A stretch of DNA of 64,000 nucleotides from Desulfurispora thermophila DSM 16022 (GTDB lineage: Bacteria > Bacillota > Desulfotomaculia > Desulfotomaculales > Desulfurisporaceae): assembly GCF_000376385.1 (NCBI RefSeq), contig NZ_AQWN01000004.1:62001-126000 (forward strand), written 5' to 3'. Positions within the stretch are counted from its first letter, which is position 1; each line of letters begins with the position of its first letter. The position numbers and the translations under genes are program-made. This document shows positions 1 to 64,000 of the stretch, in pieces. The notes below the pieces were generated by a model, which did not search any database, was not told where the DNA came from, and saw nothing but the letters and a program-made list of their open reading frames with translations.

Positions 1-199
1 CCTCTGCCCGGCGCAGGGATAACCGGTAGGACTTCACTTCCACTTCCATGGGATCGCCCAGGGGGGCCAGGCGGATCACCTTTACCAGGGCTCCCTTGAT
101 TAATCCCATGGCCATAAACCGTCCCCTTTCCTGGCCGCTGACCAGCAACTGCTGTACCGTACCGCTTTCGCCCGGCCGCAAATCTTTCAGGGTAATCAT
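1..199 (-). CDS. feoA: FeoA-domain protein, partial (runs off the window start)
   Basis: The visible N-terminal 66 residues begin MITLKDLRPGESGTVQQLL and contain the SH3-like FeoA pattern (GRFMAMGLIKGALVKVI, then APLGDPMEVEV). FeoA is a small cytoplasmic partner of the FeoB ferrous-iron transporter. The ATG lies 2 nt beyond the stop of another FeoA gene, so the two are translationally coupled. The C-terminus, and probably feoB, lie outside the window. The family call is firm; the symbol is by family only. Confidence 0.85.
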   Translation of the reverse strand, partial: MITLKDLRPGESGTVQQLLVSGQERGRFMAMGLIKGALVKVIRLAPLGDPMEVEVKSYRLSLRRAE

Positions 200-200
200 G

Positions 201-440
201 TCACCCCTCCTGCTCACTGGACCAGACTCTCACCGAGCGGGCGGTATCCTGGCCCAACATCAAGATACTATCGCGCACTTTGATCATGACCGTACCGCCG
301 CAATTGCGCAGCAGCAGCAGCAGCGGAGTGCCGGGCAAGAGCCCCATTTCTTCCAGTTGTCTTTTCCTTTTCTGGTCGGCCCGGATACCCAAAATGCAGG
401 CTCTTTGCCGGCATCTCAGCCCCACCAGGTTTTTTTCCAT
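201..440 (-). CDS. feoA: FeoA-domain protein (first of a tandem pair)
   Basis: A 79-residue FeoA domain protein showing the family pattern of an early glycine-rich turn (ILGIRADQKRKRQLEEMGLL), then PGTPLLLLLRNCGGTVMIKV and a closing strand. Such proteins assist FeoB-mediated ferrous-iron uptake on the cytoplasmic face. It follows the chemoreceptor-like gene by 6 nt and is followed by a second feoA 1 nt after its stop, so the three form one leftward operon behind a Fur-box-like site. Tandem FeoA genes are common in anaerobic Bacillota. Confidence 0.85.
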   Translation of the reverse strand: MEKNLVGLRCRQRACILGIRADQKRKRQLEEMGLLPGTPLLLLLRNCGGTVMIKVRDSILMLGQDTARSVRVWSSEQEG

Positions 441-446
441 GGGATA

Positions 447-1355
447 TCACACCTTTCCTAAAACAGCATTATTGGGTAGCGGTGGAGCAAATTCAGTTGA
501 CTGACCGGCCCATTTTTCAATCAGTTCGGCTACTTCGCCGCACAGGGCGCGCACGCCGTCAGTACCCAGATCCAGCGCCTGCACACTGTGCCGGGCTTGT
601 TGCAGAGAATCTCTGCTGCTTCTGAGCTGCCGGCAAATATGCTGGTAGGTTTGGGAAGCCAGGCTGGTAATCCGGTAGAGGCGGTCGATTTCCTCATTTT
701 CCGTGCTCAGGAAATCTACTACCCGGCCGGCGCTCTGATGGGAGCGGTTCATGGCCCGGGCTACTTCGTGGGCGGTACGGCGACTTTTTTCCGCCAGCTT
801 ATCAATCTCCCCTGCCACTACGGCAAAACCGCGTCCACTGTCTCCAGCCCGGGCAGCTTCAATGGCAGCGTTCAGAGCCAGCAAGCGGGTTTGCCCGGCG
901 ATATTGTTGATGGCCTCCAGCAATTGTTCCATTACTTTTATTTCGTCCTGCAGAGTTCTCATCAGTTGACTGTTCTGTCCCAGCCGCTGTTGCAGATGTG
1001 CAAGCTGGCGGTTGGTCTGTTCCATCTCCTCGCCCATTTGGGTGGCTGTTTGATCCAGCAGGTCCATCTGCTGTTGGGCTATGTCCAGTTCGTTTAGGGC
1101 GTTTTGGACATGGCCGGCCAGTTCATTGGCCATTCCCAGGCTGCACTCGGCCGATTCCCGGGCCTGTTGCTGCAGCTCGGACAGGTTGCAGCCCACCGGG
1201 ACGTTGTCAGATGATGAAAAGTGTCCTGCCAGCGGCTGGATTTGTTGCAGCGCAGTATCGTCTGCAGCAGGTTGCCCGGCGGCCGTGTTCGGGGGAGCTA
1301 GACCGGGTGATCTGGGAGAAGGCAAAGGAAGGAAGTTGCGCCAAATAGAGAACAA
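447..1355 (-). CDS. Soluble methyl-accepting chemotaxis-type signalling protein
   Basis: A 302-residue protein without a membrane segment. The C-terminal two thirds are a coiled-coil MCP signalling domain with the hallmark hairpin-tip segment [20 protein letters not shown] at about residues 155-175, followed by [15 protein letters not shown]. The first 80 residues are Pro/Gln-rich and match nothing I know. A TTG start is chosen because AGGGGTGA sits 6 nt upstream; a longer reading in another frame would run through the Fur-like site. It heads an operon with two feoA genes, so it may signal iron status to a CheA or act as a non-motility scaffold. That role is inference. Confidence 0.75.
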
Positions 1356-1376
1356 GAGAGGTCACCCCTAATAAAA

Positions 1377-1391
1377 TGAAAATCATAATCA
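1377..1391. promoter_or_regulatory. Fur-box-like operator upstream of the MCP-feoA-feoA operon
   Basis: TGAAAATCATAATCA matches the 7-1-7 Fur inverted repeat TGATAATNATTATCA at 12 of 14 defined positions. It lies in an AT-rich stretch 22 nt upstream of the TTG start of the chemoreceptor-like gene. With feoA genes downstream, iron-dependent repression by a Fur protein is the natural reading. Confidence 0.65.
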
Positions 1392-1473
1392 TTATTAATA
1401 ATCTTATAGCATTATTTTCAATAGCTGTCAATATACTTTGTGAACTAGTGCCTATGTACTGGCAGGTGCAAGA

Positions 1474-1514
1474 AAAAGAGCGACCGGAATCAACATTATA
1501 CCGGTCGCTCTTTT
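1474..1514 (-). terminator. Rho-independent terminator, probably bidirectional
   Basis: A perfect 14-bp stem (AAAAGAGCGACCGG at 1474-1487 with its complement at 1501-1514) and a 13-nt loop. T-runs follow in both directions. It lies 36 nt past the stop of the leftward glpQ gene and upstream of the Fur-regulated operon. Confidence 0.85.
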
Positions 1515-1550
1515 ATATAATGGGTGAGCAGGCAGGTTAGACAAGCTGGG

Positions 1551-2633
1551 TTATGGTTGTTTGTGGGCCGCTTTTACTGCTAGATCGGGAAAATCACAGA
1601 ATACGCCGTCCACATTTTCTTGGTACAGGAAGCGGTTCAGCATTTCGTCAATGGTTTGTACATATGCCGGCAGGCTGTCCTTGCGGAAAGTATACGGGTG
1701 TACAACCAGGTTGCGTTTATGGGCATCCGCTACCAGATGGGGGTTGACCACAGGATATTCTTTTTTATTGCCTTTGGCGTCAATGATTTGTTGATGCCAT
1801 GGGCCGATGCCGTTGGCGTACTGGGCAACCTTGTCCAGACCTTCCGGCGTCATCATCTGGTCATAGTTGGCACCGGGACAGTCGGCTTCTTCACCAATTA
1901 ACTGCACCAGGGGCATTTTGGCGCCCATTTGTTCCCGGAATTTGCGCAGATAATCCGGGTCGAAACACTGGACGTAGATTTTGGCATCAGGTTTGTTATA
2001 GCCGTACTTGTCCAGCAACTGCAAAACAGCTGTACCAATGTCTTTGCCGTTTTCTGTATGGAATTTGGGTTCTTTCATCTCCGGGTAAAGGCCCACATTG
2101 CGGCCGGTGCTTTGATTGAGCCCCTGCACCAGCTGAATTACTTCCTCCAGGGTAGGCACTTCAAAACGGGCGTAGTTGAGGGGGAAGCGTTGCTCATACA
2201 CCCGTTTTCCCGTTTTAACGTCAATTCTTTCGTTAACACTGAGCTGCTTGATTTCGGCCAGGGTGAAATCTATGGCGTAGTACCGGCCATCTGACCGCTT
2301 GCGCTCGGGGAAAATTTTGGCCACGTTGGTGTTGGCATCCAGATGGATGTCGTGCATTACAATGGGTACAGCATCTTTGGTCAATACCACATCGGGTTCG
2401 ATGTAATCGGCACCCATTCCATAGGCCATGGCGTAGGCCTCCAGAGTATGTTCGGGCAAATAACCAGAAGCGCCCCGGTGAGCAATGGCTATTTTGGTGT
2501 TGTTGCCGGAATTGGAGGGGGGTGTTTTTTCTTGGGAAGCCGGGGAGCCGCATCCCGTCTGTACCAGTAAAGTTAGACACAGTGCTGTTAATAGCAGTTT
2601 TCTTTTGAGCTTTTTGTTGCCGGGTAAAAGCAC
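1551..2633 (-). CDS. glpQ: Glycerophosphodiester phosphodiesterase, lipoprotein
   Basis: This 360-residue GDPD-family enzyme hydrolyses glycerophosphodiesters to sn-glycerol-3-phosphate and an alcohol. It starts with a lipoprotein signal ending in lipobox LVQTGC (Cys at about 28), so it is anchored outside the membrane. Catalytic motifs are present: IAHRGASGYLPEHTLEA, then EPDVVLTKD and HDIHLD. A GTG start is used, with GGAGG 7 nt upstream. The product G3P fits the GlpT transporter encoded nearby, and the gene is divergent from the PhnD-like sensor operon. Length and motifs fit GlpQ rather than the short cytosolic UgpQ. Confidence 0.9.
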   Translation of the reverse strand: MLLPGNKKLKRKLLLTALCLTLLVQTGCGSPASQEKTPPSNSGNNTKIAIAHRGASGYLPEHTLEAYAMAYGMGADYIEPDVVLTKDAVPIVMHDIHLDANTNVAKIFPERKRSDGRYYAIDFTLAEIKQLSVNERIDVKTGKRVYEQRFPLNYARFEVPTLEEVIQLVQGLNQSTGRNVGLYPEMKEPKFHTENGKDIGTAVLQLLDKYGYNKPDAKIYVQCFDPDYLRKFREQMGAKMPLVQLIGEEADCPGANYDQMMTPEGLDKVAQYANGIGPWHQQIIDAKGNKKEYPVVNPHLVADAHKRNLVVHPYTFRKDSLPAYVQTIDEMLNRFLYQENVDGVFCDFPDLAVKAAHKQP

Positions 2634-2956
2634 TTTGCAACCTCCTTCAAAAATTTGTTACTATTAAGCATTATGCCAATAATAACATTTGTCTGCTATC
2701 GGGGAAGCTGCTGATTTTGCTGTCAGAATAATACTTACACGAAAGGGTGGGCGGTGGGGCAGGGCATTCCCGCGCGAGGGAACGATAGATTTTAAGCCGG
2801 TGTTAGAAAAGGCCTGGGTGGTCATGAAAAGAAAAGCTCTTTGAATCGGGCCAATTTAAAGCCTTGCTCCTGTTTGGTCGCAATGGCTATAATTATTATG
2901 GTTAGTTTAGGCCAGAGCACTTGGGGAACAGATGAACGGGAGAGAAATGTTTTAAG
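2634..2956. other. Divergent intergenic region between glpQ and the sensor operon
   Basis: About 320 nt with no gene. It must hold the promoters of glpQ (leftward) and of the PhnD-like/two-component operon (rightward). I see AT-rich stretches but no promoter or operator I would defend. Confidence 0.4.
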
Positions 2957-3895
2957 ATGAGGGCAGGGATGTTCAAGCATAAGTATTATTGGCTTATATT
3001 GTTGGCTGGACTTATATTTGTGCTGCTCATTCTGGTGGGCTGTGAAAAGAGCGGTACGCCATTTATTGACTTTAACCAGCGGGAGGAAAGGGTGACAGTT
3101 AAACAAAAAGAACAGTCGCCCAAGCCGTTGCGCATAGCCCTGGCTTCGGTTATTTCACCCAAGGATACGGTGGTGTATTACCGGCAGCTAGCGGATTACA
3201 TTGGGGAAAAATTGCACCGGCCGGTAGCCCTGCTGCAAAGGAGCACCTATGAGGAGGTAAATATGCTGCTGGCCAATGGTGATGCCGATATTGCTTTTGC
3301 TTCCACGGGATCCTATTGTTCCTACCGGGGCATGAGTGAGATTGAGATCCTGGTCATGGTGGAGCACCGGGGAACCAGCACTTACCGGGCGCTGGTGATA
3401 GTGCCTGCGGACAGCGAGGCGCAAAGCATGGAGGATTTGCAGGGCAAAACCTTTGCCTTTACCGACCCTTTGAGCAATTCCGGACGAATGATTATTTTGA
3501 AGTACCTGCGGGAAAGGCAAAAAACACCGGAAAGTTTTTTTAAACGCTATGTTTACACCTACAGCCACGATAAATCGCTGCGGGCAGTGGCCAACAGGCT
3601 GGTGGACGGAGCCTCAATTGACAGCATGATTTATGATCTGGTGAAGGAAAAAAGCCCCGGGGAAGCGGCCAGGGTAAAGGTGATTGCCAGCTTCGGCCCC
3701 TTCCCCACCGGTCCGGTGGTGGTGCGCAAAGAGCTAGACAGTGCTCTCAAAGAGCAGCTCCGGGAGGTGTTTTTAAGCTGTCATACCCGGGAGGGGCTTA
3801 GGCATGCGCTGCAGGGGCTGCTCATTGATCGCTTTGTTTTGCCTCAGCCGGAATTATATGAACCGCTGCGCCAATTTTATGGACAGGCAGGTTGA
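2957..3895 (+). CDS. PhnD-like phosphate/phosphonate-type solute-binding lipoprotein
   Basis: A 312-residue protein with a lipoprotein signal (lipobox LILVGC, Cys 29) and a periplasmic-binding-protein type II fold of the PhnD/SsuA-like family: PLRIALASVISPKDTV, then DADIAFASTGSYCSY, LQGKTFAFTDPLSNSG and FGPFPTGPVVV. No ABC permease or ATPase accompanies it. Instead its stop nearly abuts a histidine kinase gene, so it probably acts as an external sensing partner of the kinase, like PgtC in the Salmonella Pgt phosphoglycerate system. An alternative start is the ATG at 2969. The ligand is inferred to be a phosphorylated compound such as G3P. Confidence 0.75.
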   Translation: MRAGMFKHKYYWLILLAGLIFVLLILVGCEKSGTPFIDFNQREERVTVKQKEQSPKPLRIALASVISPKDTVVYYRQLADYIGEKLHRPVALLQRSTYEEVNMLLANGDADIAFASTGSYCSYRGMSEIEILVMVEHRGTSTYRALVIVPADSEAQSMEDLQGKTFAFTDPLSNSGRMIILKYLRERQKTPESFFKRYVYTYSHDKSLRAVANRLVDGASIDSMIYDLVKEKSPGEAARVKVIASFGPFPTGPVVVRKELDSALKEQLREVFLSCHTREGLRHALQGLLIDRFVLPQPELYEPLRQFYGQAG

Positions 3896-3905
3896 TACGG
3901 TTAAA

Positions 3906-5345
3906 ATGTGGAAGCAATCCAGCATTTATTACAAAATCAACGGCATAATCATGGGCATCCTGTTGCTTTTCAGCCTCAGCAGCTGGATGCTGATCAAAAG
4001 CACAGTGATGGATTTGCTGGGGCACCAGTTGGAAAAACGGGGACAGGAACTGGGAAGATATATTGCCGCCCTGGTGGCCGACGATGTTTTGCTGGACAAT
4101 TACTACAACATTCATGAACTGATTAACAAGACCAGATCCCGGGTGGAAGATCTGAGATATATCTTGATTACCGACCACAACGGCCGGGTTATTGCCCACA
4201 CTTTTGGTCGGGGCTTGCCGCAGGGCTTAAGTCAGCTCAGGAGTGGCGGCCTAAATGAGGTCATTCGTTTTGACAGCAACGAGGGGTTTATCCGGGAGAT
4301 CATGGTCCCCATAGAAAATGGCAATGTGGGTTATGTCCGGGTGGGGATGTCGGAAAAGAGCACCCGGGAATTGCTGGGCCGGACCACCCGGCGGATCTTG
4401 CTGGGCATTGTGCTGGCCTGTTCTCTGGCCGTGCTGCTGGCTACCAGGCTGACCTCGGTAATCATTAACCCCATTTACCGCCTGGTCAAAGCAGCCCGGG
4501 AAATTGGCCGGGGGCAGTTTGCGGTGCGCGTTCCGGCCGGTGCTCAGGACGAAGTGGGACTTCTGGCGGCGGCGTTTAACGAGATGGCGGCCGGTCTGCA
4601 GCATAAAGAAAGGGAAAACAATCTATTGTTGGCCGAACTCAGGCGCAAAGAGGCCATGCGCACCTACTTAATCCAGAGGCTTTTTACTGTACAGGAGGAG
4701 GAAAGGCGGCGCATATCCCGGGAATTGCATGATGAAACCAGCCAGTCCATCACTTCAGTGTTGGCTTATCTGAAAGTCCTGCAGTTGCAAGTCGCCGGGG
4801 CAGAGGCCGGTGCGGTGTTGGTAAAGGTCCGGGATATTGTGCTCAATCTGCTGGCCAACGTCAAAAAAATTGCCGTGGAACTGCGTCCGCCGTTGCTGGA
4901 TGACCACGGCATAGCAGTGGCCATGCAGAAATACATTGATAGCTTTGTCGAGCAGCACACCGTATCGGTGACTTTTACTGCCCAGGTGGGTGAGCTGGCA
5001 CTGGACAGCCAGACCTCTTTGGCTCTGTACCGGATATTGCAGGAAGGGCTGACCAATGTGGCCCGCCATGCCCGGGCTTCTGCAGTGGAAGTATTATTGC
5101 TGGCAGATCGGGAACGGGCTCTGCTGGTTATATGCGACGACGGTTGTGGAATTGCCGGAGGGGATTGGGAGACCTGGCGGGAAAAAAATCATCTGGGGCT
5201 CTACGGGATGAAGGAACGGGCGGAATTGCTGGGCGGCTGGTTTCACCTTTGCTCCGGGCCGGGGGAAACCATCATTACAGTTAGTTTACCGCCGAAGTGG
5301 GGTGATGGACGTGCCCGGGCCAATCAGGGTTTTGCTGGCCGATGA
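3906..5345 (+). CDS. Membrane sensor histidine kinase, NarL/UhpB-type
   Basis: A kinase of about 479 residues. A first TM (IIMGILLLFSLSSWMLI) is followed by an extracytoplasmic segment of about 130 residues, a second TM (ILLGIVLACSLAVLLAT), a HAMP domain, a HisKA_3 phosphoacceptor motif (RRRISRELHDETSQSI) and an HATPase_c domain (NVARHA, DDGCGIAG, GLYGMKERAELLGG). The start at 3906 is 11 nt past the lipoprotein stop; an in-frame ATG at 3879 is possible. It overlaps the response-regulator gene. It probably senses through the PhnD-like lipoprotein. Confidence 0.85.
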   Translation: MWKQSSIYYKINGIIMGILLLFSLSSWMLIKSTVMDLLGHQLEKRGQELGRYIAALVADDVLLDNYYNIHELINKTRSRVEDLRYILITDHNGRVIAHTFGRGLPQGLSQLRSGGLNEVIRFDSNEGFIREIMVPIENGNVGYVRVGMSEKSTRELLGRTTRRILLGIVLACSLAVLLATRLTSVIINPIYRLVKAAREIGRGQFAVRVPAGAQDEVGLLAAAFNEMAAGLQHKERENNLLLAELRRKEAMRTYLIQRLFTVQEEERRRISRELHDETSQSITSVLAYLKVLQLQVAGAEAGAVLVKVRDIVLNLLANVKKIAVELRPPLLDDHGIAVAMQKYIDSFVEQHTVSVTFTAQVGELALDSQTSLALYRILQEGLTNVARHARASAVEVLLLADRERALLVICDDGCGIAGGDWETWREKNHLGLYGMKERAELLGGWFHLCSGPGETIITVSLPPKWGDGRARANQGFAGR

Positions 5346-5976
5346 CCATCCGGTTTTGCGGGCCGGAGTGAAATATTTGTTGCAAAGTGATCCGCAGTTT
5401 GTGGTGGTGGCCGAGGCCGCCGACGGGGAGGCGGTACTGCGCCTGCTAGAGCAGGAAGCCGTGGACGTGCTGGTGATTGATCTGGCCATGCCCGGGATGG
5501 GCGGGCTGCAGTGCATTAAAGAAATCAAGGCCCGGGGTTTGCCGGTAAAAATTGTGGTATTTTCCATGTATGGAGATGAGCAGTACATTAAAGAGGCCCT
5601 GCGGGCCGGGGCCCTGGCCTATGTGGAAAAAGAAGCGGTGGACAAGGAACTGCTGGCCGCTGTGCGGGCGGCTTCCCGGGGCCGGTTTTATTTGAATCAG
5701 GGACGAATGCAGAACCTGCTGGGGGCCCTTTTGCTGGATAAAGAACAGGTTGATCCCCGGGACCCCTACCAGGTTTTAAGCGCACGAGAAAGAGAAGTGC
5801 TCAGATTAATAGCCAGGGGGTATTCATTGACCGAAATCGGTGAACTGCTCTCCCTCAGTGTAAAGACGGTGGAAACCTATAAATCCCGCATCATGCAAAA
5901 ATTGGGTTTTTGTAAAAAAAGCCAGTTGATTGCCTATGCCCTGGAGCAGGGGGTTCTGGGCGCCCGGGAGCTGTAA
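5305..5976 (+). CDS. NarL/LuxR-family response regulator
   Basis: A 223-residue regulator. The receiver domain has the acidic pair and phosphoacceptor Asp (LLADDHPVLRAG, then VIDLAMPGMGG) and the conserved Lys (YVEKEA). The C-terminal LuxR-type HTH is LSAREREVLRLIARGYSLTE with VKTVETYKSRIMQKL. The start lies about 40 nt inside the kinase gene, so the two are coupled. The gene directly precedes glpT, its likely target. Confidence 0.88.
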   Translation: MDVPGPIRVLLADDHPVLRAGVKYLLQSDPQFVVVAEAADGEAVLRLLEQEAVDVLVIDLAMPGMGGLQCIKEIKARGLPVKIVVFSMYGDEQYIKEALRAGALAYVEKEAVDKELLAAVRAASRGRFYLNQGRMQNLLGALLLDKEQVDPRDPYQVLSAREREVLRLIARGYSLTEIGELLSLSVKTVETYKSRIMQKLGFCKKSQLIAYALEQGVLGAREL

Positions 5977-6007
5977 GTGTTTTTCTTACACTAAAATCAT
6001 GGGTTTT

Positions 6008-6095
6008 CCCGATACCGCCGGTGTTGAATTTTTGCGATAATTTCGCTAACAGTGGCGCGCGCTGTAAAAAATTCAACAGATAAGGAGGTATCGGG
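6008..6095 (+). promoter_or_regulatory. Long inverted repeat in the glpT leader that can enclose the ribosome-binding site
   Basis: Two nested arm pairs: CCCGATACC (6008-6016) with GGTATCGGG (6087-6095), and GTTGAATTTTT (6023-6033) with AAAAATTCAAC (6067-6077). The outer right arm overlaps the Shine-Dalgarno AAGGAGGT at 6082-6089, five nt before the glpT ATG region. It could be an RNA structure masking the RBS, or a DNA operator for the adjacent response regulator. Confidence 0.55.
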
Positions 6096-6100
6096 GTAAA

Positions 6101-7450
6101 ATGGGGCTTTTGAGCATCTTCAAGCCCGCTCCCCACATTGCGCCTTTGCCACCGCACAAGGTGGACAGTGAGTATGCCCGTCTGCGCTGGCAGGTGTTTA
6201 TTGGTATATTTATCGGTTATGCCGGTTATTATCTGGTGCGGAAAAACTTTTCGCTGGCCGTGCCCTACCTGCTCAAGGAGGGCTTTACCAAAGCCGAACT
6301 GGGCTGGGTGATGTCGGCGCTGGCGGTGGCCTATGGTTTGAGCAAATTTATCATGGGCGTGGTTTCCGACCGCTGCAACCCGCGTTATTTTATGGCCGCC
6401 GGTTTAATTTTGTCCGCCCTGATCAGTATCACCTACGGTATGGTGCCCTGGGCCACATCCACGGTGGCCATCATGTACGTGCTGATGTTTGCTAACGGCT
6501 GGGTGCAGGGTATGGGCTGGCCGCCCTGTGGCCGGGTGATGACCCACTGGTATTCAGTATCGGAACGGGGCACCAGGGTGGCGGTGTGGAACGTGGCCCA
6601 TAATATTGGCGGGGGGATTATTGGTCCCCTGGCCAGCCTGGGAATTCTGCTGTTCACTGATTGGCACAGCGTGTTTTACTTCCCGGCCCTGGTGGCCCTG
6701 CTGGTGGCCGTGTTCATTATTATGACCGTGCGGGATACACCCCAGTCCTGCGGTTTGCCACCCATTGAGGTTTACAAGAATGAGTATCCCGCCGAACATG
6801 CCGACAAAGACATGGAGCGGGAGCTTTCCGCCAAAGAAATTCTACTCAAATACGTCCTTAATAACAAGTTTCTCTGGTACATTGCTCTGGCCAACGTTTT
6901 TGTTTACCTGGTGCGGTACGGGGTGCTGGACTGGGCGCCCACTTACCTCACCGAAGTGAAGGATTTCAGTCACAACAGCTCCCGCTGGGCCTATTTCTTG
7001 TACGAATACGCCGGCATACCCGGCACCATCTTGTGCGGGTGGCTGAGCGACAAGGTATTCCGGGGCAGACGGGCTCCCGCCGGTATTATCTTCATGATTG
7101 GGGTGGCCGTTGCCGTGCTGGTGTACTGGTTTAACCCGCCCGGCAACCCGCTGATTGATAACCTGGCCCTGGTGACCATCGGCTTTTTGATTTACGGGCC
7201 GGTGATGCTGATTGGCTTGCACGCTCTGGATCTGGCGCCCAAAAAAGCGGCCGGTACAGCGGCCGGCTTTACCGGGCTCTTTGGGTACATGGGGGGTACG
7301 GTAATGGCCAACGCCGCCATCGGTAAAGTGGTGGATGTATTCGGCTGGGACGGCGGTTTTGTGATGCTGGTGGCTTCCTGTGTGCTGGCCATCTTCTTCA
7401 TGGCTCTGACCTGGAGTCACGGGGCCAAAGTTAAAACCGGCACGGTGTAA
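6101..7450 (+). CDS. glpT: Glycerol-3-phosphate transporter (MFS, OPA family)
   Basis: A 449-residue antiporter that imports sn-glycerol-3-phosphate in exchange for phosphate. It has twelve predicted TM helices. The OPA signature [19 protein letters not shown] includes the substrate arginine equivalent to E. coli Arg45 (here Arg47). Long stretches closely follow E. coli GlpT, e.g. [32 protein letters not shown] and [16 protein letters not shown]. This separates it from UhpT and PgtP. It follows the NarL-type regulator and lies near glpQ, which supports a G3P acquisition locus. A strong terminator follows. Confidence 0.93.
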
Positions 7451-7562
7451 TGAGGTTTCTATCCGGTAATATTGTCTGACATCCATTGTTGCTGCCGCTC
7501 GGCGGCATGTGCAGGGGCATGTTGGGGCATGTCGGCAGGAATATTGGCGGTAATTTATGAGA

Positions 7563-7592
7563 AAAAAGCAGGCTTTGAGGGGCCTGCTTTTT
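7563..7592 (+). terminator. Rho-independent terminator after glpT
   Basis: Stem AAAAAGCAGGC (7563-7573) pairs with GCCTGCTTTTT (7582-7592) and continues into a T-run. A very similar terminator with the same following sequence occurs at 10917-10950. Confidence 0.85.
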
Positions 7593-7594
7593 TT

Positions 7595-7735
7595 GCGCAT
7601 CCGGTGCGGGTTTGCAAAATATGTCGAATAATACTGGGTTATGCAGATAAATTTGCCTGCCGGCAGCTCAACCGACAGAGCTTCCGGCGCGTCATATAAA
7701 TGAAAGATGTTCAATAAAAAGATATGGGGGAGGCT
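7595..7735 (+). repeat. Duplicated leader segment, copy 1
   Basis: About 140 nt resembling 10951-11085, by eye about 70% identical. Shared blocks include GGTTTGCA, the palindrome-like CTGCCGGCAG, GCTCAACCG and GGCGCGTCATAT, ending in a purine-rich ribosome-binding region. Both copies follow a near-identical terminator and precede a gene for an exported or membrane protein. It may be a conserved regulatory RNA or simply a segmental duplication. Confidence 0.6.
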
Positions 7736-7742
7736 GTAAACC

Positions 7743-8340
7743 ATGCGTCAAACCAAACTGCTGCTGGTGCTGCTGCTGGCCGCGCTGTGGCTGGCGGCCG
7801 GGCTGGCGGCCCCGCCGGCCGGGGCGGTGCCGGAGGAAGATGCTCCCGGAGTACAAATAAAACTTGTTGAAGATGCTGTTACGGCAAGTCCTGTAACAGA
7901 AGTTGTTGAGCAGGCATTTCCGGGCACTGATGGCGCAGCAGGTAATCAACAGCGCTTGCCTGTTAACCCGCAGGCGCCGGGCACTAATCCTCAGCCGGAA
8001 GGCTATTTTGCCAAATGCAGCATTAGCTGTGCCGACAAAATAAAAGTATTTACTGATGCCAAAATATACGTCACCACAACGTCTTTGCCAGGTGGTGTCT
8101 GGTCTTTTGAAATTGTGGAGCTGGACGGGGAGTACGGGATCATACCTGTATCCCCTGAACCGGATTACAAAGCCAGCAAGGGGGGTTAGATATAACTGGA
8201 CAAGTGTTCCGGGTCAAAGCAAGACTGTTTGCATCAAAGTGAGATTCCGGCATGTGGGCGACTATAAGCTGCATGTCTGGGGCGGTGCGGGAGCTGCTGC
8301 CCACGATGACGAAACAAAAATTATTTCTGTAATACGCTAA
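7743..8340 (+). pseudogene. Secreted protein of unknown function, broken by a frameshift in a G-run
   Basis: The first frame (7743-8189, 148 aa) has a Sec signal peptide, MRQTKLLLVLLLAALWLA, almost identical to that of the gene at 8676. A Pro-rich linker follows, then a beta-rich part (FAKCSISCADKIKVFTDAK). It ends at a TAG just after six Gs (8180-8185). The +1 frame continues plausibly as VRYNWTSVPGQSKTVCIKV to 8340, with a matching beta-rich ending. One surplus base, a real mutation or a sequence error, would restore a protein of about 199 residues. I do not recognise the family. Confidence 0.55.
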
Positions 8341-8393
8341 ATTGTTGAACATTATTAGGGTATTAAAAATGGAGTCAGGCAATTGGTAGATTA

Positions 8394-8657
8394 TTGGGGA
8401 TTTTTGAGAAAATACAAGGTTTTCCCCAAAATAAAAGGGGATGGTATGAAGCAGTGTTTATTTTTAACAGAAAAACCTGGGGAAAACGGATTATTGCAGT
8501 GTTATCTGATGTATTCAGGAAAGTTCTTTTTGGAAGTATTTTGCTGTATTTTTATGTTGTTTATGCAAATTTAACTGGGTACGTAGGTTTTATTATTTTG
8601 GTATTCTTAATAGGTGTGGCCATTGGCTGGCGTATTAGAGACAGAATGGAAAAATAA
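8394..8657 (+). CDS. Small membrane protein of unknown function
   Basis: About 87 residues; the start (TTG 8394) is uncertain and no good ribosome-binding site is visible. The C-terminal half has two hydrophobic helices (VLFGSILLYFYVVYANLTG and VGFIILVFLIGVAIGW) ending in a basic tail, RIRDRMEK. A decayed paralogue with the same ending (FLIGFAVGWHMRDRLEK) lies at about 12250-12458, which shows this frame was once under selection. AT-rich compared with its neighbours. It sits just upstream of the YcdB-type gene. Confidence 0.5.
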   Translation: MGIFEKIQGFPQNKRGWYEAVFIFNRKTWGKRIIAVLSDVFRKVLFGSILLYFYVVYANLTGYVGFIILVFLIGVAIGWRIRDRMEK

Positions 8658-8675
8658 GACAGGGAGGCTTAAACC

Positions 8676-10877
8676 ATGCGTCAAACCAAACTGCTGTTGG
8701 TGCTGCTGCTGGCCGTGCTGTGGCTGACGGCCGGGCTGGCGGCCCCGCCGGCCGGCGCAGCGCCGGGGGAACAAAAAAACGTTGACATTATGAGTGAAGA
8801 ACAGGCCATCCAGATTGTCAGGGAAAAATTTCCCGGCTGGGACTGGTCAACTGCTCAGTTCAATACTTATCTGGACCAGCAGATTTCCGGCCGCGCTTAC
8901 TGGAACATTGATGCCAGCTGGCAGAAGGCGGGCCGCCCCTGGGCGTCACAGCACTGTCACTTCCGGCTGGATGCGGCCAGTGGCCAGGTGGTGTCCTTTT
9001 ACCTGCAACCCGCCAGCACAGGGGGGCCGGCCGGGCCGGTGAGCCGCCAGCAAGCGCTGGCTCTGGCGGAAAAGGAACTGAAGCGTCTGTTGCCGGACAG
9101 AATAAGCCAACTGCAGTTGCAGGAAAAGGAAGCGGTTTATCTACCGCCCGGCAGATGGCCGGAGCGGCAGCTGAACACTTCTTATCTTTTCCGCTGGGTG
9201 CGGGTGGTGGATGGTGTGCCGCTGGAAACCGACTATGTGAACATCAGCATTGACGCCTTAAGCGGGCGGGTGCAGAGCATGGACAGCGACTGGCACAGCG
9301 ATCTGAAGCTGCCGGCGCCTGTGCCGCGGCTCAGCGAGCGGGATGCGCGGGAGAAAATGGCCGCTAAACTGGAGCTGGCCTATTTTATGTTTTACCCTGC
9401 GGCGACAGATGAGAAAAACACCGTGCCCCGGCTGGTGTACAACCTGACCGGGCTGGGCCCGCAGTTTCTGGACGCCGGCAGCGGCGCTTTCCTGGGCTGG
9501 CAGGGGCAGGAGTTGTCCCTGGGAGAAAAGGAAGAATGGCCGGCCGGCAGTGGCGAATACCGTCCCCCCGCCCGGAATCTCACTCCGGCGCAGGGACTGG
9601 AACTGGCCCAACAAATTTTTGCTGCTCTGGGCTATCAGGGAAAAGTGCAGCGCACTGGCGTGAGCAAGGAACGCGATTATGACTGGCAGCAGGATTACCC
9701 GGTCTGGGAATATGTTTTGTATGACGAGCAAAATGTGTCCGAACAAAGGGGCGATTTGCGCCTGCGGCCGGATACCGGGCGGGTGATCAATCTGTATATA
9801 AACCCCGGAGACACGGCCGGAAAAGGTGACGGAGCGGCGCTGGATCGCACTGCCGCTGTTACTGCCGTGCGCCAGTTTCTGGACAGGGCCTTTCCGGGCT
9901 TAAGCGGCAGCCTGGTGCTTTTGCCCGAATATCCTGCCTTTATCCCCCCCGATGTACCCGAGCGCGAGGTGCGTCTGGCCCGGCTGGTCAACGGCATTCC
10001 CTTCTACCAGGATTTTGTGGAGGTGGCGGTAAACCGCCAGGGGCAGGTAGTACGCTTCTACATGCGCTGGAGTGAGCTGGATTTCCCGTCCGTGCCGGCG
10101 GAAAAGTTACTGGCGCCGGAGAAGGCCCGCCAGCTCTGGCAGGATACGGCGGATGTGCAGCTGCAGTATCAGGTTTTTGAACCATTTCCCGGTAAGGAAA
10201 CAGCAGGTGAACAAAAGGCCGGACTGATTTATGCCCTGCAGCGCAGTGGACTGGTGGATGCCCTGACCGGTGAGCTGCTGGATTTTGACGGCAGGCCTTT
10301 CCGGAAACAGGAGGAAGCCAGCTCATATGACTGGCAGAACAGCCCGCAGGCCGCCTACCTGGAACTGCTGGCCCAGAGCGGCCTTTTACCGGCACCGGAG
10401 CAGTTTAAACTGGACGAGCCACTTACCCGCCAGCAGGGGCTGGAACTGGTGCTGGCCTGTTATCCTTACTATTATCCGGAAAAAACATCTGCCGGGGCCT
10501 ATTTTAAAGATGTACCGGCCGGGCACCCGGCCTTTAAAGCCGCCCAGCAGGCGGTAGAACAGGGTATACTGGAAAAGGGTGGGCTTTTGCGCCCCGATGC
10601 ACCACTGGACCGGCAGAAGCTGGCCCTGTGGCTGGCCGCCGCGGCGGGCTATCAGGAAGTGGCCGAATTGCCCGTGCAGATTCTAACCGGCCAGGCTCTG
10701 GGCGATGTTCAGGAGCTGCCGCTCAAGATCCGCAACTGCCTGGCTCTGGTGGTGGCCAGCGGTCTGCTGCCAGCCGATGAGGGCAAGTTTTATCCCGACC
10801 GGGCGGTAACCTGGGAGGAAATCGCCCCGGCTTTGGTGAAGCTGTTGCGGATAGTGCGAGTAAAGGCATACTGGTGA
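8676..10877 (+). CDS. Exported YcdB/YcdC-domain protein with C-terminal SLH-like region
   Basis: A 733-residue protein with signal peptide MRQTKLLLVLLLAVLWLTAG and cleavage near PPAGAA. The body holds repeated YcdB/YcdC-type units: paired strands such as YVNISIDALSGRVQSM, LRLRPDTGRVINLYI and VEVAVNRQGQVVRFYM, each after a helix that begins with SEEQA, SRQQA or TPAQG. The last 190 residues have SLH-like pieces (YFKDVPAGHPAFKAAQQAVE, then RPDAPLDRQKLALWLA and YPDRAVTWEEIAPALVKLL), suggesting cell-envelope attachment. It is likely a surface protein; function unknown. Fragments of a paralogue lie at 12459-12610. Confidence 0.75.
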   Translation: MRQTKLLLVLLLAVLWLTAGLAAPPAGAAPGEQKNVDIMSEEQAIQIVREKFPGWDWSTAQFNTYLDQQISGRAYWNIDASWQKAGRPWASQHCHFRLDAASGQVVSFYLQPASTGGPAGPVSRQQALALAEKELKRLLPDRISQLQLQEKEAVYLPPGRWPERQLNTSYLFRWVRVVDGVPLETDYVNISIDALSGRVQSMDSDWHSDLKLPAPVPRLSERDAREKMAAKLELAYFMFYPAATDEKNTVPRLVYNLTGLGPQFLDAGSGAFLGWQGQELSLGEKEEWPAGSGEYRPPARNLTPAQGLELAQQIFAALGYQGKVQRTGVSKERDYDWQQDYPVWEYVLYDEQNVSEQRGDLRLRPDTGRVINLYINPGDTAGKGDGAALDRTAAVTAVRQFLDRAFPGLSGSLVLLPEYPAFIPPDVPEREVRLARLVNGIPFYQDFVEVAVNRQGQVVRFYMRWSELDFPSVPAEKLLAPEKARQLWQDTADVQLQYQVFEPFPGKETAGEQKAGLIYALQRSGLVDALTGELLDFDGRPFRKQEEASSYDWQNSPQAAYLELLAQSGLLPAPEQFKLDEPLTRQQGLELVLACYPYYYPEKTSAGAYFKDVPAGHPAFKAAQQAVEQGILEKGGLLRPDAPLDRQKLALWLAAAAGYQEVAELPVQILTGQALGDVQELPLKIRNCLALVVASGLLPADEGKFYPDRAVTWEEIAPALVKLLRIVRVKAYW

Positions 10878-10916
10878 CATTTTGTAATAAGCAATGTCGG
10901 TAATGAACTTTTCAGA

Positions 10917-10950
10917 AAAGCAGGCCTTGAGGTGGCTTGCTTTTTTTCGG
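10917..10950 (+). terminator. Rho-independent terminator after the YcdB-type gene
   Basis: AAAAGCAGGCC pairs with GGCTTGCTTTT with one mismatch, followed by seven Ts. It is the sister of the terminator at 7563-7592. Confidence 0.8.
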
Positions 10951-11085
10951 CCCGGCGCCAGGTTTGCAGCATACGTTAAATAATAAGTGAATTATGGTGA
11001 TAAATTTTTCTGCTGGCAGCTCAACCGGCAAAACTTTTGGCGCGTCATATTGGTGAAAGCTGTTTAAAAAAGTGGGGGGGACGGA
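10951..11085 (+). repeat. Duplicated leader segment, copy 2
   Basis: Counterpart of 7595-7735: shares GGTTTGCA, GATAAATTT, GGCAGCTCAACCG, GGCGCGTCATAT and TGAAAG in the same order and spacing. It leads into the membrane-anchored protein gene at 11118. Confidence 0.6.
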
Positions 11086-11117
11086 TTTTACCGGTACTTC
11101 AAAAGCGAAAAGAGGTG

Positions 11118-12119
11118 ATGTTGTCAAAAATAGTGCTATTTAAAATGGTTGCCTTTGGCCTGGATCTGTGGAAAAAATGCGGAATATGGGGGGATATTGT
11201 GGCTGTCAGGTTAAAAGTACGTTACCTGCTTTTAGCGTTAGCAGCAGTGCTTGTGGTTGCTATCCTAATTGTGATAAATAGAAATAGCATTTTCAACCAG
11301 TTAGTGCAGATTGGAAGTTACTATGTTCGGATTCCTCGCGAATTGACAGTAAGAGCAGATACTCCGGTTATTGTTATCGAGTCGAAAAATTCATCTGGAG
11401 TGTCTTTTAAGCCCCGTAAGATCTATTTGGGCGAAATCGTATTTGAAAAAGACAAGGTTCCAGTAGGAGGAATCCAGATCCTGAGCTATAACCACGGCGC
11501 TCTCCTCCCTACACCAAATCATTCGGAAATAGTTTATGAAACACCGGTGCAAGGTTTAATTACAAAAGCAGTTCTATTGAGCCTTCGTCGAACAGAACCG
11601 GCGGCCTCGATGGACATGTCGGTTAAAGAAGAAAACCACCTTTATCTCATTTTCGAGAAGGAGCGGGTGGTGTACGACATTTATGCCTGTGCTGGTTCCC
11701 CATACGCTGTACCGAAAAATCTGATTAAGATCGCAAAAAGCTTTCGCCTGAGTGAGAATGCTGAGGCATTAAAAGTGGTCGAACGCTTCGGCCGAAGCCT
11801 TCAGGAGGTAAATAAACTTGCCCCCCGGAATGTATGTGCAGAACTTATAAAAGAGTACTACGGTACTATGTTAACCCCGGCCCTGCTCGCCCAGTGGATG
11901 GCCGCTCCTTCACAAGCTCCGGGTAGATATGGTTCTAGCCCCTGGCCGGACAGGATCGAAATCAAAGGCATAACGAGGGCAGAAGGAGATAAGTACGTTG
12001 TGCAGGGCGATATTGTTGAAATAACCAGTGTACCGGGGGAAGAATGGCGTACAAAGGTAGAACTTGCGGTTGAAAAACATGACGGGAGGTGGCTTATTGC
12101 TAAAGTTATTTTAAAATAG
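11118..12119 (+). CDS. Membrane-anchored protein of unknown function
   Basis: 333 residues from the ATG at 11118 (AGAGGTG just upstream); a GTG at 11199 behind GGGGGA is an alternative start. One N-terminal TM (YLLLALAAVLVVAILIVI) precedes a long extracytoplasmic part. The middle region is beta-rich (IYLGEIVFEKDKVPVGGIQI). The last 70 residues (IKGITRAEGDKYVVQGDIVE, then KVELAVEKHDGRWLIAKVIL) have the look of an NTF2-like or DUF4878-type ligand or stability domain. No catalytic motif was seen. Base composition is poorer in GC than the metabolic genes around it, which suggests accessory origin. Confidence 0.6.
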   Translation: MLSKIVLFKMVAFGLDLWKKCGIWGDIVAVRLKVRYLLLALAAVLVVAILIVINRNSIFNQLVQIGSYYVRIPRELTVRADTPVIVIESKNSSGVSFKPRKIYLGEIVFEKDKVPVGGIQILSYNHGALLPTPNHSEIVYETPVQGLITKAVLLSLRRTEPAASMDMSVKEENHLYLIFEKERVVYDIYACAGSPYAVPKNLIKIAKSFRLSENAEALKVVERFGRSLQEVNKLAPRNVCAELIKEYYGTMLTPALLAQWMAAPSQAPGRYGSSPWPDRIEIKGITRAEGDKYVVQGDIVEITSVPGEEWRTKVELAVEKHDGRWLIAKVILK

Positions 12120-12249
12120 TAAAGTTAACACAAACTTCAGTTTAAGGTGAGGCAATAGTCGGCTATGCACGATAATGAGACTAAGTTTTTGAGGTTGAGC
12201 ACTAGAAAAAGATCTCCGCGGCAGTTACCAAAAACTTTAGAGCAAGGGA

Positions 12250-12458
12250 TGATATCAAATTTAATTTGGAGAAAAGCAGTTGGAAAATGAAAATCATTGG
12301 ATTAATGTCCAACTTGGGCAAAAAAATTGACGGGAAGTATTCTGTTATATTTTTATTGGGGCTTTATTAATATTACTGGAGACGCAGGATATATAATCTT
12401 GATTTTTTTAATTGGCTTTGCTGTCGGTTGGCATATGAGAGATAGATTGGAAAAGTAG
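12250..12458 (+). pseudogene. Decayed paralogue of the small membrane protein at 8394
   Basis: Read with one frame change near the A-run at about 12320, the segment gives FNLEKSSWKMKIIGLMSNLG and then GSILLYFYWGFINITGDAG, ending FLIGFAVGWHMRDRLEK and a stop. This parallels the protein at 8394-8657 almost residue for residue over its second half. No intact frame remains. Confidence 0.65.
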
Positions 12459-12610
12459 AATGGAAAAGCTGACGCTGCAGGAGCCAAAGGTGTTCTACCC
12501 GCCGGCTGGTCGATGGCCGGAGCGGCAGCCCGGCCCTGAGTGATATCAAGGATCTGCCGGCTCAGACCCGCACTGCCTGGCCCTGGTGGCGGCCGGTTTT
12601 GGGTACGAAC
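12459..12610 (+). pseudogene. Remnants of a second YcdB/SLH-type gene
   Basis: Two short blocks echo the 733-residue protein at 8676. One encodes LQEPKVFYPPAGRWPERQ (compare LQEKEAVYLPPGRWPERQ at about 9111-9170). The next resembles the region encoding QALGDVQELPLKIRNCLALV at about 10690-10760. The intervening 1.5 kb is missing, so this is an internally deleted copy lying just after the decayed small membrane gene, in the same order as the intact pair. Confidence 0.6.
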
Positions 12611-12631
12611 ATCCGCTAAAAAATCTTCTCC

Positions 12632-12647
12632 CGGCACAATATTTGCT
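12632..12647 (+). promoter_or_regulatory. Sigma-54 (-24/-12) promoter of hbd
   Basis: CGGCACAATATTTGCT matches the consensus TGGCAC-N5-TTGCW in 10 of 11 defined positions, including the GG and GC dinucleotides at correct spacing. The predicted start of transcription is about 12658, which rules out the ATG at 12657 and supports the TTG at 12705 as the hbd start. Confidence 0.75.
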
Positions 12648-12704
12648 TATTAATGAATGGCAACTCAGCTATTTACAAACCAAAATCCAAAGGAGATGAT
12701 CGCA

Positions 12705-13577
12705 TTGCCAGTGCCGGGAGTGAACAACATCTGCGTGGTGGGGGCCGGCAACATGGGGCACCAGATCGCCCTGTGCTTTGCCATTGCCGGCTACAAGGTC
12801 AAATGCACCGACGTTAACCCCGAAATACTGCAAAAAGCCGAGAAGTTCGCCGACACCTACCTGCCCGAACGGGTGGCCAAGGGCAAAATGAGCGAGGAGC
12901 AGGCCAAAGCGGCCCGGGCCAACATTTCTTTCACCGGTGATTTAAAAGAAGCGGCTCATGATGCCGATGTAGTGGTGGAGGCCATCCTGGAAAAGCTGGA
13001 TTTAAAGCTCAAGGTATTCGCCCAGCTGGATGAAATCTGCCCGCCCCATACCATTCTGGCCACCAACAGCTCCTTCATTGTCAGTTCCAAAATCGCTCCG
13101 GCCACCAAACGGCCGGAAAAGGTGTGCAACATGCACTTCTTCAATCCGGCCCTGGTGATGAAGCTGGTGGAAGTGGTGAAGGGGCCGCACACGGCCGAGG
13201 AGACTGCCCGCACCATTTACGACCTGGCCGCGGACATCGGCAAAGTACCTGTATTGCTGCAAAAGGAGATCTACGGCTTTCTGGTCAACCGCATTGTGGC
13301 GGCCATCAACCATGAGGCGCTGTATATCTACGACATGGGTGTGGCCTCCTACGAGGATATTGACAAGGCTGTGGTTTATGCCCTGGGTCACCCCATGGGT
13401 CCCTTCCGCCTGATGGACCTGACGGGCATCGACCTGGCCTACTACATCGGCATGGAGCGCTACCAGCAAACCGGCGACCCGGCCCACAAGCCCTCGCCCA
13501 TTGTGGTGGAGAAGTTTGTCAAGAAAGAGTGGGGCCAGAAGACGGGCAAGGGCTTCTACGATTACAGCAAGAAGTAG
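12705..13577 (+). CDS. hbd: 3-hydroxybutyryl-CoA dehydrogenase
   Basis: A 290-residue NAD(P)-dependent enzyme oxidising 3-hydroxybutyryl-CoA to acetoacetyl-CoA. It has an N-terminal Rossmann motif (VVGAGNMGHQIA), the catalytic-His segment NMHFFNPALVMKLVEVV, and a C-terminal domain (GFLVNRIVAAINHEA, then GHPMGPFRLMDLTGIDLAY). The TTG start follows AAAGGAG by 8-9 nt. A near-identical paralogue lies at 23354. It stands alone, convergent with the leftward acyl-CoA operon, and has its own sigma-54 promoter, so it probably belongs to the same regulon. Confidence 0.92.
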   Translation: MPVPGVNNICVVGAGNMGHQIALCFAIAGYKVKCTDVNPEILQKAEKFADTYLPERVAKGKMSEEQAKAARANISFTGDLKEAAHDADVVVEAILEKLDLKLKVFAQLDEICPPHTILATNSSFIVSSKIAPATKRPEKVCNMHFFNPALVMKLVEVVKGPHTAEETARTIYDLAADIGKVPVLLQKEIYGFLVNRIVAAINHEALYIYDMGVASYEDIDKAVVYALGHPMGPFRLMDLTGIDLAYYIGMERYQQTGDPAHKPSPIVVEKFVKKEWGQKTGKGFYDYSKK

Positions 13578-13606
13578 CTTGAGGCCAGCGTGCTTTGGAC
13601 AGGCAG

Positions 13607-13653
13607 AAAAAAGCACCCCTCCCGCGCCAGACGCGGGAAAGGGGTGCTTTTTT
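13607..13653. terminator. Bidirectional terminator between convergent hbd and acyl-CoA dehydrogenase
   Basis: AAAAAAGCACCCCT (13607-13620) pairs with its complement at 13640-13653; an inner CCCGCG/CGCGGG stem closes the loop. A-run and T-run flank it on both sides. Confidence 0.9.
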
Positions 13654-13782
13654 AAACGCCGCTGTTTCATTGTGCAAACGGCGGATGATCAAGGGCCGCC
13701 GCTGTAGTATCAGCTTGACGGGCAGTGTTCAGATGCAGGCAACAGTTGGATACCACTATGCTGCAGCCTGGCGATCTGTTAC

Positions 13783-15603
13783 TTAAAGCCCCTCTTCCAT
13801 GATCTCCAGCGCCGAAGTGTCACCGTCCTTGATGACCGCGGCAATTTTGTTTATTTCGGGCACGATGTTGCGCACATAGAAGCGGGCCGCCTGCACTTTG
13901 CCCTGGTAGAAGGGGTATTCGAAGTGGCCTTCGCCCAGTTCGGCAATGCGGCGCAGGGCTACGGCCGCCTGCTCCAGCAGCAGCGAGCCGCCCCAGAGCA
14001 TGGCCGTGGCGTGCAGGATGCGGGTGGAATACAGGGGCACAATCTCTATTTTCTGCATAAAGCTGGCGGCGATGGTGGCCTGAATCTCCCGGTAGGCGGC
14101 CAGGGCCTGACTGATGATTTCATACTCGCGGGCGAGCGCTGCCACGCCCTTGATGCTGTCGATGGAGGCGGCCACTTCCTGCAGCCACTCGGCAAAGACC
14201 TTGCCGCCGTCCAGCATCCACTTGCGGCCCACCAGGTCCAGGGACTGGATGAAGTTGGTTCCCTCCCAGATGGACAGAATCTTGCAGTCGCGGGCGTACT
14301 GGGCCACCGGGTATTCCTCGGTAAAGCCGTACCCGCCGTGCACCTGGATGGCCTCGGCGGTAATTTGCCAGACCATGTCCGAGGGGTAGGCCTTGATCAG
14401 CGGTGTGTTCACCTCAATGCGCCGCAGGGCCATCTTTCTTTCCGCCTCGTCGGGGCTGTAGCGGGCCAGGTCCATATAATAGCTGTTCTTGGCAATCATG
14501 GCCCGGCAGGCCTCGATGATGGACTTTTGCCAGAGCAGCATGCGCCGCACGTCGGCGTGCTGAATGATGAATACCCGGTCGCCTTTGGGGTTGGTGATGT
14601 GCCGGCCCTGGATGCGCTCTTTGGCGTACTGCAGGGCGCAGTTGTAGGCGGCCTGGGCAATGGCCAGGGCGGTGAGGCCGGTACCGATGCGGGCGCCGTT
14701 CATCATCACAAACATCTGGGCCATGCCTTCCCCTTTGCCGCTGGCGTCGGGCGGGTTGCCCAGCAGGATGCCCCGGCAGTTGCCCTCTTCGCCGAAACTG
14801 AGCATGGCCGTGGCCGAGCCCTTGATACCCATTTTGTGCTCAATGGCCACCGTCTGCACATCGTTGGGTTCCCCCAGACTGCCGTCCTCATTGACCCAGA
14901 TCTTGGGCACGATGAAAAGGGAAATGCCTTTGGTGCCGGGGGCCGCGCCTTCGCAGCGGGCCAGCAGCAGGTGGATGATGTTTTCGGTCAGGTCGTGGTC
15001 GCCGGCCGTGATGAAGCACTTGGTGCCCTTGATCTTGTAAATGCGCGGGTCTGCGGTGGGATAGGCCCGGGTGGTGATGTCGCCCACGTCGGAACCGCAG
15101 CAGGGCTCGGTCAGGCACATGGTGCCGGCCCACTCGCCGCTGTACATTTTGGGCAGGAACTTCTGCTTATCTTCCTCCCGGCCGAAGGTGTAAATCAGGT
15201 TGGAAGCGCCGCCGGCCAGGCCGATGTAGGGGTGGAAAGCCGGGTTGGCCGCGTTGAAGAACTCCTCCAGGAAGTAGTGCAGCAAACTGGGCAGTTTGCC
15301 TTCTTCTTCCGGGTCGAACTGGGAGTTGCCGTAGCCGTTTTCCTGCAGGAACTGGTATACCTTGTGGAAGGAGGGCGGTACGGAAACCTTGCCGTTTTCC
15401 AGCCGGGCGCCAATCTGATCACCGTCTTTGTTGGAGGGCGCGATGACTTCCCGGGCCACTTTCAGGCCCTGGTCCAGGATCATGTCGATGTCTTCCATGC
15501 TGTAGACTTCTTTGAAAGCGTCAAAACCCAGTATCTTTTCCGTGTTCAGCCACTCTTTGGCAATGAACTTGTGGTCGCGGTTGGAGTAATAAAAGGTGGA
15601 CAT
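13783..15603 (-). CDS. Large acyl-CoA dehydrogenase (FadE/DmdC-like)
   Basis: A 606-residue FAD flavoenzyme of the long acyl-CoA dehydrogenase type. The usual core (MCLTEPCCGSDVGDI, FITAGDH, IQVHGGYGFTEEYPVAQYAR) is followed by an extra C-terminal helical domain of about 130 residues, as in DmdC and related clostridial enzymes. The catalytic Glu lies in SIWEGTNFIQSLDL. The substrate is not readable from sequence; short-chain or branched acyl-CoA is likely. It is the last gene of the leftward sigma-54 operon. No etfAB is in the window to accept the electrons. Confidence 0.88.
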   Translation of the reverse strand: MSTFYYSNRDHKFIAKEWLNTEKILGFDAFKEVYSMEDIDMILDQGLKVAREVIAPSNKDGDQIGARLENGKVSVPPSFHKVYQFLQENGYGNSQFDPEEEGKLPSLLHYFLEEFFNAANPAFHPYIGLAGGASNLIYTFGREEDKQKFLPKMYSGEWAGTMCLTEPCCGSDVGDITTRAYPTADPRIYKIKGTKCFITAGDHDLTENIIHLLLARCEGAAPGTKGISLFIVPKIWVNEDGSLGEPNDVQTVAIEHKMGIKGSATAMLSFGEEGNCRGILLGNPPDASGKGEGMAQMFVMMNGARIGTGLTALAIAQAAYNCALQYAKERIQGRHITNPKGDRVFIIQHADVRRMLLWQKSIIEACRAMIAKNSYYMDLARYSPDEAERKMALRRIEVNTPLIKAYPSDMVWQITAEAIQVHGGYGFTEEYPVAQYARDCKILSIWEGTNFIQSLDLVGRKWMLDGGKVFAEWLQEVAASIDSIKGVAALAREYEIISQALAAYREIQATIAASFMQKIEIVPLYSTRILHATAMLWGGSLLLEQAAVALRRIAELGEGHFEYPFYQGKVQAARFYVRNIVPEINKIAAVIKDGDTSALEIMEEGL

Positions 15604-15679
15604 GGTGCTTCCCCCTTGTAATATTATTCTGGGAAACTGCTTCCCCCGCGTCCGGACGGCCGGGCAGGCAGTGCTTTTT

Positions 15680-15714
15680 GCGCGGCTGCGGGCAATTGGC
15701 CACAGCAGCCGCGC
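15680..15714. other. GC-rich hairpin between two operon genes
   Basis: GCGCGGCTGC (15680-15689) pairs perfectly with GCAGCCGCGC (15705-15714), with no T-run on the minus-strand side. It may be an mRNA processing or stabilising hairpin within the operon rather than a terminator. Confidence 0.45.
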
Positions 15715-15757
15715 CGGTGTTTACAAATGAAACGTAGTTGTTAAGAAAATGAACAAC

Positions 15758-16828
15758 CTATTTACCCTGGAAATTGGGCGGCCGCTTCTCGAAGAAAGCC
15801 CGGGAGCCCTCTTTGGAGTCCTCACTGGCGAAGACCACGTCCGAGCCCGCGCGTTCAATTTTGATACCCTGTTCAATGGTGGTCTCCAGGCCGGCGGTAA
15901 CCGCCTTGAGAATCTCCCGGATGGCCAGCGGGGCGCCCTTGGCCAGCCGGGCGGCCATGGCTCTGGCTTCGTTTAAAACCTGGTCCGCCGGGCAGACCTT
16001 GTTCACCAGGCCGTAGGTAAAAGCGTCCGCGGCACTGATGGGGTCACCCGTGAGCATCATGGCCAGGGCGCGGGTTTTGCCAATCAGCCGCGGCAGGCGC
16101 TGGGTGCCACCCCAGCCCGGGATGATGCCCAGCTTGACTTCGGGCAGGGCAATGACGGCTTTTTCAGACATATAGCGCAGGTGGCAGGCCAGGGCCAGTT
16201 CGCAGCCGCCACCGTAGGCGCTGCCCTGCAGAGCGGCGATGACCGGCTTGGGATAGCGCTCAATTTTCAGGAAGACGTCATGGCCGTTGATTTTGGGCTT
16301 GCCGCCGGAGTGGTAGGTGGAGAACTCCTTGATGTCGGCCCCGCCGGAAAAGAGTTTTTCGCCCGCCCCGGTCAGGACAATGGCCCGCACGCCGGGGTCT
16401 TCCAGACACTCGTCCAGCAGGTTGTTTAAGTCGCCCAGCACGGCCTGGCCCAGGGCATTGGCCGGCGGGTTGTTGATGGTGGCCACCAGGTAGTTGTCGG
16501 TTTTTTCCACAATAAGTTTGGTGTAGGACATAAGCATACCTCCCGTGATTTTTTGGTACACATGTTTTTGCAGTATTTCCAGCATTTCTTCCTGTGGCAC
16601 CGGCCAGCCGTCCACAGTATTTCCGGCAACTATAATGGTTGGTGCGGCGCTTTTTGCCGGCAGGCAGCTTCTGGTGCAGCCGTTGACCAGGAGAGTTACG
16701 GCCGCCCGGGGGCTGTTTGCTCTGGCCGGCACTACCGGCCAGCCCAGCTGCCGGGCCAGGTCTTTTACCAGCTTCTCCCGGTCGATCTCCGGGTTGCAGC
16801 CGCCACAGTAGGCCACTTTGAGCAGCAC
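15758..16828 (-). CDS. Enoyl-CoA hydratase preceded in frame by a Cys-rich domain
   Basis: Residues about 100-356 are a complete crotonase: oxyanion-hole segments [17 protein letters not shown] and [20 protein letters not shown], then [20 protein letters not shown] with the second catalytic Glu region. It hydrates crotonyl-CoA to 3-hydroxybutyryl-CoA. The first 98 residues form a separate small domain with [10 protein letters not shown] and NGCTRSC cysteine pairs that I cannot name. A second start (ATG 16531) has its own GGGAGG, so hydratase alone (257 aa, the normal length) may be the main product. No stop separates the two parts. It sits between the 4-hydroxybutyryl-CoA dehydratase and the large acyl-CoA dehydrogenase. 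Confidence 0.85.
16531..16544 (-). promoter_or_regulatory. Internal ribosome-binding site and start inside the fused frame
   Basis: On the minus strand GGGAGG at 16544-16539 precedes ATG 16531 by 7 nt. The peptide from there, [19 protein letters not shown], is a typical crotonase N-terminus. This suggests two overlapping translation products from one open frame. Confidence 0.65.
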
Positions 16829-16834
16829 GGGCGC

Positions 16835-18298
16835 CTACTCCTCTTGCTCTATACCGGCGATGACCCGGGCCAGCTTTTTCTTGTGCTCCAGGTTGGCCTG
16901 GCGGGCAATCATGATCCGCTGGGCCTGGGGCGAACCGGCACCGTGCATGGACTCGGTGCGGTAGCCCACGGCGGCGCAGCCCATGGTCAGGTTTTCCACC
17001 AGACGCAGCATGCGCAGGCGGTGCTCGGTGGGTACACCGGCCACGCCTTTTAAATATTTTTCAATGTAAACGCCTACTTCCGGGTGGCGCAGGTCTTTTT
17101 CCGAGGGCATGGTCACCATCAGGCCGCCGGCGATATCCTCGGCCAACCGGGTGAGCTCATAAGGGAAACGGGTGACGTTCAGTTTGCAAACATTGGCCAG
17201 CAGCAGGTCCACCAGGTAGGTGCCGGAAGGTGTGGCATAGCCCTGGCTGGAACAGGCCAGGCCGCAGCAGAACAGCGTCTCGTTCAGGTGCACCATTTCA
17301 ATCAGCTTGTCCTTGATGTGGGAGGCGCCGGCCGTGCCGTTGTACTCGGCCAGGCTGGCCGCGGCGCCAATCAGCACGTCGCCCACCCCCACCTTGCAGC
17401 CGCCGTAGCTCTGGCGGTGGTAGGCGGCGAAGCGCTCCACCAAAAGGCCGGCATACTGGTACTCCCGGCACATGAAAACCCGCTCCCGGGGCACGAAAAC
17501 GTCATTAAAGATCACCAGCGCCTCCTGGCCGCCGTAACGGGCGTTGCCCAGGTCAATCTCTCCGCCCTCCAGTTTCCTGGTGTCGCAGGACTGCCGGCCG
17601 TAGATGTAGATGATGCCGGGCGAATCGGCCGGGATGGCGAAACACACCGCGTAATCGCTGTCGGCGGCAGTCATGGCGATGGTGGGCATGACGCATATCT
17701 CGTGGGAGTTGATGGCCCCGGTCTGGTGTACCTTGGCCCCCCGCACAATGATCCCGTCGGCCGTTTCGCGCACAATGTGCAGGTACAGGTCGGGGTCGGC
17801 CTGCTGGCTGGGGCGCAGGCTGCGGTCGCCCTTGGGGTCGGTCATGGCGCCATCCACCACCAGGTCGTTTTCCTGCACGTATTTTAAAAAGCGGCGGAAA
17901 CGTTCATGGTAGGAGGTTCCCAGTTTGTGGTCCATTTCATAGGTGACACTGTCGATGGCGTTGATGGCGTCCAGACCCACGCAGCGTTGAAAGCAGGAAG
18001 CCGTCTTCTGGCCCAGCAGGCGCTGCATTTTTACCTTGCGCACCAGATCGTCCGTGCTCTGGTGCAGGTGGGTGAAGCGGTTGATGATTTCCCCGCTCAG
18101 GCTGGAGGTGGCCGTGAGCAGGTCGCTGTAACGTTCATCGTGCGCCAGTTCGTAGGTCCTGGCCACGGAATTGATGGACGGGCGAATGATGGGGTGGTCC
18201 ACAAAGTTGTCCACCTTTTCACCCAGCAGATAGACCTGCATTTTCAGCTGGCGCAGGCTGTCCAGGTATTCACCGGCTGTTTTTAAAGCCATACCCAT
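16835..18298 (-). CDS. abfD: 4-hydroxybutyryl-CoA dehydratase / vinylacetyl-CoA isomerase
   Basis: A 487-residue flavin and [4Fe-4S] enzyme converting 4-hydroxybutyryl-CoA to crotonyl-CoA. It has the HpaB/4-HPA-hydroxylase fold. The cluster ligands known from Clostridium aminobutyricum (Cys99, Cys103, His292, Cys299) correspond here to Cys102 and Cys106 (CFQRC) and to His294 and Cys301 (HRQSYGGC), which separates it from true hydroxylases. The conserved segment HQTGAINSHEICVMPT is present. The next gene, 6 nt on, is the enoyl-CoA hydratase that uses its product. Confidence 0.93.
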   Translation of the reverse strand: MGMALKTAGEYLDSLRQLKMQVYLLGEKVDNFVDHPIIRPSINSVARTYELAHDERYSDLLTATSSLSGEIINRFTHLHQSTDDLVRKVKMQRLLGQKTASCFQRCVGLDAINAIDSVTYEMDHKLGTSYHERFRRFLKYVQENDLVVDGAMTDPKGDRSLRPSQQADPDLYLHIVRETADGIIVRGAKVHQTGAINSHEICVMPTIAMTAADSDYAVCFAIPADSPGIIYIYGRQSCDTRKLEGGEIDLGNARYGGQEALVIFNDVFVPRERVFMCREYQYAGLLVERFAAYHRQSYGGCKVGVGDVLIGAAASLAEYNGTAGASHIKDKLIEMVHLNETLFCCGLACSSQGYATPSGTYLVDLLLANVCKLNVTRFPYELTRLAEDIAGGLMVTMPSEKDLRHPEVGVYIEKYLKGVAGVPTEHRLRMLRLVENLTMGCAAVGYRTESMHGAGSPQAQRIMIARQANLEHKKKLARVIAGIEQEE

Positions 18299-18391
18299 CC
18301 CCCTTGTGTACGTTTTCAGGGTACTGTGACCGTGCCCTGTTACGGGCCAGCCGTCGCATTGGCTTGCAGCCGCCTGCGGCCGGGCCGGTGT

Positions 18392-19555
18392 TTAAAGCCA
18401 GTGCAGGGTGCCTTCCACAATCGCCCGGGAAATGATTTCCCTGTGCACCTGGCTGGTGCCTTCCACAATCATCAGCTGGCGGGCGTCCCGGTAGTAACGC
18501 TCCAGCGGGTAGTCCTGCATGTAGCCGTAGCCCCCCAGCAGCTGCAGGGCGTTGTGGGCGGTGCGCACCGCCACTTCGCTGGCATAGGCCTTGGCCATGG
18601 AGAAGTAGGGGGCCACCTCTTTGCCGGCCCGCCCCTCATCCACAATGCTGGCGGCGTGGTAAACCAGCCAGCGGGCGGCTTCGATTTCCATGGCCATATC
18701 CGCCATCATCCAGCGCAGGCCCTGAAAGTCGGCTATGGGCCGGCCGAAGGCCTGCCGTTCGCGGGTGTAATCCACGGCGTACTGCAGGGCGCCCTGGGCC
18801 AGGCCCAGCCCGCGCGCCGCCACGATTGGCCGCACAGAATTCAAGGTGAGCATGACCAGTTTAAAGCCGTCGTTTTCCCGGCCCACCAGGTTTTGCGCCG
18901 GCACCCGGCAGTCCTCCAGCACCACTTCGGATACCGGTACGCCCTTCACGCCCATTTTCTTCTCTATTTTGCCGATGGACAGGCCCGGGGTGCCTTTGTC
19001 CACCACAAAAACGCTCATGCCCCTGTGTCCGGCGGCCGGGTCGGTTTTGGCGGCCACCAGGAAGAAATCGGCCACCGGTGCGCCCGAAATGAAACACTTG
19101 CTGCCGTTCAGGATGTAGTGGTCGCCGCTGCGCTCGGCCCGCGTCTTGATGCCGGCGGCGTCCGAGCCCGCGGCCGGCTCGGTCAGGCAAAAACAGCCCC
19201 GGCGGCTGCCCTCGCAGGTGCCCCGGATGTATTCCTGTTTCTGCGCTTCGCTGCCCCCGTAGGCGATGGCTGCGGTGGACAGCCGGGTCAGGAGCAGGAT
19301 CAGTCCCGAAGCGCAGCAGTATTTGGCCACCTCTTCCACGGCCAGGCACAGGCCCAGGGTGCCCAGTCCGGCGCCCCCGTACTGCTCCGGATAGCACAGG
19401 CCCAGCAGCCCGGTTTGTTTGAAAGCCTGGTAGATGTCCTCCGGGTAGGTGCCGGTTTGGTCTATTTCCGCCGCCCGGGGGGCGATTTTTTGCCGGGCCA
19501 GGCGGCGTACGGTGTCGCGCAGCAGGCGCAGTTCTTCCGAGAGGTGAAAGTTCAT
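18392..19555 (-). CDS. Acyl-CoA dehydrogenase (short-chain, butyryl-CoA-type)
   Basis: 387 residues, normal length for the family. FAD and substrate segments FCLTEPAAGSDAAGIKT and YILNGSKCFISGAPV are present, and the C-terminal signature LLGGYGYMQDYPLERYYRD precedes the catalytic Glu in MIVEGTSQVHREII. Likely oxidises butyryl-CoA or a similar acyl-CoA to the 2-enoyl-CoA, feeding the hydratase downstream. Second gene of the leftward operon; a palindromic repeat separates it from the thiolase gene. Confidence 0.88.
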   Translation of the reverse strand: MNFHLSEELRLLRDTVRRLARQKIAPRAAEIDQTGTYPEDIYQAFKQTGLLGLCYPEQYGGAGLGTLGLCLAVEEVAKYCCASGLILLLTRLSTAAIAYGGSEAQKQEYIRGTCEGSRRGCFCLTEPAAGSDAAGIKTRAERSGDHYILNGSKCFISGAPVADFFLVAAKTDPAAGHRGMSVFVVDKGTPGLSIGKIEKKMGVKGVPVSEVVLEDCRVPAQNLVGRENDGFKLVMLTLNSVRPIVAARGLGLAQGALQYAVDYTRERQAFGRPIADFQGLRWMMADMAMEIEAARWLVYHAASIVDEGRAGKEVAPYFSMAKAYASEVAVRTAHNALQLLGGYGYMQDYPLERYYRDARQLMIVEGTSQVHREIISRAIVEGTLHWL

Positions 19556-19585
19556 ATTGTTGTCCCTCTTTTTTTGTAGTATTTA

Positions 19586-19658
19586 TACTACAGCGTAAAT
19601 TAGCGGGCGAGCGAAGGATGCACACCCGCTGCTGACATATTTAAATTACGCTGTAGTA
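19586..19658 (+). repeat. Palindromic repeat element, copy A (complete)
   Basis: A 73-nt element bounded by a perfect 13-bp inverted repeat, TACTACAGCGTAA (19586-19598) and TTACGCTGTAGTA (19646-19658). It encloses the core GGGCGAGCGAAGGATGCACA, framed by GCGGG/CCCGC. The same core occurs at 23291, 24225 and, more diverged, at 54640, always in the same direction on this strand. Its right end abuts the thiolase stop codon. Confidence 0.75.
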
Positions 19659-20852
19659 TTAGCAGCGCTCCAGAATGGTGGCTACGCCCTGGCCGCCGCC
19701 GCAGCAGGCCGTGACCAGCGCATAGCGGCCCTGCCGCCGTTGCAGCTCGTAGACGGCCTTGACCACCAGGATGGCCAGCGAACCGGCAATGGGATGCCCC
19801 AGGGCAATGGCGCCCCCGTTGGGGTTGAATTTTTCCTCATCCCGCCAGTCGATGCCCAGCTCCCGGCAGCAGGCCAGGGATTGGGCGGCAAAGGCCTCGT
19901 TCAGCTCAATGACATCGATGTCGTCCAGAGTCAGCCCGGCCGTTTGCAGGGCCTTGCGGGTGGCTGGCACGGGGCCGATGCCCATAATGTTGGGGTCCAC
20001 GCCGGCGGCGGCTACAGCCCGGATGGCCGCCAGGGGCCTTGTGCCCAACTCGTCCGCCTTTTCCCGGCTCATCAGCACCAGCGCTCCGGCGCCGTCGTTG
20101 ATACCCGAGGAGTTGCCCGCCGTCACGGTGCCGCCCGGTTTGAAGGCCGGCTTCAGTTTGGCCAGTGCTTCCAGGGTGGTATCGGGGCGGGGGTGTTCAT
20201 CGGTGTCAAAGACTACGGGCTCCCCTTTTTTCCGGGGGATGAGGATGGGGACGATCTGCTCCTTAAAGCGCCCTTCCTGAATGGCCCGGGCCGCTTTTTT
20301 CTGGCTCAGGTAGGCGAACTCATCCTGCTCCTCCCGGCTGATGCCCCAGCGCTCCACTATGTTTTCTGCTGTGATGCCCATGGGCGGGTCGCCTATTTCT
20401 GCCGGGGCCAGCGAGCGTCGTTCATAAAAGCGGGGGGCGGTGCGCTGGTAATCCACCGGAGCCTTTTCCAGCAGGTAGGGCTGCCTGGTCATGCTCTCCA
20501 CACCGCCGGCCACATAAATATTGCCTGCGCCGGCCCAGATGTGGACGGCGGCCAGGTTGACGGCCGTGGAGCCCGAACCGCACTGCCGGTCTATGGTCAG
20601 GGCCGGGATGCTGATGGGCAGTCCGGCTTTGAGCATGGCTACGCGGGACATGCAGCCCACGTTGGAGCCCAGGCAGTGGCCGAATATTACCTCGTCTATG
20701 GTAGCGGGATCGGGCAGGCCGCTGCGCTTGACCGCTTCCGCAATCACCGCCGCAGCATAGTTTTCCGGCGGTACATCTTTTAATGCCCCTCTTTCTTTGG
20801 CAATGGCTGTGCGGGCAGCGCCGACAATGACGGCTTCTCGCATCGGGTTCAT
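19659..20852 (-). CDS. Acetyl-CoA acetyltransferase (thiolase)
   Basis: A 397-residue thiolase that cleaves acetoacetyl-CoA with CoA to two acetyl-CoA, or the reverse. The nucleophilic Cys91 lies in [10 protein letters not shown], with NEAFAA, the [13 protein letters not shown] His motif and the C-terminal ACCGGGQG Cys all present. First gene of the leftward acyl-CoA operon, behind a sigma-54-like promoter and divergent from the sigma-54 activator gene. Confidence 0.92.
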
Positions 20853-20890
20853 CTCTCCTTCTTTCGTGCTGTGATGTAATAAGTTGATTC

Positions 20891-20907
20891 ATGCAAAACT
20901 GTTGCCT
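20891..20907 (-). promoter_or_regulatory. Sigma-54-like promoter of the leftward acyl-CoA operon
   Basis: Read on the minus strand, AGGCAACAGTTTTGCAT fits TGGCAC-N5-TTGCA with GG and GC in place and two mismatches in the -24 box. It lies 39 nt upstream of the thiolase start and shares its intergenic region with the divergent activator gene. Confidence 0.6.
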
Positions 20908-21052
20908 GAATAAGTTAGTGGCTGCCCCTGTTCAGGGGGGCGGGAGATAAATGGCCGGCGCCCTGATTGGATTAAACTTTCAGATAAATTGTTGCTCGGG
21001 AAAGACCGGGTGCCTGTTATAATAAAAAAAACGGCCGACCGGGGGGAGAGCT

Positions 21053-22957
21053 GTGTCCGAGATCAAGATCGGTGTCGTTTCTACATATCCGGAACTGTCC
21101 AGGCAAATAATGGCCCTGGCTGCCGAACGACAGCTGCAGGTGGAACTGCGCGAGGGGGTTTTGCAGGAGGGCGTGCGGCAGGCCCGCCAGCTGGAGCGGC
21201 AGGGTGTGGACGTGATTATCAGCCGGGGTCCCACCGGCCGGATGATCAAAAAGGCCGTCTCTCTGCCGGTGGCCCTGATCGACATCACTTCTTTCGACAT
21301 CCTGCAGGCCCTGCATGCGGCCAGAAAGCTGGGACGGCGGATTGCCTACCTGGGCCACCGCGTACATGATTTCACGCCCGATTTCGCCAGCATTACGGAA
21401 ATACTGGCGGTGGATGTACAGTGTTACCCCTACAGCAATGAGTATGAAATGAACTGCCAGGTGGCCAGAATCCTGGACGAGGGTGCGACCGAGGTGGTGG
21501 TCAGCACCGGCCAGTGCATACTGGAAATGTCCAGAAGATCCGGCCTGAAAGCCGTGCTGGTGCAATCGGGTTATGAAACTGTTTACAGCTCCCTGGAGCG
21601 GGCCAGGGAACTGGCGCGCAGTGTGCAGCAGGAGCAGCGGCGCTGGCAGAGGTTTCGCTCGGTGCTGGAGCTGACCAGCGACGGCATCCTGGTTTTAAAT
21701 GAAAACAGGCAGGTTTCATTTTTGAACCCGGCCGGGGAAAAGCTGCTGGGAGTAGATGCGGGCAGTGTGCTGGGCCGGCATGTGGACGAGTTGCGCCAGA
21801 CCGTGCTGGGGCCGCTGCTGCAGGGCGGCAAAGTCAGCGATGTGCTCAAAACTGTGGGTAAAAAACAGTTTCTGGTGAGCAGCCTGCCCATCTTGCTCAA
21901 GGACAAGGAGCAGGGAGCGGTGATCACCTTCCAGAGCGCCGACCGCATTCAGGTGCTGGAACACAACTTAAGGCGGCAGCTGTTTAAAAAGGGCCTGGTG
22001 GCCCGCTACACCTTTGCCGACATCATTGGTGAAAGCCCGCTCCTGCACCAGGCCGTCCGGCAGGCCAAAAAGTTTGCCGCGGCTAAAGCTACGGTGCTGA
22101 TCTGCGGCGAGAGCGGCACGGGCAAGGAACTTTTTGCCCAGAGCATTCACAATGAGAGCAGCCGCAGCCGGGGGCCTTTTGTGGCGGTCAACTGCGCCGC
22201 TCTGCCGGAAAACTTGCTGGAAAGCGAGCTTTTCGGTTATGAGGAGGGCGCTTTTACCGGGGCCAAGAAGGGCGGCAAGGTGGGCCTTTTTGAGATGGCC
22301 CACGGCGGCACCATTTTTCTGGATGAGATTGGCGAACTGCCTCTGCCGGTGCAGGCCAGGCTGCTGCGCGTGCTGCAGGAAAGGGAGATCATGCGCCTGG
22401 GCAGCGACCGGATTATTCCGGTGGATGTGCGGGTGATTGCGGCCACCAACTACAACCTGGCCCGGGAAGTGAAAGCCGGCCGGTTTCGCAGCGACCTGTA
22501 CCACCGCCTGGAGGTGCTGGGCCTGGAACTGCCCCCGCTCAGGGCCAGGAAAGAGGATATTGGACTGCTGGCCCGGCACTTTGTCCGGCAGCTTTCTCTG
22601 CAGGAGGGCAAATCCGTGCCCCAGCTCAATGCTCCGGCCCTGGACAGGCTGAAAAGATACGACTGGCCGGGCAATATCCGGGAACTGCAGAATGTGATCT
22701 TGAAATATGTGTTGCTGATCGAGGAAGGGCAGGATCCGGCCGAGCTGGTGGAGCGCCTGATAGGCGAAAAGCTGCAGCTGCGCAACCAGTCTGCTGTTAC
22801 CGGTGCCGGGGAAACCATTACCCTGCGCATTGGCCGGCTGGAGGATATGGAACGCGAGGTAATCCGCTATCTTAAATCCACCGGACGAAGCTCCGCCGAG
22901 ATTGCCCGTCTGCTGGGCACCAGCCGCACCACCCTGTGGCGCAAGACCAGGGCGTAG
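21053..22957 (+). CDS. Sigma-54-dependent activator with PrpR N-terminal and PAS domains
   Basis: 634 residues from a GTG start behind GGGGGAGAG. Domain order: PrpR_N-type sensor (about 1-175, with [20 protein letters not shown]), PAS (about 200-300), AAA+ domain with Walker [16 protein letters not shown], the sigma-54 contact loop GAFTGA, Walker [14 protein letters not shown], and a Fis-type HTH ([15 protein letters not shown]). It should activate the -24/-12 promoters found in this cluster. The effector is unknown; PrpR_N domains bind small organic acids or acyl derivatives. A TATAAT at 21018-21023 may serve its own housekeeping promoter. Confidence 0.9.
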
Positions 22958-23026
22958 GGGAGTTCTGAGGTTTCAAAATGCAACATAATTGTTCCGCAAT
23001 GAAAGAATTGTACGGCAAATGCGTTG

Positions 23027-23067
23027 AGACCGGGACGTCCCTGGTGGGGCGGCCCGGTCTTTTGTTT
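23027..23067 (+). terminator. Rho-independent terminator after the activator gene
   Basis: AGACCGGG (23027-23034) pairs with CCCGGTCT (23053-23060), followed by TTTGTTT. Confidence 0.75.
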
Positions 23068-23102
23068 GGCGAACCGCCGGCATGCGGTGCTGTGGAGCGG
23101 GG

Positions 23103-23118
23103 TGGTACGGGGTTTGCA
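23103..23118 (+). promoter_or_regulatory. Sigma-54 (-24/-12) promoter of the rightward acyl-CoA operon
   Basis: TGGTACGGGGTTTGCA matches TGGCAC-N5-TTGCA with a single mismatch. It lies after the activator's terminator. The distance to the hbd2 start is about 235 nt, because a 208-nt inverted element lies between. Confidence 0.7.
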
Positions 23119-23132
23119 ATGCCCTTAAATAG

Positions 23133-23340
23133 AGTATTAGCAGTACAGCGTGGGCTGGCGGGTGTGCCTTGCCTTAAGCGAGCCCGTCTGGAGTACCGGT
23201 TGCAGCAGTCGCTGTGCGGATGCCAAACGAGACGGATGGTGAAAGTTGCACATGCTTGCCTGGCCACTGGTGATGCCCGAAACTTAATTCGGGCGAGCGA
23301 AGGATGCACACCCGCTGCTACAAATTTACGTTGTAATACT
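23133..23340 (+). repeat. Palindromic repeat element, copy B, with inverted partner (MITE-like)
   Basis: The right end (23286-23340) carries the core GGGCGAGCGAAGGATGCACA and ends in TTACGTTGTAATACT. The left end (23133-23186) is its diverged inverse, AGTATTAGCAGTACAGCG and then GGCGGGTGTGCC. Together they give a 208-nt structure with terminal inverted repeats of about 50 nt and no coding capacity. It lies in the leader between the sigma-54 promoter and hbd2. Confidence 0.55.
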
Positions 23341-23353
23341 ACCGGGGAGTGTG

Positions 23354-24214
23354 ATGAACTTGCCAGTACAGAATATCTGCGTGGTGGGGGCGGGCAATAT
23401 GGGGCACCAGATCGCCCTGAGCGCCGCCCTGGCCGGATTCCAGGTCATGTGCACCGATATTGACCCGCAAATTCTGGCCAGAGCGGAGAACTTTGCCGAT
23501 ACCTACCTGAAGGAGCGGGTGACCAAAGGTCGCCTGAATGAAGAACAGGCCCGGGCGGCCCGGAACAGGATAGCCTTTACCGGCAATCTGGAAGAAGCGG
23601 CCCGGGAGGCCGATCTGGTGATTGAGGCGGTGGTGGAAAAGCTGGCGGTCAAGCGGCAGCTCTTTGCCCGGTTGGACGCCATCTGCCCTGCGCATACCAT
23701 TCTGGCCACCAATAGTTCGTACATTGTCAGTTCCAAAATTGCCGATGCCACTGGCCGGCCGGAAAAGGTCTGCAACATGCACTTTTTCAACCCCGCCCTG
23801 GTGAACAAGCTGGTGGAAGTGGTGAAGGGGCCGCACACAGCGGCCGAGACGGCCGAGACCATGCTGGAAGTGGCCGGCCGTATGGGCAAAGTCCCGGTGC
23901 TGTTGCAAAAAGAAATATATGGCTTTCTGGTCAACCGCATTGTAGCCGCTATTAAAAACGAAGCCATCTATTTGTACGACATGGGTGTAGCCTCCTACGA
24001 GGACATTGACACCGCGGTGGTGCAGGCGCTGGGACATCCCATGGGGCCCTTCCGCCTGATGGACCTGACCGGCATTGACCTGACCTACCATGTGGGTATG
24101 GAGCGCTACCAGGAGACCGGTGACCCCAGGTACAAGCCCTCGCCACTGATTGTGGAGAAATACCTGAAAGGGGAATGGGGGCGCAAAACCGGCCGGGGAT
24201 TTTACGAGTATTAA
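23354..24214 (+). CDS. hbd: 3-hydroxybutyryl-CoA dehydrogenase, second copy
   Basis: A 286-residue paralogue of the enzyme at 12705, with very high identity by eye: VVGAGNMGHQIALSAALAG, NMHFFNPALVNKLVEVV, GFLVNRIVAAIKNEAIYLYD, and GHPMGPFRLMDLTGIDLTYH. It oxidises 3-hydroxybutyryl-CoA to acetoacetyl-CoA with NAD(P). GGGGAG precedes ATG 23354; a GTG at 23351 is also in frame. First gene of the rightward operon, driven from 23103. Confidence 0.92.
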   Translation: MNLPVQNICVVGAGNMGHQIALSAALAGFQVMCTDIDPQILARAENFADTYLKERVTKGRLNEEQARAARNRIAFTGNLEEAAREADLVIEAVVEKLAVKRQLFARLDAICPAHTILATNSSYIVSSKIADATGRPEKVCNMHFFNPALVNKLVEVVKGPHTAAETAETMLEVAGRMGKVPVLLQKEIYGFLVNRIVAAIKNEAIYLYDMGVASYEDIDTAVVQALGHPMGPFRLMDLTGIDLTYHVGMERYQETGDPRYKPSPLIVEKYLKGEWGRKTGRGFYEY

Positions 24215-24221
24215 ATTGGTT

Positions 24222-24280
24222 AACGGGCGAGCGAAGGATGCACACCCTACTGATAACTTGAGGTACGCTGTAGAATTAGC
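24222..24280 (+). repeat. Palindromic repeat element, copy C
   Basis: Core GGGCGAGCGAAGGATGCACA and right arm TACGCTGTAGAATTAGC are kept, while the left 13-nt arm is missing beside the hbd2 stop. It fills the gap between hbd2 and the acyl-CoA dehydrogenase gene. Confidence 0.65.
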
Positions 24281-24299
24281 TATAAGGAGAGGTTAAGTT

Positions 24300-25454
24300 A
24301 TGGATTTTACCATTCCGGAAGAAATCATGGAAATGAAGCGCACACTGCGCGAGTTTGTGGACAAAGAAGTAGATGCCTACGGGCAGCAGATCGAAGAGGA
24401 AGACAAAATACCCGAACACCTGCTGGCCAAAGCCAGGGACATGGGCCTGTTCGGTATGAGCATCCCCGAGGAGTACGGCGGGCTGGGCTTGAGCATGCTG
24501 GAGCGCTGCCTGTTACTGGAGGAACTGGGCCGCACCAATATGGGCTTCACCACCTACATCGGTGCCCACACCGGCATTGGTAGCACGGGCATCGTGGAAA
24601 TGGGCAGTGAGGAAATAAAGCGCAAATATCTGCCGGCCATGGCCGCCGGGGAAAAGCTGGGGGCCTTCGCCCTCACCGAGCCCGAAGCCGGATCGGACGC
24701 CAGCAATATGAAAACCACCGCCGTGCTCAAGGGCGACAAATGGATCCTGAACGGCAGCAAACACTTCATCACCAACGCGCCCGATGCCGATGTGTTTACT
24801 GTAATTGCCGTTACCGACCGTTCCAAAGGTACCCGGGGCGGCTACACTGCCTTTGTGGTGGAAAAGGACTTCCCCGGCTTTTCCGTGGGCACGGTGGAAA
24901 AGAAAATGGGCCTGCGCGGGTCGCACACCGCCGAGATTATCTTTGAAGACTGCGAAGTGCCGCGGGAAAACGTGCTGGGCGAAGTAGGCCGGGGCTATGC
25001 CGGCGCTTTGAAAATCCTGAGCAAAGGCCGGGTGGCCCTGGCCGCCCGCTGTGTGGGAGCCTGCGACAAGCTGGTGGAACTGTCGGCCAAATACGCCCAG
25101 CAGCGGGTGCAGTTCGGCAAACCCATCGCCAGCTTCCAGGCCATCCAGTGGATGCTGGCCGAGATGGCCGCCGACACCGAAGCGTCCCGCGCTCTGACCT
25201 GGCGGGTGGCCTGGATGGTGGACCAGGGGCTGCCGGTGTACAAGGAGGGTCCCATTGCCAAGATGTTCGTTACTGAAGCGCTGGCCCGGGTAGTGGACAA
25301 GGCGGTGCAGATCCACGGCGGCATGGGTTATATGAAAGAGTTTCCGGTGGAGAGATTTTACCGCGATGCCCGCATCACCCGCATTTATGAAGGAACCAAC
25401 GAAATCCAGCGCATGATTATAGCCGGTCAGCTGCTCAAGGAGTTCGAGTTGTAG
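24300..25454 (+). CDS. Acyl-CoA dehydrogenase
   Basis: A 384-residue FAD enzyme with FALTEPEAGSDASNMKT, WILNGSKHFITNAP, IHGGMGYMKEFPVERFYRD and the catalytic Glu in IYEGTNEIQRMII, at the usual place for butyryl-CoA and related dehydrogenases. AAGGAGAGG precedes the ATG. It lies between hbd2 and a thiolase-like gene in the rightward operon. The substrate cannot be read; a short-chain acyl-CoA is likely. Confidence 0.9.
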   Translation: MDFTIPEEIMEMKRTLREFVDKEVDAYGQQIEEEDKIPEHLLAKARDMGLFGMSIPEEYGGLGLSMLERCLLLEELGRTNMGFTTYIGAHTGIGSTGIVEMGSEEIKRKYLPAMAAGEKLGAFALTEPEAGSDASNMKTTAVLKGDKWILNGSKHFITNAPDADVFTVIAVTDRSKGTRGGYTAFVVEKDFPGFSVGTVEKKMGLRGSHTAEIIFEDCEVPRENVLGEVGRGYAGALKILSKGRVALAARCVGACDKLVELSAKYAQQRVQFGKPIASFQAIQWMLAEMAADTEASRALTWRVAWMVDQGLPVYKEGPIAKMFVTEALARVVDKAVQIHGGMGYMKEFPVERFYRDARITRIYEGTNEIQRMIIAGQLLKEFEL

Positions 25455-25474
25455 AAAAGAGAGAAGGTGGTCAA

Positions 25475-26650
25475 ATGCAGGAAGTGGCCATTGTTGGTGC
25501 CGGGCAGACCCGCTACGGCGATTTTCCCGAACTGGGGGTGAAGGAACTCTTTGCTCTGGCCTACCGGGAAATGCTGAAAAGTGTGGACCGGGGGCTGGAC
25601 CCGCAGCAGATTCAGGCCGCCTACATCGGCTGTTTGAGTGCCGGCAGCGGTTTCCAGCTGGGACAGCTGGCTCCGCTGCTGATGGGGCATGTGGGCCTGC
25701 CCCATATTGCCGCTGTGCGGGTGGAAAATGCCTGCGCTTCGGGGGGTTACGCCCTGTACAGTGCGGCCTGCGCGGTGGCGGCCGGCAAGTACGACCTGGT
25801 GCTGGCGGCCGGGGTGGAAAAGATGCGCGATGTGTCCTCCGCCAAGGGCCGGTACTGGCTGGGGGTTTCGGGCGACACCGAGTACGAGCGCCTGGCCGGC
25901 TCCACTTTTGCCGGCATATACGCGCTCATGGCGGCCAGATACATGCACCAGTACGGATTGAAAAGGGAGCACCTGTCCATGGTGGCTGTGAAAAACCACC
26001 GCCACGCCCTGGATAATCCCAAAGCCCAGTTTCGCAAAGAGATTACGCTGGAGGATGCTTTGCGGGGTGCACCCGTGGCCCATCCCTTCAATATCTGGGA
26101 CTGCAGCCCCACCAGCGATGGAGCGGCAGTGGTGCTGCTGTGCAACGCCAGAATAGCCCGCAGCTTTACCGACCGGCCGGTTTACCTGAAAGGGTTTGCC
26201 GTGGCCAGCGATTACCTGGCCATCCACGACCGCGATTCCATCACCGGGCTGGCCGCCACCCGGCGGGCTGCCGCCGCGGCCTACCAGCAGGCGGGGGTGA
26301 AACCGGCGGATATTTCCTTTGCCGAAGTGCATGACTGCTTTACCATTGCCGAAATCATGGCCTACGCCGACCTGGGCTTTTGCCGGGAAGGAGAGGCCTG
26401 GCGCCTGCTGGAAGAGGGAACCACCCGCCGGGAAGGCCGCCTGCCGGTCAACAACAGCGGCGGGCTGAAGGCCAAGGGTCACCCCATCGGGGCTACCGGC
26501 GTGGGCATGGCGGTGGAGATCTTCAGCCAGCTGCGGGGCGAGGCCAGGGAGCCCTCCCGGCAGCTGAAAAACCCCGGGCTGGCCCTGTCCCACAATGTGG
26601 GCGGCTCGGGTGGTACGGCAGCGGTGTTCATTTACCGGGGGGGTGCGTGA
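25475..26650 (+). CDS. Thiolase-family protein (SCP2/archaeal type)
   Basis: 391 residues. The nucleophile Cys87 lies in VENACASGGYAL; EVHDCFTIAE replaces the NEAF motif of ordinary thiolases, and the His motif is GGLKAKGHPIGATG. These are marks of the SCP2-type / archaeal acetoacetyl-CoA thiolase group that works with a DUF35 partner. The next two genes are an HMG-CoA-synthase-like protein and a DUF35 protein, the trio seen in archaeal thiolase-HMGCS complexes. Its stop overlaps the possible GTG start of the next gene. Confidence 0.85.
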   Translation: MQEVAIVGAGQTRYGDFPELGVKELFALAYREMLKSVDRGLDPQQIQAAYIGCLSAGSGFQLGQLAPLLMGHVGLPHIAAVRVENACASGGYALYSAACAVAAGKYDLVLAAGVEKMRDVSSAKGRYWLGVSGDTEYERLAGSTFAGIYALMAARYMHQYGLKREHLSMVAVKNHRHALDNPKAQFRKEITLEDALRGAPVAHPFNIWDCSPTSDGAAVVLLCNARIARSFTDRPVYLKGFAVASDYLAIHDRDSITGLAATRRAAAAAYQQAGVKPADISFAEVHDCFTIAEIMAYADLGFCREGEAWRLLEEGTTRREGRLPVNNSGGLKAKGHPIGATGVGMAVEIFSQLRGEAREPSRQLKNPGLALSHNVGGSGGTAAVFIYRGGA

Positions 26651-26652
26651 GC

Positions 26653-27657
26653 ATGGCCAAAAGCACAGTGATCGCCTGCGGGGCCTACATCCCTTACCTG
26701 CGCCTGGCACGGCAGGAGTATGTTAGCGCTCTGGGTGGCTGCTCGGCTGATCTACAGGAAAAAGCCGTGCCCGATATCGATGAGGATGTGCTGACCATGG
26801 CAGTGGCCGCGGCCCGCAATGCTCTGGCCGGCGTGGATCCCGGCCGGATTGGCGTGCTGGTGCTGGCTTCGACCAGCTTCCCCTGCCAGGAGAAATTTAT
26901 GGCCGGCACCCTGGTGGAAGCCCTGGGCCTGCCGTCCGATGTTTTGACCGGGCACTTTGGTCACTCCATCCTGGCCGGCGCCGAAGCATTTCTGGCCTCT
27001 CCGGGCCTGCTGGATCTGACCGACCGCCCCTGTGCGCTGGTGGTGATTGCCGATGCGCCGGCCGCGACCGGTGAACTGGAACAGGCCGCCGGCGGTGGCG
27101 CCTGCGCTTTTGTGCTGGCCCGGCAGGGGGCAGGTCTGGAGCTGGAAGGTGCGGCGGCTTATGCCGCCGAGTATCCGGGTCTGCGCTACCGTCTGCCCGG
27201 TGATATCGCCGTGCGGGACATCGGCGTGCCGGCCTACGCCGCTGCGGCCGCCCGGGAAGTGTCAAGCGCCGCGCTGGGCGGACTGCTGCAGAAGCTGGGG
27301 GCAAAGCCTTCTGATTACGGGCAGGCCGTACTGCCCCAGAGCGGGGCGAAGGCTTACCTGAACCAGGCCCGGCAGCTGGGCTTCAGCGCGCAACAGGCAG
27401 AGCCCGGGCTGATTTATTCTCTGGTGGGCGACTGTGGAGCCGCCACGCCCTTTCTGGGCCTGTGCCGGGTGCTGGAGCAGCTGGATGTGGGGCAGCGGAT
27501 ATTGCTGCTTACCAGTGCGCCCGGTTCCGGCAGCTGCGCCTTGAGCTTTAAGCTGACCGGGCCGCTGCTGCCGCCCGCATGGTCTGTAAACGCGTTGCTG
27601 GAGCGCAAGAAATACCTCAGCTATGTCCAGTACCTGCGGCTGAAGGGGATTGTTTGA
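26653..27657 (+). CDS. HMG-CoA-synthase-like protein lacking the catalytic residues
   Basis: 334 residues with a condensing-enzyme fold (ACGAYIPYLRL, VLVLASTSFPCQEKF, ALGLPSDVLTGHFGHS, YSLVGDCGAATPFLGL, ending in ERKKYLSYVQYLRLKGIV, typical of archaeal HMGCS). The catalytic Glu, Cys and His of HMG-CoA synthase appear to be replaced: Ser105 or a neighbour stands where the ACYGGT Cys should be, ASTS stands for ATES, and VLPQSGAKAY stands for the His-Gln-Pro loop. It is probably a structural partner linking thiolase and DUF35. The start is ATG 26653, with GTG 26647 possible. Confidence 0.7.
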   Translation: MAKSTVIACGAYIPYLRLARQEYVSALGGCSADLQEKAVPDIDEDVLTMAVAAARNALAGVDPGRIGVLVLASTSFPCQEKFMAGTLVEALGLPSDVLTGHFGHSILAGAEAFLASPGLLDLTDRPCALVVIADAPAATGELEQAAGGGACAFVLARQGAGLELEGAAAYAAEYPGLRYRLPGDIAVRDIGVPAYAAAAAREVSSAALGGLLQKLGAKPSDYGQAVLPQSGAKAYLNQARQLGFSAQQAEPGLIYSLVGDCGAATPFLGLCRVLEQLDVGQRILLLTSAPGSGSCALSFKLTGPLLPPAWSVNALLERKKYLSYVQYLRLKGIV

Positions 27658-27740
27658 ACAACCGGCAGCAGCCGGCCGGCAGAAAAGCAGCAGGCTGTTG
27701 CCGGCAGTGATACCGAATTAGTTGATTGGGAGGTGCTGGC

Positions 27741-28181
27741 ATGGGTGCCCATATCTCCATACCCATGTACCGCCGTACTGTGTCCCGGCGCTACCGGCTG
27801 GTGGGGCAAAAGTGCCTGAACTGTGGCCGGATTAACTTCCCGCCCAAGGCGGTCTGCCGCTACTGTTTAACCGGTACGGAATTTGAGGATGTCCCTTTAA
27901 GCGGCCGGGGGACGGTGTACTCATACACCATCATTGCCGGGGGAGGTGCGCCGCCCGAATTCGCCGATCTGGCCCGCTGCCGCGGTAGCTACCCCGTGGC
28001 GCTGGTGGAACTGGAAGAAGGCCCCCGCATTATTGCCCAGCTGGTGGAAACCCCGCCGCAGAACATCTACATCGGCATGCCGGTAGAGGCCGTGTTCCGG
28101 CGCATTTACGAGGAGGAAGGCGTGGTGCGCTACGGGTTCAAGTTTCGCCCGCAGCCCGCGGCGGAGGGAGGAAAAACATAG
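27741..28181 (+). CDS. DUF35 OB-fold / zinc-ribbon protein
   Basis: 146 residues with a rubredoxin-like zinc ribbon near the N-terminus (CLNCGRINFPPKAVCRYC) followed by an OB fold (SGRGTVYSYTII, then PVALVELEEGPRIIAQLVE). Proteins of this kind bridge thiolase and HMG-CoA synthase active sites in archaea by holding the CoA phosphopantetheine arm; BbsA in toluene breakdown is similar. It lies 83 nt after the HMGCS-like gene, with GGGAGG before the ATG. Last gene of the operon. Confidence 0.88.
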   Translation: MGAHISIPMYRRTVSRRYRLVGQKCLNCGRINFPPKAVCRYCLTGTEFEDVPLSGRGTVYSYTIIAGGGAPPEFADLARCRGSYPVALVELEEGPRIIAQLVETPPQNIYIGMPVEAVFRRIYEEEGVVRYGFKFRPQPAAEGGKT

Positions 28182-28189
28182 CTAACAAA

Positions 28190-29540
28190 TTAATCCAGCT
28201 GGCTGAATGGGCAAAATGCAGCGCAATAATTACATCCGGCTTTAGGTATTAATTGTATAGTAACATCCGAATAATCATTAACCCAAAAGAACAAGTTTCC
28301 ACTTTCTGCGATATCTTTGATAACTGATATGCTCGGGTGTTTATATCGATTATTGTTGATTCCGGCTGAAGCAATCCAAAAATGACAGTTTATAGCATCA
28401 TTTATAAGCTCGGTATTCCAATTAAGATAGGAGCCGTGATGTGGAAGAAGACAGGTGGAAATTGAATTAAGTTTTTTGCTCATATGTTGCTGAAATTCGC
28501 AGTATTTATCGGTTAAATCTAAATCACCGGTGAGTAATTGACCATAAGCCGGTTTTGATGATGAATACAAAAAGTGATTAGGATATTCAATATTGGTATA
28601 CCAGTAAGGAGGGGTGGGAAGTAGCATAGATTTTAAATTAGAGAGTAAAATTGTATGGAAATAGTCCCAATTGTTAACAACCGGAGTATGTAATAATACT
28701 AAAGAAGTATCGTTTATGTTGCGTTTTCCTGTAATTATCTTATAGCAATTTTTTGCTTTTTTTCTTGCCGTTTCGTCTGTTAAAATATTATCGACATTGC
28801 CAATTTTTTGTAGACACTTTTTTAAATTATTAAGACTCAATTGCTCTGCTTCTTTAACATAAAAAATAAATTCCCAAAATATTTTCATGGGTATTTCTGC
28901 TGGGCAGTATAATTTTCCCGTGATGTGTTTTTACAGCTAATTTTTTATTGCGAATATATTCTTGCCACTTGTTCCGTGTTTGTACATTTTCTTCTTCGAT
29001 AATGCGCTCAAGTTGCCATTTTGGTACATCTTCTAATTCAATTATTAGATTATCTTTGTCTGGCTGTTTATCGTTGTGCATGTCCCTGTCTTCTTTTTGT
29101 TTATCTCCTGATGTGATTAAAATAATCTTTTTTACGCCTTTGGCATACAAAAAATGAATAGGATCAATGATAAAATCAAAATACCACTTTTCTGGACGAT
29201 AAGAGAATAATGATAATAAAATTCTTTCTACGGGCGAAATATATGGTATTACCACAAGGTTTACTGTGGTTAGTTCTAGTAATCTATCCAAACCGGACAC
29301 ATGATCGTTATCAAAATGAGATATTACTATAAGATCAATTAAAGGTTTCTGAACTGGTCGCTGTAATAAAAGAAGCTTTTTGCGATATTGGTCAACTGAT
29401 TCTCGGATGGCTTTTTTTGATCTGCTCCCACAGTCATATACGAAATTAAAAGAGCCGATTTGGCCAGTATAGAAAAGTCCCTGTCCCACATTATGGAACT
29501 TAAAGATGTTTGAACAATCATTTAGATAATGATAATGCAT
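28190..29540 (-). pseudogene. ComEC-like metallo-beta-lactamase-fold protein, frameshifted
   Basis: Two overlapping frames complete each other. The upstream part (28854-29540) holds the metal-binding motif VISHFDNDHVSG; the downstream part (28190-28888) holds LLTGDLDLTD and LLPHHGSYLNW, motifs found in ComEC-type and related MBL-fold hydrolases. A one-base shift in the GGGAAAATT tract at about 28911-28920 joins ...KTHHGK to LYCPAEIPMKIFWEF. Full length would be about 450 residues. The gene is strongly AT-rich relative to its neighbours, indicating recent transfer. The hydrolase substrate is unknown. Confidence 0.65.
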
Positions 29541-30138
29541 TCATCTCACTCTCTCTATCCTTTAAAAGGTTTTATTGGCAGATTTAATTTCTTACATCCG
29601 TGATCGGTTAACGAAACAATGAGCCTGTTATAGAAAAACATGACCAATAATGTAATCCATAGAAGCCTAGCAATATCACCCCTTTATGCCAGTTGATATT
29701 CATTATTCAGCCTCTCCAACATGAAACGCAGTCTTTTGCCGGCAATGTCGATGATTGCCCCGGTGCTAGGGATGGGAGGTACGATCAAGGGGTCACAGCT
29801 TTTCCTCAGGCGGCTGAAGGAGTAAGCGCTGTGTTTGGTAATCTGGCTGGAAATTTCATCGACTGTTTTTTGCTTTATTCTTTGTCAATCGATCCTTTTC
29901 CTGCCAGATTTTTATCTGGTTAACTCAAAACGAATGGTCATGGTGATAACCGCCTGTGCGACTATTTCCAGGTGGGCATTATTTAACGCTTGCGCGTATG
30001 AGAAAATGACAACCTTTGGTTCGGTTCAACCGGCTCCGCTGTCGGTTCTTGCTCTGCTTCGTGGCGTTTTCCTATGGCGGAAGCCCGTCTCCTAATGTTA
30101 CGAACACGAATGAAAAATTCTAAGCCCCCTCATTGTTG
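29541..30138. other. Gene-poor stretch upstream of the toxin-antitoxin pair
   Basis: About 600 nt with no gene I can support. On the minus strand a short open stretch (about 29685-29890) reads ISSQITKHSAYSFSRLRKSC then IIDIAGKRLRFMLERLNN, which looks protein-like but has no start codon. It may be the tail of a lost gene. Confidence 0.35.
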
Positions 30139-30167
30139 TTGTATTTTACGAAGGATATTGCTACAAT
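30139..30167 (+). promoter_or_regulatory. Sigma-70-type promoter of the toxin-antitoxin operon
   Basis: TTGTAT (30139-30144), a 17-nt spacer, and TACAAT (30162-30167). The antitoxin ATG follows 31 nt later behind GGGGAGG. Repeated TTGTTG and ACAATAATAAC around it form an imperfect inverted repeat that could bind the antitoxin. Confidence 0.55.
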
Positions 30168-30198
30168 AATAACAGCAACATTGAAGGGGAGGTTTATT

Positions 30199-30453
30199 AT
30201 GCCAAACATTAAGCCAATTTCCGATTTAAGGAATTATAATGAAGTATTGCGCAGCATAGAGGAGGGTTCACCGGTCTTTTTAACAAAAAATGGCCGTGGC
30301 CGCTATGTGGTTATGGATATACAAGAGTATGAAAAAATGCACGCAAAATTAAAATTGCTTGCTGAACTTGCTCAAGGGGAAAAGGCAGGGCGTGAAAATG
30401 GATGGCTAAACATTGATGAACTGGAAGCGTCCCTGGGGGTAGCGAATGGCTAA
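30199..30453 (+). CDS. Phd/YefM-family antitoxin
   Basis: 84 residues. The N-terminal Phd/YefM DNA-binding fold is clear (IKPISDLRNYNEVLRSI, then GSPVFLTKNGRGRYVVMDIQ), followed by a C-terminal toxin-binding tail. ATG 30199 follows GGGGAGG. It overlaps the toxin gene by 8 nt. It should repress its own promoter and neutralise the ParE/RelE-type toxin. Confidence 0.88.
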   Translation: MPNIKPISDLRNYNEVLRSIEEGSPVFLTKNGRGRYVVMDIQEYEKMHAKLKLLAELAQGEKAGRENGWLNIDELEASLGVANG

Positions 30454-30778
30454 TCTTAAAATCTCGCCCAAAGCGCATAAGGATATGCTGGAGATAAAAG
30501 AATACATCTCCGAAGAATTAGGTAATCCTACAGCAGCAATGAATGTACTGGCCAAAATCGCCAAACGATTCAGAGATCTTATGGAATTCCCGTTAATTGG
30601 AGCATCCTTATCCTCTGTTATTAAGATTGAAACAAGCTATCGTTATCTTGTATGCGGGCAATATACAGTTTTTTACCGTTATGAAAATGATACTGTATAT
30701 GTGGACAGAGTGCTATATGGTAGACGAGATTTTATGCGAATCCTCTTTGGGGATGTTGCAGAGGAAGGTAAGCGTTAA
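30446..30778 (+). CDS. ParE/RelE-family toxin
   Basis: 110 residues: KISPKAHKDMLEIKEYISEE at the N-terminus and YRYLVCGQYTVFYRYENDTV, then VLYGRRDFMRILF, typical of the ParE/RelE superfamily. Sequence alone does not decide between gyrase poison (ParE) and ribosome-dependent RNase (RelE); the YGRRDF ending is common in ParE-like members. Paired with the upstream Phd-type antitoxin. Confidence 0.85.
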   Translation: MANLKISPKAHKDMLEIKEYISEELGNPTAAMNVLAKIAKRFRDLMEFPLIGASLSSVIKIETSYRYLVCGQYTVFYRYENDTVYVDRVLYGRRDFMRILFGDVAEEGKR

Positions 30779-30780
30779 GC

Positions 30781-30811
30781 AGCCCCCACCTGGCCATAAA
30801 GGTAGGGGCTG
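30781..30811. terminator. Hairpin between convergent toxin and PEP-synthase-like genes
   Basis: AGCCCC with GGGGCT and ACCT with AGGT form a stem separated by a bulge. No clear T-run, so termination strength is uncertain. Confidence 0.4.
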
Positions 30812-30823
30812 TATACAGGCCGG

Positions 30824-34117
<3,294 letters not shown>

Positions 34118-34143
34118 GGATCAAACCACCTCTTTGTCATGCT

Positions 34144-34188
34144 GACCAAACGGTTAGTAAAATCATAGCTTTTGCTAACCGTTTGGTC
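34144..34188. promoter_or_regulatory. TetR-type operator, perfect inverted repeat
   Basis: GACCAAACGGTTAG (34144-34157) is repeated in perfect inversion at 34175-34188. Each arm is itself near-palindromic around GACCAAACGGTT, as in operators bound by TetR-family dimers. It lies 26 nt upstream of the TetR start. Confidence 0.8.
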
Positions 34189-34374
34189 AATAAAAATTTT
34201 TGCGCAGCTAGACATCCGCTGTGTGTAAAACAGGGAAACTATTCCGGGTAGGCCCGATGAAATGCGCTGGCTTTATAAAGGTGTGGTAGATTTTTTATTC
34301 CTCCATCCTGTCACAAAATCGCTGCCGGCTCGGTTATAATAGTGAAACCGCGGTGATCAGATGACCGAGGGGAG

Positions 34375-34920
34375 GTGCCCCAGGTTATTAACCAGAAGCG
34401 TTCCCCGGGGGACAACCTTTCTTGCCCCACCAGTTTTCAGGAACTTTTTCACACCTACTATCCGGCCGTGTTGCGCCAGCTGTATTATCTGTTGGGTGAA
34501 AAAAGCGCGGCGGAAGATTTGGCCCAGGAGACCTTTTTAAGGCTCTACACATCTCCGCCCCGGGACTGGCAGAACCCGGGCGGCTGGTTGGCCAAAGTGG
34601 CCACCAACCTGGCCTACAGCTACCTGCGGGCGGAAAAAAGCCGCCAGGCCAGGGAAAACAGGCTTTTGGACACAGCAGAGGACAAGATTGTTTCTATTGA
34701 TGATTTATTCATGCGCCAGCAGGAGGTGCGCCAGGTGCGGTCTGTTTTGCAGCAACTGGCGGCCCGGGATCGCCTCTGTCTCCTGCTGAAATTTTCCGGT
34801 TACAGCTACCGGGAAATTGCCTGCGCCCTGGAGATCAAGCCCGGCTCGGTGGGCACCATTCTGGCCCGGGCCCTTGAGCGCTTCCGGGCAGAGTATCAAA
34901 GGCAGAGGGGGGAGCGATAA
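34375..34920 (+). CDS. ECF-family RNA polymerase sigma factor
   Basis: 181 residues. Sigma region 2: FHTYYPAVLRQLYYLLGEKS, then AEDLAQETFLRLY and WLAKVATNLAYSYLR. Region 4: LLKFSGYSYREIACALEIKP and SVGTILARALERFR. The GTG start is weak, as the GAGGGGAGG lies almost against it, but no better start exists. The stop overlaps the anti-sigma ATG (TAATG). It probably directs transcription of this operon. Confidence 0.88.
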   Translation: MPQVINQKRSPGDNLSCPTSFQELFHTYYPAVLRQLYYLLGEKSAAEDLAQETFLRLYTSPPRDWQNPGGWLAKVATNLAYSYLRAEKSRQARENRLLDTAEDKIVSIDDLFMRQQEVRQVRSVLQQLAARDRLCLLLKFSGYSYREIACALEIKPGSVGTILARALERFRAEYQRQRGER

Positions 34921-36038
34921 TGTGCTATAATGCCGGTACACTGCAGGCCTATCTGGACGGTGAACTCCCTGTCGCCCAAAAGCAGGAGGTGGAGCAGCAT
35001 TTGCAGAGCTGCCCCCGTTGCCGGGAGCAGCTGGGGCGGCTGGAAGAAAACCTGGCCTTTGCCCGCTCCTGCCTGGCCGATTACGCGGTGCACGTATCCC
35101 GGATACCTGTCCAGACCGGGACGGCCTGGCAAAAACTGCTGGCCGGTGAAGGCGTTTCAGACAATAATTGGCGAAAGGGTGGTACAATGCTTACCAGATG
35201 CAAAAAAGCGGTGACCGTAGCGGCGGGGATAGCCCTGCTGGGCGGCGCTTTCAGTCTGCAGCCGGTACGGGGCTTTGCCGAAAACCTGCTGCAAATATTC
35301 CGGGTGGAGAAAATCCAGACCGTCCAGGTCAGCGCGGATGACTTGAGCCAGCTGCGCCAACACCTGGAAAAATCCCAGGGCGAGTTCCAGCTGGAAAACC
35401 TGGGCGAATTCAAGGTGGCCCACCGCCCGCAAAACAGCAAACTAACCCTGGCGGCAGCCCAAAAGCAGGCCGCATTTCCCTTCCGGGTCATCCAGGGTTA
35501 TGAACCATATGTAGAATATGTAAATAAGGAAGGGGCCAACCAGTTCAGCTTCAAGTTGCGCGTGGATCAGGCCAATGCTATACTTAAAGCCCTGGGTGGC
35601 ACATATTTGCTGCCGGAAGAATTAAATGGCCGGGAATTCACCATCACACTGCCCGACTCTTATCACACCGTGTATAAAGACCCGCAGAGCCAGAGTACTT
35701 TCACTTATACCCAGATGCCCGCCCCCGAGCTGGTTGTGCCCCGGGGGGTGGATGTGGCGGCCCTGCGCCAGGCTTTGCTGGAGTTGCCCTTTTTACCCGA
35801 TAACCTGCGCCGCCAGCTGGCCGCGGTGCAGGACTGGCAGCACACTGCGCTGATCCCGGTCATGGAGGGGCAGGCCCGGGAGGTAGAGGTGGACGGTACC
35901 CGGGGCGTGTATTTTTCCGGCCAGGGCGAGGCTGCCGGTACCGGCACCCTGATCTGGCAGAAAGACGGCGTTTCCCACATGCTGCATGGTCATCTGAGCC
36001 TGGAAAAATGTCTGGAACTGGCGGAAAAGTTAAAGTGA
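34920..36038 (+). CDS. Zinc-finger anti-sigma factor with large extracytoplasmic domain
   Basis: 372 residues. The N-terminal zf-HC2/ZAS motif (HLQSCPRC, about residues 27-34) binds the ECF sigma factor. One TM helix lies near residue 100 (AVTVAAGIALLGGAF). An outer part of about 260 residues (FRVIQGYEPYVEYVNKEG; GREFTITLPDSYHTVY; GTLIWQKDGVSHMLHGHLSL) resembles DUF4367-like domains. It would sense an envelope signal and release the sigma factor encoded just upstream. Confidence 0.8.
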   Translation: MCYNAGTLQAYLDGELPVAQKQEVEQHLQSCPRCREQLGRLEENLAFARSCLADYAVHVSRIPVQTGTAWQKLLAGEGVSDNNWRKGGTMLTRCKKAVTVAAGIALLGGAFSLQPVRGFAENLLQIFRVEKIQTVQVSADDLSQLRQHLEKSQGEFQLENLGEFKVAHRPQNSKLTLAAAQKQAAFPFRVIQGYEPYVEYVNKEGANQFSFKLRVDQANAILKALGGTYLLPEELNGREFTITLPDSYHTVYKDPQSQSTFTYTQMPAPELVVPRGVDVAALRQALLELPFLPDNLRRQLAAVQDWQHTALIPVMEGQAREVEVDGTRGVYFSGQGEAAGTGTLIWQKDGVSHMLHGHLSLEKCLELAEKLK

Positions 36039-36039
36039 T

Positions 36040-36942
36040 ATGGTTATAGAAACCTACAACCTCACCAAACAGTACAATGGTAAAGGCGGTTGCCAGGATG
36101 TTTGCCTCTCGGTTCCCGAGGGGCAAATCTTTGGCTTTCTGGGACCCAACGGCGCCGGCAAGAGCACCTTTGTCAAGGTGCTGGTGGGACTGCTTTTTCC
36201 CACCGCCGGCAAGGCCTGGCTGCTGGGCCGGCCCCTGGGCGACCGGGAAGCCAGACGGCAGATGGGCTTTTTGCCGGAAAACTTCCGCTATCACCCCTGG
36301 ATGACCGGCCAGGACCTGCTGCGCTTTCATGCCGCTCTGTACGGGATGCCGCCTGACAAAGTCCGCCGCCGCATTGGGGAAGTGCTGGAACTGGTGGGCC
36401 TGCGTGGTTTTGAAAAACAGCGGGTGGGCACCTACAGCAAGGGCATGCAGCAGCGCATCGGTCTGGCTGCCGCCCTTTTGCCCGACCCCCGGCTTTTGTT
36501 TCTGGATGAGCCCACCTCGGCCCTGGATCCCCTGGGTCGGCGGGAAGTGCGGGAAATCATCCGGGAACTGGCCCGGCAGGGCAAAACCATTTTTTTAAAC
36601 AGCCATCTTTTGAGCGAGGTGGAGGCCCTGTGCCGGCAGGTGGCCATTATCAACCGGGGGCGCATTGTGGCGGCGGGCCGGGTGGACGAGCTGCTCAAAG
36701 GCCGGGTGGAAGTGGTGCTCCAGGTGGGCAATCCCCACCGGGCGCTGCTGGAAGCTCTGGAAAGTTATGGGGAGAATATGACTGTACAGGGCAACCGGAT
36801 TGCTTTGAGCCTGAAAAGCCGCGAGCAAATCCCGGCCTTAAGCGAACTGGTGGTCAAACAGCACGGTCTGCTTTATGAGCTGACGGTGAAAAACTCTCTG
36901 GAGGAAATTTTTGTGCAGCTGGTGCGGGAGGGGGAAAGCTAA
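36040..36942 (+). CDS. ABC transporter ATP-binding protein (export type)
   Basis: 300 residues with Walker A GPNGAGKST, signature YSKGMQQRIGLAAALL, Walker B LLFLDEPTSALDP and switch His (NSHLLSEVE). The C-terminal 80 residues are an extra domain common in ABC-2 exporters such as CcmA/NatA-like proteins. It starts one base after the anti-sigma stop and is followed by the permease gene. The cargo is unknown; antibiotic or envelope-stress export fits the ECF control. Confidence 0.9.
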   Translation: MVIETYNLTKQYNGKGGCQDVCLSVPEGQIFGFLGPNGAGKSTFVKVLVGLLFPTAGKAWLLGRPLGDREARRQMGFLPENFRYHPWMTGQDLLRFHAALYGMPPDKVRRRIGEVLELVGLRGFEKQRVGTYSKGMQQRIGLAAALLPDPRLLFLDEPTSALDPLGRREVREIIRELARQGKTIFLNSHLLSEVEALCRQVAIINRGRIVAAGRVDELLKGRVEVVLQVGNPHRALLEALESYGENMTVQGNRIALSLKSREQIPALSELVVKQHGLLYELTVKNSLEEIFVQLVREGES

Positions 36943-36943
36943 A

Positions 36944-37777
36944 GTGCCGGTTCTGGTCATGGCAGGGCATACCCTGCAGGAAATGGTGCGGAAAAAGGTT
37001 TTTCTGCTGGTGTTGCTCTTAACCCTGGGCTTTTTAATCCTCTATGGTACCGGGTTGCACTATGCGGGCAGGGCGGTTAACCCTCTGTACAAAAATCTGA
37101 TGCTGTCCCAGCTTTTGTCCCTGGGGCTGTATTTTGCCAGTATGGTCAGCGCCTTTCTGGCGGTGGCGGCGGTGGCCGGCACCATCGCGGGAGAAATCGA
37201 GGACGGCACGCTGTACACCATTGTCACCAAACCCGTGCGACGCGGCGAAATAGTGCTGGGCAAATTTCTGGGCCTGGCCGCTATGCTGCTGGTCTACGGC
37301 GTGCTATTTTACAGTGCGATTATTCTGCTCAATCTGTACGCCAACCACTGGCACCTGCCCTTTCTCACCGCGGCGGGAGCCGTAAAAGGTCTTTTGCTCT
37401 TCTGTCTGCAGCCGCTTTTGCTGCTGGCGGTGGGGCTGTGGAGCGGCAATTTTCTGCCCACCATCGGCAACGGGGTGTTGCTGATCATGCTCTACGGCCT
37501 GGGCTTGCTGGGCGGCCTGCTGGAGCAGGTGGGCACGGTGATCCAGAACACTGCACTAATCAACACCGGCATCATAACCAGCCTGCTGCTGCCCACCGAT
37601 GCTGTTTACCGCCAGATGCTGGGGCAGCTCCTGGAGAGCGGGGCCATAAACTTTCTGACCAGCGGTCCCTTTGGCGCGGCCAGCCGGCCCAGCGTCTGGA
37701 TGACGGTATACGCCCTTTTGTACACCGGGCTGTTTCTCTGGCTGGCGGTGCGCCGCTTTGCCCGGCGGGATCTGTAG
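36944..37777 (+). CDS. ABC-2 type permease
   Basis: 277 residues from GTG 36944. Six hydrophobic segments (KVFLLVLLLTLGFLILYGTG, YFASMVSAFLAVAAVAGTIA, MLLVYGVLFYSAIILLNLYA and three more), with GEIEDGTLYTIVTKPVRRGEI after TM2, typical of NosY/NatB-type membrane subunits. It pairs with the preceding ATPase and closes the sigma / anti-sigma / exporter operon. Confidence 0.85.
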   Translation: MPVLVMAGHTLQEMVRKKVFLLVLLLTLGFLILYGTGLHYAGRAVNPLYKNLMLSQLLSLGLYFASMVSAFLAVAAVAGTIAGEIEDGTLYTIVTKPVRRGEIVLGKFLGLAAMLLVYGVLFYSAIILLNLYANHWHLPFLTAAGAVKGLLLFCLQPLLLLAVGLWSGNFLPTIGNGVLLIMLYGLGLLGGLLEQVGTVIQNTALINTGIITSLLLPTDAVYRQMLGQLLESGAINFLTSGPFGAASRPSVWMTVYALLYTGLFLWLAVRRFARRDL

Positions 37778-37788
37778 CCGGGCTTTTT

Positions 37789-38347
37789 TCAATTTCTCAA
37801 CCCCTTGAAAATGTCGGCCAGTCTTATTTCCAAACCCGGCAACAGATCCGTGGTTAAAACGTCCTCCTGGTCAAAAGTACCCATCCAGCGCCACTCCTTT
37901 TCCCCGGCCACGTACACGTCCACCAGCCGGTTATCCGGATCCACCAGCCAGTATTCTTTTACACCGTGGATGAGGTATAACCGGCTTTTTTTCTTTTTAT
38001 AATGTATAGCTGTAGCTGGAGATAAAATCTCAATACACCAGATCCGGCGCTCCCTGGATGTTCTGTTCTCCGATAATATCCAGGCGTTCCCGGGAGATAA
38101 AAAGCACGTCGGGAGCTACCACCTCATCTCCCAGGTGGACATCAACCTCCTGCACCGCTTCTCCCATAGGATTTTTTTCCAGGAAATTTTCCATTTTCAT
38201 AAAAAATCTGCCGGCGATTTTCTGATGTTTATACCTGGGCCGTGGTACCATAATCAGTTTTCCTCCGATTAACTCATACTGTTGATCATCCTGCAGTTGC
38301 AAATAATCTTCAACAGTGTAAACCCTGTCTGAAAGGATCACTGCCAT
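37789..38347 (-). pseudogene. Uma2-family (DUF820) endonuclease-like protein, frameshifted
   Basis: The first frame (38030-38347) encodes YTVEDYLQLQDDQQYELIGG, EVDVHLGDEVVAPDVLFIS and GAPDLV. After one extra T near 38035 the frame resumes as IEILSPATAIHYKKKKSRLY, KEYWLVDPDNRLVDVYV and LLPGLEIRLADIFKGLRN, stopping at 37789. The joined protein of about 186 residues has the normal Uma2 length and the nuclease-fold PDLV...EILSP motif. Function in bacteria is poorly known. Confidence 0.75.
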
Positions 38348-38399
38348 GTGAGCTCACTCCCATAATATCTTTGATTTTATATTATATTTCCTTTTTCCA

Positions 38400-38742
38400 C
38401 CTGGAGTCCAGCCAGCACTGGTGCACAGGGAGGACTGGTGCCAAAAAATTGTCAGAATAAGCAGGATAATTGTTGCGGGCGGCGAATAAGTAAAGCTCAA
38501 AGCGCAACGAATTGCGCCCCGGGGGATACCGGCGGCAGGGCGGTGGTTTTTTACACTCCCCGGGAATTAATTTGAGGATAAAGTTTCGTTTATCCGGTTC
38601 AGGAAGTAGCCGGGCCGGGTAAAATATGTCAGCACAGTAATAATGCGAGGAAACACAAGCCACGTAGGCTTTTTCCCGTCGCGCAGACGGGATGGCCGCG
38701 TGGCTTTTTGTTTAACCAAAATAATTTCAAGGAGGTACGGTG
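38400..38742 (+). other. Structured 5' leader of the nickel/peptide ABC operon
   Basis: The 340 nt between the divergent Uma2 gene and nikA hold no gene. They hold a perfect hairpin GGATAAA/TTTATCC (38576-38582 / 38589-38595), several GC-rich blocks, and an intrinsic terminator at 38657-38709 only 34 nt before the coding region. That layout suggests transcription attenuation by an RNA sensor. I could not match it to a riboswitch class and see no NikR palindrome. Confidence 0.5.
38657..38709 (+). terminator. Intrinsic terminator in the nikA leader (attenuator)
   Basis: AAGCCACG (38657-38664) pairs with CGTGGCTT (38699-38706) and runs into TTTTTGTTT. An inner CCCGTC/GACGGG hairpin lies in the loop. 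The only upstream gene points the other way, so it can act only on the leader of the ABC operon. Confidence 0.7.
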
Positions 38743-40422
38743 ATGAGTCCAAAGATCTGGCAAGGCAGGAGAGGGTTGGTTGCAGTTAGAGGTGGCCACC
38801 ACTGGAGGGCGGTCTGGCCGGTCCTGCTGGCGGCAGCGCTTGGTCTGGTGCTGCTGCTGGCGGGATGCGGCAGCTCCAGCCAGCCGGGTGAGAAAGGTGG
38901 TTCGGGAGAAGGCCAGGCGGCGGCCAAAGCCGGTGAACTGGTGCTGGCCATCGGTGGCGAACCCGATGCCGGTTTCGATCCCACCACGGGCTGGGGGCGT
39001 TATGGTTCGCCGCTCTTTCAGAGCACTTTGCTGGCCCGGGATAATGATTTGAACATTGTTAAAGACCTGGCCACCGACTACCAGGTGAGCCCGGACGGCC
39101 TGACCTGGACGGTGAAAATCCGTACTGATGCCAGGTTCTCCGACGGCAAGCCGCTAACCGCCGCCGATGTGGCCTATACCTATGAAACCGCGGCCAAAAG
39201 CGGTTCGGTGGTGGACTTAAGCGTGCTGGCCGGCGTGCAGGCGCTGGACGAGCACACAGTGCAGTTCAAACTCAAACAGCCCCGGTCCACCTTTGTCAAT
39301 CTGTTGATTACCTTGGGCATTGTGCCCAAGCATGCCCACGGCGGCGATTATGCCAAAAATCCCGTGGGTTCGGGGCCGTACAAGCTTGTGCAGTGGGACA
39401 AGGGCCAGCAGCTCATTGTGGAGCCCAATCCCTATTACTATGGATCCAGGCCCGCTTTTAAGAAAGTAACTTTCCTTTTCCTGAGTGAGGATGCCGCCTT
39501 TGCTGCCGCCAGGGCCGGCCAGGTGGATGTGGCGGCCGTGCCCCATATGTTTGCCAAACAGAGTGTGCCCGGCATGCGCCTGGTGGCGGTAAAAAGTGTG
39601 GACAACCGGGGCATTATGTTTCCCACCGTGCCGTCCGGACAAAAGACTAAAGACGGCCGGCCCGTGGGCAATGATGTGACGGCCGATCCGGCCGTCCGCC
39701 GGGCCATCAACCTGGCGGTGGATCGCCAGACCCTGGTGAATACTGTGCTGGAGGGGCAGGGCCGGCCCGCTTACACTGTGTGCGATAACCTGCCCTGGTG
39801 GAATCCCCAGACTGTGATCCAGGACGCCGATGTGGAGGGGGCGAAGAAAGTGCTGGCCGCGGCCGGCTGGCAGGACAAAGACGGGGACGGGGTGCTGGAA
39901 AAGGGCAGCCTCGAGGCGCGCTTTACTCTGGTATATCCGGCCGGTGACAGCACCCGCCAGTCCCTGGCCATGGCCGTGCGCGATATGGTCAAGCCTCTGG
40001 GTATTGACATCACTGTAGAGGGCAAGAGCTGGGATGACATCAAGCAGCTCATGCACGCCAATGCCGTGCTCTTTGGCTGGGGCAGCCATGACCCGCTGGA
40101 AATGTACAACCTTTTCCACAGCAAAAACCGGGGCGTGGAGTGGTTCAACCCGGGCTTTTACAACAACCCCGCGGTGGACAAGTACCTGGACCAGGCTCTG
40201 CAGGCCACCGACCCGGCCCAGGCCAACAAGTACTGGCAGCTGGCCCAGTGGGACGGCCGGACCGGCCTATCCGCCCTGGGTGATGCGCCCTGGGCCTGGC
40301 TGGTGAACATCAACCACTGCTACTTTGTGCGGGAGAATCTGGATACCGGTAAGAATCGCATTGAGCCCCACGGGCACGGCTGGCCCATCACGGCCAATAT
40401 TGTGGAGTGGCGGAGAAAATGA
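38743..40422 (+). CDS. Nickel/peptide-type ABC transporter substrate-binding lipoprotein
   Basis: About 559 residues, SBP family 5. The lipobox is LLLAGC (Cys about 45). Family motifs: DLATDYQVSPDGLTWTVKI, RFSDGKPLTAADVAYTYE, NPVGSGPYKLVQWDKGQQL and ATDPAQANKYWQLAQ. The C-terminal GWGSHDPLEMYNLFHS is typical of NikA-like proteins in Clostridia. AAGGAGGT precedes ATG 38743. It is the first gene of a five-gene operon; nickel is the favoured cargo but an oligopeptide or metallophore cannot be excluded. Confidence 0.8.
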   Translation: MSPKIWQGRRGLVAVRGGHHWRAVWPVLLAAALGLVLLLAGCGSSSQPGEKGGSGEGQAAAKAGELVLAIGGEPDAGFDPTTGWGRYGSPLFQSTLLARDNDLNIVKDLATDYQVSPDGLTWTVKIRTDARFSDGKPLTAADVAYTYETAAKSGSVVDLSVLAGVQALDEHTVQFKLKQPRSTFVNLLITLGIVPKHAHGGDYAKNPVGSGPYKLVQWDKGQQLIVEPNPYYYGSRPAFKKVTFLFLSEDAAFAAARAGQVDVAAVPHMFAKQSVPGMRLVAVKSVDNRGIMFPTVPSGQKTKDGRPVGNDVTADPAVRRAINLAVDRQTLVNTVLEGQGRPAYTVCDNLPWWNPQTVIQDADVEGAKKVLAAAGWQDKDGDGVLEKGSLEARFTLVYPAGDSTRQSLAMAVRDMVKPLGIDITVEGKSWDDIKQLMHANAVLFGWGSHDPLEMYNLFHSKNRGVEWFNPGFYNNPAVDKYLDQALQATDPAQANKYWQLAQWDGRTGLSALGDAPWAWLVNINHCYFVRENLDTGKNRIEPHGHGWPITANIVEWRRK

Positions 40423-41411
40423 ACCATTACGCTTTCTGGAGCAGGTTTATCGCCGGCAGGGCGGCCAGGTTGGTCGTCCTGCTGGCCGCCGTGAGCGTTT
40501 TTCTGTTCTGGCTGGTGTGCCATTCGCCCATCGACCCCGTGCAGGCCTATGTTGGGGCGGATATGCTGCGGGTCAGCCCCGAGCAGCGGCAGCAGATCGC
40601 CGCCCGCTGGGGGTTATATGACCCGCCCCCGGTGCGCTTTGCCCGCTGGGCCGGCGCTCTGCTGCAGGGTGATCTGGGGACTTCGCTGATCTTTCGCCGC
40701 CCGGTGGCCGAAGTGATCAAGGAGCGCTTCCTGGCCTCCCTGGCCCTGATGGGGACGGCCTGGCTAATTTCCGGCCTGCTGGGCTTTGGTCTGGGGGTGT
40801 GGGCGGGGTACCGGCGGGGTTCGGCCGTGGACCGGGCCGTTAAATGGTACTGCCTGACCCTGGCCGCCACCCCCGCCTTCTGGCTGGGCCTTTTGCTGAT
40901 GATGGTGTTTTCGGTCTGGCTGCAGCTCACCCCCATCGGTCTGGCCGCGCCGCCCGGCCAGCTGGCCGCCCAGGTTACTTTCGGCCAGCGTCTGCACCAT
41001 CTGCTGCTGCCCGCCCTCACCCTGAGCATTGTGGGGGTGGCCAACATCGCTCTGCACACCCGGCAGAAACTGCTGGAAGTGATGGAGAGCGACTACTGGC
41101 TCTTTGCCCTGGCCCGGGGCGAGCGGGGCTTTGCTCTTTTGCGCCGGCACGGCCTGCGCAACATCGCCCTGCCCGCCATCAGCCTGCAGTTTGCCCAGTT
41201 CAGCGAGCTGTTCGGCGGTTCCATCCTGGCCGAGCAGATCTTTTCCTACCCGGGCCTGGGACAGGCCACGGTGCAGGCCGGCCTGCGCGGCGATGTGCCC
41301 CTTTTGCTGGGCATTGCCCTTTTTAGCGCCTTATTTGTCTATGCCGGCAATCTGGCGGCCGATATCATCTACGCGCTGGTAGACCCGCGCCTGAAGGCGG
41401 TGAGAGCATGA
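40419..41411 (+). CDS. Nickel/peptide ABC transporter permease (NikB-type)
   Basis: 330 residues. N-terminal TM (RLVVLLAAVSVFLFWLVC), then the DppB/NikB-family segment HSPIDPVQAYVGADM, five further TMs and the EAA loop (LLRRHGLRNIALPAISLQFA). The ATG overlaps the stop of the binding protein (ATGA). It forms the membrane channel with the next gene product. Confidence 0.85.
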   Translation: MNHYAFWSRFIAGRAARLVVLLAAVSVFLFWLVCHSPIDPVQAYVGADMLRVSPEQRQQIAARWGLYDPPPVRFARWAGALLQGDLGTSLIFRRPVAEVIKERFLASLALMGTAWLISGLLGFGLGVWAGYRRGSAVDRAVKWYCLTLAATPAFWLGLLLMMVFSVWLQLTPIGLAAPPGQLAAQVTFGQRLHHLLLPALTLSIVGVANIALHTRQKLLEVMESDYWLFALARGERGFALLRRHGLRNIALPAISLQFAQFSELFGGSILAEQIFSYPGLGQATVQAGLRGDVPLLLGIALFSALFVYAGNLAADIIYALVDPRLKAVRA

Positions 41412-42262
41412 ACGGTGCAGCTCTGGAAAGTGCGGCGGCCCGGCGGTTGTCCTTGCGCGGGCAGCTGGTGCTGGTGCTGGGCGGCATTGTGCTGCTGGTC
41501 CTGACCGTGCTGGTAGCCGGCCATCTGCTGGGTGAAGCGGGCACCGTGACCCAGCTGGCGGTCCGCAACCGGCCGCCCTCACTGCAGTATCCTTTTGGCA
41601 CCGACTGGCTGGGCCGGGACATGCTGGCCCGCACTCTGCAGGGTCTGACTCTCAGCCTGAAAGTGGGTCTTCTGGCTGCAACGGTCAGTTCGCTCCTGGC
41701 CCTGGGGCTGGGTCTGGCGGCGGCCACCCTGGGCCGGGTGGTGGATAGCGCCATCAGCTGGCTGGTGGACCTGTTTTTAAGCCTGCCCCACCTGTTGCTA
41801 ATCATCATGATTGCCTTCACCCTGGGGGGTGGCACCAGAGGGGTTATTGTTGCCATTGCCCTTACCCACTGGCCGGCCCTGACCCGGGTGATCCGGGCCG
41901 AGGCCCTGCAGGTGTGTTCGACCGAATATGTGCAGCTGGCCTACCGCCTGGGCCGGTCCCGCTACCGGGTGGCCCTGGAGCATATTCTGCCCCATGTGTT
42001 GCCCCAGTTGCTGGTGGGGCTGGTGCTGCTTTTCCCCCATGCCATCCTGCACGAGGCTTCGATTACTTTTTTGGGTTTTGGCCTGTCGCCCCACCGCCCG
42101 GCCATTGGCGTCATATTGTCGGAATCCATGCGTTTTCTGGCCAGCGGCCAGTGGTGGCTGGCCTTTTTCCCGGGTTTGGCCCTGCTGGTTATGCTGCGCG
42201 CCTTTGACATGCTGGGCGAGGCCCTGCGCGCCCTGCTCAGTCCCCGCACGGCGCAGATGTGA
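41408..42262 (+). CDS. Nickel/peptide ABC transporter permease (NikC-type)
   Basis: 284 residues of the DppC/NikC family: PFGTDWLGRDMLARTLQGLT after the first TM, the EAA loop QLAYRLGRSRYRVALEHILP, and ILHEASITFLGFGLSPHRPA near the end. It overlaps the upstream permease gene by 4 nt (ATGA). It pairs with the NikB-type protein. Confidence 0.87.
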   Translation: MNGAALESAAARRLSLRGQLVLVLGGIVLLVLTVLVAGHLLGEAGTVTQLAVRNRPPSLQYPFGTDWLGRDMLARTLQGLTLSLKVGLLAATVSSLLALGLGLAAATLGRVVDSAISWLVDLFLSLPHLLLIIMIAFTLGGGTRGVIVAIALTHWPALTRVIRAEALQVCSTEYVQLAYRLGRSRYRVALEHILPHVLPQLLVGLVLLFPHAILHEASITFLGFGLSPHRPAIGVILSESMRFLASGQWWLAFFPGLALLVMLRAFDMLGEALRALLSPRTAQM

Positions 42263-42277
42263 AGGGAGGAAGAAGTT

Positions 42278-43291
42278 TTGGCATACAGCACAGCGGTTGC
42301 TGCGGACCGGGTTCAGGTGCCGGGCTGGCCGGATGAAAAACGGCAGGCACCGCTTTTAACCGTGGAAGGCCTGCAGGTGGCCTTTGATCAATACACCGGC
42401 GGGCTGCAAAAAAGCAAGATCACAGCCATTCAGGATATGGACCTGGAAGTGTATCCCGGTGAGGTGCTGGCGGTGGTGGGGGCCAGCGGTTCGGGCAAAA
42501 GCCTGCTGGCCCACGCCATTTTGGGCATTCTGCCCCCCAATGCCGTGACCGGGGGGGCGATCTATTACGCGGGGCGGCCCCTGGACGCCCGGCAGCAGGC
42601 CCGGCTGCGCGGGCGGGAGATTGCCCTCATCCCCCAGTCGGTCAACTTTTTAAATCCGCTGCTGCGGGTGGGCGACCAGCTCCTGCCGCCCGGCCGCCCT
42701 CCGGCGGCTGAGCAAAGGGAACGGGCGGCCGCCGCGCTGCGGGAAGTGCTGCAGCGCTACCAGCTGCCGCCGGATATCGGGCGCTATTACCCCTTTCAGC
42801 TTTCCGGCGGCCTGGCCCGCCGCGTGCTGGTGGGCACAGCCGTGCTGAGTGAGGCCCGGCTGATTGTGGCCGACGAACCCACACCCGGCCTGCACAGCAG
42901 TGTGGTGCAGGAAACCCTGCGCCACCTGCGCCAGCTGGCCGATGCCGGGCGGGCGGTGCTTTTGATCACCCACGACATTGAAGCGGCTCTGGCCGTGGCC
43001 GACCGCCTGGCGGTGTTTTATGCCGGCACCGTGCTGGAAATAGCGCCGGTGGATGATTTTGACGGCAGCGGGGAGGCGCTGCGCCACCCGTACAGCAAAG
43101 CCCTCTGGCGGGCTTTGCCCCAGAACGATTTTGCCGCCCCCTGGGAAGGCGGGGCGGCGCTGCTGCCGGAAGAGGCGGCGGGTTGCTGGCTGGAAAAACG
43201 CTGCCCCATCTCCAGTCCCCGCTGTGTGGCACAAAAACCGGTCATGCGCCCGCTGCGCGGCGGCAAAGTGAGGTGCCACCATGCCACTTGA
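42278..43291 (+). CDS. Nickel/peptide ABC transporter ATPase (NikD-type)
   Basis: 337 residues from TTG 42278 behind GGAGGAAG. Walker A GASGSGKS, signature QLSGGLARRVLVG, Walker B LIVADEPTPGLHS, and the C-terminal Cys-containing oligopeptide-type tail (ALWRALPQN, then CPISSPRC). The signature has SGGLA rather than SGGM, a small departure. It overlaps the next ATPase gene. Confidence 0.87.
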   Translation: MAYSTAVAADRVQVPGWPDEKRQAPLLTVEGLQVAFDQYTGGLQKSKITAIQDMDLEVYPGEVLAVVGASGSGKSLLAHAILGILPPNAVTGGAIYYAGRPLDARQQARLRGREIALIPQSVNFLNPLLRVGDQLLPPGRPPAAEQRERAAAALREVLQRYQLPPDIGRYYPFQLSGGLARRVLVGTAVLSEARLIVADEPTPGLHSSVVQETLRHLRQLADAGRAVLLITHDIEAALAVADRLAVFYAGTVLEIAPVDDFDGSGEALRHPYSKALWRALPQNDFAAPWEGGAALLPEEAAGCWLEKRCPISSPRCVAQKPVMRPLRGGKVRCHHAT

Positions 43292-43889
43292 AGCCCGGGA
43301 AGTCAGTTTTTGCTATCCGGGTGGGCCCTGGCTGCTGCAGCGCTGCAGCCTGCATGTAGAGGCGGGAGAGATCGTCGGCCTGGCCGGCCCCAGTGGTTGC
43401 GGCAAAACCACCCTGGCCCGCCTGCTGGCCGGTTACGAGCAGCCCCGGGCGGGCAGCGTGGCGCTGGACGGAGTGCCCCTGCCCCGGAGGGGCTACTGCC
43501 CGGTGCAGCTGGTCTTCCAGCACCCGGAAAAAGCGGTCAACCCCCGCTGGCGCATGCGCCGGGTGCTGGCCGAAGCCGGGCAGCTGGATCCCTCCCTGCT
43601 GGAACGCTTTGGCATTCACCCGGCCTGGCTGGAGCGCTACCCGGCCGAACTGTCGGGCGGCGAACTGCAGCGCTTCTGCATTGTGCGGGCTCTGGCCCCG
43701 GCCACCCGCTACCTGATTGCCGATGAAATGACGGCCATGCTGGACGCCATCACCCAGGCCCAGATTTGGCAGGCCGTGCTGGCCACCGCCCGCGAACGCA
43801 ATCTGGGCCTGCTGGTGATCAGCCACCAGACCGCCCTGCTGCGCCGCCTGTGCAGCCGGGTGGTGGAGTTCGGCAGTATGGTGGATTAA
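43281..43889 (+). CDS. Nickel/peptide ABC transporter ATPase (NikE-type, short)
   Basis: 202 residues: Walker A GPSGCGKT, Q-loop VQLVFQHPEKAVNPRWRM, signature ELSGGELQRFCIVRAL, Walker B YLIADEMTAMLD, and switch His in VISHQTALL. Shorter than usual NikE (about 260), ending soon after the core. It completes the transporter of two ATPases, two permeases and one binding protein. Confidence 0.87.
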   Translation: MPLEAREVSFCYPGGPWLLQRCSLHVEAGEIVGLAGPSGCGKTTLARLLAGYEQPRAGSVALDGVPLPRRGYCPVQLVFQHPEKAVNPRWRMRRVLAEAGQLDPSLLERFGIHPAWLERYPAELSGGELQRFCIVRALAPATRYLIADEMTAMLDAITQAQIWQAVLATARERNLGLLVISHQTALLRRLCSRVVEFGSMVD

Positions 43890-43988
43890 GCAATTGCTGT
43901 TTCACAATTTACCATACTGTTTTCATATTTGTTCCAAACTCCTGGTGCATACTAACCGGCAGAAAAAATTGCCGGGGAGGGTGAACAT

Positions 43989-44384
43989 TTGAAAAGCTTG
44001 CGCCGTTTGCATTTGTGGATTGGTCTTTTTTGCTCGGTGGTAATCCTGCTGGAAGCTGTTACGGGACTCTTGTTGCTCAACCCCGGGCTGCTGGGTGTGA
44101 GTAAAGCGGCGGACAGACCGCCGGCCGAGCAGTGGGTGGCGCAGGAAGGCGGACAGAATGCAAGTGGGGAAAATGGGGCCGTGAGCAGGCCAGGGCGGGA
44201 GTTTCCCCCCGCCGGCCAGGGTTTTAGCGTGCTGCGCGTGATCAAGCAATTGCACACGGGCCGCATCGGAGGGGCCGATTTGTCCTGGCTGCTCAGTGCA
44301 GGAGCCGTGGCGGTAATGGTTTTAACCATTACTGGCATTGTGCTCACCATCAAGGTGCTGAAGGTGGCTCCCCGGCGGGAGTGA
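43989..44384 (+). CDS. PepSY-associated TM-helix type membrane protein
   Basis: 131 residues. LRRLHLWIGLFCSVVILLEA and TGLLLLNPG at the N-terminus match the PepSY-associated TM family. A second helix (LLSAGAVAVMVLTITGIVLT) closes the protein, with HTG in the loop (IKQLHTGRIGGADLSWLL). It lies about 100 nt after the Nik operon; such proteins often accompany metal or flavin-linked redox systems. TTG start behind GGGGAGGGTG. Confidence 0.7.
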   Translation: MKSLRRLHLWIGLFCSVVILLEAVTGLLLLNPGLLGVSKAADRPPAEQWVAQEGGQNASGENGAVSRPGREFPPAGQGFSVLRVIKQLHTGRIGGADLSWLLSAGAVAVMVLTITGIVLTIKVLKVAPRRE

Positions 44385-44460
44385 ATGATGGGACGATGAT
44401 GATGGGTAGGCCAAGTTGACCATTATTTTATTTGGCTATGATGTTTTCTGTAAAGCCTGT

Positions 44461-44494
44461 AAAAGCCGGCCGTTAAAAAGATGGCCGGCCTTTG
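44461..44494 (+). terminator. Probable terminator after the PepSY-type gene
   Basis: GCCGGCC (44465-44471) pairs with GGCCGGC (44483-44489), followed by CTTTG. Short stem and weak T-run. Confidence 0.5.
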
Positions 44495-44559
44495 TATTAC
44501 GCTTATATTTGTATGCAAAAATTTTTATACTCTCAGCGGTCACAGATGAATGCACATGA

Positions 44560-44915
44560 TTATTGCAGTAGGATTTTTTCTTGTCTACCGTTCTCAGACC
44601 ATGTTATATCAATTATCACTTTAATGTCTTGAATATCATCCGGGGAAAGATTAATGCTTCTCTGAAGTTTTATGGGAAAATTAAGGCTTTTTTCCTTGAT
44701 TTCCAATGTAACTGAGCCGCTGACCTTCTCTATCGTCATAGTCAATGATATTGGGCCAGATGGGGAACCTTCGCGGGGCTGGATCGTACCAAAAGCAATC
44801 TGTTCTTTCCCATAGTTTACAAACGTTATTTCGGCTATCCATGACGCCGAATCACCCTTTAAAACCTTGATGGTTTGAGGGTTTTTCCCACAACCATAGA
44901 CTGCCGGGGGGAGTG
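44560..44915 (-). pseudogene. 5'-truncated small lipoprotein-like gene
   Basis: The open frame reads ISLPPAVYGCGKNPQTIKVL, then WIAEITFVNYGKEQIAFGTI and EKVSGSVTLEIKEKSLNFPI, ending at 44560. The beginning looks like the tail of a lipoprotein signal (Cys in YGC) but no start codon or full signal precedes it, as the frame is cut by the hairpin at 44906-44933. Beta-rich, unknown family. Confidence 0.45.
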
Positions 44916-44933
44916 AAATGTTTCACTCCCCCC
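44906..44933. other. Perfect 13-bp hairpin
   Basis: GGGGGGAGTGAAA (44906-44918) and TTTCACTCCCCCC (44921-44933) with a 2-nt loop. No T-run. It lies at the junction of two decayed genes and includes the stop of the TetR remnant. Confidence 0.55.
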
Positions 44934-45178
44934 GTTGCAATATACCATACAGGAAAATGTCAAAAAACTCGGCAAAGGCCTGTTCCATGGTCAGGTTGTT
45001 TTTGAGCACAAATTCTGGATTGAGCACCGCCCGTACGGTGGCCAGCAGGGCGGTGGTGAAAATCAGCGGGTTGACCGGGCGGAAAGCGCCTGCTTTGCTT
45101 CCGGCCGGCAAAGCCCTTGCTGCGGGCCAGTTCGCTGAAAGTGTGGATGATTCTGTCGCGAGTGTTCAAGGTTATCAC
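44923..45178 (-). pseudogene. Remnant of a TetR-family regulator
   Basis: The start MITLNTRDRIIHTFSELARS resembles a TetR N-terminus, but the recognition helices and core are missing. After a frame change the C-terminus NPLIFTTALLATVRAVLNPE then EQAFAEFFDIFLYGILQRG follows. About 120 codons appear deleted. Confidence 0.5.
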
Positions 45179-45181
45179 CGC

Positions 45182-45490
45182 TCATGCTATTTTCTTCTTG
45201 AATTTAGCAATGCTCAGTGCCAGCAGAAGCAAGGTAAAAACCAGCAGTGCGGCCACCTGGGGTACCAGATAGGCAAAGCCGATGCCCTTTAAGACAAATG
45301 CCCCGGATGATCAGCAGGTAATAGGTGAGCGGGATCAGGTTGCCGATGTACTGGATGAGCACGGGCATGGCGGCGCGGGGAAACATGAAGCCGGAAAGCA
45401 GGATGCTGGGCAGCAGGATGAAAAAGGACATCTGCATGGCCTGCATCTGGGTGCGGGCGATGTTGGATAGGCAGGCAAAAAATAGCCGTT
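45182..45490 (-). pseudogene. C-terminal remnant of an ABC-2 permease
   Basis: The segment reads SNIARTQMQAMQMSFFILLP, SILLSGFMFPRAAMPVLIQY, GNLIPLTYYLLIIRGICLKG and, after a frame change near 45290, GFAYLVPQVAALLVFTLLLL and LSIAKFKKKIA before its stop. This is the end of a YhaP/DrrB-like ABC-2 membrane protein; the N-terminal half is gone. With the TetR remnant it marks a lost drug-efflux operon. Confidence 0.6.
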
Positions 45491-45567
45491 CAGTGCTGGT
45501 AAAAAACGCAGCCGGCTGGTTTTTGCGGTGGGTTCCGGTACTGCCGGTCAGGAAAATAAGCAGAATG

Positions 45568-46329
45568 TCAAAAAGGTATTTTGCGGTACTCGCTTTCAAT
45601 TATTTCCCGCAGCATTTCCGCTACCTGTGGTACGCTTTTAAGGTCCCGGTTGAACAGGGTGAAGCCCACGTGGCGTTCGTCCAGATCCAGGTCGTCCACC
45701 AGTTTGCTAAAGGCGCCGCGGGTTTTTTTGTCAATCTGCATCACCATATGCAGGCGGTCGGGGGCGCTGGTAATATAAACTTCCAGCTCGTCCAGTTTGC
45801 CGGCCATGAAAGTGGTGGGCCGGTACTCAAAGAGCTGGTAGCGGCCGTTATAGGAACCGGAGGCCGGCTTGTCCCACATGCCCAGGTGGTGCAGCGCCTC
45901 CAGCACCAGGCGCAGGGGCGGGTGGGGCAGAATGGTGACCGGGTCCAAATCTTTGGGGTCGACCGCCCTTTTGATATCCAGGCCGGTCTGCAGGTAGTAG
46001 GCGGTTCTGCCGTAGCTGATGGGAATGTTGAAGGGCAGTCTGAGCTCCAGGGGCAGGGATATTTCCGGCGCTCCGGCTTTTACTGTCAGGCCCTGTGCTG
46101 CCTGCAAGGTGCCCACGGTATGCTCCAGGCAGTGTTCTCCGTCTTCGGTGATGTAGGCCGAACGGAGCAGCAGGTTGATGTAGATCTGCTCAATATGCTG
46201 GTCCACATTGCCGCTGCTAATTTTGATGGTGCCGGTGAGTGTGCCGCCCAGCTCCACCCGGGGCTGATCCAGCACCAGATTGACCCGGGCGCCGCCTACA
46301 CCCAGGCCGGCCAGGATGCGGTTGAGCAT
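45568..46329 (-). CDS. spo0M: Spo0M-family sporulation-control protein
   Basis: 253 residues with the arrestin-like beta-sandwich of the Spo0M family: ARVNLVLDQPRVELGGTLTG, then GNVDQHIEQIYINLLL and LPFNIPISYGRTAYYLQTGL, and a C-terminal part with QIDKKTRGAFSKLVDDLDLD. In Bacillus, Spo0M influences entry to sporulation and cell-shape processes. ATG 46329 is chosen because GAGGTGA lies 5-6 nt upstream; a GTG 9 nt earlier overlaps that site. Confidence 0.85.
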   Translation of the reverse strand: MLNRILAGLGVGGARVNLVLDQPRVELGGTLTGTIKISSGNVDQHIEQIYINLLLRSAYITEDGEHCLEHTVGTLQAAQGLTVKAGAPEISLPLELRLPFNIPISYGRTAYYLQTGLDIKRAVDPKDLDPVTILPHPPLRLVLEALHHLGMWDKPASGSYNGRYQLFEYRPTTFMAGKLDELEVYITSAPDRLHMVMQIDKKTRGAFSKLVDDLDLDERHVGFTLFNRDLKSVPQVAEMLREIIESEYRKIPF

Positions 46330-46371
46330 TGTTGTCACCTCGCTTAATAATTTGGGGAACCGAATTTGCTC

Positions 46372-46785
46372 TTACAACCAGTTGAGTACATGTTCGGCAA
46401 ACCTTTGAAAATCTTCCAGCCTTTGCAGGCAGGTGTAGACTATTTTGGGGTCAACATCCAGATAATCGTGGACGAGAATATTGCGAAAGCCGGCAATTTT
46501 TTTCATGGTGCCGGCCAGGTCTTCCGGTATTAAACCTTCTTCATGTAAAACCGTAAAAATGTCCGCATAGCTGTATGGGGGGCGGTAGCCACGTTCGGCA
46601 ATAATATGGCTGCCTATGTCAATGCAGGTTTGAGCGGCGATGTGTAAATTTCTTTCCGCGCTGTCCTGCAGAATTTCATTTTGTGTATACTCTTCCCAGC
46701 TTGTTCGGGCCAGTTTTTGCAACTTGCGCAGAGTTTGTTCCAGTTTGAGGAGGCGCTTTTGCACCACTTCCCTATCTACCACCAT
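46372..46785 (-). CDS. HepT-like toxin (DUF86)
   Basis: 137 residues, all-helical. The conserved HEPN nuclease motif R-X4-H-x-Y is visible as RNILVHDY, with KLEQTLRKLQKLARTSWEEY earlier. HepT toxins are RNases neutralised by AMPylation from the MntA nucleotidyltransferase, whose gene overlaps it upstream by 14 nt. Confidence 0.88.
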   Translation of the reverse strand: MVVDREVVQKRLLKLEQTLRKLQKLARTSWEEYTQNEILQDSAERNLHIAAQTCIDIGSHIIAERGYRPPYSYADIFTVLHEEGLIPEDLAGTMKKIAGFRNILVHDYLDVDPKIVYTCLQRLEDFQRFAEHVLNWL

Positions 46786-47209
46786 ATTCCCCCCTTCTTA
46801 AGCGATTGATTAAGCCGGCGTAAAGTTTTTTTTCCACGGGCAAAAAATCAAAGTACAGGCTGATGGCTCTGGTTTGAAAGCCAATGCGCTGTTTTTTCTT
46901 GCGGGGGTTTTCATAAAGCAGGCGGCCTTTGCCCAGCACTCGATAGGCGAGGGAGGGTGGCACCTGGTTTAATATTACCAGATCTACTTCCTCTTTTTGC
47001 AGCAGGGCTGTCGCTGTAGTTAACAGGGCCAGTTTTTTGCTGAAGTAATTCTGCGTTGGAACAGCATGATCCAGCAGGATGGCCAGGTCTATATCGCTGA
47101 GCGGAGTTGATTTTCCCGTTGCGTGAGAACCGAACAGGTACATGGCTACAACATCCTCATCCCGGCTGATAGCTTCTATCAGAACGGGCAGTTTCGACAG
47201 CAACGACAT
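46772..47209 (-). CDS. MntA-type nucleotidyltransferase antitoxin
   Basis: 145 residues from ATG 47209 (GGGGTG upstream). The minimal nucleotidyltransferase motif is complete: YLFGSHATGKSTPLSDIDLA with the GSx10DxD signature, and a later acidic residue in EEVDLVIL. It AMPylates the HepT partner encoded next in the operon. The pair is a type VII-like toxin-antitoxin system. Confidence 0.88.
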   Translation of the reverse strand: MSLLSKLPVLIEAISRDEDVVAMYLFGSHATGKSTPLSDIDLAILLDHAVPTQNYFSKKLALLTTATALLQKEEVDLVILNQVPPSLAYRVLGKGRLLYENPRKKKQRIGFQTRAISLYFDFLPVEKKLYAGLINRLRRGEYGGR

Positions 47210-47446
47210 GGTTTCACCCCGCAAAATGGACAGGACCGGGTAAAAGTGGAGCGTTAAGGGTCTGCCTGCTGATTACATACAATATCAGGAAGATTATACC
47301 ATAGCAATACCTGCGGGGAAAGGGCGTGTGTGGCTTTTTCGCCCGTTCTGGATTGTTTGTATCCGGATCGCATAGCGGTTGATTGTGGCGGTTGCTGGAG
47401 CAGATGGGTATAATTTAAACATCAGAAAAAATGGAGGCCGGAAAAC

Positions 47447-49123
47447 ATGATCAAGCTGGCTGGTTTGCTTTCCCGGGTGGCGCTGGTGGCCGGGCGGGCG
47501 GGAGCTACCTGTTATCTGGTGGGCGGCTCTGTGCGCGATTGGCTGCTGGGGCGACCTTTTAGCGATCTGGATCTGGTGGTGGAGGGCGATGCCCGGCATC
47601 TGGCCCGTGCCCTGGCCGCGGAACTGGGTGCGGCGCTGGTGGTGCTGGATGAGCAACGGCGGCTTTACCGCCTGGTGGGGCGGGGACAGAAGTGGCAGCT
47701 GGATCTGGAGGGCATTGCGCCGGGCGGGCTGGTGGCCGATTTGCTGCGGCGCGATTTTACCATCAATGCCCTGGCTTTGGCCCTGGATGCCCTGCCGGCG
47801 AGCATACCCGGAGAAGATGGGAGCGCGGCGGCCGCAAGCGGGGATATGGCGGCGCCGGCAGTTACAGGAGAACTGGACGGAGCAGCCCGACCGGCTGCGG
47901 CCGGGGCGGTGTTCAGGGGGGGAATGCGCCTGGCTGATGGTGCGGAGGAGGTGGCGCACCGGGTGCTTGACCCGGCAGGCGGTCTGGCCGATCTGCGGGC
48001 CGGGCTGATCCGGGCGGTGGGCGACAGCGCCCTGCGGGACGATCCTTTGCGCTGCCTGCGCGCTTTTCGCCTGGCCGGGCAACTGGGCTTTGCCCTGGAG
48101 GCGGGCACGGTGCGCTTGATTCAGGAAGCTGCCCCCGGTCTGGTCCGCTGCGCCGGTGAGCGGATTTGCGCTGAACTGGTGGCCATTTTACTTTTGCCCT
48201 CTGCGGCGCAGCGGGTGCGGGAGATGGAAGAGGCAGCCTCTCTCTGGAGCACCATTTTTCCCTTTCTGGCGCCACTGAAGGGCATGGAACAGGGTGGCCA
48301 CCATGTGGACGACGTTTGGGAGCACAGTGTAAAAACATTGCAATATTTTGAGGCGATGGTGCAAAGCGGCTGGCGGGACGGAGAATGCCACCGGCACCGG
48401 GACGGGGATAGAGGTTTGTTGGTCATAAGCAGCAGGGAAGGGAAGAACGCTGCTGGACAGGTGGAGCATCTGGCCGGGTTGGTCGGGCGGGAATATTTGT
48501 GGCAGCCCCTGGCTGGCGGGCGGCCGCGCCTGTTCCTGCTCAAACTGGCCTGCCTGCTGCACGATGCCGGCAAGCAATTCTGCCGCCGCTACGCCGGGGA
48601 CGGCAAATATACCTTTTACAGCCACCATCAGCTGGGCCGTCCCCTGGCGCTGGAGGCGGCCCGGCGGCTGCGCCTGAGCCGCCGGGAGGCTGAATTGCTG
48701 GCGCTGCTGGTGGAAATGCACATGCAGCCGCTCTTTTTGTATAAAAACAGCGCCCCGGGCGGTCTGCCCGGCGCCCGGGCCCTGCACCGCCTGTACCGGC
48801 GGGCCGGTAATGAATTGCCGGGGCTTTTGGCGCTCTCCCTGGCCGATGTGGCTTCCAGCCGGCTGACCGCCGGGCGGGAGGAGGATTTCGACCTTTACCG
48901 GCAATTTATCGGGCGGCTCTGGCGGCACTACCGGCGGCAGGTCGGGGCCGGCCGTCCACCACGCCTGCTGAACGGGCGCGACATCTGCCGCCTGCTGGGC
49001 GTGCGGCCCGGCCCGCTGGTGGGCCGCCTGCTGGAGGAACTGGCGGTAGCCCAGCTGGAGGGGCGGGTGCGGGACAGGGCGCAGGCCGAGGCCCTGGTGC
49101 GCCAGCTGGCCGGGAAAATCTAG
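47447..49123 (+). CDS. CCA-adding / poly(A)-polymerase-type tRNA nucleotidyltransferase with HD domain
   Basis: 558 residues. Head: VGGSVRDWLLG, catalytic DxD in SDLDLVVEGD, RRDFTINALAL. Neck: DDPLRCLRAFRLAGQLGF. A C-terminal HD domain contains LLHDAGKQF and MHMQPLFLYK. It would add or repair the tRNA 3' CCA end. An Ala/Gly-rich insert at about residues 125-165 (AAAASGDMAAPAVTGELDG) sits between the RRDFTIN motif and the LDPAGGLADL motif, longer than usual. It may be CCA-adding or A-adding; motifs do not settle this. Confidence 0.85.
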   Translation: MIKLAGLLSRVALVAGRAGATCYLVGGSVRDWLLGRPFSDLDLVVEGDARHLARALAAELGAALVVLDEQRRLYRLVGRGQKWQLDLEGIAPGGLVADLLRRDFTINALALALDALPASIPGEDGSAAAASGDMAAPAVTGELDGAARPAAAGAVFRGGMRLADGAEEVAHRVLDPAGGLADLRAGLIRAVGDSALRDDPLRCLRAFRLAGQLGFALEAGTVRLIQEAAPGLVRCAGERICAELVAILLLPSAAQRVREMEEAASLWSTIFPFLAPLKGMEQGGHHVDDVWEHSVKTLQYFEAMVQSGWRDGECHRHRDGDRGLLVISSREGKNAAGQVEHLAGLVGREYLWQPLAGGRPRLFLLKLACLLHDAGKQFCRRYAGDGKYTFYSHHQLGRPLALEAARRLRLSRREAELLALLVEMHMQPLFLYKNSAPGGLPGARALHRLYRRAGNELPGLLALSLADVASSRLTAGREEDFDLYRQFIGRLWRHYRRQVGAGRPPRLLNGRDICRLLGVRPGPLVGRLLEELAVAQLEGRVRDRAQAEALVRQLAGKI

Positions 49124-49270
49124 CAGGGCTGGGCAGCGGCTGTAAGTGTTATCCCCAAAGCTACTTTCAGGGAAGGTTACCGGTTTACTGGTTAACCGCA
49201 AAATTTGTAGTTGTTCAGTCAAATAATTCTAAATTATAATATAAGAAACTTTGACAGGGAGCGTGGGCCG

Positions 49271-49795
49271 GTGCAGCGGGTGTTTAAAATCATGCGCGAT
49301 GCCGAATACCGGCATTTTTTGCAGGAAAATGCCCGGCGGGAGGAAGACCGTCGTTTTTGCCGGCATGACCCGGCGCACCTAAAGCAGGTGGCCCGCCTGG
49401 CCTGGCAGCTGGTGCAGCGGGCGGGATTGGACAAGCTGCTGCAGGCTATTCAATCCGACGCTTGGCGGGTGGGCCGGGAGGTGGTCTATGCCGCCGGGTT
49501 GTTGCACGATATCGGGCGCTGGCAGGAGTACGACAGCGGTACCGACCACGCCCTGGCCGGAGCGGAACTGGCCGCGGGGATATTACAAAGGGCCGGCTTT
49601 AGCGAAACCGAACGGCAGATCATCTGCCGGGCCATCCGGGAACACCGCCGGGGCGGGCCACAGGCCAGCCTGCTGGGACAGGCCCTCTGTCTGGCCGACG
49701 ATTTATCCCGTCCCTGCCGGCAGTGCGCCGCCCGGCGGGAATGCAAGAAATACGGCTATATGGTGGAACTGCAGCGCAGGGTGCAGCTCCTGTGA
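49271..49795 (+). CDS. HD-domain phosphohydrolase-like protein
   Basis: 174 residues from GTG 49271 (AGGGAG upstream). Metal-binding HD pattern: FCRHDPAHLKQVARLAW, AAGLLHDIGRWQEY, DHALAGAELAA and a later Asp in LADDLSRPC. The C-terminus has four cysteines (CRQCAARRECKKYGY), probably a metal site. The substrate is unknown; it precedes the folate genes. Confidence 0.8.
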   Translation: MQRVFKIMRDAEYRHFLQENARREEDRRFCRHDPAHLKQVARLAWQLVQRAGLDKLLQAIQSDAWRVGREVVYAAGLLHDIGRWQEYDSGTDHALAGAELAAGILQRAGFSETERQIICRAIREHRRGGPQASLLGQALCLADDLSRPCRQCAARRECKKYGYMVELQRRVQLL

Positions 49796-49934
49796 TTTGT
49801 GGCCTTAGGCCAAATTTGTGTGCGCAAGTTGATCCGGCAGTGTTTTTACTGCCGGTTGATTGCTTTTGGCGCTTTGAGCGTTAATAATATTAGGTAGATT
49901 TTAGCCAATCAGACGAAAGGCAGTGTGACCTGGA

Positions 49935-51173
49935 TTGAACGATAGACAAAAACCGGTCCGGCAGTACAATGTGCGGCTGATTACGGTGGAAAACGAAGCC
50001 AGCGCTCGGCGTGAACTGGCCGGGATTGGCTGCGATGACTGGGGTATCAAACTGATGGCGCCCAAGGCGGTGTTCCGGGTGCTTAAAGTGTCCGGCCTGA
50101 CGCCCGTGCAGGCTAACATATTAAAGCAGGAAATGCTGGCCCGGGGCGGCGAGGCGGCAGTCAAGCGGGGGGTGGCCGACCACAGTGTTGACAAAACCGA
50201 TGTGCTGCTCATGGGGACGATCAAGCAGTTCAAAGCCGTGCTGGTCAAGCTGCGCCTGCAGCCCTTTGATCTGCCCAATCTGGCCGCCCAGATCCGGGAG
50301 GTGCTGGATGGCTTAAAGCCCCGCCGCCCTTACATACTGGACTGCCGGGGCCGGCAGCTGGAAATCGGCCGGCGCACTCTGGTGATGGGCATTCTCAATG
50401 TTACACCCGATTCCTTTTCCGACGGGGGGCGCTTTTTTGAACCCGAACGGGCGCTGGAACAGGCGCAGCGCCTGGTGGCGGAAGGCGCCGACATCATTGA
50501 CCTGGGCGGCGTTTCCACCCGGCCCGGCCACACCCCCGTGCCCGTGGATGAGGAACTGCGCCGCGTCCTGCCCGTGCTGCGTTTATTATTACAGCATTTG
50601 GACGTGCCCATTTCTGTGGACACTTTCACCCCGGAAGTGGCTCGTGCCGCCCTGGAAGAAGGGGCGCACATTTTAAACGACCAGTGGGCTCTGCAGCGTG
50701 ACCCGGCCATGGCGGCCGTGGCCGCCCGCTATCAGGTGCCGGTGGTGCTCATGCACAACCAGCAGGGTACACAGTACCAGGACCTGATGGGCGATATTCT
50801 GGCCTTTTTCCGCCGCAGCGTCGATATCGCGGTCCAGGCCGGCCTGCCGCGCCACAAATTGATCATTGACCCGGGGATTGGCTTTGGCAAGACGCTGGCC
50901 CAGAACCTGGAAGTGATGCGCCGCCTGCCCGAATTGACCTCGCTGGGTCTGCCGGTGCTTTTGGGCACTTCCCGCAAATCCATGATTGGCAAGACACTGA
51001 ACCTGCCTGTGGACCAGCGGGTGGAGGGAACCGCGGCCACGGTGGCTCTGGGCATCGCCCATGGCGTGGACATTGTGCGGGTGCACGATGTGAAAGAGAT
51101 GGTGCGGGTGGTACGCATGACCGATGCCATGGTGCGCGGCCCGGCCGCGGTGGGCGTGGAGCATATCTTGTAG
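49935..51173 (+). CDS. folP: Dihydropteroate synthase with N-terminal extension
   Basis: 412 residues from TTG 49935. The DHPS core starts at about residue 140: LVMGILNVTPDSFSDGGRF, DLGGVSTRPGHTPVP, KLIIDPGIGFGKT and LLGTSRKSMIG. It joins p-aminobenzoate to 6-hydroxymethyl-7,8-dihydropterin diphosphate. The first 130 residues (RELAGIGCDDWGIKLMAPKA, AVLVKLRLQPFDLPNLAAQI) form an extra domain found in some Clostridia and archaea-like DHPS; its role is unclear. folB and folK follow. Confidence 0.92.
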   Translation: MNDRQKPVRQYNVRLITVENEASARRELAGIGCDDWGIKLMAPKAVFRVLKVSGLTPVQANILKQEMLARGGEAAVKRGVADHSVDKTDVLLMGTIKQFKAVLVKLRLQPFDLPNLAAQIREVLDGLKPRRPYILDCRGRQLEIGRRTLVMGILNVTPDSFSDGGRFFEPERALEQAQRLVAEGADIIDLGGVSTRPGHTPVPVDEELRRVLPVLRLLLQHLDVPISVDTFTPEVARAALEEGAHILNDQWALQRDPAMAAVAARYQVPVVLMHNQQGTQYQDLMGDILAFFRRSVDIAVQAGLPRHKLIIDPGIGFGKTLAQNLEVMRRLPELTSLGLPVLLGTSRKSMIGKTLNLPVDQRVEGTAATVALGIAHGVDIVRVHDVKEMVRVVRMTDAMVRGPAAVGVEHIL

Positions 51174-51195
51174 GGCAAGAGGAGAGGCAGCATTT

Positions 51196-51561
51196 ATGGA
51201 TAAAATCATCATGCAGGGGATGAAATTTTTCGGCCAGCACGGGGTGCTGCACCAGGAAAAAGAGCTGGGCCAGCGTTTTGAAGTGGACCTGGTGCTGGAG
51301 CTGGATCTGGCGGAGGCGGCGCAGCGGGACAACCTGGCCGCCACGGTCAGCTATGCCGATGTGTACCGGGTGGTGGAGGAAATAGTCACCGGGCCGCCCT
51401 TTCACCTGATTGAAGCGGTAGCCGGGGCCATTGCCCGGGCGGTGCTGGATGGTTTCGCCCCGGTGCAGGCGGTGACCGTGCGCATTAAAAAGCCCGGCGC
51501 GCCGGTGCCGGGCATTTTCGACTATGTGGCGGTGGAGATCAGCCGGCGGCGGGCTGGCTGA
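51196..51561 (+). CDS. folB: Dihydroneopterin aldolase
   Basis: 121 residues. IIMQGMKFFGQHGVLHQEKE at the N-terminus with the tunnelling-fold pattern; VSYADVYRVVEEIV and FHLIEAVAGAIARAVL carry the conserved Glu, and a C-terminal Lys lies in VRIKKPGAPVPG. It makes 6-hydroxymethyl-dihydropterin. GGAGAGG precedes ATG 51196. It lies between folP and folK. Confidence 0.92.
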   Translation: MDKIIMQGMKFFGQHGVLHQEKELGQRFEVDLVLELDLAEAAQRDNLAATVSYADVYRVVEEIVTGPPFHLIEAVAGAIARAVLDGFAPVQAVTVRIKKPGAPVPGIFDYVAVEISRRRAG

Positions 51562-51583
51562 GGGGCCCTGGGGAGTGGGGAAG

Positions 51584-52081
51584 ATGAGCGATATGCCCGC
51601 AAATCCTGTGACAGTTTACATCGCCCTGGGCAGCAATCAGGGCGATAAAATTGCCAATATCAGACAGGCGGTGCAGCTGTTAGACACTTACCCTGCCGTG
51701 CAGGTGCACAGGGTGGCGCCACTTTATGCCAGTGCGCCGGTTGGTTATACCGACCAGGACTGGTTTGTCAATACCGTGTTGGAAGCTACCACCAGCCTTT
51801 TGCCGCAAGAGCTTCTGGCCGTAACCCGGCAAATAGAGCACCGGCTGGGGCGGGTGCGCACAGTGCGCTGGGGACCCCGCACCATTGACCTGGACATTTT
51901 GCTTTACGGGAGTACCCATATTGATACGCCCGAGCTGCAAATTCCCCACCCGCGCATGGGGGAGCGGGCTTTTGTCATGGTGCCCCTGGCCGATCTGGCC
52001 CCCCGGCTGCTGGTGCAGGGGCAGGAGGCAGCGCAACTGGCCCGCAAACTGGGGGAGGAACAGCAGATTCAGCGCTTGTAA
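51584..52081 (+). CDS. folK: 6-hydroxymethyl-7,8-dihydropterin pyrophosphokinase
   Basis: 165 residues. VYIALGSNQGDKIANIRQAV and the signature RWGPRTIDLDILLYG, followed by IPHPRMGERAFVMVPLADL, identify HPPK. It pyrophosphorylates the pterin for FolP. ATG 51584 follows GGGGAAG. A terminator ends the folate operon here. Confidence 0.93.
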   Translation: MSDMPANPVTVYIALGSNQGDKIANIRQAVQLLDTYPAVQVHRVAPLYASAPVGYTDQDWFVNTVLEATTSLLPQELLAVTRQIEHRLGRVRTVRWGPRTIDLDILLYGSTHIDTPELQIPHPRMGERAFVMVPLADLAPRLLVQGQEAAQLARKLGEEQQIQRL

Positions 52082-52132
52082 AAGCGGTTTCGCTTCGGTC
52101 CGGACAATGGGCCGTGCAAAACCGCTTTTTTT
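52081..52132 (+). terminator. Rho-independent terminator of the folate operon
   Basis: AAAGCGGTTT (52081-52090) pairs with AAACCGCTTT (52119-52128), then a T-run to 52132. It starts at the last base of the folK stop. Confidence 0.8.
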
Positions 52133-52240
52133 AGGTTACTAAAAAAGATATGGGTAAACAATAAAATAAAACCGTTGGCTGGTAGCAGACGAACAAAATT
52201 TCCCGGTCGGGAAGGGCCGGGAAAACAGGGGGATGTGCGA

Positions 52241-53263
52241 ATGCCTTTTGTTCCGGCTAAAGTGTACTTTGAACGCGATGCTTTAGATTATCCCCTGGGA
52301 CGGGAACTGCACCACAAATTTCAGGCCATGCAATTGCCGGTTACCGTGCTGCCGGACAAAGGCCGCGTGCCGGTAGCGCGCGACGCCACGCCCCGCCAGG
52401 CCTATTTCGAGGCCAAGCGCACCCTGGTGGTGGGGGTGCGGCGCACGCTCAAGCTGGCCACCTGCAAGCCTTCCGCTCATTACCAGCTGCCCCTGACCAG
52501 CAGCTGCAGCGGCAAGTGTGAGTACTGTTACCTGCAGACCACCCTGGGCAACCGCCCCTATGTGCGGGTGTATGTGAACATTGATGAGATCTTAGAAACC
52601 GCCGCCCGGCACATCCAGGAACGCGCCCCCCGGCGTACGGTCTTTGAAGGAGCGGCCACTTCCGACCCCGTACCGGTGGAGCCCTATACCGGCGTGCTGC
52701 GCCGGACCATTGAGTTTTTCGCCGGGCAAAGTCTGGGCCGCTTTCGCTTTGTCACCAAATTCACCGATGTGGACGGCCTGCTGGATGCGCCGCACAACGG
52801 CCACACCCGCATTCGCTTCAGTGTGAATACTCCCCATATCATCCGCACTTACGAGCACGGCACACCGGCGCTGTCCGAGCGCCTGGCGGCAGCCCGCCGC
52901 GTGGCCCGGGCCGGTTACCCGCTGGGTTTTATCATCGCCCCGGTCTTCATCTATGACGGCTGGGAAGATGATTACCGGCAGCTGCTGCGCGACCTGGCGG
53001 CGGAAATAGCGCCGGTAAAAAGCGATGACATCACCTTTGAAATTATCAGCCACCGCTTCACCCGGCGAGCCAAACAGCGCATTCTGGAAGTATTTCCTGA
53101 CACCGGCCTGCCCATGCTGGAGGAGGTGCGGCGCTTTAAATTCGGCCAGTTCGGTTATGGCAAGTACATTTACCAGCCGGCCCAGATGGCGCAAATAGAA
53201 AGCCTTTTTTTCGCCGAGCTGCCGCGTTTTTTCCCCCGGGCTCGCCCCGAGTATCTGATCTGA
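52241..53263 (+). CDS. splB: Spore photoproduct lyase
   Basis: A 340-residue radical SAM enzyme reversing the spore photoproduct (thymine dimer) at germination. The cluster motif is C89-x3-C93-x2-C96 (CSGKCEYCYLQTT), with flanking tyrosines. The family segments RFVTKFTDVDGLLDAPHNG, HTRIRFSVN, PLGFIIAPVFIYDGWE and YGKYIYQP are present. Position 139, where Bacillus SplB has the H-donating Cys141, is Ala (GAATSD); Cys75 (LATCKPSAHY) probably takes this part, as Cys74 does in Clostridium acetobutylicum. This supports a spore former. Confidence 0.93.
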   Translation: MPFVPAKVYFERDALDYPLGRELHHKFQAMQLPVTVLPDKGRVPVARDATPRQAYFEAKRTLVVGVRRTLKLATCKPSAHYQLPLTSSCSGKCEYCYLQTTLGNRPYVRVYVNIDEILETAARHIQERAPRRTVFEGAATSDPVPVEPYTGVLRRTIEFFAGQSLGRFRFVTKFTDVDGLLDAPHNGHTRIRFSVNTPHIIRTYEHGTPALSERLAAARRVARAGYPLGFIIAPVFIYDGWEDDYRQLLRDLAAEIAPVKSDDITFEIISHRFTRRAKQRILEVFPDTGLPMLEEVRRFKFGQFGYGKYIYQPAQMAQIESLFFAELPRFFPRARPEYLI

Positions 53264-54526
53264 TCACGGGTAAATGCCCCGCAGCTCATAGGCCGCCCGC
53301 ACCCGCTCAATGGCCAGGATGTAAGCGGCCTGGCGCATGCTCACATTGTACTTTTGTGCCGTGTGCAGCACTTCCTGGAAACTGTCGGTCATGATGCGCT
53401 TTAAACGGGCGTTAACTTCCCTTTCGGTCCAGAAATAGGCATCGCGGCTCTGCACCCATTCAAAGTAAGACACGGTTACTCCTCCGGCGTTGCAGAGAAT
53501 ATCGGGGATGACCAGGATGCCCCGGTCGGTTAAAATAGCATCGGCCTCGGGGGTGGTGGGGCCGTTGGCCCCTTCGGCCACGATCTGCGCCTTGATGCGC
53601 GGGGCGTTACCGGCCAGCAGCTGGTTTTCGATGGCCGCCGGCACCAGAATGTTGCAGTCCAGCTCCAGCAGATCGCAGTTGCTGATGGCTTCACCCTGCG
53701 GGTAGCCCTGCAGGGTGCGGTTTTGTTGCACATAGGTCAGTACATCATTTACATCCAGACCATGGGGATTGTATACGCCGCCATCCGACTTGGACAGAGC
53801 CACCACCCGGCAGCCCTCCTGTTGCAGCAGGCGGGCTACCGTACCGCCCACATTGCCCGTGCCTTGCACGGCGGCCCGGGCGTTTTTAATGTCTATTCCT
53901 TTCACCCGGCAGGCTTCCAGAATGGTGACGAAAACCCCCCGGCCGGTGGCTTCCTCCCGCCCGGCCGAACCGCCCACTTCCAGAGGTTTGCCTGTGACCA
54001 CGCCGGGCACGGTGTAGCCGCGGTGCATGCTGTAGGTGTCCATCAGCCAGGCCATCACCCGGGCGTTGGTGCCCACATCGGGGGCGGGGATATCCTCCTC
54101 GGGCCCCAGCAGGATGCTGATTTCGCTGGCATAGCGCCGGGTAAGCCGCTCCAGTTCCCGGCGACTCAAGCTGGCCGGATGACAGGTTACGCCCCCTTTG
54201 GCTCCGCCGTAGGGGATTTTTACCACGGCGCACTTGAAGGTCATCAGCATGGCCAGGGCGCGCACATCGTCCAGCGAAACATGGGGATGGAAGCGGATGC
54301 CGCCCTTGGCCGGCCCACGCGAGGTGTTGTGCTGCACCCGGTAGCCGGTGAAGACCTCAATCCGCCCGTCGTCCATGACCACCGGGAAGTTGACCACCAG
54401 TTCCCGCTGGCAGGTGGTCATGATCTTGCGATAGCCCTCGTCCAGGTGCAGGCAGTCGGCCGCCCGGTTGAACATCTGGACGGTCATGTCGAACAGGGAA
54501 CCTTCCGGTATGGCGCAGGTGGACAT
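53264..54526 (-). CDS. gdhA: Glutamate dehydrogenase (Glu/Leu/Phe/Val family)
   Basis: 420 residues. FTGYRVQHNTSRGPAKGGIR, catalytic Lys region IPYGGAKGGVTCHP, DIPAPDVGTNARVMAWLMD and VVTGKPLEVGGSAGREEATG, then a Rossmann domain AAVQGTGNVGGTVARLL. It converts glutamate and 2-oxoglutarate plus ammonia, probably with NAD. ATG 54526 is preferred, with GGGAGG upstream; a TTG 18 nt earlier is also in frame. Its stop abuts that of the lyase gene. A diverged palindromic repeat lies upstream. Confidence 0.92.
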   Translation of the reverse strand: MSTCAIPEGSLFDMTVQMFNRAADCLHLDEGYRKIMTTCQRELVVNFPVVMDDGRIEVFTGYRVQHNTSRGPAKGGIRFHPHVSLDDVRALAMLMTFKCAVVKIPYGGAKGGVTCHPASLSRRELERLTRRYASEISILLGPEEDIPAPDVGTNARVMAWLMDTYSMHRGYTVPGVVTGKPLEVGGSAGREEATGRGVFVTILEACRVKGIDIKNARAAVQGTGNVGGTVARLLQQEGCRVVALSKSDGGVYNPHGLDVNDVLTYVQQNRTLQGYPQGEAISNCDLLELDCNILVPAAIENQLLAGNAPRIKAQIVAEGANGPTTPEADAILTDRGILVIPDILCNAGGVTVSYFEWVQSRDAYFWTEREVNARLKRIMTDSFQEVLHTAQKYNVSMRQAAYILAIERVRAAYELRGIYP

Positions 54527-54635
54527 ATTGCTCAGCCCTCCCAAACAATAATGCTCTTTTGCATTATGTATACAATATACATTAATTAGATGTTACCACA
54601 GGTGCTAGTTATTGTAAATAATATTGCGAAAAATT

Positions 54636-54688
54636 ATTCGGCGAGCGAGGGATACACACCTGCGATTGATTTTGGTTACGCTGTGGAT
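54636..54688 (+). repeat. Palindromic repeat element, copy D (diverged)
   Basis: CGGCGAGCGAGGGATACACA followed 20 nt later by GGTTACGCTGTGG: the same core and right arm as copies A-C with several changes. It lies between gdhA and the SGNH hydrolase gene, outside the acyl-CoA cluster. Confidence 0.55.
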
Positions 54689-54700
54689 AGGAATAAAGAC

Positions 54701-54732
54701 AAATAATTAAAGGAGCGCACCGGTACGCTCCT
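54701..54732 (-). terminator. Terminator after the SGNH hydrolase gene
   Basis: On the minus strand AGGAGCG (54732-54726) pairs with CGCTCCT (54717-54711), followed by TTAATTATTT. Confidence 0.65.
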
Positions 54733-54746
54733 CAGGCATTCTCAGG

Positions 54747-55322
54747 CTATGGTGTTATGTTTGCTCCAGTTGTTTCCGCCAGGTACTCCCGCACCACCCC
54801 AAAGGCGTACTCGGCCATCAACCGGTGTCCGGCCAAAGTGGGGTGCAGGCCGTCCAGGAAGTATTGCTCTTTATCCGGCCCGCTTAAACAGGCGTAAAAA
54901 TCCAGCAGGGGAATGCGCTGCTCCTGCCCGTATGCGCGCAACATATCCCGCCATTTTTGCAGAGCCCGGTCGAACTGGGCGTCGGGTGGCACCGGTGTGG
55001 GAATGCCCAGAAATACCGTCAGTCCCCCTTGCCGCAGCAGGGATACGGCCCGGTCGATATGGCCCAGCGCCTGCTGGAAAACGTCCGGGCCGGGTGCCCA
55101 GGCCAGGTCGTTGCTGCCACCCATCAGGCAGGCCAGCTGGCCGGGTGGCAGGGGGGCCTGCGCTACCAGGGAGAGAATTTCAGCTGTGGTCAGGCCGTTG
55201 TAGCTGTGGCAGACCAGCTCCAGCCCCAGCTTTTGCGCCAGCAAACCGGCCCAGGCCTGCTGCGGCGGGTAAATGTAGCCGCTGGTCAGTGAATCGCCAA
55301 AGGCGAGTAATTTGGTTAACAT
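54747..55322 (-). CDS. SGNH/GDSL-family hydrolase
   Basis: 191 residues. Block I AFGDSLTSGY (nucleophile Ser), block III CLMGGSNDLAW, block V FLDGLHPTLAGH (catalytic Asp-x-x-His), and the block II Gly in SYNGLTT. No signal peptide, so cytoplasmic. Lysophospholipase, thioesterase or other esterase activity is possible. A terminator follows. Confidence 0.88.
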   Translation of the reverse strand: MLTKLLAFGDSLTSGYIYPPQQAWAGLLAQKLGLELVCHSYNGLTTAEILSLVAQAPLPPGQLACLMGGSNDLAWAPGPDVFQQALGHIDRAVSLLRQGGLTVFLGIPTPVPPDAQFDRALQKWRDMLRAYGQEQRIPLLDFYACLSGPDKEQYFLDGLHPTLAGHRLMAEYAFGVVREYLAETTGANITP

Positions 55323-55704
55323 AAATGCACCTCACTATAAAGCAAATTCTGCAGTTCATGACGCAGTCAGGCTTCCAGCAAAATCATAATTATACCGGTA
55401 ACTGTGCAGTGGCACAATGGGGCAAGAAACTCCTGGCCAGGATATGTTTTGGCGGCGGAGAGGTTTATTGTTTTTGCTCCGCCCTTGCAGCAGGAACCAG
55501 AATTGCTTTGCTAGTATTAATATATGCAGATACGCTTATGTTTTTTAGCCAGTGCCGGAAACCCTGTGTCATTACAGGGCGGAGGGTGTGCCGTAATGGT
55601 ACGGGTGCGGGGTGGCAGGATGGCCATGTTTCAGAAAAGACCAGTCAGTTGATTGCCGTGGGCAAACTTGCTGAGCAAACAATCAGGCAGTGGAGGGATT
55701 TAAC
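55323..55704 (+). other. Intergenic leader of the radical SAM gene
   Basis: About 380 nt. A 127-codon open frame (55325-55708) has no family resemblance or ribosome-binding site, and I do not call it. The stretch holds two consecutive hairpins, CCCTGT/ACAGGG (55562-55579) and CCGT/ACGG (55591-55604), whose loops and flanks share the complementary words CATTAC and GTAATG. It could be a structured leader RNA; no known class recognised. Confidence 0.4.
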
Positions 55705-56901
55705 TTGACCAAACCAGGCGAACCGCTCTCCCGCGTAACCTTTCAGGCCGGCCGGCGGGTGAGCCTTCAAGACGAGCAGTTACAGGCCCTGGGCCTGCCG
55801 GCCGGGGAAAAGGATTTCTGGCTGGTGCCCGCAGCGGAAGGTTATCGCCTTTTGCCCGTGCGGCCCGATGTAAAGAAGATTTACCTGGAAGTGACCACCC
55901 GGTGCAACTATGACTGTATCACCTGCATCCGCCATGTCTGGCGGGATGAGCTCTCCCATATGCCGGCGGGAACCTTTGCCGCCGTGGAGCGGTCGCTGGA
56001 CGGACTGCCCGAACTGGAATGCGTACACTTTGGCGGTTTTGGCGAGCCTTTCACCCATCCGGCCATTTTTGACATGATGGCGGCGGTGAAAAAACGCGGG
56101 CTAAAAGTGGAGGCCATCACCAACGGGTCGCTTCTTACCCCGGCTGTGGCCGACCGGTTGATTGACCTGGGTGTGGACATGCTTTTTGTATCCCTGGACG
56201 CACCGCAGGAAGAGGAGTATCAGCACATTCGCCCGGGCGGTCAGCTGTCGGGAGTGCTGGCCAGTATGCGGGATCTGCTGGAGCGGCGCCGGCAAAGGGG
56301 AGCGCGCCGCCCCGAGCTGGGCGTGGAGTTTGTGGCCATGCGCCGCAATTATCACCAGCTGCCCGAGCTGATCAAAATCTGCCACGAACTGCGGGTGCAA
56401 AAAGTGATCGTCACCAACCTGTTGCCCTACCATCCCTCCATGCAGGACCAGATCCTGTACGATATGGACGATACCGGTGTGCCCTTTGGCGACCGCTCGC
56501 CCCTGGCCATGCTGATGGCCCAGTTTCCCTATATGAAATTGCGCACCGACCGCTACTGCAAGTTTGTGGAAGACCGGGCCCTGTGCATCAACCACCGCGG
56601 GCTGGTCAGCCCGTGCTATGCCCTGATGCACTCTTACAGCTGTTTTGTGTACGGGCGGCAAAAGCAGATTTTCCCCTATTACCTGGGTGACGTGCGGGAG
56701 CAGGATCTGGCCCGCATCTGGCAGCAGGCCGAATATGTGAACTTCCGCCAGGCCATCCGGGACTTCAAATTTCCCTCCTGCACCGACTGCAAATATCTGG
56801 ACGGCTGCTCCATGGCCGACAGCAATGAGATGGACTGCTGGGGCAACAGCCCCTCCTGCGCCGAGTGCCTCTGGTCGCGGCAGCTCATTGCCTGCCCGTA
56901 G
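55705..56901 (+). CDS. Radical SAM/SPASM protein, tungsten-oxidoreductase-maturase type
   Basis: 398 residues from TTG 55705 behind GGAGGG. Radical SAM motif C-x3-C-x2-C in EVTTRCNYDCITCIRHVW, then HFGGFGEPFTHP and AITNGSLLT. A C-terminal SPASM-type cysteine set: CINHRGLVSPCYALM, CTDCKYLDGC and CWGNSPSCAEC. The CIRHVW motif and layout resemble maturases associated with tungsten-cofactor aldehyde oxidoreductases, but no such oxidoreductase is in the window. A PqqE-like peptide-modifying role is the alternative. Confidence 0.7.
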   Translation: MTKPGEPLSRVTFQAGRRVSLQDEQLQALGLPAGEKDFWLVPAAEGYRLLPVRPDVKKIYLEVTTRCNYDCITCIRHVWRDELSHMPAGTFAAVERSLDGLPELECVHFGGFGEPFTHPAIFDMMAAVKKRGLKVEAITNGSLLTPAVADRLIDLGVDMLFVSLDAPQEEEYQHIRPGGQLSGVLASMRDLLERRRQRGARRPELGVEFVAMRRNYHQLPELIKICHELRVQKVIVTNLLPYHPSMQDQILYDMDDTGVPFGDRSPLAMLMAQFPYMKLRTDRYCKFVEDRALCINHRGLVSPCYALMHSYSCFVYGRQKQIFPYYLGDVREQDLARIWQQAEYVNFRQAIRDFKFPSCTDCKYLDGCSMADSNEMDCWGNSPSCAECLWSRQLIACP

Positions 56902-56963
56902 GGGAGTAGCGGTGATTTTCCGTGCTCTGGTTTGGGCGGCCAGTGCATACCGGGTATAAAGCC

Positions 56964-58499
56964 TCATTTACTGGCTGCCGGCAGGAAAACCTGGAATGTG
57001 CTGCCTTTTCCCGGTGTACTTTCCGCTTCCACCCGGCCGCCCATGCTCTCCACAAAAGTCTTCACGATGGCCAGTCCCAGTCCCGTGCCGGCATTTTCCC
57101 GGGCACGGGATTTTTCTATTTTATAGAACTTTTCCCAGATCAGGGGCAGTTCATCCGGCGGGATGCCCGGCCCGCTGTCGCTAACGCTCAGGCAGAGGGT
57201 GCCGGAAGCGGGCCGGTGCTCTGCCGCAACAATGAGCTTGCTTCCCCGCGGGCTGTGCCGGATGGCATTGTTCAAAAGGTTGAGCAGCACCTGGGTCAGA
57301 CGGTCGGCGTGGGCCAGGGCGGGCGGCAGGTCGCCCGGGATGTTTTTTTGCACAGAGAGTTCCTTTTCCTGCCAGAGCGGGCGGGCTTTTTCCAGCACAT
57401 CATCCAGCAGAGGCCCTAAGTCCAGCGGCTTTGTATCCACCCTTTCATGGCCGGTCTCCAGCCGGCGCAGGTCCAGCAGCTCGCGGGCCATGCGTTCTAA
57501 ACGGCTGCTCTCATCAATGATGTTCTGTAAAAAAGCGCGGGCTTCCGCCGGGTTTTCCGCCAGGCCGTCCTGCAGGGCTTCGGCATAGCCGCGGATTACG
57601 GTCAGCGGTGTGCGCAGTTCGTGGGCTACGGCAGCCACAAAGTCACGCCGGGTCTGGTTGAGCTGTTCCAGGTGGCTTACTTTTTCTGCCAGCTGCTCGG
57701 CCAGGCTGTTTAAAGCCTGACCCAGACCGCCCAGTTCGTCCTGGCTTTGCACAGGTACCCGGCAGCCGAAATCGCCCGCCGCCAGGCGGCGGGCCGCCTT
57801 TTGCATGGCCAGCAGGGGGCGGGAGAGGGTGCGGGAGAATAAAAGACTTAAGAGCGTGGCCAGGACGATGCCCGCCAGAGCGGACAGCAGGATGTTCTGG
57901 CGCAAATAATTTAGCTGGCCGCTGATATCGCTCAATAGCGCGCTGACAATGATGGCGCCGGGCGTATCGCCGGGCAGCTTGACCGGCAGGAGCACAGCCA
58001 GCACGTCGGCGCCCAGCAGTTCATTGTGCCCGCGGTAATAAACGGTTTCACCCTGGAAGACCCGGCCCAGTTTGCTGCCTATGCCGTCCGGCAGAGCGGA
58101 CATTCTCCCGCCTGCTCCTCCTTCAGTTTGTTTTAGCCACCAGGGTCCACCGTTCCCCCGGCCGCCGTGCATTCCTCCCATACCTGCTCCCATGCCCATG
58201 CCCAGCCCCTGGCACTGCTGGATACCGCCACGGGCGCTGATCAGGGTGATGTTGGTGTGGGAAATGGTGGCCAGCTGGTTCAGGGCGCTGGCCAGTCCGG
58301 ATTGATCCTGCCGGGCACTATCGGCTAGCAGGGCGGCCGCCCGGCGGCCGGTCTCCTGCAGTTGCCGGTACTGCTGCTGCACGTAACCTTGCTGCATGGT
58401 GTAGTTGTGCACCAGGCCGATGGTGCCCAGGGTGATTAGCACCAGCAAAACCATGGCCAGCCATAGTTTGGCCGTGATGCTGCGCTGGAAAAAGTTCAC
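56964..58499 (-). CDS. Membrane sensor histidine kinase with Met/Gly/His-rich sensor loop
   Basis: 511 residues. TM1 is KLWLAMVLLVLITLGTIGLV; an outer region of about 155 residues includes MGMGAGMGGMHGGRGNGG near residues 101-118; TM2 is NILLSALAGIVLATLLSLLF. HAMP, HisKA (FVAAVAHELRTPLTVIRGYA) and HATPase_c (NLLNNAIRHSPRG, SDSGPGIPPDEL, GTGLGLAIVK) follow. Met- and His-rich loops often bind Cu(I) or Ag(I), so metal sensing is plausible but inferred. Its ATG overlaps the stop of the regulator gene (ATGA). Confidence 0.88.
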   Translation of the reverse strand: MNFFQRSITAKLWLAMVLLVLITLGTIGLVHNYTMQQGYVQQQYRQLQETGRRAAALLADSARQDQSGLASALNQLATISHTNITLISARGGIQQCQGLGMGMGAGMGGMHGGRGNGGPWWLKQTEGGAGGRMSALPDGIGSKLGRVFQGETVYYRGHNELLGADVLAVLLPVKLPGDTPGAIIVSALLSDISGQLNYLRQNILLSALAGIVLATLLSLLFSRTLSRPLLAMQKAARRLAAGDFGCRVPVQSQDELGGLGQALNSLAEQLAEKVSHLEQLNQTRRDFVAAVAHELRTPLTVIRGYAEALQDGLAENPAEARAFLQNIIDESSRLERMARELLDLRRLETGHERVDTKPLDLGPLLDDVLEKARPLWQEKELSVQKNIPGDLPPALAHADRLTQVLLNLLNNAIRHSPRGSKLIVAAEHRPASGTLCLSVSDSGPGIPPDELPLIWEKFYKIEKSRARENAGTGLGLAIVKTFVESMGGRVEAESTPGKGSTFQVFLPAASK

Positions 58500-59188
58500 T
58501 TTGTCACCTCGAACTTGTAGCCCACACCGCGTACCGTAGCGATTACTCCGGCCAGACCGTATTGCTCCAGCTTGTCCCGCAGCCGGCCCACATGGGTGTC
58601 CACGGTGCGGGAGTCGCCGTAATAGTCGTAGCCCCAGACGCCTTGCAAAAGCTGTTCCCGGCTGAAAGCCCGGCCGGGGTGGGAGGCCAGGTAATAGAGC
58701 AGTTCAAACTCGCGTGGGGTGAGCTGCAGAGGCTGGCCGTGGGCGGTGGCGGTGCGGCCGTCCGGATCTATGAGCAGCGGGCCGAATTGCAATTTGGTGT
58801 CGTCGCCGGTTGTTTGGCCGTTGGGCTGTGACCGGGCGCGGCGCAGCACGGCTTTTACCCTTGCCACCAGTTCGCGGGGGGAAAAGGGTTTGGTCACATA
58901 ATCGTCGGCGCCCATTTCCAGCCCCAGCACCCGGTCGATTTCGTCATCGCGCGCCGTGAGCATGATGATGGGCAGGTCGGATTGGGCCCGCACCCGCCGG
59001 CAGATTTCCCAGCCGTCCATACCCGGTAACATAATGTCCAGGATGAGCAAATCGAACCGGTCTTGCTGCAGCATTTCCAGAGCAGTGGTGCCATCGGCGG
59101 CTTCGGCCACGGCAAAGCCCTCTTTTTGCAGGTACATTTTCACCAGCTGGCGGATTTTTTCCTCATCATCGGCGATTAAAATGGGCAT
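58496..59188 (-). CDS. OmpR/PhoB-family response regulator
   Basis: 230 residues from ATG 59188 (AGGTGA upstream). Receiver: LIADDEEKIRQLV, phosphoacceptor Asp in LLILDIMLPGMDGWEI, Thr in IIMLTARDDE and Lys in DYVTKPFSPREL. The winged-helix output domain has LTPREFELLYYLASHPGRAF and SRTVDTHVGRLRDKLEQYG. It is cotranscribed with the Met-rich-loop kinase; its targets are not in evidence. Confidence 0.92.
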   Translation of the reverse strand: MPILIADDEEKIRQLVKMYLQKEGFAVAEAADGTTALEMLQQDRFDLLILDIMLPGMDGWEICRRVRAQSDLPIIMLTARDDEIDRVLGLEMGADDYVTKPFSPRELVARVKAVLRRARSQPNGQTTGDDTKLQFGPLLIDPDGRTATAHGQPLQLTPREFELLYYLASHPGRAFSREQLLQGVWGYDYYGDSRTVDTHVGRLRDKLEQYGLAGVIATVRGVGYKFEVTK

Positions 59189-59362
59189 GGTTTCACCTGT
59201 TCTATGCATATTTTGCCTCACAGCAGCCCGGTTTCTGAGGGCTAATGCTTATTGTTAGTGGTGGTTGGGGGAAAGTGAATGCTTTTGGAAATTATAAGGA
59301 GGCTTATCTATATTGTATCATTTTGGGGGAAAATTTTTAGAAAAAAATTTTTAATCCCCCCC

Positions 59363-59391
59363 TTGACAAGCTGAAAAGGTCATGTTAATTT
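59363..59391 (+). promoter_or_regulatory. Sigma-70-type promoter of hsp20
   Basis: TTGACA (59363-59368), a 17-nt spacer, TAATTT (59386-59391). The Hsp20 ATG is 54 nt further on. Confidence 0.7.
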
Positions 59392-59409
59392 ATAGTCAAG
59401 AATAGTCAA
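59392..59409 (+). promoter_or_regulatory. Direct repeat at the hsp20 transcription start
   Basis: ATAGTCAA occurs at 59392-59399 and again at 59402-59409, one helical turn apart, right after the -10 box. This is a plausible site for a heat-shock repressor; no match to CIRCE (TTAGCACTC-N9-GAGTGCTAA). Confidence 0.45.
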
Positions 59410-59444
59410 AGACAATATCAATAAAGGTCAGGAGGTGTTTGTTC

Positions 59445-59888
59445 ATGACTCTCATCAAGTGGGATCCCTTCCGGGAAATTGTGGCGCTGCAAAACTCTGT
59501 GAACCGGCTGTTTGACGAGAACCTGCGCGCGCTGTGGCAGAGCGAGCGCAGGGACCAAGCGGGCTTCTTCCCGGTAGACATTAAAGAAACACCGGAAAAC
59601 ATTGTCATTAAAGCCGAACTGCCCGGCATGGCCCGCGAGGACATCAAGGTTACATTCAATGACGGTCTGATCACCATCAAAGGGGAGCGCCGGCAGGAGA
59701 GCAAGGAGGAAAATGGTAACTTCCTGCGGGTGGAACGGCGCTACGGCGTTTTTAGCCGTACCTTCAGTGTGGATGTGCCGGTGAAGGCCGCTGAGATTAA
59801 GGCCAGCTACAAGGACGGTGTGCTGGAAGTGATCCTGCCGCGGGAAAACGAATCCAAAGCCCAGGAAGTGCAGATCCAGGTGGAGTAA
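59445..59888 (+). CDS. Hsp20 small heat-shock protein
   Basis: 147 residues with an alpha-crystallin domain: VDIKETPENIVIKAELPGMA, KVTFNDGLITIKGERR, GVFSRTFSVDVPVKAAEIKA and YKDGVLEVILPR (the conserved G-V-L motif), then a short C-terminal tail. The N-terminus MTLIKWDPFREIVALQNSVN is typical of bacterial class A Hsp20. AGGAGGTG lies 7 nt before ATG 59445. It is an ATP-independent chaperone preventing aggregation. Confidence 0.95.
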   Translation: MTLIKWDPFREIVALQNSVNRLFDENLRALWQSERRDQAGFFPVDIKETPENIVIKAELPGMAREDIKVTFNDGLITIKGERRQESKEENGNFLRVERRYGVFSRTFSVDVPVKAAEIKASYKDGVLEVILPRENESKAQEVQIQVE

Positions 59889-59906
59889 TTTCGTTGCGGC
59901 AAATTG

Positions 59907-59934
59907 CAGGGGCTGCTGAAAAAGGCAGCCCCTG
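59907..59934 (+). terminator. Hairpin after hsp20
   Basis: CAGGGGCTGC (59907-59916) pairs with GCAGCCCCTG (59925-59934). It lacks a T-run, so it may stabilise the 3' end rather than terminate alone. Confidence 0.45.
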
Positions 59935-60087
59935 GCCCTGTTATCGGGCGCTATCCGGCTTAATTTTGCGCGGTCAGGGTCCAATCCCAATAAATTTCGT
60001 CCGGGCAACATAAATGCATTTTATATGCCCCATAAGCAATATTGATTTTCCTTGCGGGTTTATTCTATAATTAACCTTAATAGATGC

Positions 60088-60163
60088 GGGCCATTAGCTC
60101 AACTGGTAGAGCAGGCGACTCTTAATCGTCAGGTTGGGGGTTCGATTCCCTCATGGCCCACCA
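60088..60163 (+). tRNA. tRNA-Lys (anticodon CTT)
   Basis: A 76-nt cloverleaf with encoded CCA. The acceptor GGGCCAT pairs with ATGGCCC, the D arm is GCTC/GAGC, and the anticodon stem GGCGA/TCGTC encloses the loop CTCTTAA with CTT at 34-36. The T arm is GGGGG-TTCGATT-CCCTC. It reads AAG codons. Confidence 0.95.
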
Positions 60164-60174
60164 GACAAGGGTTT

Positions 60175-60214
60175 AAGGCCGGGGCAGGCTTGATTGGCCC
60201 CGGCCTTGTTTTTG
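60175..60214 (+). terminator. Rho-independent terminator after tRNA-Lys
   Basis: AAGGCCGGGGC (60175-60185) pairs with GCCCCGGCCTT (60197-60207), then GTTTTTG. Confidence 0.88.
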
Positions 60215-60269
60215 TGGGGATGGAAAGAAACAGCCAGAGGGGGCAGATAGCCCCCTCCTTCTGGTCTGG

Positions 60270-61000
60270 TTAACGATTTTGAGGTTGTGGTCCGCCGGGC
60301 ATTTCCACCCGCACGCCCTGGGTATTCACCAGGACCAGGGCCAGAAGCACCAGCAGGGCCAGCCCGGCCGCGTACAGTCCGTAGAAGTCGGTCAGGCCGA
60401 ATTGCTTGATCAAGCGGCCGCCCAGGGCGGTGCCCAGTCCGCCGCCGCCCATGAAGCAAAAGGCGACCAGTGACATGGCCGCACCGCGCGCCATTTGGGC
60501 AAATTCGGTGGCAATGGTCAAAAGTGTGGAGTGGGCGAAGATGAAACCCAGACCCAGCAAAGCCACCGCCAGTACCAGCAGTGGCAATGAGGTGCCCTGC
60601 AGGTAAATCAGCGTGTCGGCCAGGGTGGCCGAGACCAGGCCCAGCGCCAGCACCAGCCGCCGGCCCTTTTGAGCGGCCAGCCTGCCGGCCAGGCGCCCGC
60701 CCACAATGGCCATGATGCCGAAAGCGGTCATAATCAGGCCGATATAAAGGTTATTGTAGTGGTAGGTGCGGGAGATATAGGCGCCCAGATAGGAAAAACT
60801 GCCGATAATCAAAATACCTTCCAGCAAAACGGTTAGATACACGCGTAAAGAGACGCTGTTGCCCAAAAGCTGCCGGTAGGGAGCCAGAAATTTGCTCTGG
60901 GGATTTTTCCGGGAGGGGATCTGGCGTCCCACCGTGTACAGCAGCAGGGCGGATATCACTGCCAGCACGGTGTAAATGGCGAAAACACATTTTTCAAGCC
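60270..61000 (-). pseudogene. 5'-truncated MFS transporter
   Basis: The intact frame (60270-60968, extendable upstream in frame to about 61000 without a start) encodes only the second half of a 12-TM permease: LEGILIIGSFSYLGAYISRT, GLIMTAFGIMAIVGGRLAGR, LVALGLVSATLADTLIYLQ-like helices and AFCFMGGGGLGTALGGRLIK. The N-terminal six helices are absent, and upstream sequence turns AT-rich and non-coding. Substrate unknown. Confidence 0.65.
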
Positions 61001-61121
61001 TACGGAAACATCAGCTTGCATGAAGGGCAAAGCTTGTTTTTTAAAGATGTTTGCTAGCGGCTTTGTTTTCTCGACTGCTGTGAATTTTTACTGAAAATAT
61101 GCTAATATTAACAAAAAAGAT

Positions 61122-61149
61122 TTGACAATATTTCATTAAGCAGTATCAT
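61122..61149 (+). promoter_or_regulatory. Probable promoter of the FmdE-TSUP genes
   Basis: TTGACA (61122-61127), a 16-nt spacer, TATCAT (61144-61149), in AT-rich DNA 40 nt upstream of the FmdE ATG. AGGAGG precedes that ATG. Confidence 0.6.
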
Positions 61150-61189
61150 TAATATATAAGCATAAGATTATTTATAGGAGGTTCAAAAC

Positions 61190-61786
61190 ATGGGCGTATC
61201 AATTCCGGCCTGGGCTTACGAATTTCACGGTCACAAGTGCCCATTTATGCCGCTGGGCTATCGCATGGGGATCATCGCTCTGCGTGAACTGGGGCTGGAC
61301 AGGATTAAAGATCACGATGCCATTGCTCTTACGGAAATGGGGATTCACCCCCAAAATTGTATGAATGATGGTATTCAAATTGCTACCGGCTGTACTTATG
61401 GCAAGCTGACCATGGAAAAACTGCACTATGGGAAGGCGGCTTTTGTCCTGTACCACCCTGAGCGGGGCGCGGTGCGCGTGGCTGTAAAAGCGGAATTTTT
61501 CGGACGTCTTAACCGTTTTCGGTTTTTCAGCGAGTACCGGGTGAAGGGCATTGAGCCTTCCTTTATTCCGGAAGAAGTTGCTGACGAAACAATAGAGTTT
61601 GTGTTAAACACACCGGAGGAAGAGGCGTTTATTATTCAGCGCCTGCCCGATTTTCAATTTAAGCACCCGCCATCCTCTTTCAAGAAGGATGTTTGTGAGA
61701 GCTGTGGCGAGATGGTGTTTGAGAGCTATCTGCGCTTCAAGGATGGTAAAATGCTCTGCATTCCCTGTTCCGGCTACCGGGCATGA
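61190..61786 (+). CDS. FmdE-domain protein with C-terminal zinc ribbon
   Basis: 198 residues. The FmdE domain has the conserved FHGHKCPFMPLGYRMGIIAL at the N-terminus and MGIHPQNCMNDGIQIATGCT, with His and Cys residues suited to metal binding. The C-terminal ribbon is CESCGEMVFESYLRFKDG then CIPCSGY. FmdE was first named as subunit E of molybdenum formylmethanofuran dehydrogenase, but in bacteria such proteins stand apart from that enzyme and their role is unknown. It is followed after 30 nt by a TauE/SafE permease gene. Confidence 0.85.
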   Translation: MGVSIPAWAYEFHGHKCPFMPLGYRMGIIALRELGLDRIKDHDAIALTEMGIHPQNCMNDGIQIATGCTYGKLTMEKLHYGKAAFVLYHPERGAVRVAVKAEFFGRLNRFRFFSEYRVKGIEPSFIPEEVADETIEFVLNTPEEEAFIIQRLPDFQFKHPPSSFKKDVCESCGEMVFESYLRFKDGKMLCIPCSGYRA

Positions 61787-61816
61787 TCTGCCAGTTTGCG
61801 CCGGGGGGCCATTGCC

Positions 61817-62653
61817 ATGACGCTTTATATCCTCAGTTCTTTGATTGTGCTGATTTTTTCCGCCATTATGTCCATGGCCGGGCTGGGGGCGGCGTTTATT
61901 TATGTACCCTTGTTTTACTGGCTGGGGGTACCGTTGCACCAGGCCATGCCGGCAGCGCTGCTGCTGAACAGTATTAGCCTGAGCTTTGCTTCCATCAGCT
62001 ATATTAAGAATAAACTGGTGGATTTTAAAACTGCCCTGCCCATCCTGGTGACTTCAGTGCTCCTGGCTCCGCCGGGGGCGTGGGCGGCCCAGTATGTAGC
62101 GCGGCAGTATTTACTGGCTCTTTTTGCACTGTTTCTGGTATTTGCCGGTTCCATGATGTTGTTTTACCGGCCGGTGCGGCGTGCACAGACAGCAGTGGCT
62201 GGCAGTGGGGCTGCAGAAAAAGGTAGCGCTACCAGCCCGGATGGGGGGGAGGTGCGGGCTATCTCGCCGGTGCCGGATGGGCAAAGCGTTTTGTTGCCCG
62301 GAGTGACTGCCGGGGTGGTAGCTGGATTTATGGGCGGCCTGCTGGGTGTGGGCGGTGGTAATTTCATCGTGCCCGTGCTGAACTGGCTGGGTTATGAGCC
62401 CAAGCGCGCCTCTGCCACAACCGCCTTTGTGGTTGTGTTTTCCTCCCTGTCCGGTTTTTTGGGCCACGCCACCCTGGGCAAAATAGACCCGCTCTTTCTG
62501 CTGTTTACCGGCGTTGCTGCCTGTTTGGGTGCTTTGATTGGCTCATGGCTTATGCAGTATAAATTGACGGGCAATCAGCTGAAGCAAATAATTGGTGCGT
62601 TGCTGTATTTGATGGCGGGTAAAATACTTTGGGAGCTTTTGAGCAAACACTGA
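61817..62653 (+). CDS. TauE/SafE (TSUP) family permease
   Basis: 278 residues, about eight TMs: LIVLIFSAIMSMAGLGAAFI, LLLNSISLSFASISYIKNKL, a hydrophilic loop, and VVAGFMGGLLGVGGGNFIVP, the TSUP glycine motif. Members move sulfite, sulfonates, sulfoacetate or other small organic anions across the membrane. Its partner may be the FmdE protein encoded just upstream. ATG 61817 is the chosen start. A terminator follows. Confidence 0.85.
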   Translation: MTLYILSSLIVLIFSAIMSMAGLGAAFIYVPLFYWLGVPLHQAMPAALLLNSISLSFASISYIKNKLVDFKTALPILVTSVLLAPPGAWAAQYVARQYLLALFALFLVFAGSMMLFYRPVRRAQTAVAGSGAAEKGSATSPDGGEVRAISPVPDGQSVLLPGVTAGVVAGFMGGLLGVGGGNFIVPVLNWLGYEPKRASATTAFVVVFSSLSGFLGHATLGKIDPLFLLFTGVAACLGALIGSWLMQYKLTGNQLKQIIGALLYLMAGKILWELLSKH

Positions 62654-62657
62654 CATG

Positions 62658-62690
62658 AAAAGCCGGGGGAGAAAAATCCTCCGGCTTTTT
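62658..62690 (+). terminator. Rho-independent terminator after the first TSUP gene
   Basis: AAAAGCCGG...GGAG pairs with CTCCGGCTTTTT around a short A-rich loop and runs into Ts. Confidence 0.8.
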
Positions 62691-62905
62691 GCGGCCATTA
62701 TCCATATAATCAATTGACATGTTTTAGCATCAAACGTATTATTAGTATAAATATATATGCACGGTGCACTTATAAGTGGGGTGATGGCACACCAATCTGT
62801 ATAAGCAGCCTGCAACCAACTTTTCATGATTGACAGTTGCAACATTCATGAGAATACCGGAGTTGCGTTTTACAGGTTTACAGGTATGGTGAAAGGAGTG
62901 GGTTT

Positions 62906-63874
62906 ATGCATTTTCCGGTTTCCGGTGTGGATGTGCTGCCCTTTATCCCGCCGCTGGTGGCCTTCCTGGTCTCCTCCCTGACGGCTTCGGCCGGTGTTTC
63001 CGGGGCCTTTTTGCTGCTGCCGTTTCAGGTCAGTGTGCTGCATTATACCAGCCCTTCGGTCAGTCCCACCAACCTTATTTACAACATTGTGGCCATTCCG
63101 GGCGGCCTGTACCGCTATATTAAAGAAGGCCGTATGGCCTGGCCCCTGACCTGGACCGTGGTTATCGGTACCCTGCCGGGGGTGTTTTTCGGGGCCTGGA
63201 TCCGCATCCTGTACATGCCCAACCCCAAAACCTTCAAGCTCTTTGTGGGCTGTGTGCTCCTGTACCTGGGCTACCGGTTGCTGTCCGAAGTGCTGGGCTG
63301 GAATAAAAAGGTGCAGGAGCAGAACGCCATGATGCAGAAAAAGTTTGCCGAACAGGTGGCCAGGCTGAAAGAAGAAAGCTCCAGACGCCTGGCGGCCGGT
63401 CTGCCCGCCGGGGCGGTGGTGAAGACCAAATCTGTTTCCCTGCGCAAGATTGAGTACGAATTCTGGGGGGAAACCTATTCTTTCAGCACCCTGTCCATTT
63501 TACTGCTGGCCCTGGCGGTGGGATTGATTGGCGGCATTTACGGCATTGGCGGCGGGGCCATAATTGCCCCCTTCTGTGTGTCGGTACTGGGGCTGCCCGT
63601 ATATACCGTGGCCGGTGCGGCGCTGGCCGGTACCTTCATCACCTCCATAGCCGGGGTGATCTACTACCACATTCTGGCGGTAAGCAGCATTGCGGGCGGA
63701 GCGGCGGTGGCTCCGGACTGGCTGCTGGGCGCCCTGTTTGGTGTGGGGGGCCTGCTGGGCACCTATGTGGGGGCCCGCATTCAGAAGTTTTTGCCGGACA
63801 AGGTGATTAAAGCCATCCTCACCGTCCTGGTTCTATTCCTGGCCTTAAACTATATTGGACAGTATTTCTTTTAA
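62906..63874 (+). CDS. TauE/SafE (TSUP) family permease, second
   Basis: 322 residues. TSUP motifs occur in both halves: LVSSLTASAGVSGAFLLLPF, SPTNLIYNIVAIPGGLYRYI, and LAVGLIGGIYGIGGGAIIAP. A cytoplasmic loop of about 60 residues (KKVQEQNAMMQKKFAEQVAR) is a predicted coiled coil, longer than in the first TSUP protein. GAAAGGAG precedes the ATG. Substrate unknown; in Desulfotomaculum-like organisms sulfur oxyanions or C1/C2 acids are candidates. Confidence 0.87.
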   Translation: MHFPVSGVDVLPFIPPLVAFLVSSLTASAGVSGAFLLLPFQVSVLHYTSPSVSPTNLIYNIVAIPGGLYRYIKEGRMAWPLTWTVVIGTLPGVFFGAWIRILYMPNPKTFKLFVGCVLLYLGYRLLSEVLGWNKKVQEQNAMMQKKFAEQVARLKEESSRRLAAGLPAGAVVKTKSVSLRKIEYEFWGETYSFSTLSILLLALAVGLIGGIYGIGGGAIIAPFCVSVLGLPVYTVAGAALAGTFITSIAGVIYYHILAVSSIAGGAAVAPDWLLGALFGVGGLLGTYVGARIQKFLPDKVIKAILTVLVLFLALNYIGQYFF

Positions 63875-63913
63875 TTGCATCGCGCAATGAACAGGGACTT
63901 GAGGTGAAACCGG

Positions 63914-64000
63914 GTGAAGGAACAACCACCAAACACTGCTTTTGCTTATCTTGCCGGGCGCATTGACAAAATGCTGGTCCCGGCCCTGCTCTTTTTTTTG
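63914..64000 (+). CDS. Unidentified protein, partial (runs off the window end)
   Basis: Only 29 codons are visible, from GTG 63914 behind GAGGTG. The peptide MKEQPPNTAFAYLAGRIDKM then LVPALLFF leads into a hydrophobic stretch, so a membrane protein is likely. It follows the second TSUP gene by 40 nt and may share its operon. Confidence 0.5.
   Translation, partial: MKEQPPNTAFAYLAGRIDKMLVPALLFFL

Follow-up and report, generated by a model that had tools for sequence, protein, structure and literature searches.

A thiolase, DUF35 and HMG-CoA synthase-like gene trio in Desulfurispora thermophila that probably encodes a degradative thiolase with a non-catalytic synthase-like subunit

Within the window, by which we mean the whole 64,000-nt stretch of the Desulfurispora thermophila DSM 16022 genome that was analysed, positions 25475-28181 of the forward strand harbor one tight operon of three genes, encoding a thiolase (25475..26650), a protein resembling archaeal-type HMG-CoA synthase (HMGCS) without the catalytic residues of that enzyme (26647/26653..27657), and a DUF35 protein with a zinc ribbon and OB fold (27741..28181). 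On the same strand, the trio is preceded by genes for a 3-hydroxyacyl-CoA dehydrogenase (23351..24214; Pfam 3HCDH_N and 3HCDH) and a short-chain-type acyl-CoA dehydrogenase, ACAD2 (24300..25454; Pfam Acyl-CoA_dh domains), an orthologue of which lies directly 5' of the trio in most relatives. Further 5', also on the forward strand, a PrpR-like sigma-54-dependent activator (21053..22957; Pfam Sigma54_activat, PrpR_N and PAS) scores 422.7 bits against the NCBIfam PrpR model, below its cut-off of 499.2, and likely regulates the trio operon. The 393-nt gap before the operon contains a possible sigma-54 (-24/-12) promoter, TGGTACGGGGTTTGCA (23103..23118, forward strand), with one mismatch to TGGCAC-N5-TTGCW and a P of ~0.0125 for a gap of that length. 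Across the whole window, matches to the sigma-54 pattern are no more frequent than expected by chance, and only this local site is mildly notable; within the operon, there is no excess of promoters or terminators. Encoded on the opposite strand of the window are an HpaB-family protein, an acyl-CoA dehydrogenase and a conventional thiolase; the window has one such thiolase, at 19659-20852. Inspection by eye of the adjoining DNA picked up two adjoining, overlapping frames resembling one broken metallo-beta-lactamase-fold protein (28190-29540, reverse strand), two small adjoining genes resembling a Phd/ParE-type toxin-antitoxin pair (30133-30778, forward strand), and a PEP-synthase-like gene (30824-33444, reverse strand) whose split into two overlapping frames (30824-32992 and 32665-33444) suggests a frameshift.

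Among solved structures, each of the three proteins is closest to its counterpart in the archaeal complex 6ESQ, at E=2e-89 for the thiolase (6esq_A), 2e-31 for the HMGCS-like protein and 8e-28 for DUF35 (6esq_E), as anticipated by the preliminary description, in which the trio was likened to that complex. The active-site motifs of the thiolase are intact (ENACASG, EVHDCFT and KGHPIGAT), in line with the earlier statement that it keeps its Cys, and ENACxSG, EVHDCFT and KGHPxGAT are conserved in every thiolase of family A, as we call the trios encoded by three discrete genes. The DUF35 gene has gggaggtg just 5' of its ATG, and its product matches Pfam zf-ChsH2 and OB_ChsH2_C; the four zinc Cys (CLNC and CRYC) and the N-terminal AHISIPMYxR motif are retained among relatives. 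Taken together, the Cys, HDCF and GHP motifs and a DUF35 partner with a Cys4 zinc ribbon are the marks of a DUF35-associated (SCP2-like) thiolase.

The HMGCS-like gene probably starts at GTG 26647, with a 4-nt overlap with the thiolase stop as in several orthologues; residues are numbered here from ATG 26653. A Pfam search of the protein returned no match, and it scores under the cut-offs of the NCBIfam HMGCS models (NF003274, 200.7 against 244 bits; TIGR00748, 135.8 against 353.35). Aligned without gaps to 6esq_I around the key positions, and concordantly by HMMER and MAFFT, it replaces Glu82, Cys114, His238 and Asn270 of the archaeal enzyme (Glu82 and Cys114 numbered as in PMC6392133) with Thr74, Ile106, Pro228 and Asp260. 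We tabulated these columns across 67 non-identical homologues with internal positive controls: at these positions, all four residues are present in MvaS (L102) and an archaeal-type HMGCS (L032), and Cys, His and Asn in three FabH-type proteins (L101, L103 and L104), so the column assignment is right. None of the 24 discrete orthologues has the Glu or the Cys, and neither does any of the 36 relatives of the fused type, in which HMGCS and DUF35 form one protein. The His follows a different course: 17 of the 24 discrete orthologues still have it, the window and six relatives have lost it, and it is missing throughout the 36 fused relatives of the phylum. The earlier claim that Glu, Cys and His are all gone thus holds for the window protein itself, and as a generality it holds for Glu and Cys in all 60 relatives and not for His. 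Cys78, named beforehand as a residue whose role as nucleophile would undo the claim of a dead subunit, is peculiar to the window among the 21 family members compared, the other 20 having Tyr there; it is therefore not a conserved nucleophile, and we reject it as an alternative. The predicted structure, of moderate quality (pLDDT 69, pTM 0.72; computed from three sequences, the window and two loci), has 6esq_I and PhlA as its best fold matches, with DpsC also among the matches; it backs an HMGCS-like fold, yet does not reach to residue-level claims.

HMG-CoA reductase was searched for in the genome and is absent, and DXR is present, so that isoprenoids must come from the MEP route and there is no mevalonate pathway for the trio to feed. 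This, along with the gene context, bears out the suggestion that the operon serves acyl-CoA breakdown rather than isoprenoid synthesis.

Alignment-based whole-genome searches, where a single-sequence contig scan had found only two relatives, placed the discrete trio in 17 of 113 genomes of the order (a class-level search gave the same 113), and a wider draw of 398 genomes of the phylum added seven discrete members; a scan of viral contigs yielded no relatives. Fused HMGCS-DUF35 proteins beside a thiolase are commoner than the discrete trio. The HMGCS-like gene adjoins the thiolase gene in 60 of 60 loci: at each of the 24 discrete loci, the HMGCS-like start coincides with or lies close to the thiolase end, and DUF35 begins 1-68 nt after the HMGCS-like gene (83 nt in the window, counted from the ATG), and in all 36 fused loci the thiolase comes directly after, with a single gap of 249 nt. 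Most family-A loci have a beta-oxidation-type operon context, usually with two acyl-CoA dehydrogenases, a 3-hydroxyacyl-CoA dehydrogenase, an enoyl-CoA hydratase and, in many loci, one or two conventional thiolases, and often with a butyryl-CoA:acetate CoA-transferase-like protein. The window genome itself has a second copy, a fused protein of 481 aa (G000:C6:29843-30826; L002 and L078) likewise without Glu, Cys and His, whose neighbors are a thiolase, a short-chain dehydrogenase, an acyl-CoA dehydrogenase and a PrpR-like activator. Outside the phylum, proteins of the fused type occur in haloarchaeal phenylacetate clusters, which share two beta-oxidation enzymes with family-A operons, in a cluster of Novosphingobium sp. 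ES2-1 that is similar to the edc estrogen cluster, and in clusters of Paraburkholderia and Niveispirillum that deal with CoA thioesters or aromatics; all are without Glu and Cys, and His is kept in two of the four haloarchaeal proteins.

In two trees, the HMGCS-like proteins without catalytic residues stand on one side and active HMGCS on the other, with support of 98/98 and 100/98, the latter for 29 non-catalytic against three active rows. The Phl proteins form a sub-branch (100/97 and 100/99) outside of which the window protein falls, within a catabolic sub-branch supported at 99/97. With three active sequences in the tree, this topology is consistent with HMG-CoA synthesis having been lost once, ahead of the split between catabolic and Phl proteins; the trees neither establish a single clade of all fused forms nor reject it (p-AU 0.09). 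Selection is purifying on both genes and weaker on the HMGCS-like gene (dN/dS of 0.07-0.33, against 0.04-0.12 for the thiolase), and with all values below 0.35 we rejected the reading of that gene as a pseudogene. Between family-A members, mean identity is 78% for the thiolase and 52% for the HMGCS-like protein, which has the lower value in 210 of 210 pairs, whereas an intact trio shows the reverse trend (39% and 45.5%, respectively, the control being the single pair 6ESQ/L032). Read against that one pair, such fast evolution of the HMGCS-like protein relative to its thiolase would be the pattern of a subunit kept for structure and not for chemistry.

Several characterized systems frame what the trio may do. 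The archaeal complex shares with the window its three protein types within one operon, a thiolase ~44% identical with the same motifs, the DUF35 zinc ribbon and OB fold and, as predicted by modelling, the HMGCS fold. It differs in that active thiolase and active HMGCS work in series in the mevalonate pathway, while in the window the HMGCS catalytic residues are gone, there is no mevalonate pathway, and the operon is one for acyl-CoA oxidation. Furthermore, DUF35 of the archaeal complex is described as a link that keeps the subunits assembled about a common CoA site (PMC12329534) and not, as the preliminary description had it, as passing acetoacetyl-CoA between them. PhlACB of Pseudomonas protegens (PDB 5M3K/5MG5), with its Chromobacterium homologue (9SKH), is a bacterial trio like that of the window, in which an HMGCS-like subunit without Cys and Glu is held by DUF35 to an active thiolase-fold subunit, an association that we expect in the window as well. 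Acyl transfer involves residues of PhlC only, but PhlACB needs all three subunits (PMC6392133), which sets a precedent for a required, non-catalytic HMGCS-like subunit. PhlA lacks the same Cys and Glu (PMC6392133) and was called an inactive member of the thiolase superfamily in 2010 (PMC2954200); a dead HMGCS subunit in a bacterial trio is therefore already known (PMC2954200, PMC6392133). PhlACB nevertheless lies on a separate branch and is a CoA-independent enzyme of an antibiotic pathway, whereas the window operon is catabolic. A further parallel is EGO55_13555 of the edc estrogen cluster in Novosphingobium tardaugens, an HMGCS homologue adjoining a thiolase in a catabolic operon. Its authors saw no sense in an HMGCS activity there, placed the protein in a separate group, and so have already flagged such a homologue as unexplained (PMC7793797). 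The homologue of EGO55_13555 in strain ES2-1 is without Glu, Cys and His and, unlike the window protein, is fused to DUF35 and divergent in sequence (long branch). Finally, the benzoylsuccinyl-CoA thiolase BbsAB (7PXP) and the steroid aldolases Ltp2/ChsH2 or Sal/Shy (6OK1, 9MYR) join a thiolase fold to DUF35 and act in CoA-thioester catabolism; unlike the window trio, they have no HMGCS-like subunit in the cited descriptions. Our literature search, largely confined to papers outside subscription, found no paper uniting the PhlA-type and catabolic HMGCS homologues as a catabolic family. What is added here is that the non-catalytic subunits lie on one side of the tree and active HMGCS on the other, with the window in a catabolic branch, and that this branch occurs in beta-oxidation operons, haloarchaeal phenylacetate clusters and an estrogen-type cluster.

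Given the lack of a mevalonate pathway and the precedent of PhlACB, we propose a three-subunit 3-oxoacyl-CoA thiolase: with a probability of roughly 70%, the trio forms one heteromeric thiolase for CoA-thioester breakdown in which the HMGCS-like subunit is non-catalytic. The sequences show how the genes are ordered and related, that the thiolase motifs are intact and the HMGCS residues gone, that the trio recurs in catabolic operons, and that selection is purifying; from these observations we infer that a complex forms, that it runs in the thiolytic direction on a short- or medium-chain 3-oxoacyl-CoA, and that the HMGCS-like role is non-catalytic. The thiolase subunit would cleave 3-oxoacyl-CoA with CoA via its Cys/His active site, and DUF35 would bridge it to the HMGCS-like subunit on the pattern of the archaeal complex and PhlACB. 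The HMGCS-like subunit would make no HMG-CoA and would be retained as a structural partner that completes the oligomer, probably forming part of a shared CoA or substrate cavity. Conventional thiolases are encoded in many of the loci as well as in the window, so the trio need not be the main thiolase; because they so often share its operon, it may, speculatively, serve one chain length in particular or work when substrate is scarce.

It is also conceivable, though unlikely, that the HMGCS-like subunit has taken on a new catalytic role, using, for example, a Ser/Thr nucleophile next to the lost Cys or the retained His as an acyl-CoA holder or hydrolase. A Ser (Ser105 in the window) stands immediately before the lost Cys position in all 21 family-A members compared, and the His238 kept by the 17 discrete orthologues could mean residual chemistry; DpsC, a FabH-like protein, uses Ser instead of Cys. 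Yet in the window protein Ile takes the place of Cys and Pro that of His, the His is variable in family A and missing from every fused relative of the phylum, and the subunit evolves much faster than its thiolase. Among the roles first suggested, then, a scaffold or CoA-site function fits best, while a new reaction finds no positive support.

Less probable again is a trio running in the biosynthetic (Claisen) direction, for instance making acetoacetyl-CoA or a longer 3-oxoacyl-CoA. Thiolases are reversible, and the archaeal thiolase of the complex works in this direction; however, the neighbors of the trio are acyl-CoA dehydrogenases, an enoyl-CoA hydratase and CoA-transferase-like genes, related clusters are catabolic, and the genome is without HMG-CoA reductase. 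We find it harder still to see the trio as a C-acyltransferase of the PhlACB type that works without CoA and has a phenolic or other carbon acceptor. The architecture, the loss of Glu and Cys, and a G-D-x-G motif where HMGCS has G-N-x-Y are all held in common with PhlACB, but the window protein sits outside the Phl branch (Phl 100/99; catabolic 99/97), no polyketide synthase gene was noted among the annotated neighborhoods, and the thiolase is nearer the archaeal thiolase (E=2e-89) than PhlC (6e-31). That the HMGCS-like subunit is of little importance and drifting to loss in the window lineage is very improbable: the long branch, the lost His, the highest dN/dS (0.325, window vs L003) and the wider gap before DUF35 would agree with this, against which the frame is intact, dN/dS is still well below 1, and the close relative L003 retains tight spacing. 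A working HMG-CoA synthase can be dismissed, the full-length match to archaeal HMGCS models notwithstanding, as Glu, Cys, His and Asn are all replaced, scores fall under the family cut-offs and HMG-CoA reductase is absent.

Returning to the heteromeric thiolase with a non-catalytic HMGCS-like subunit, the arrangement recurs in dozens of bacteria and some archaea, suggesting that the 'dead' synthase is now a standard structural part of certain thiolases. We give even odds to the broader reading, in which a widespread class, spanning anaerobic fatty-acid oxidisers, aromatic and steroid degraders and haloarchaea, has an inactivated HMG-CoA synthase as an indispensable part of a degradative thiolase, serving as scaffold or at the CoA site and, in many lineages, fused to DUF35. 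Such a class would explain the puzzling 'HMG-CoA synthase' genes annotated in catabolic clusters, correct a recurring mis-annotation of HMG-CoA synthase in bacteria that make no mevalonate, and assign a role to unexplained genes of estrogen degradation and of haloarchaeal phenylacetate clusters. It would also exemplify a catalytic subunit turned structural, and because relatives exist in cultured, genetically tractable hosts, the reason for a thiolase to need another thiolase-fold partner that is inactive can be tested directly.

Other trios noted in the searches may merit a look of their own. A Candidatus Roizmanbacteria contig (L032:1047-3563) carries an archaeal-type trio in the order HMGCS-thiolase-DUF35, whose HMGCS residues (Glu, Cys, His and Asn) look intact. 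A Priestia megaterium plasmid (L114:3887-6665) has a discrete PhlA-like trio adjoining a non-ribosomal peptide synthetase gene, possibly an acyltransferase belonging to a natural-product cluster. A third type, highly divergent (family C; L081:8011-10579), lies near electron-transfer flavoprotein genes, and in its thiolase YNAF replaces HDCF.
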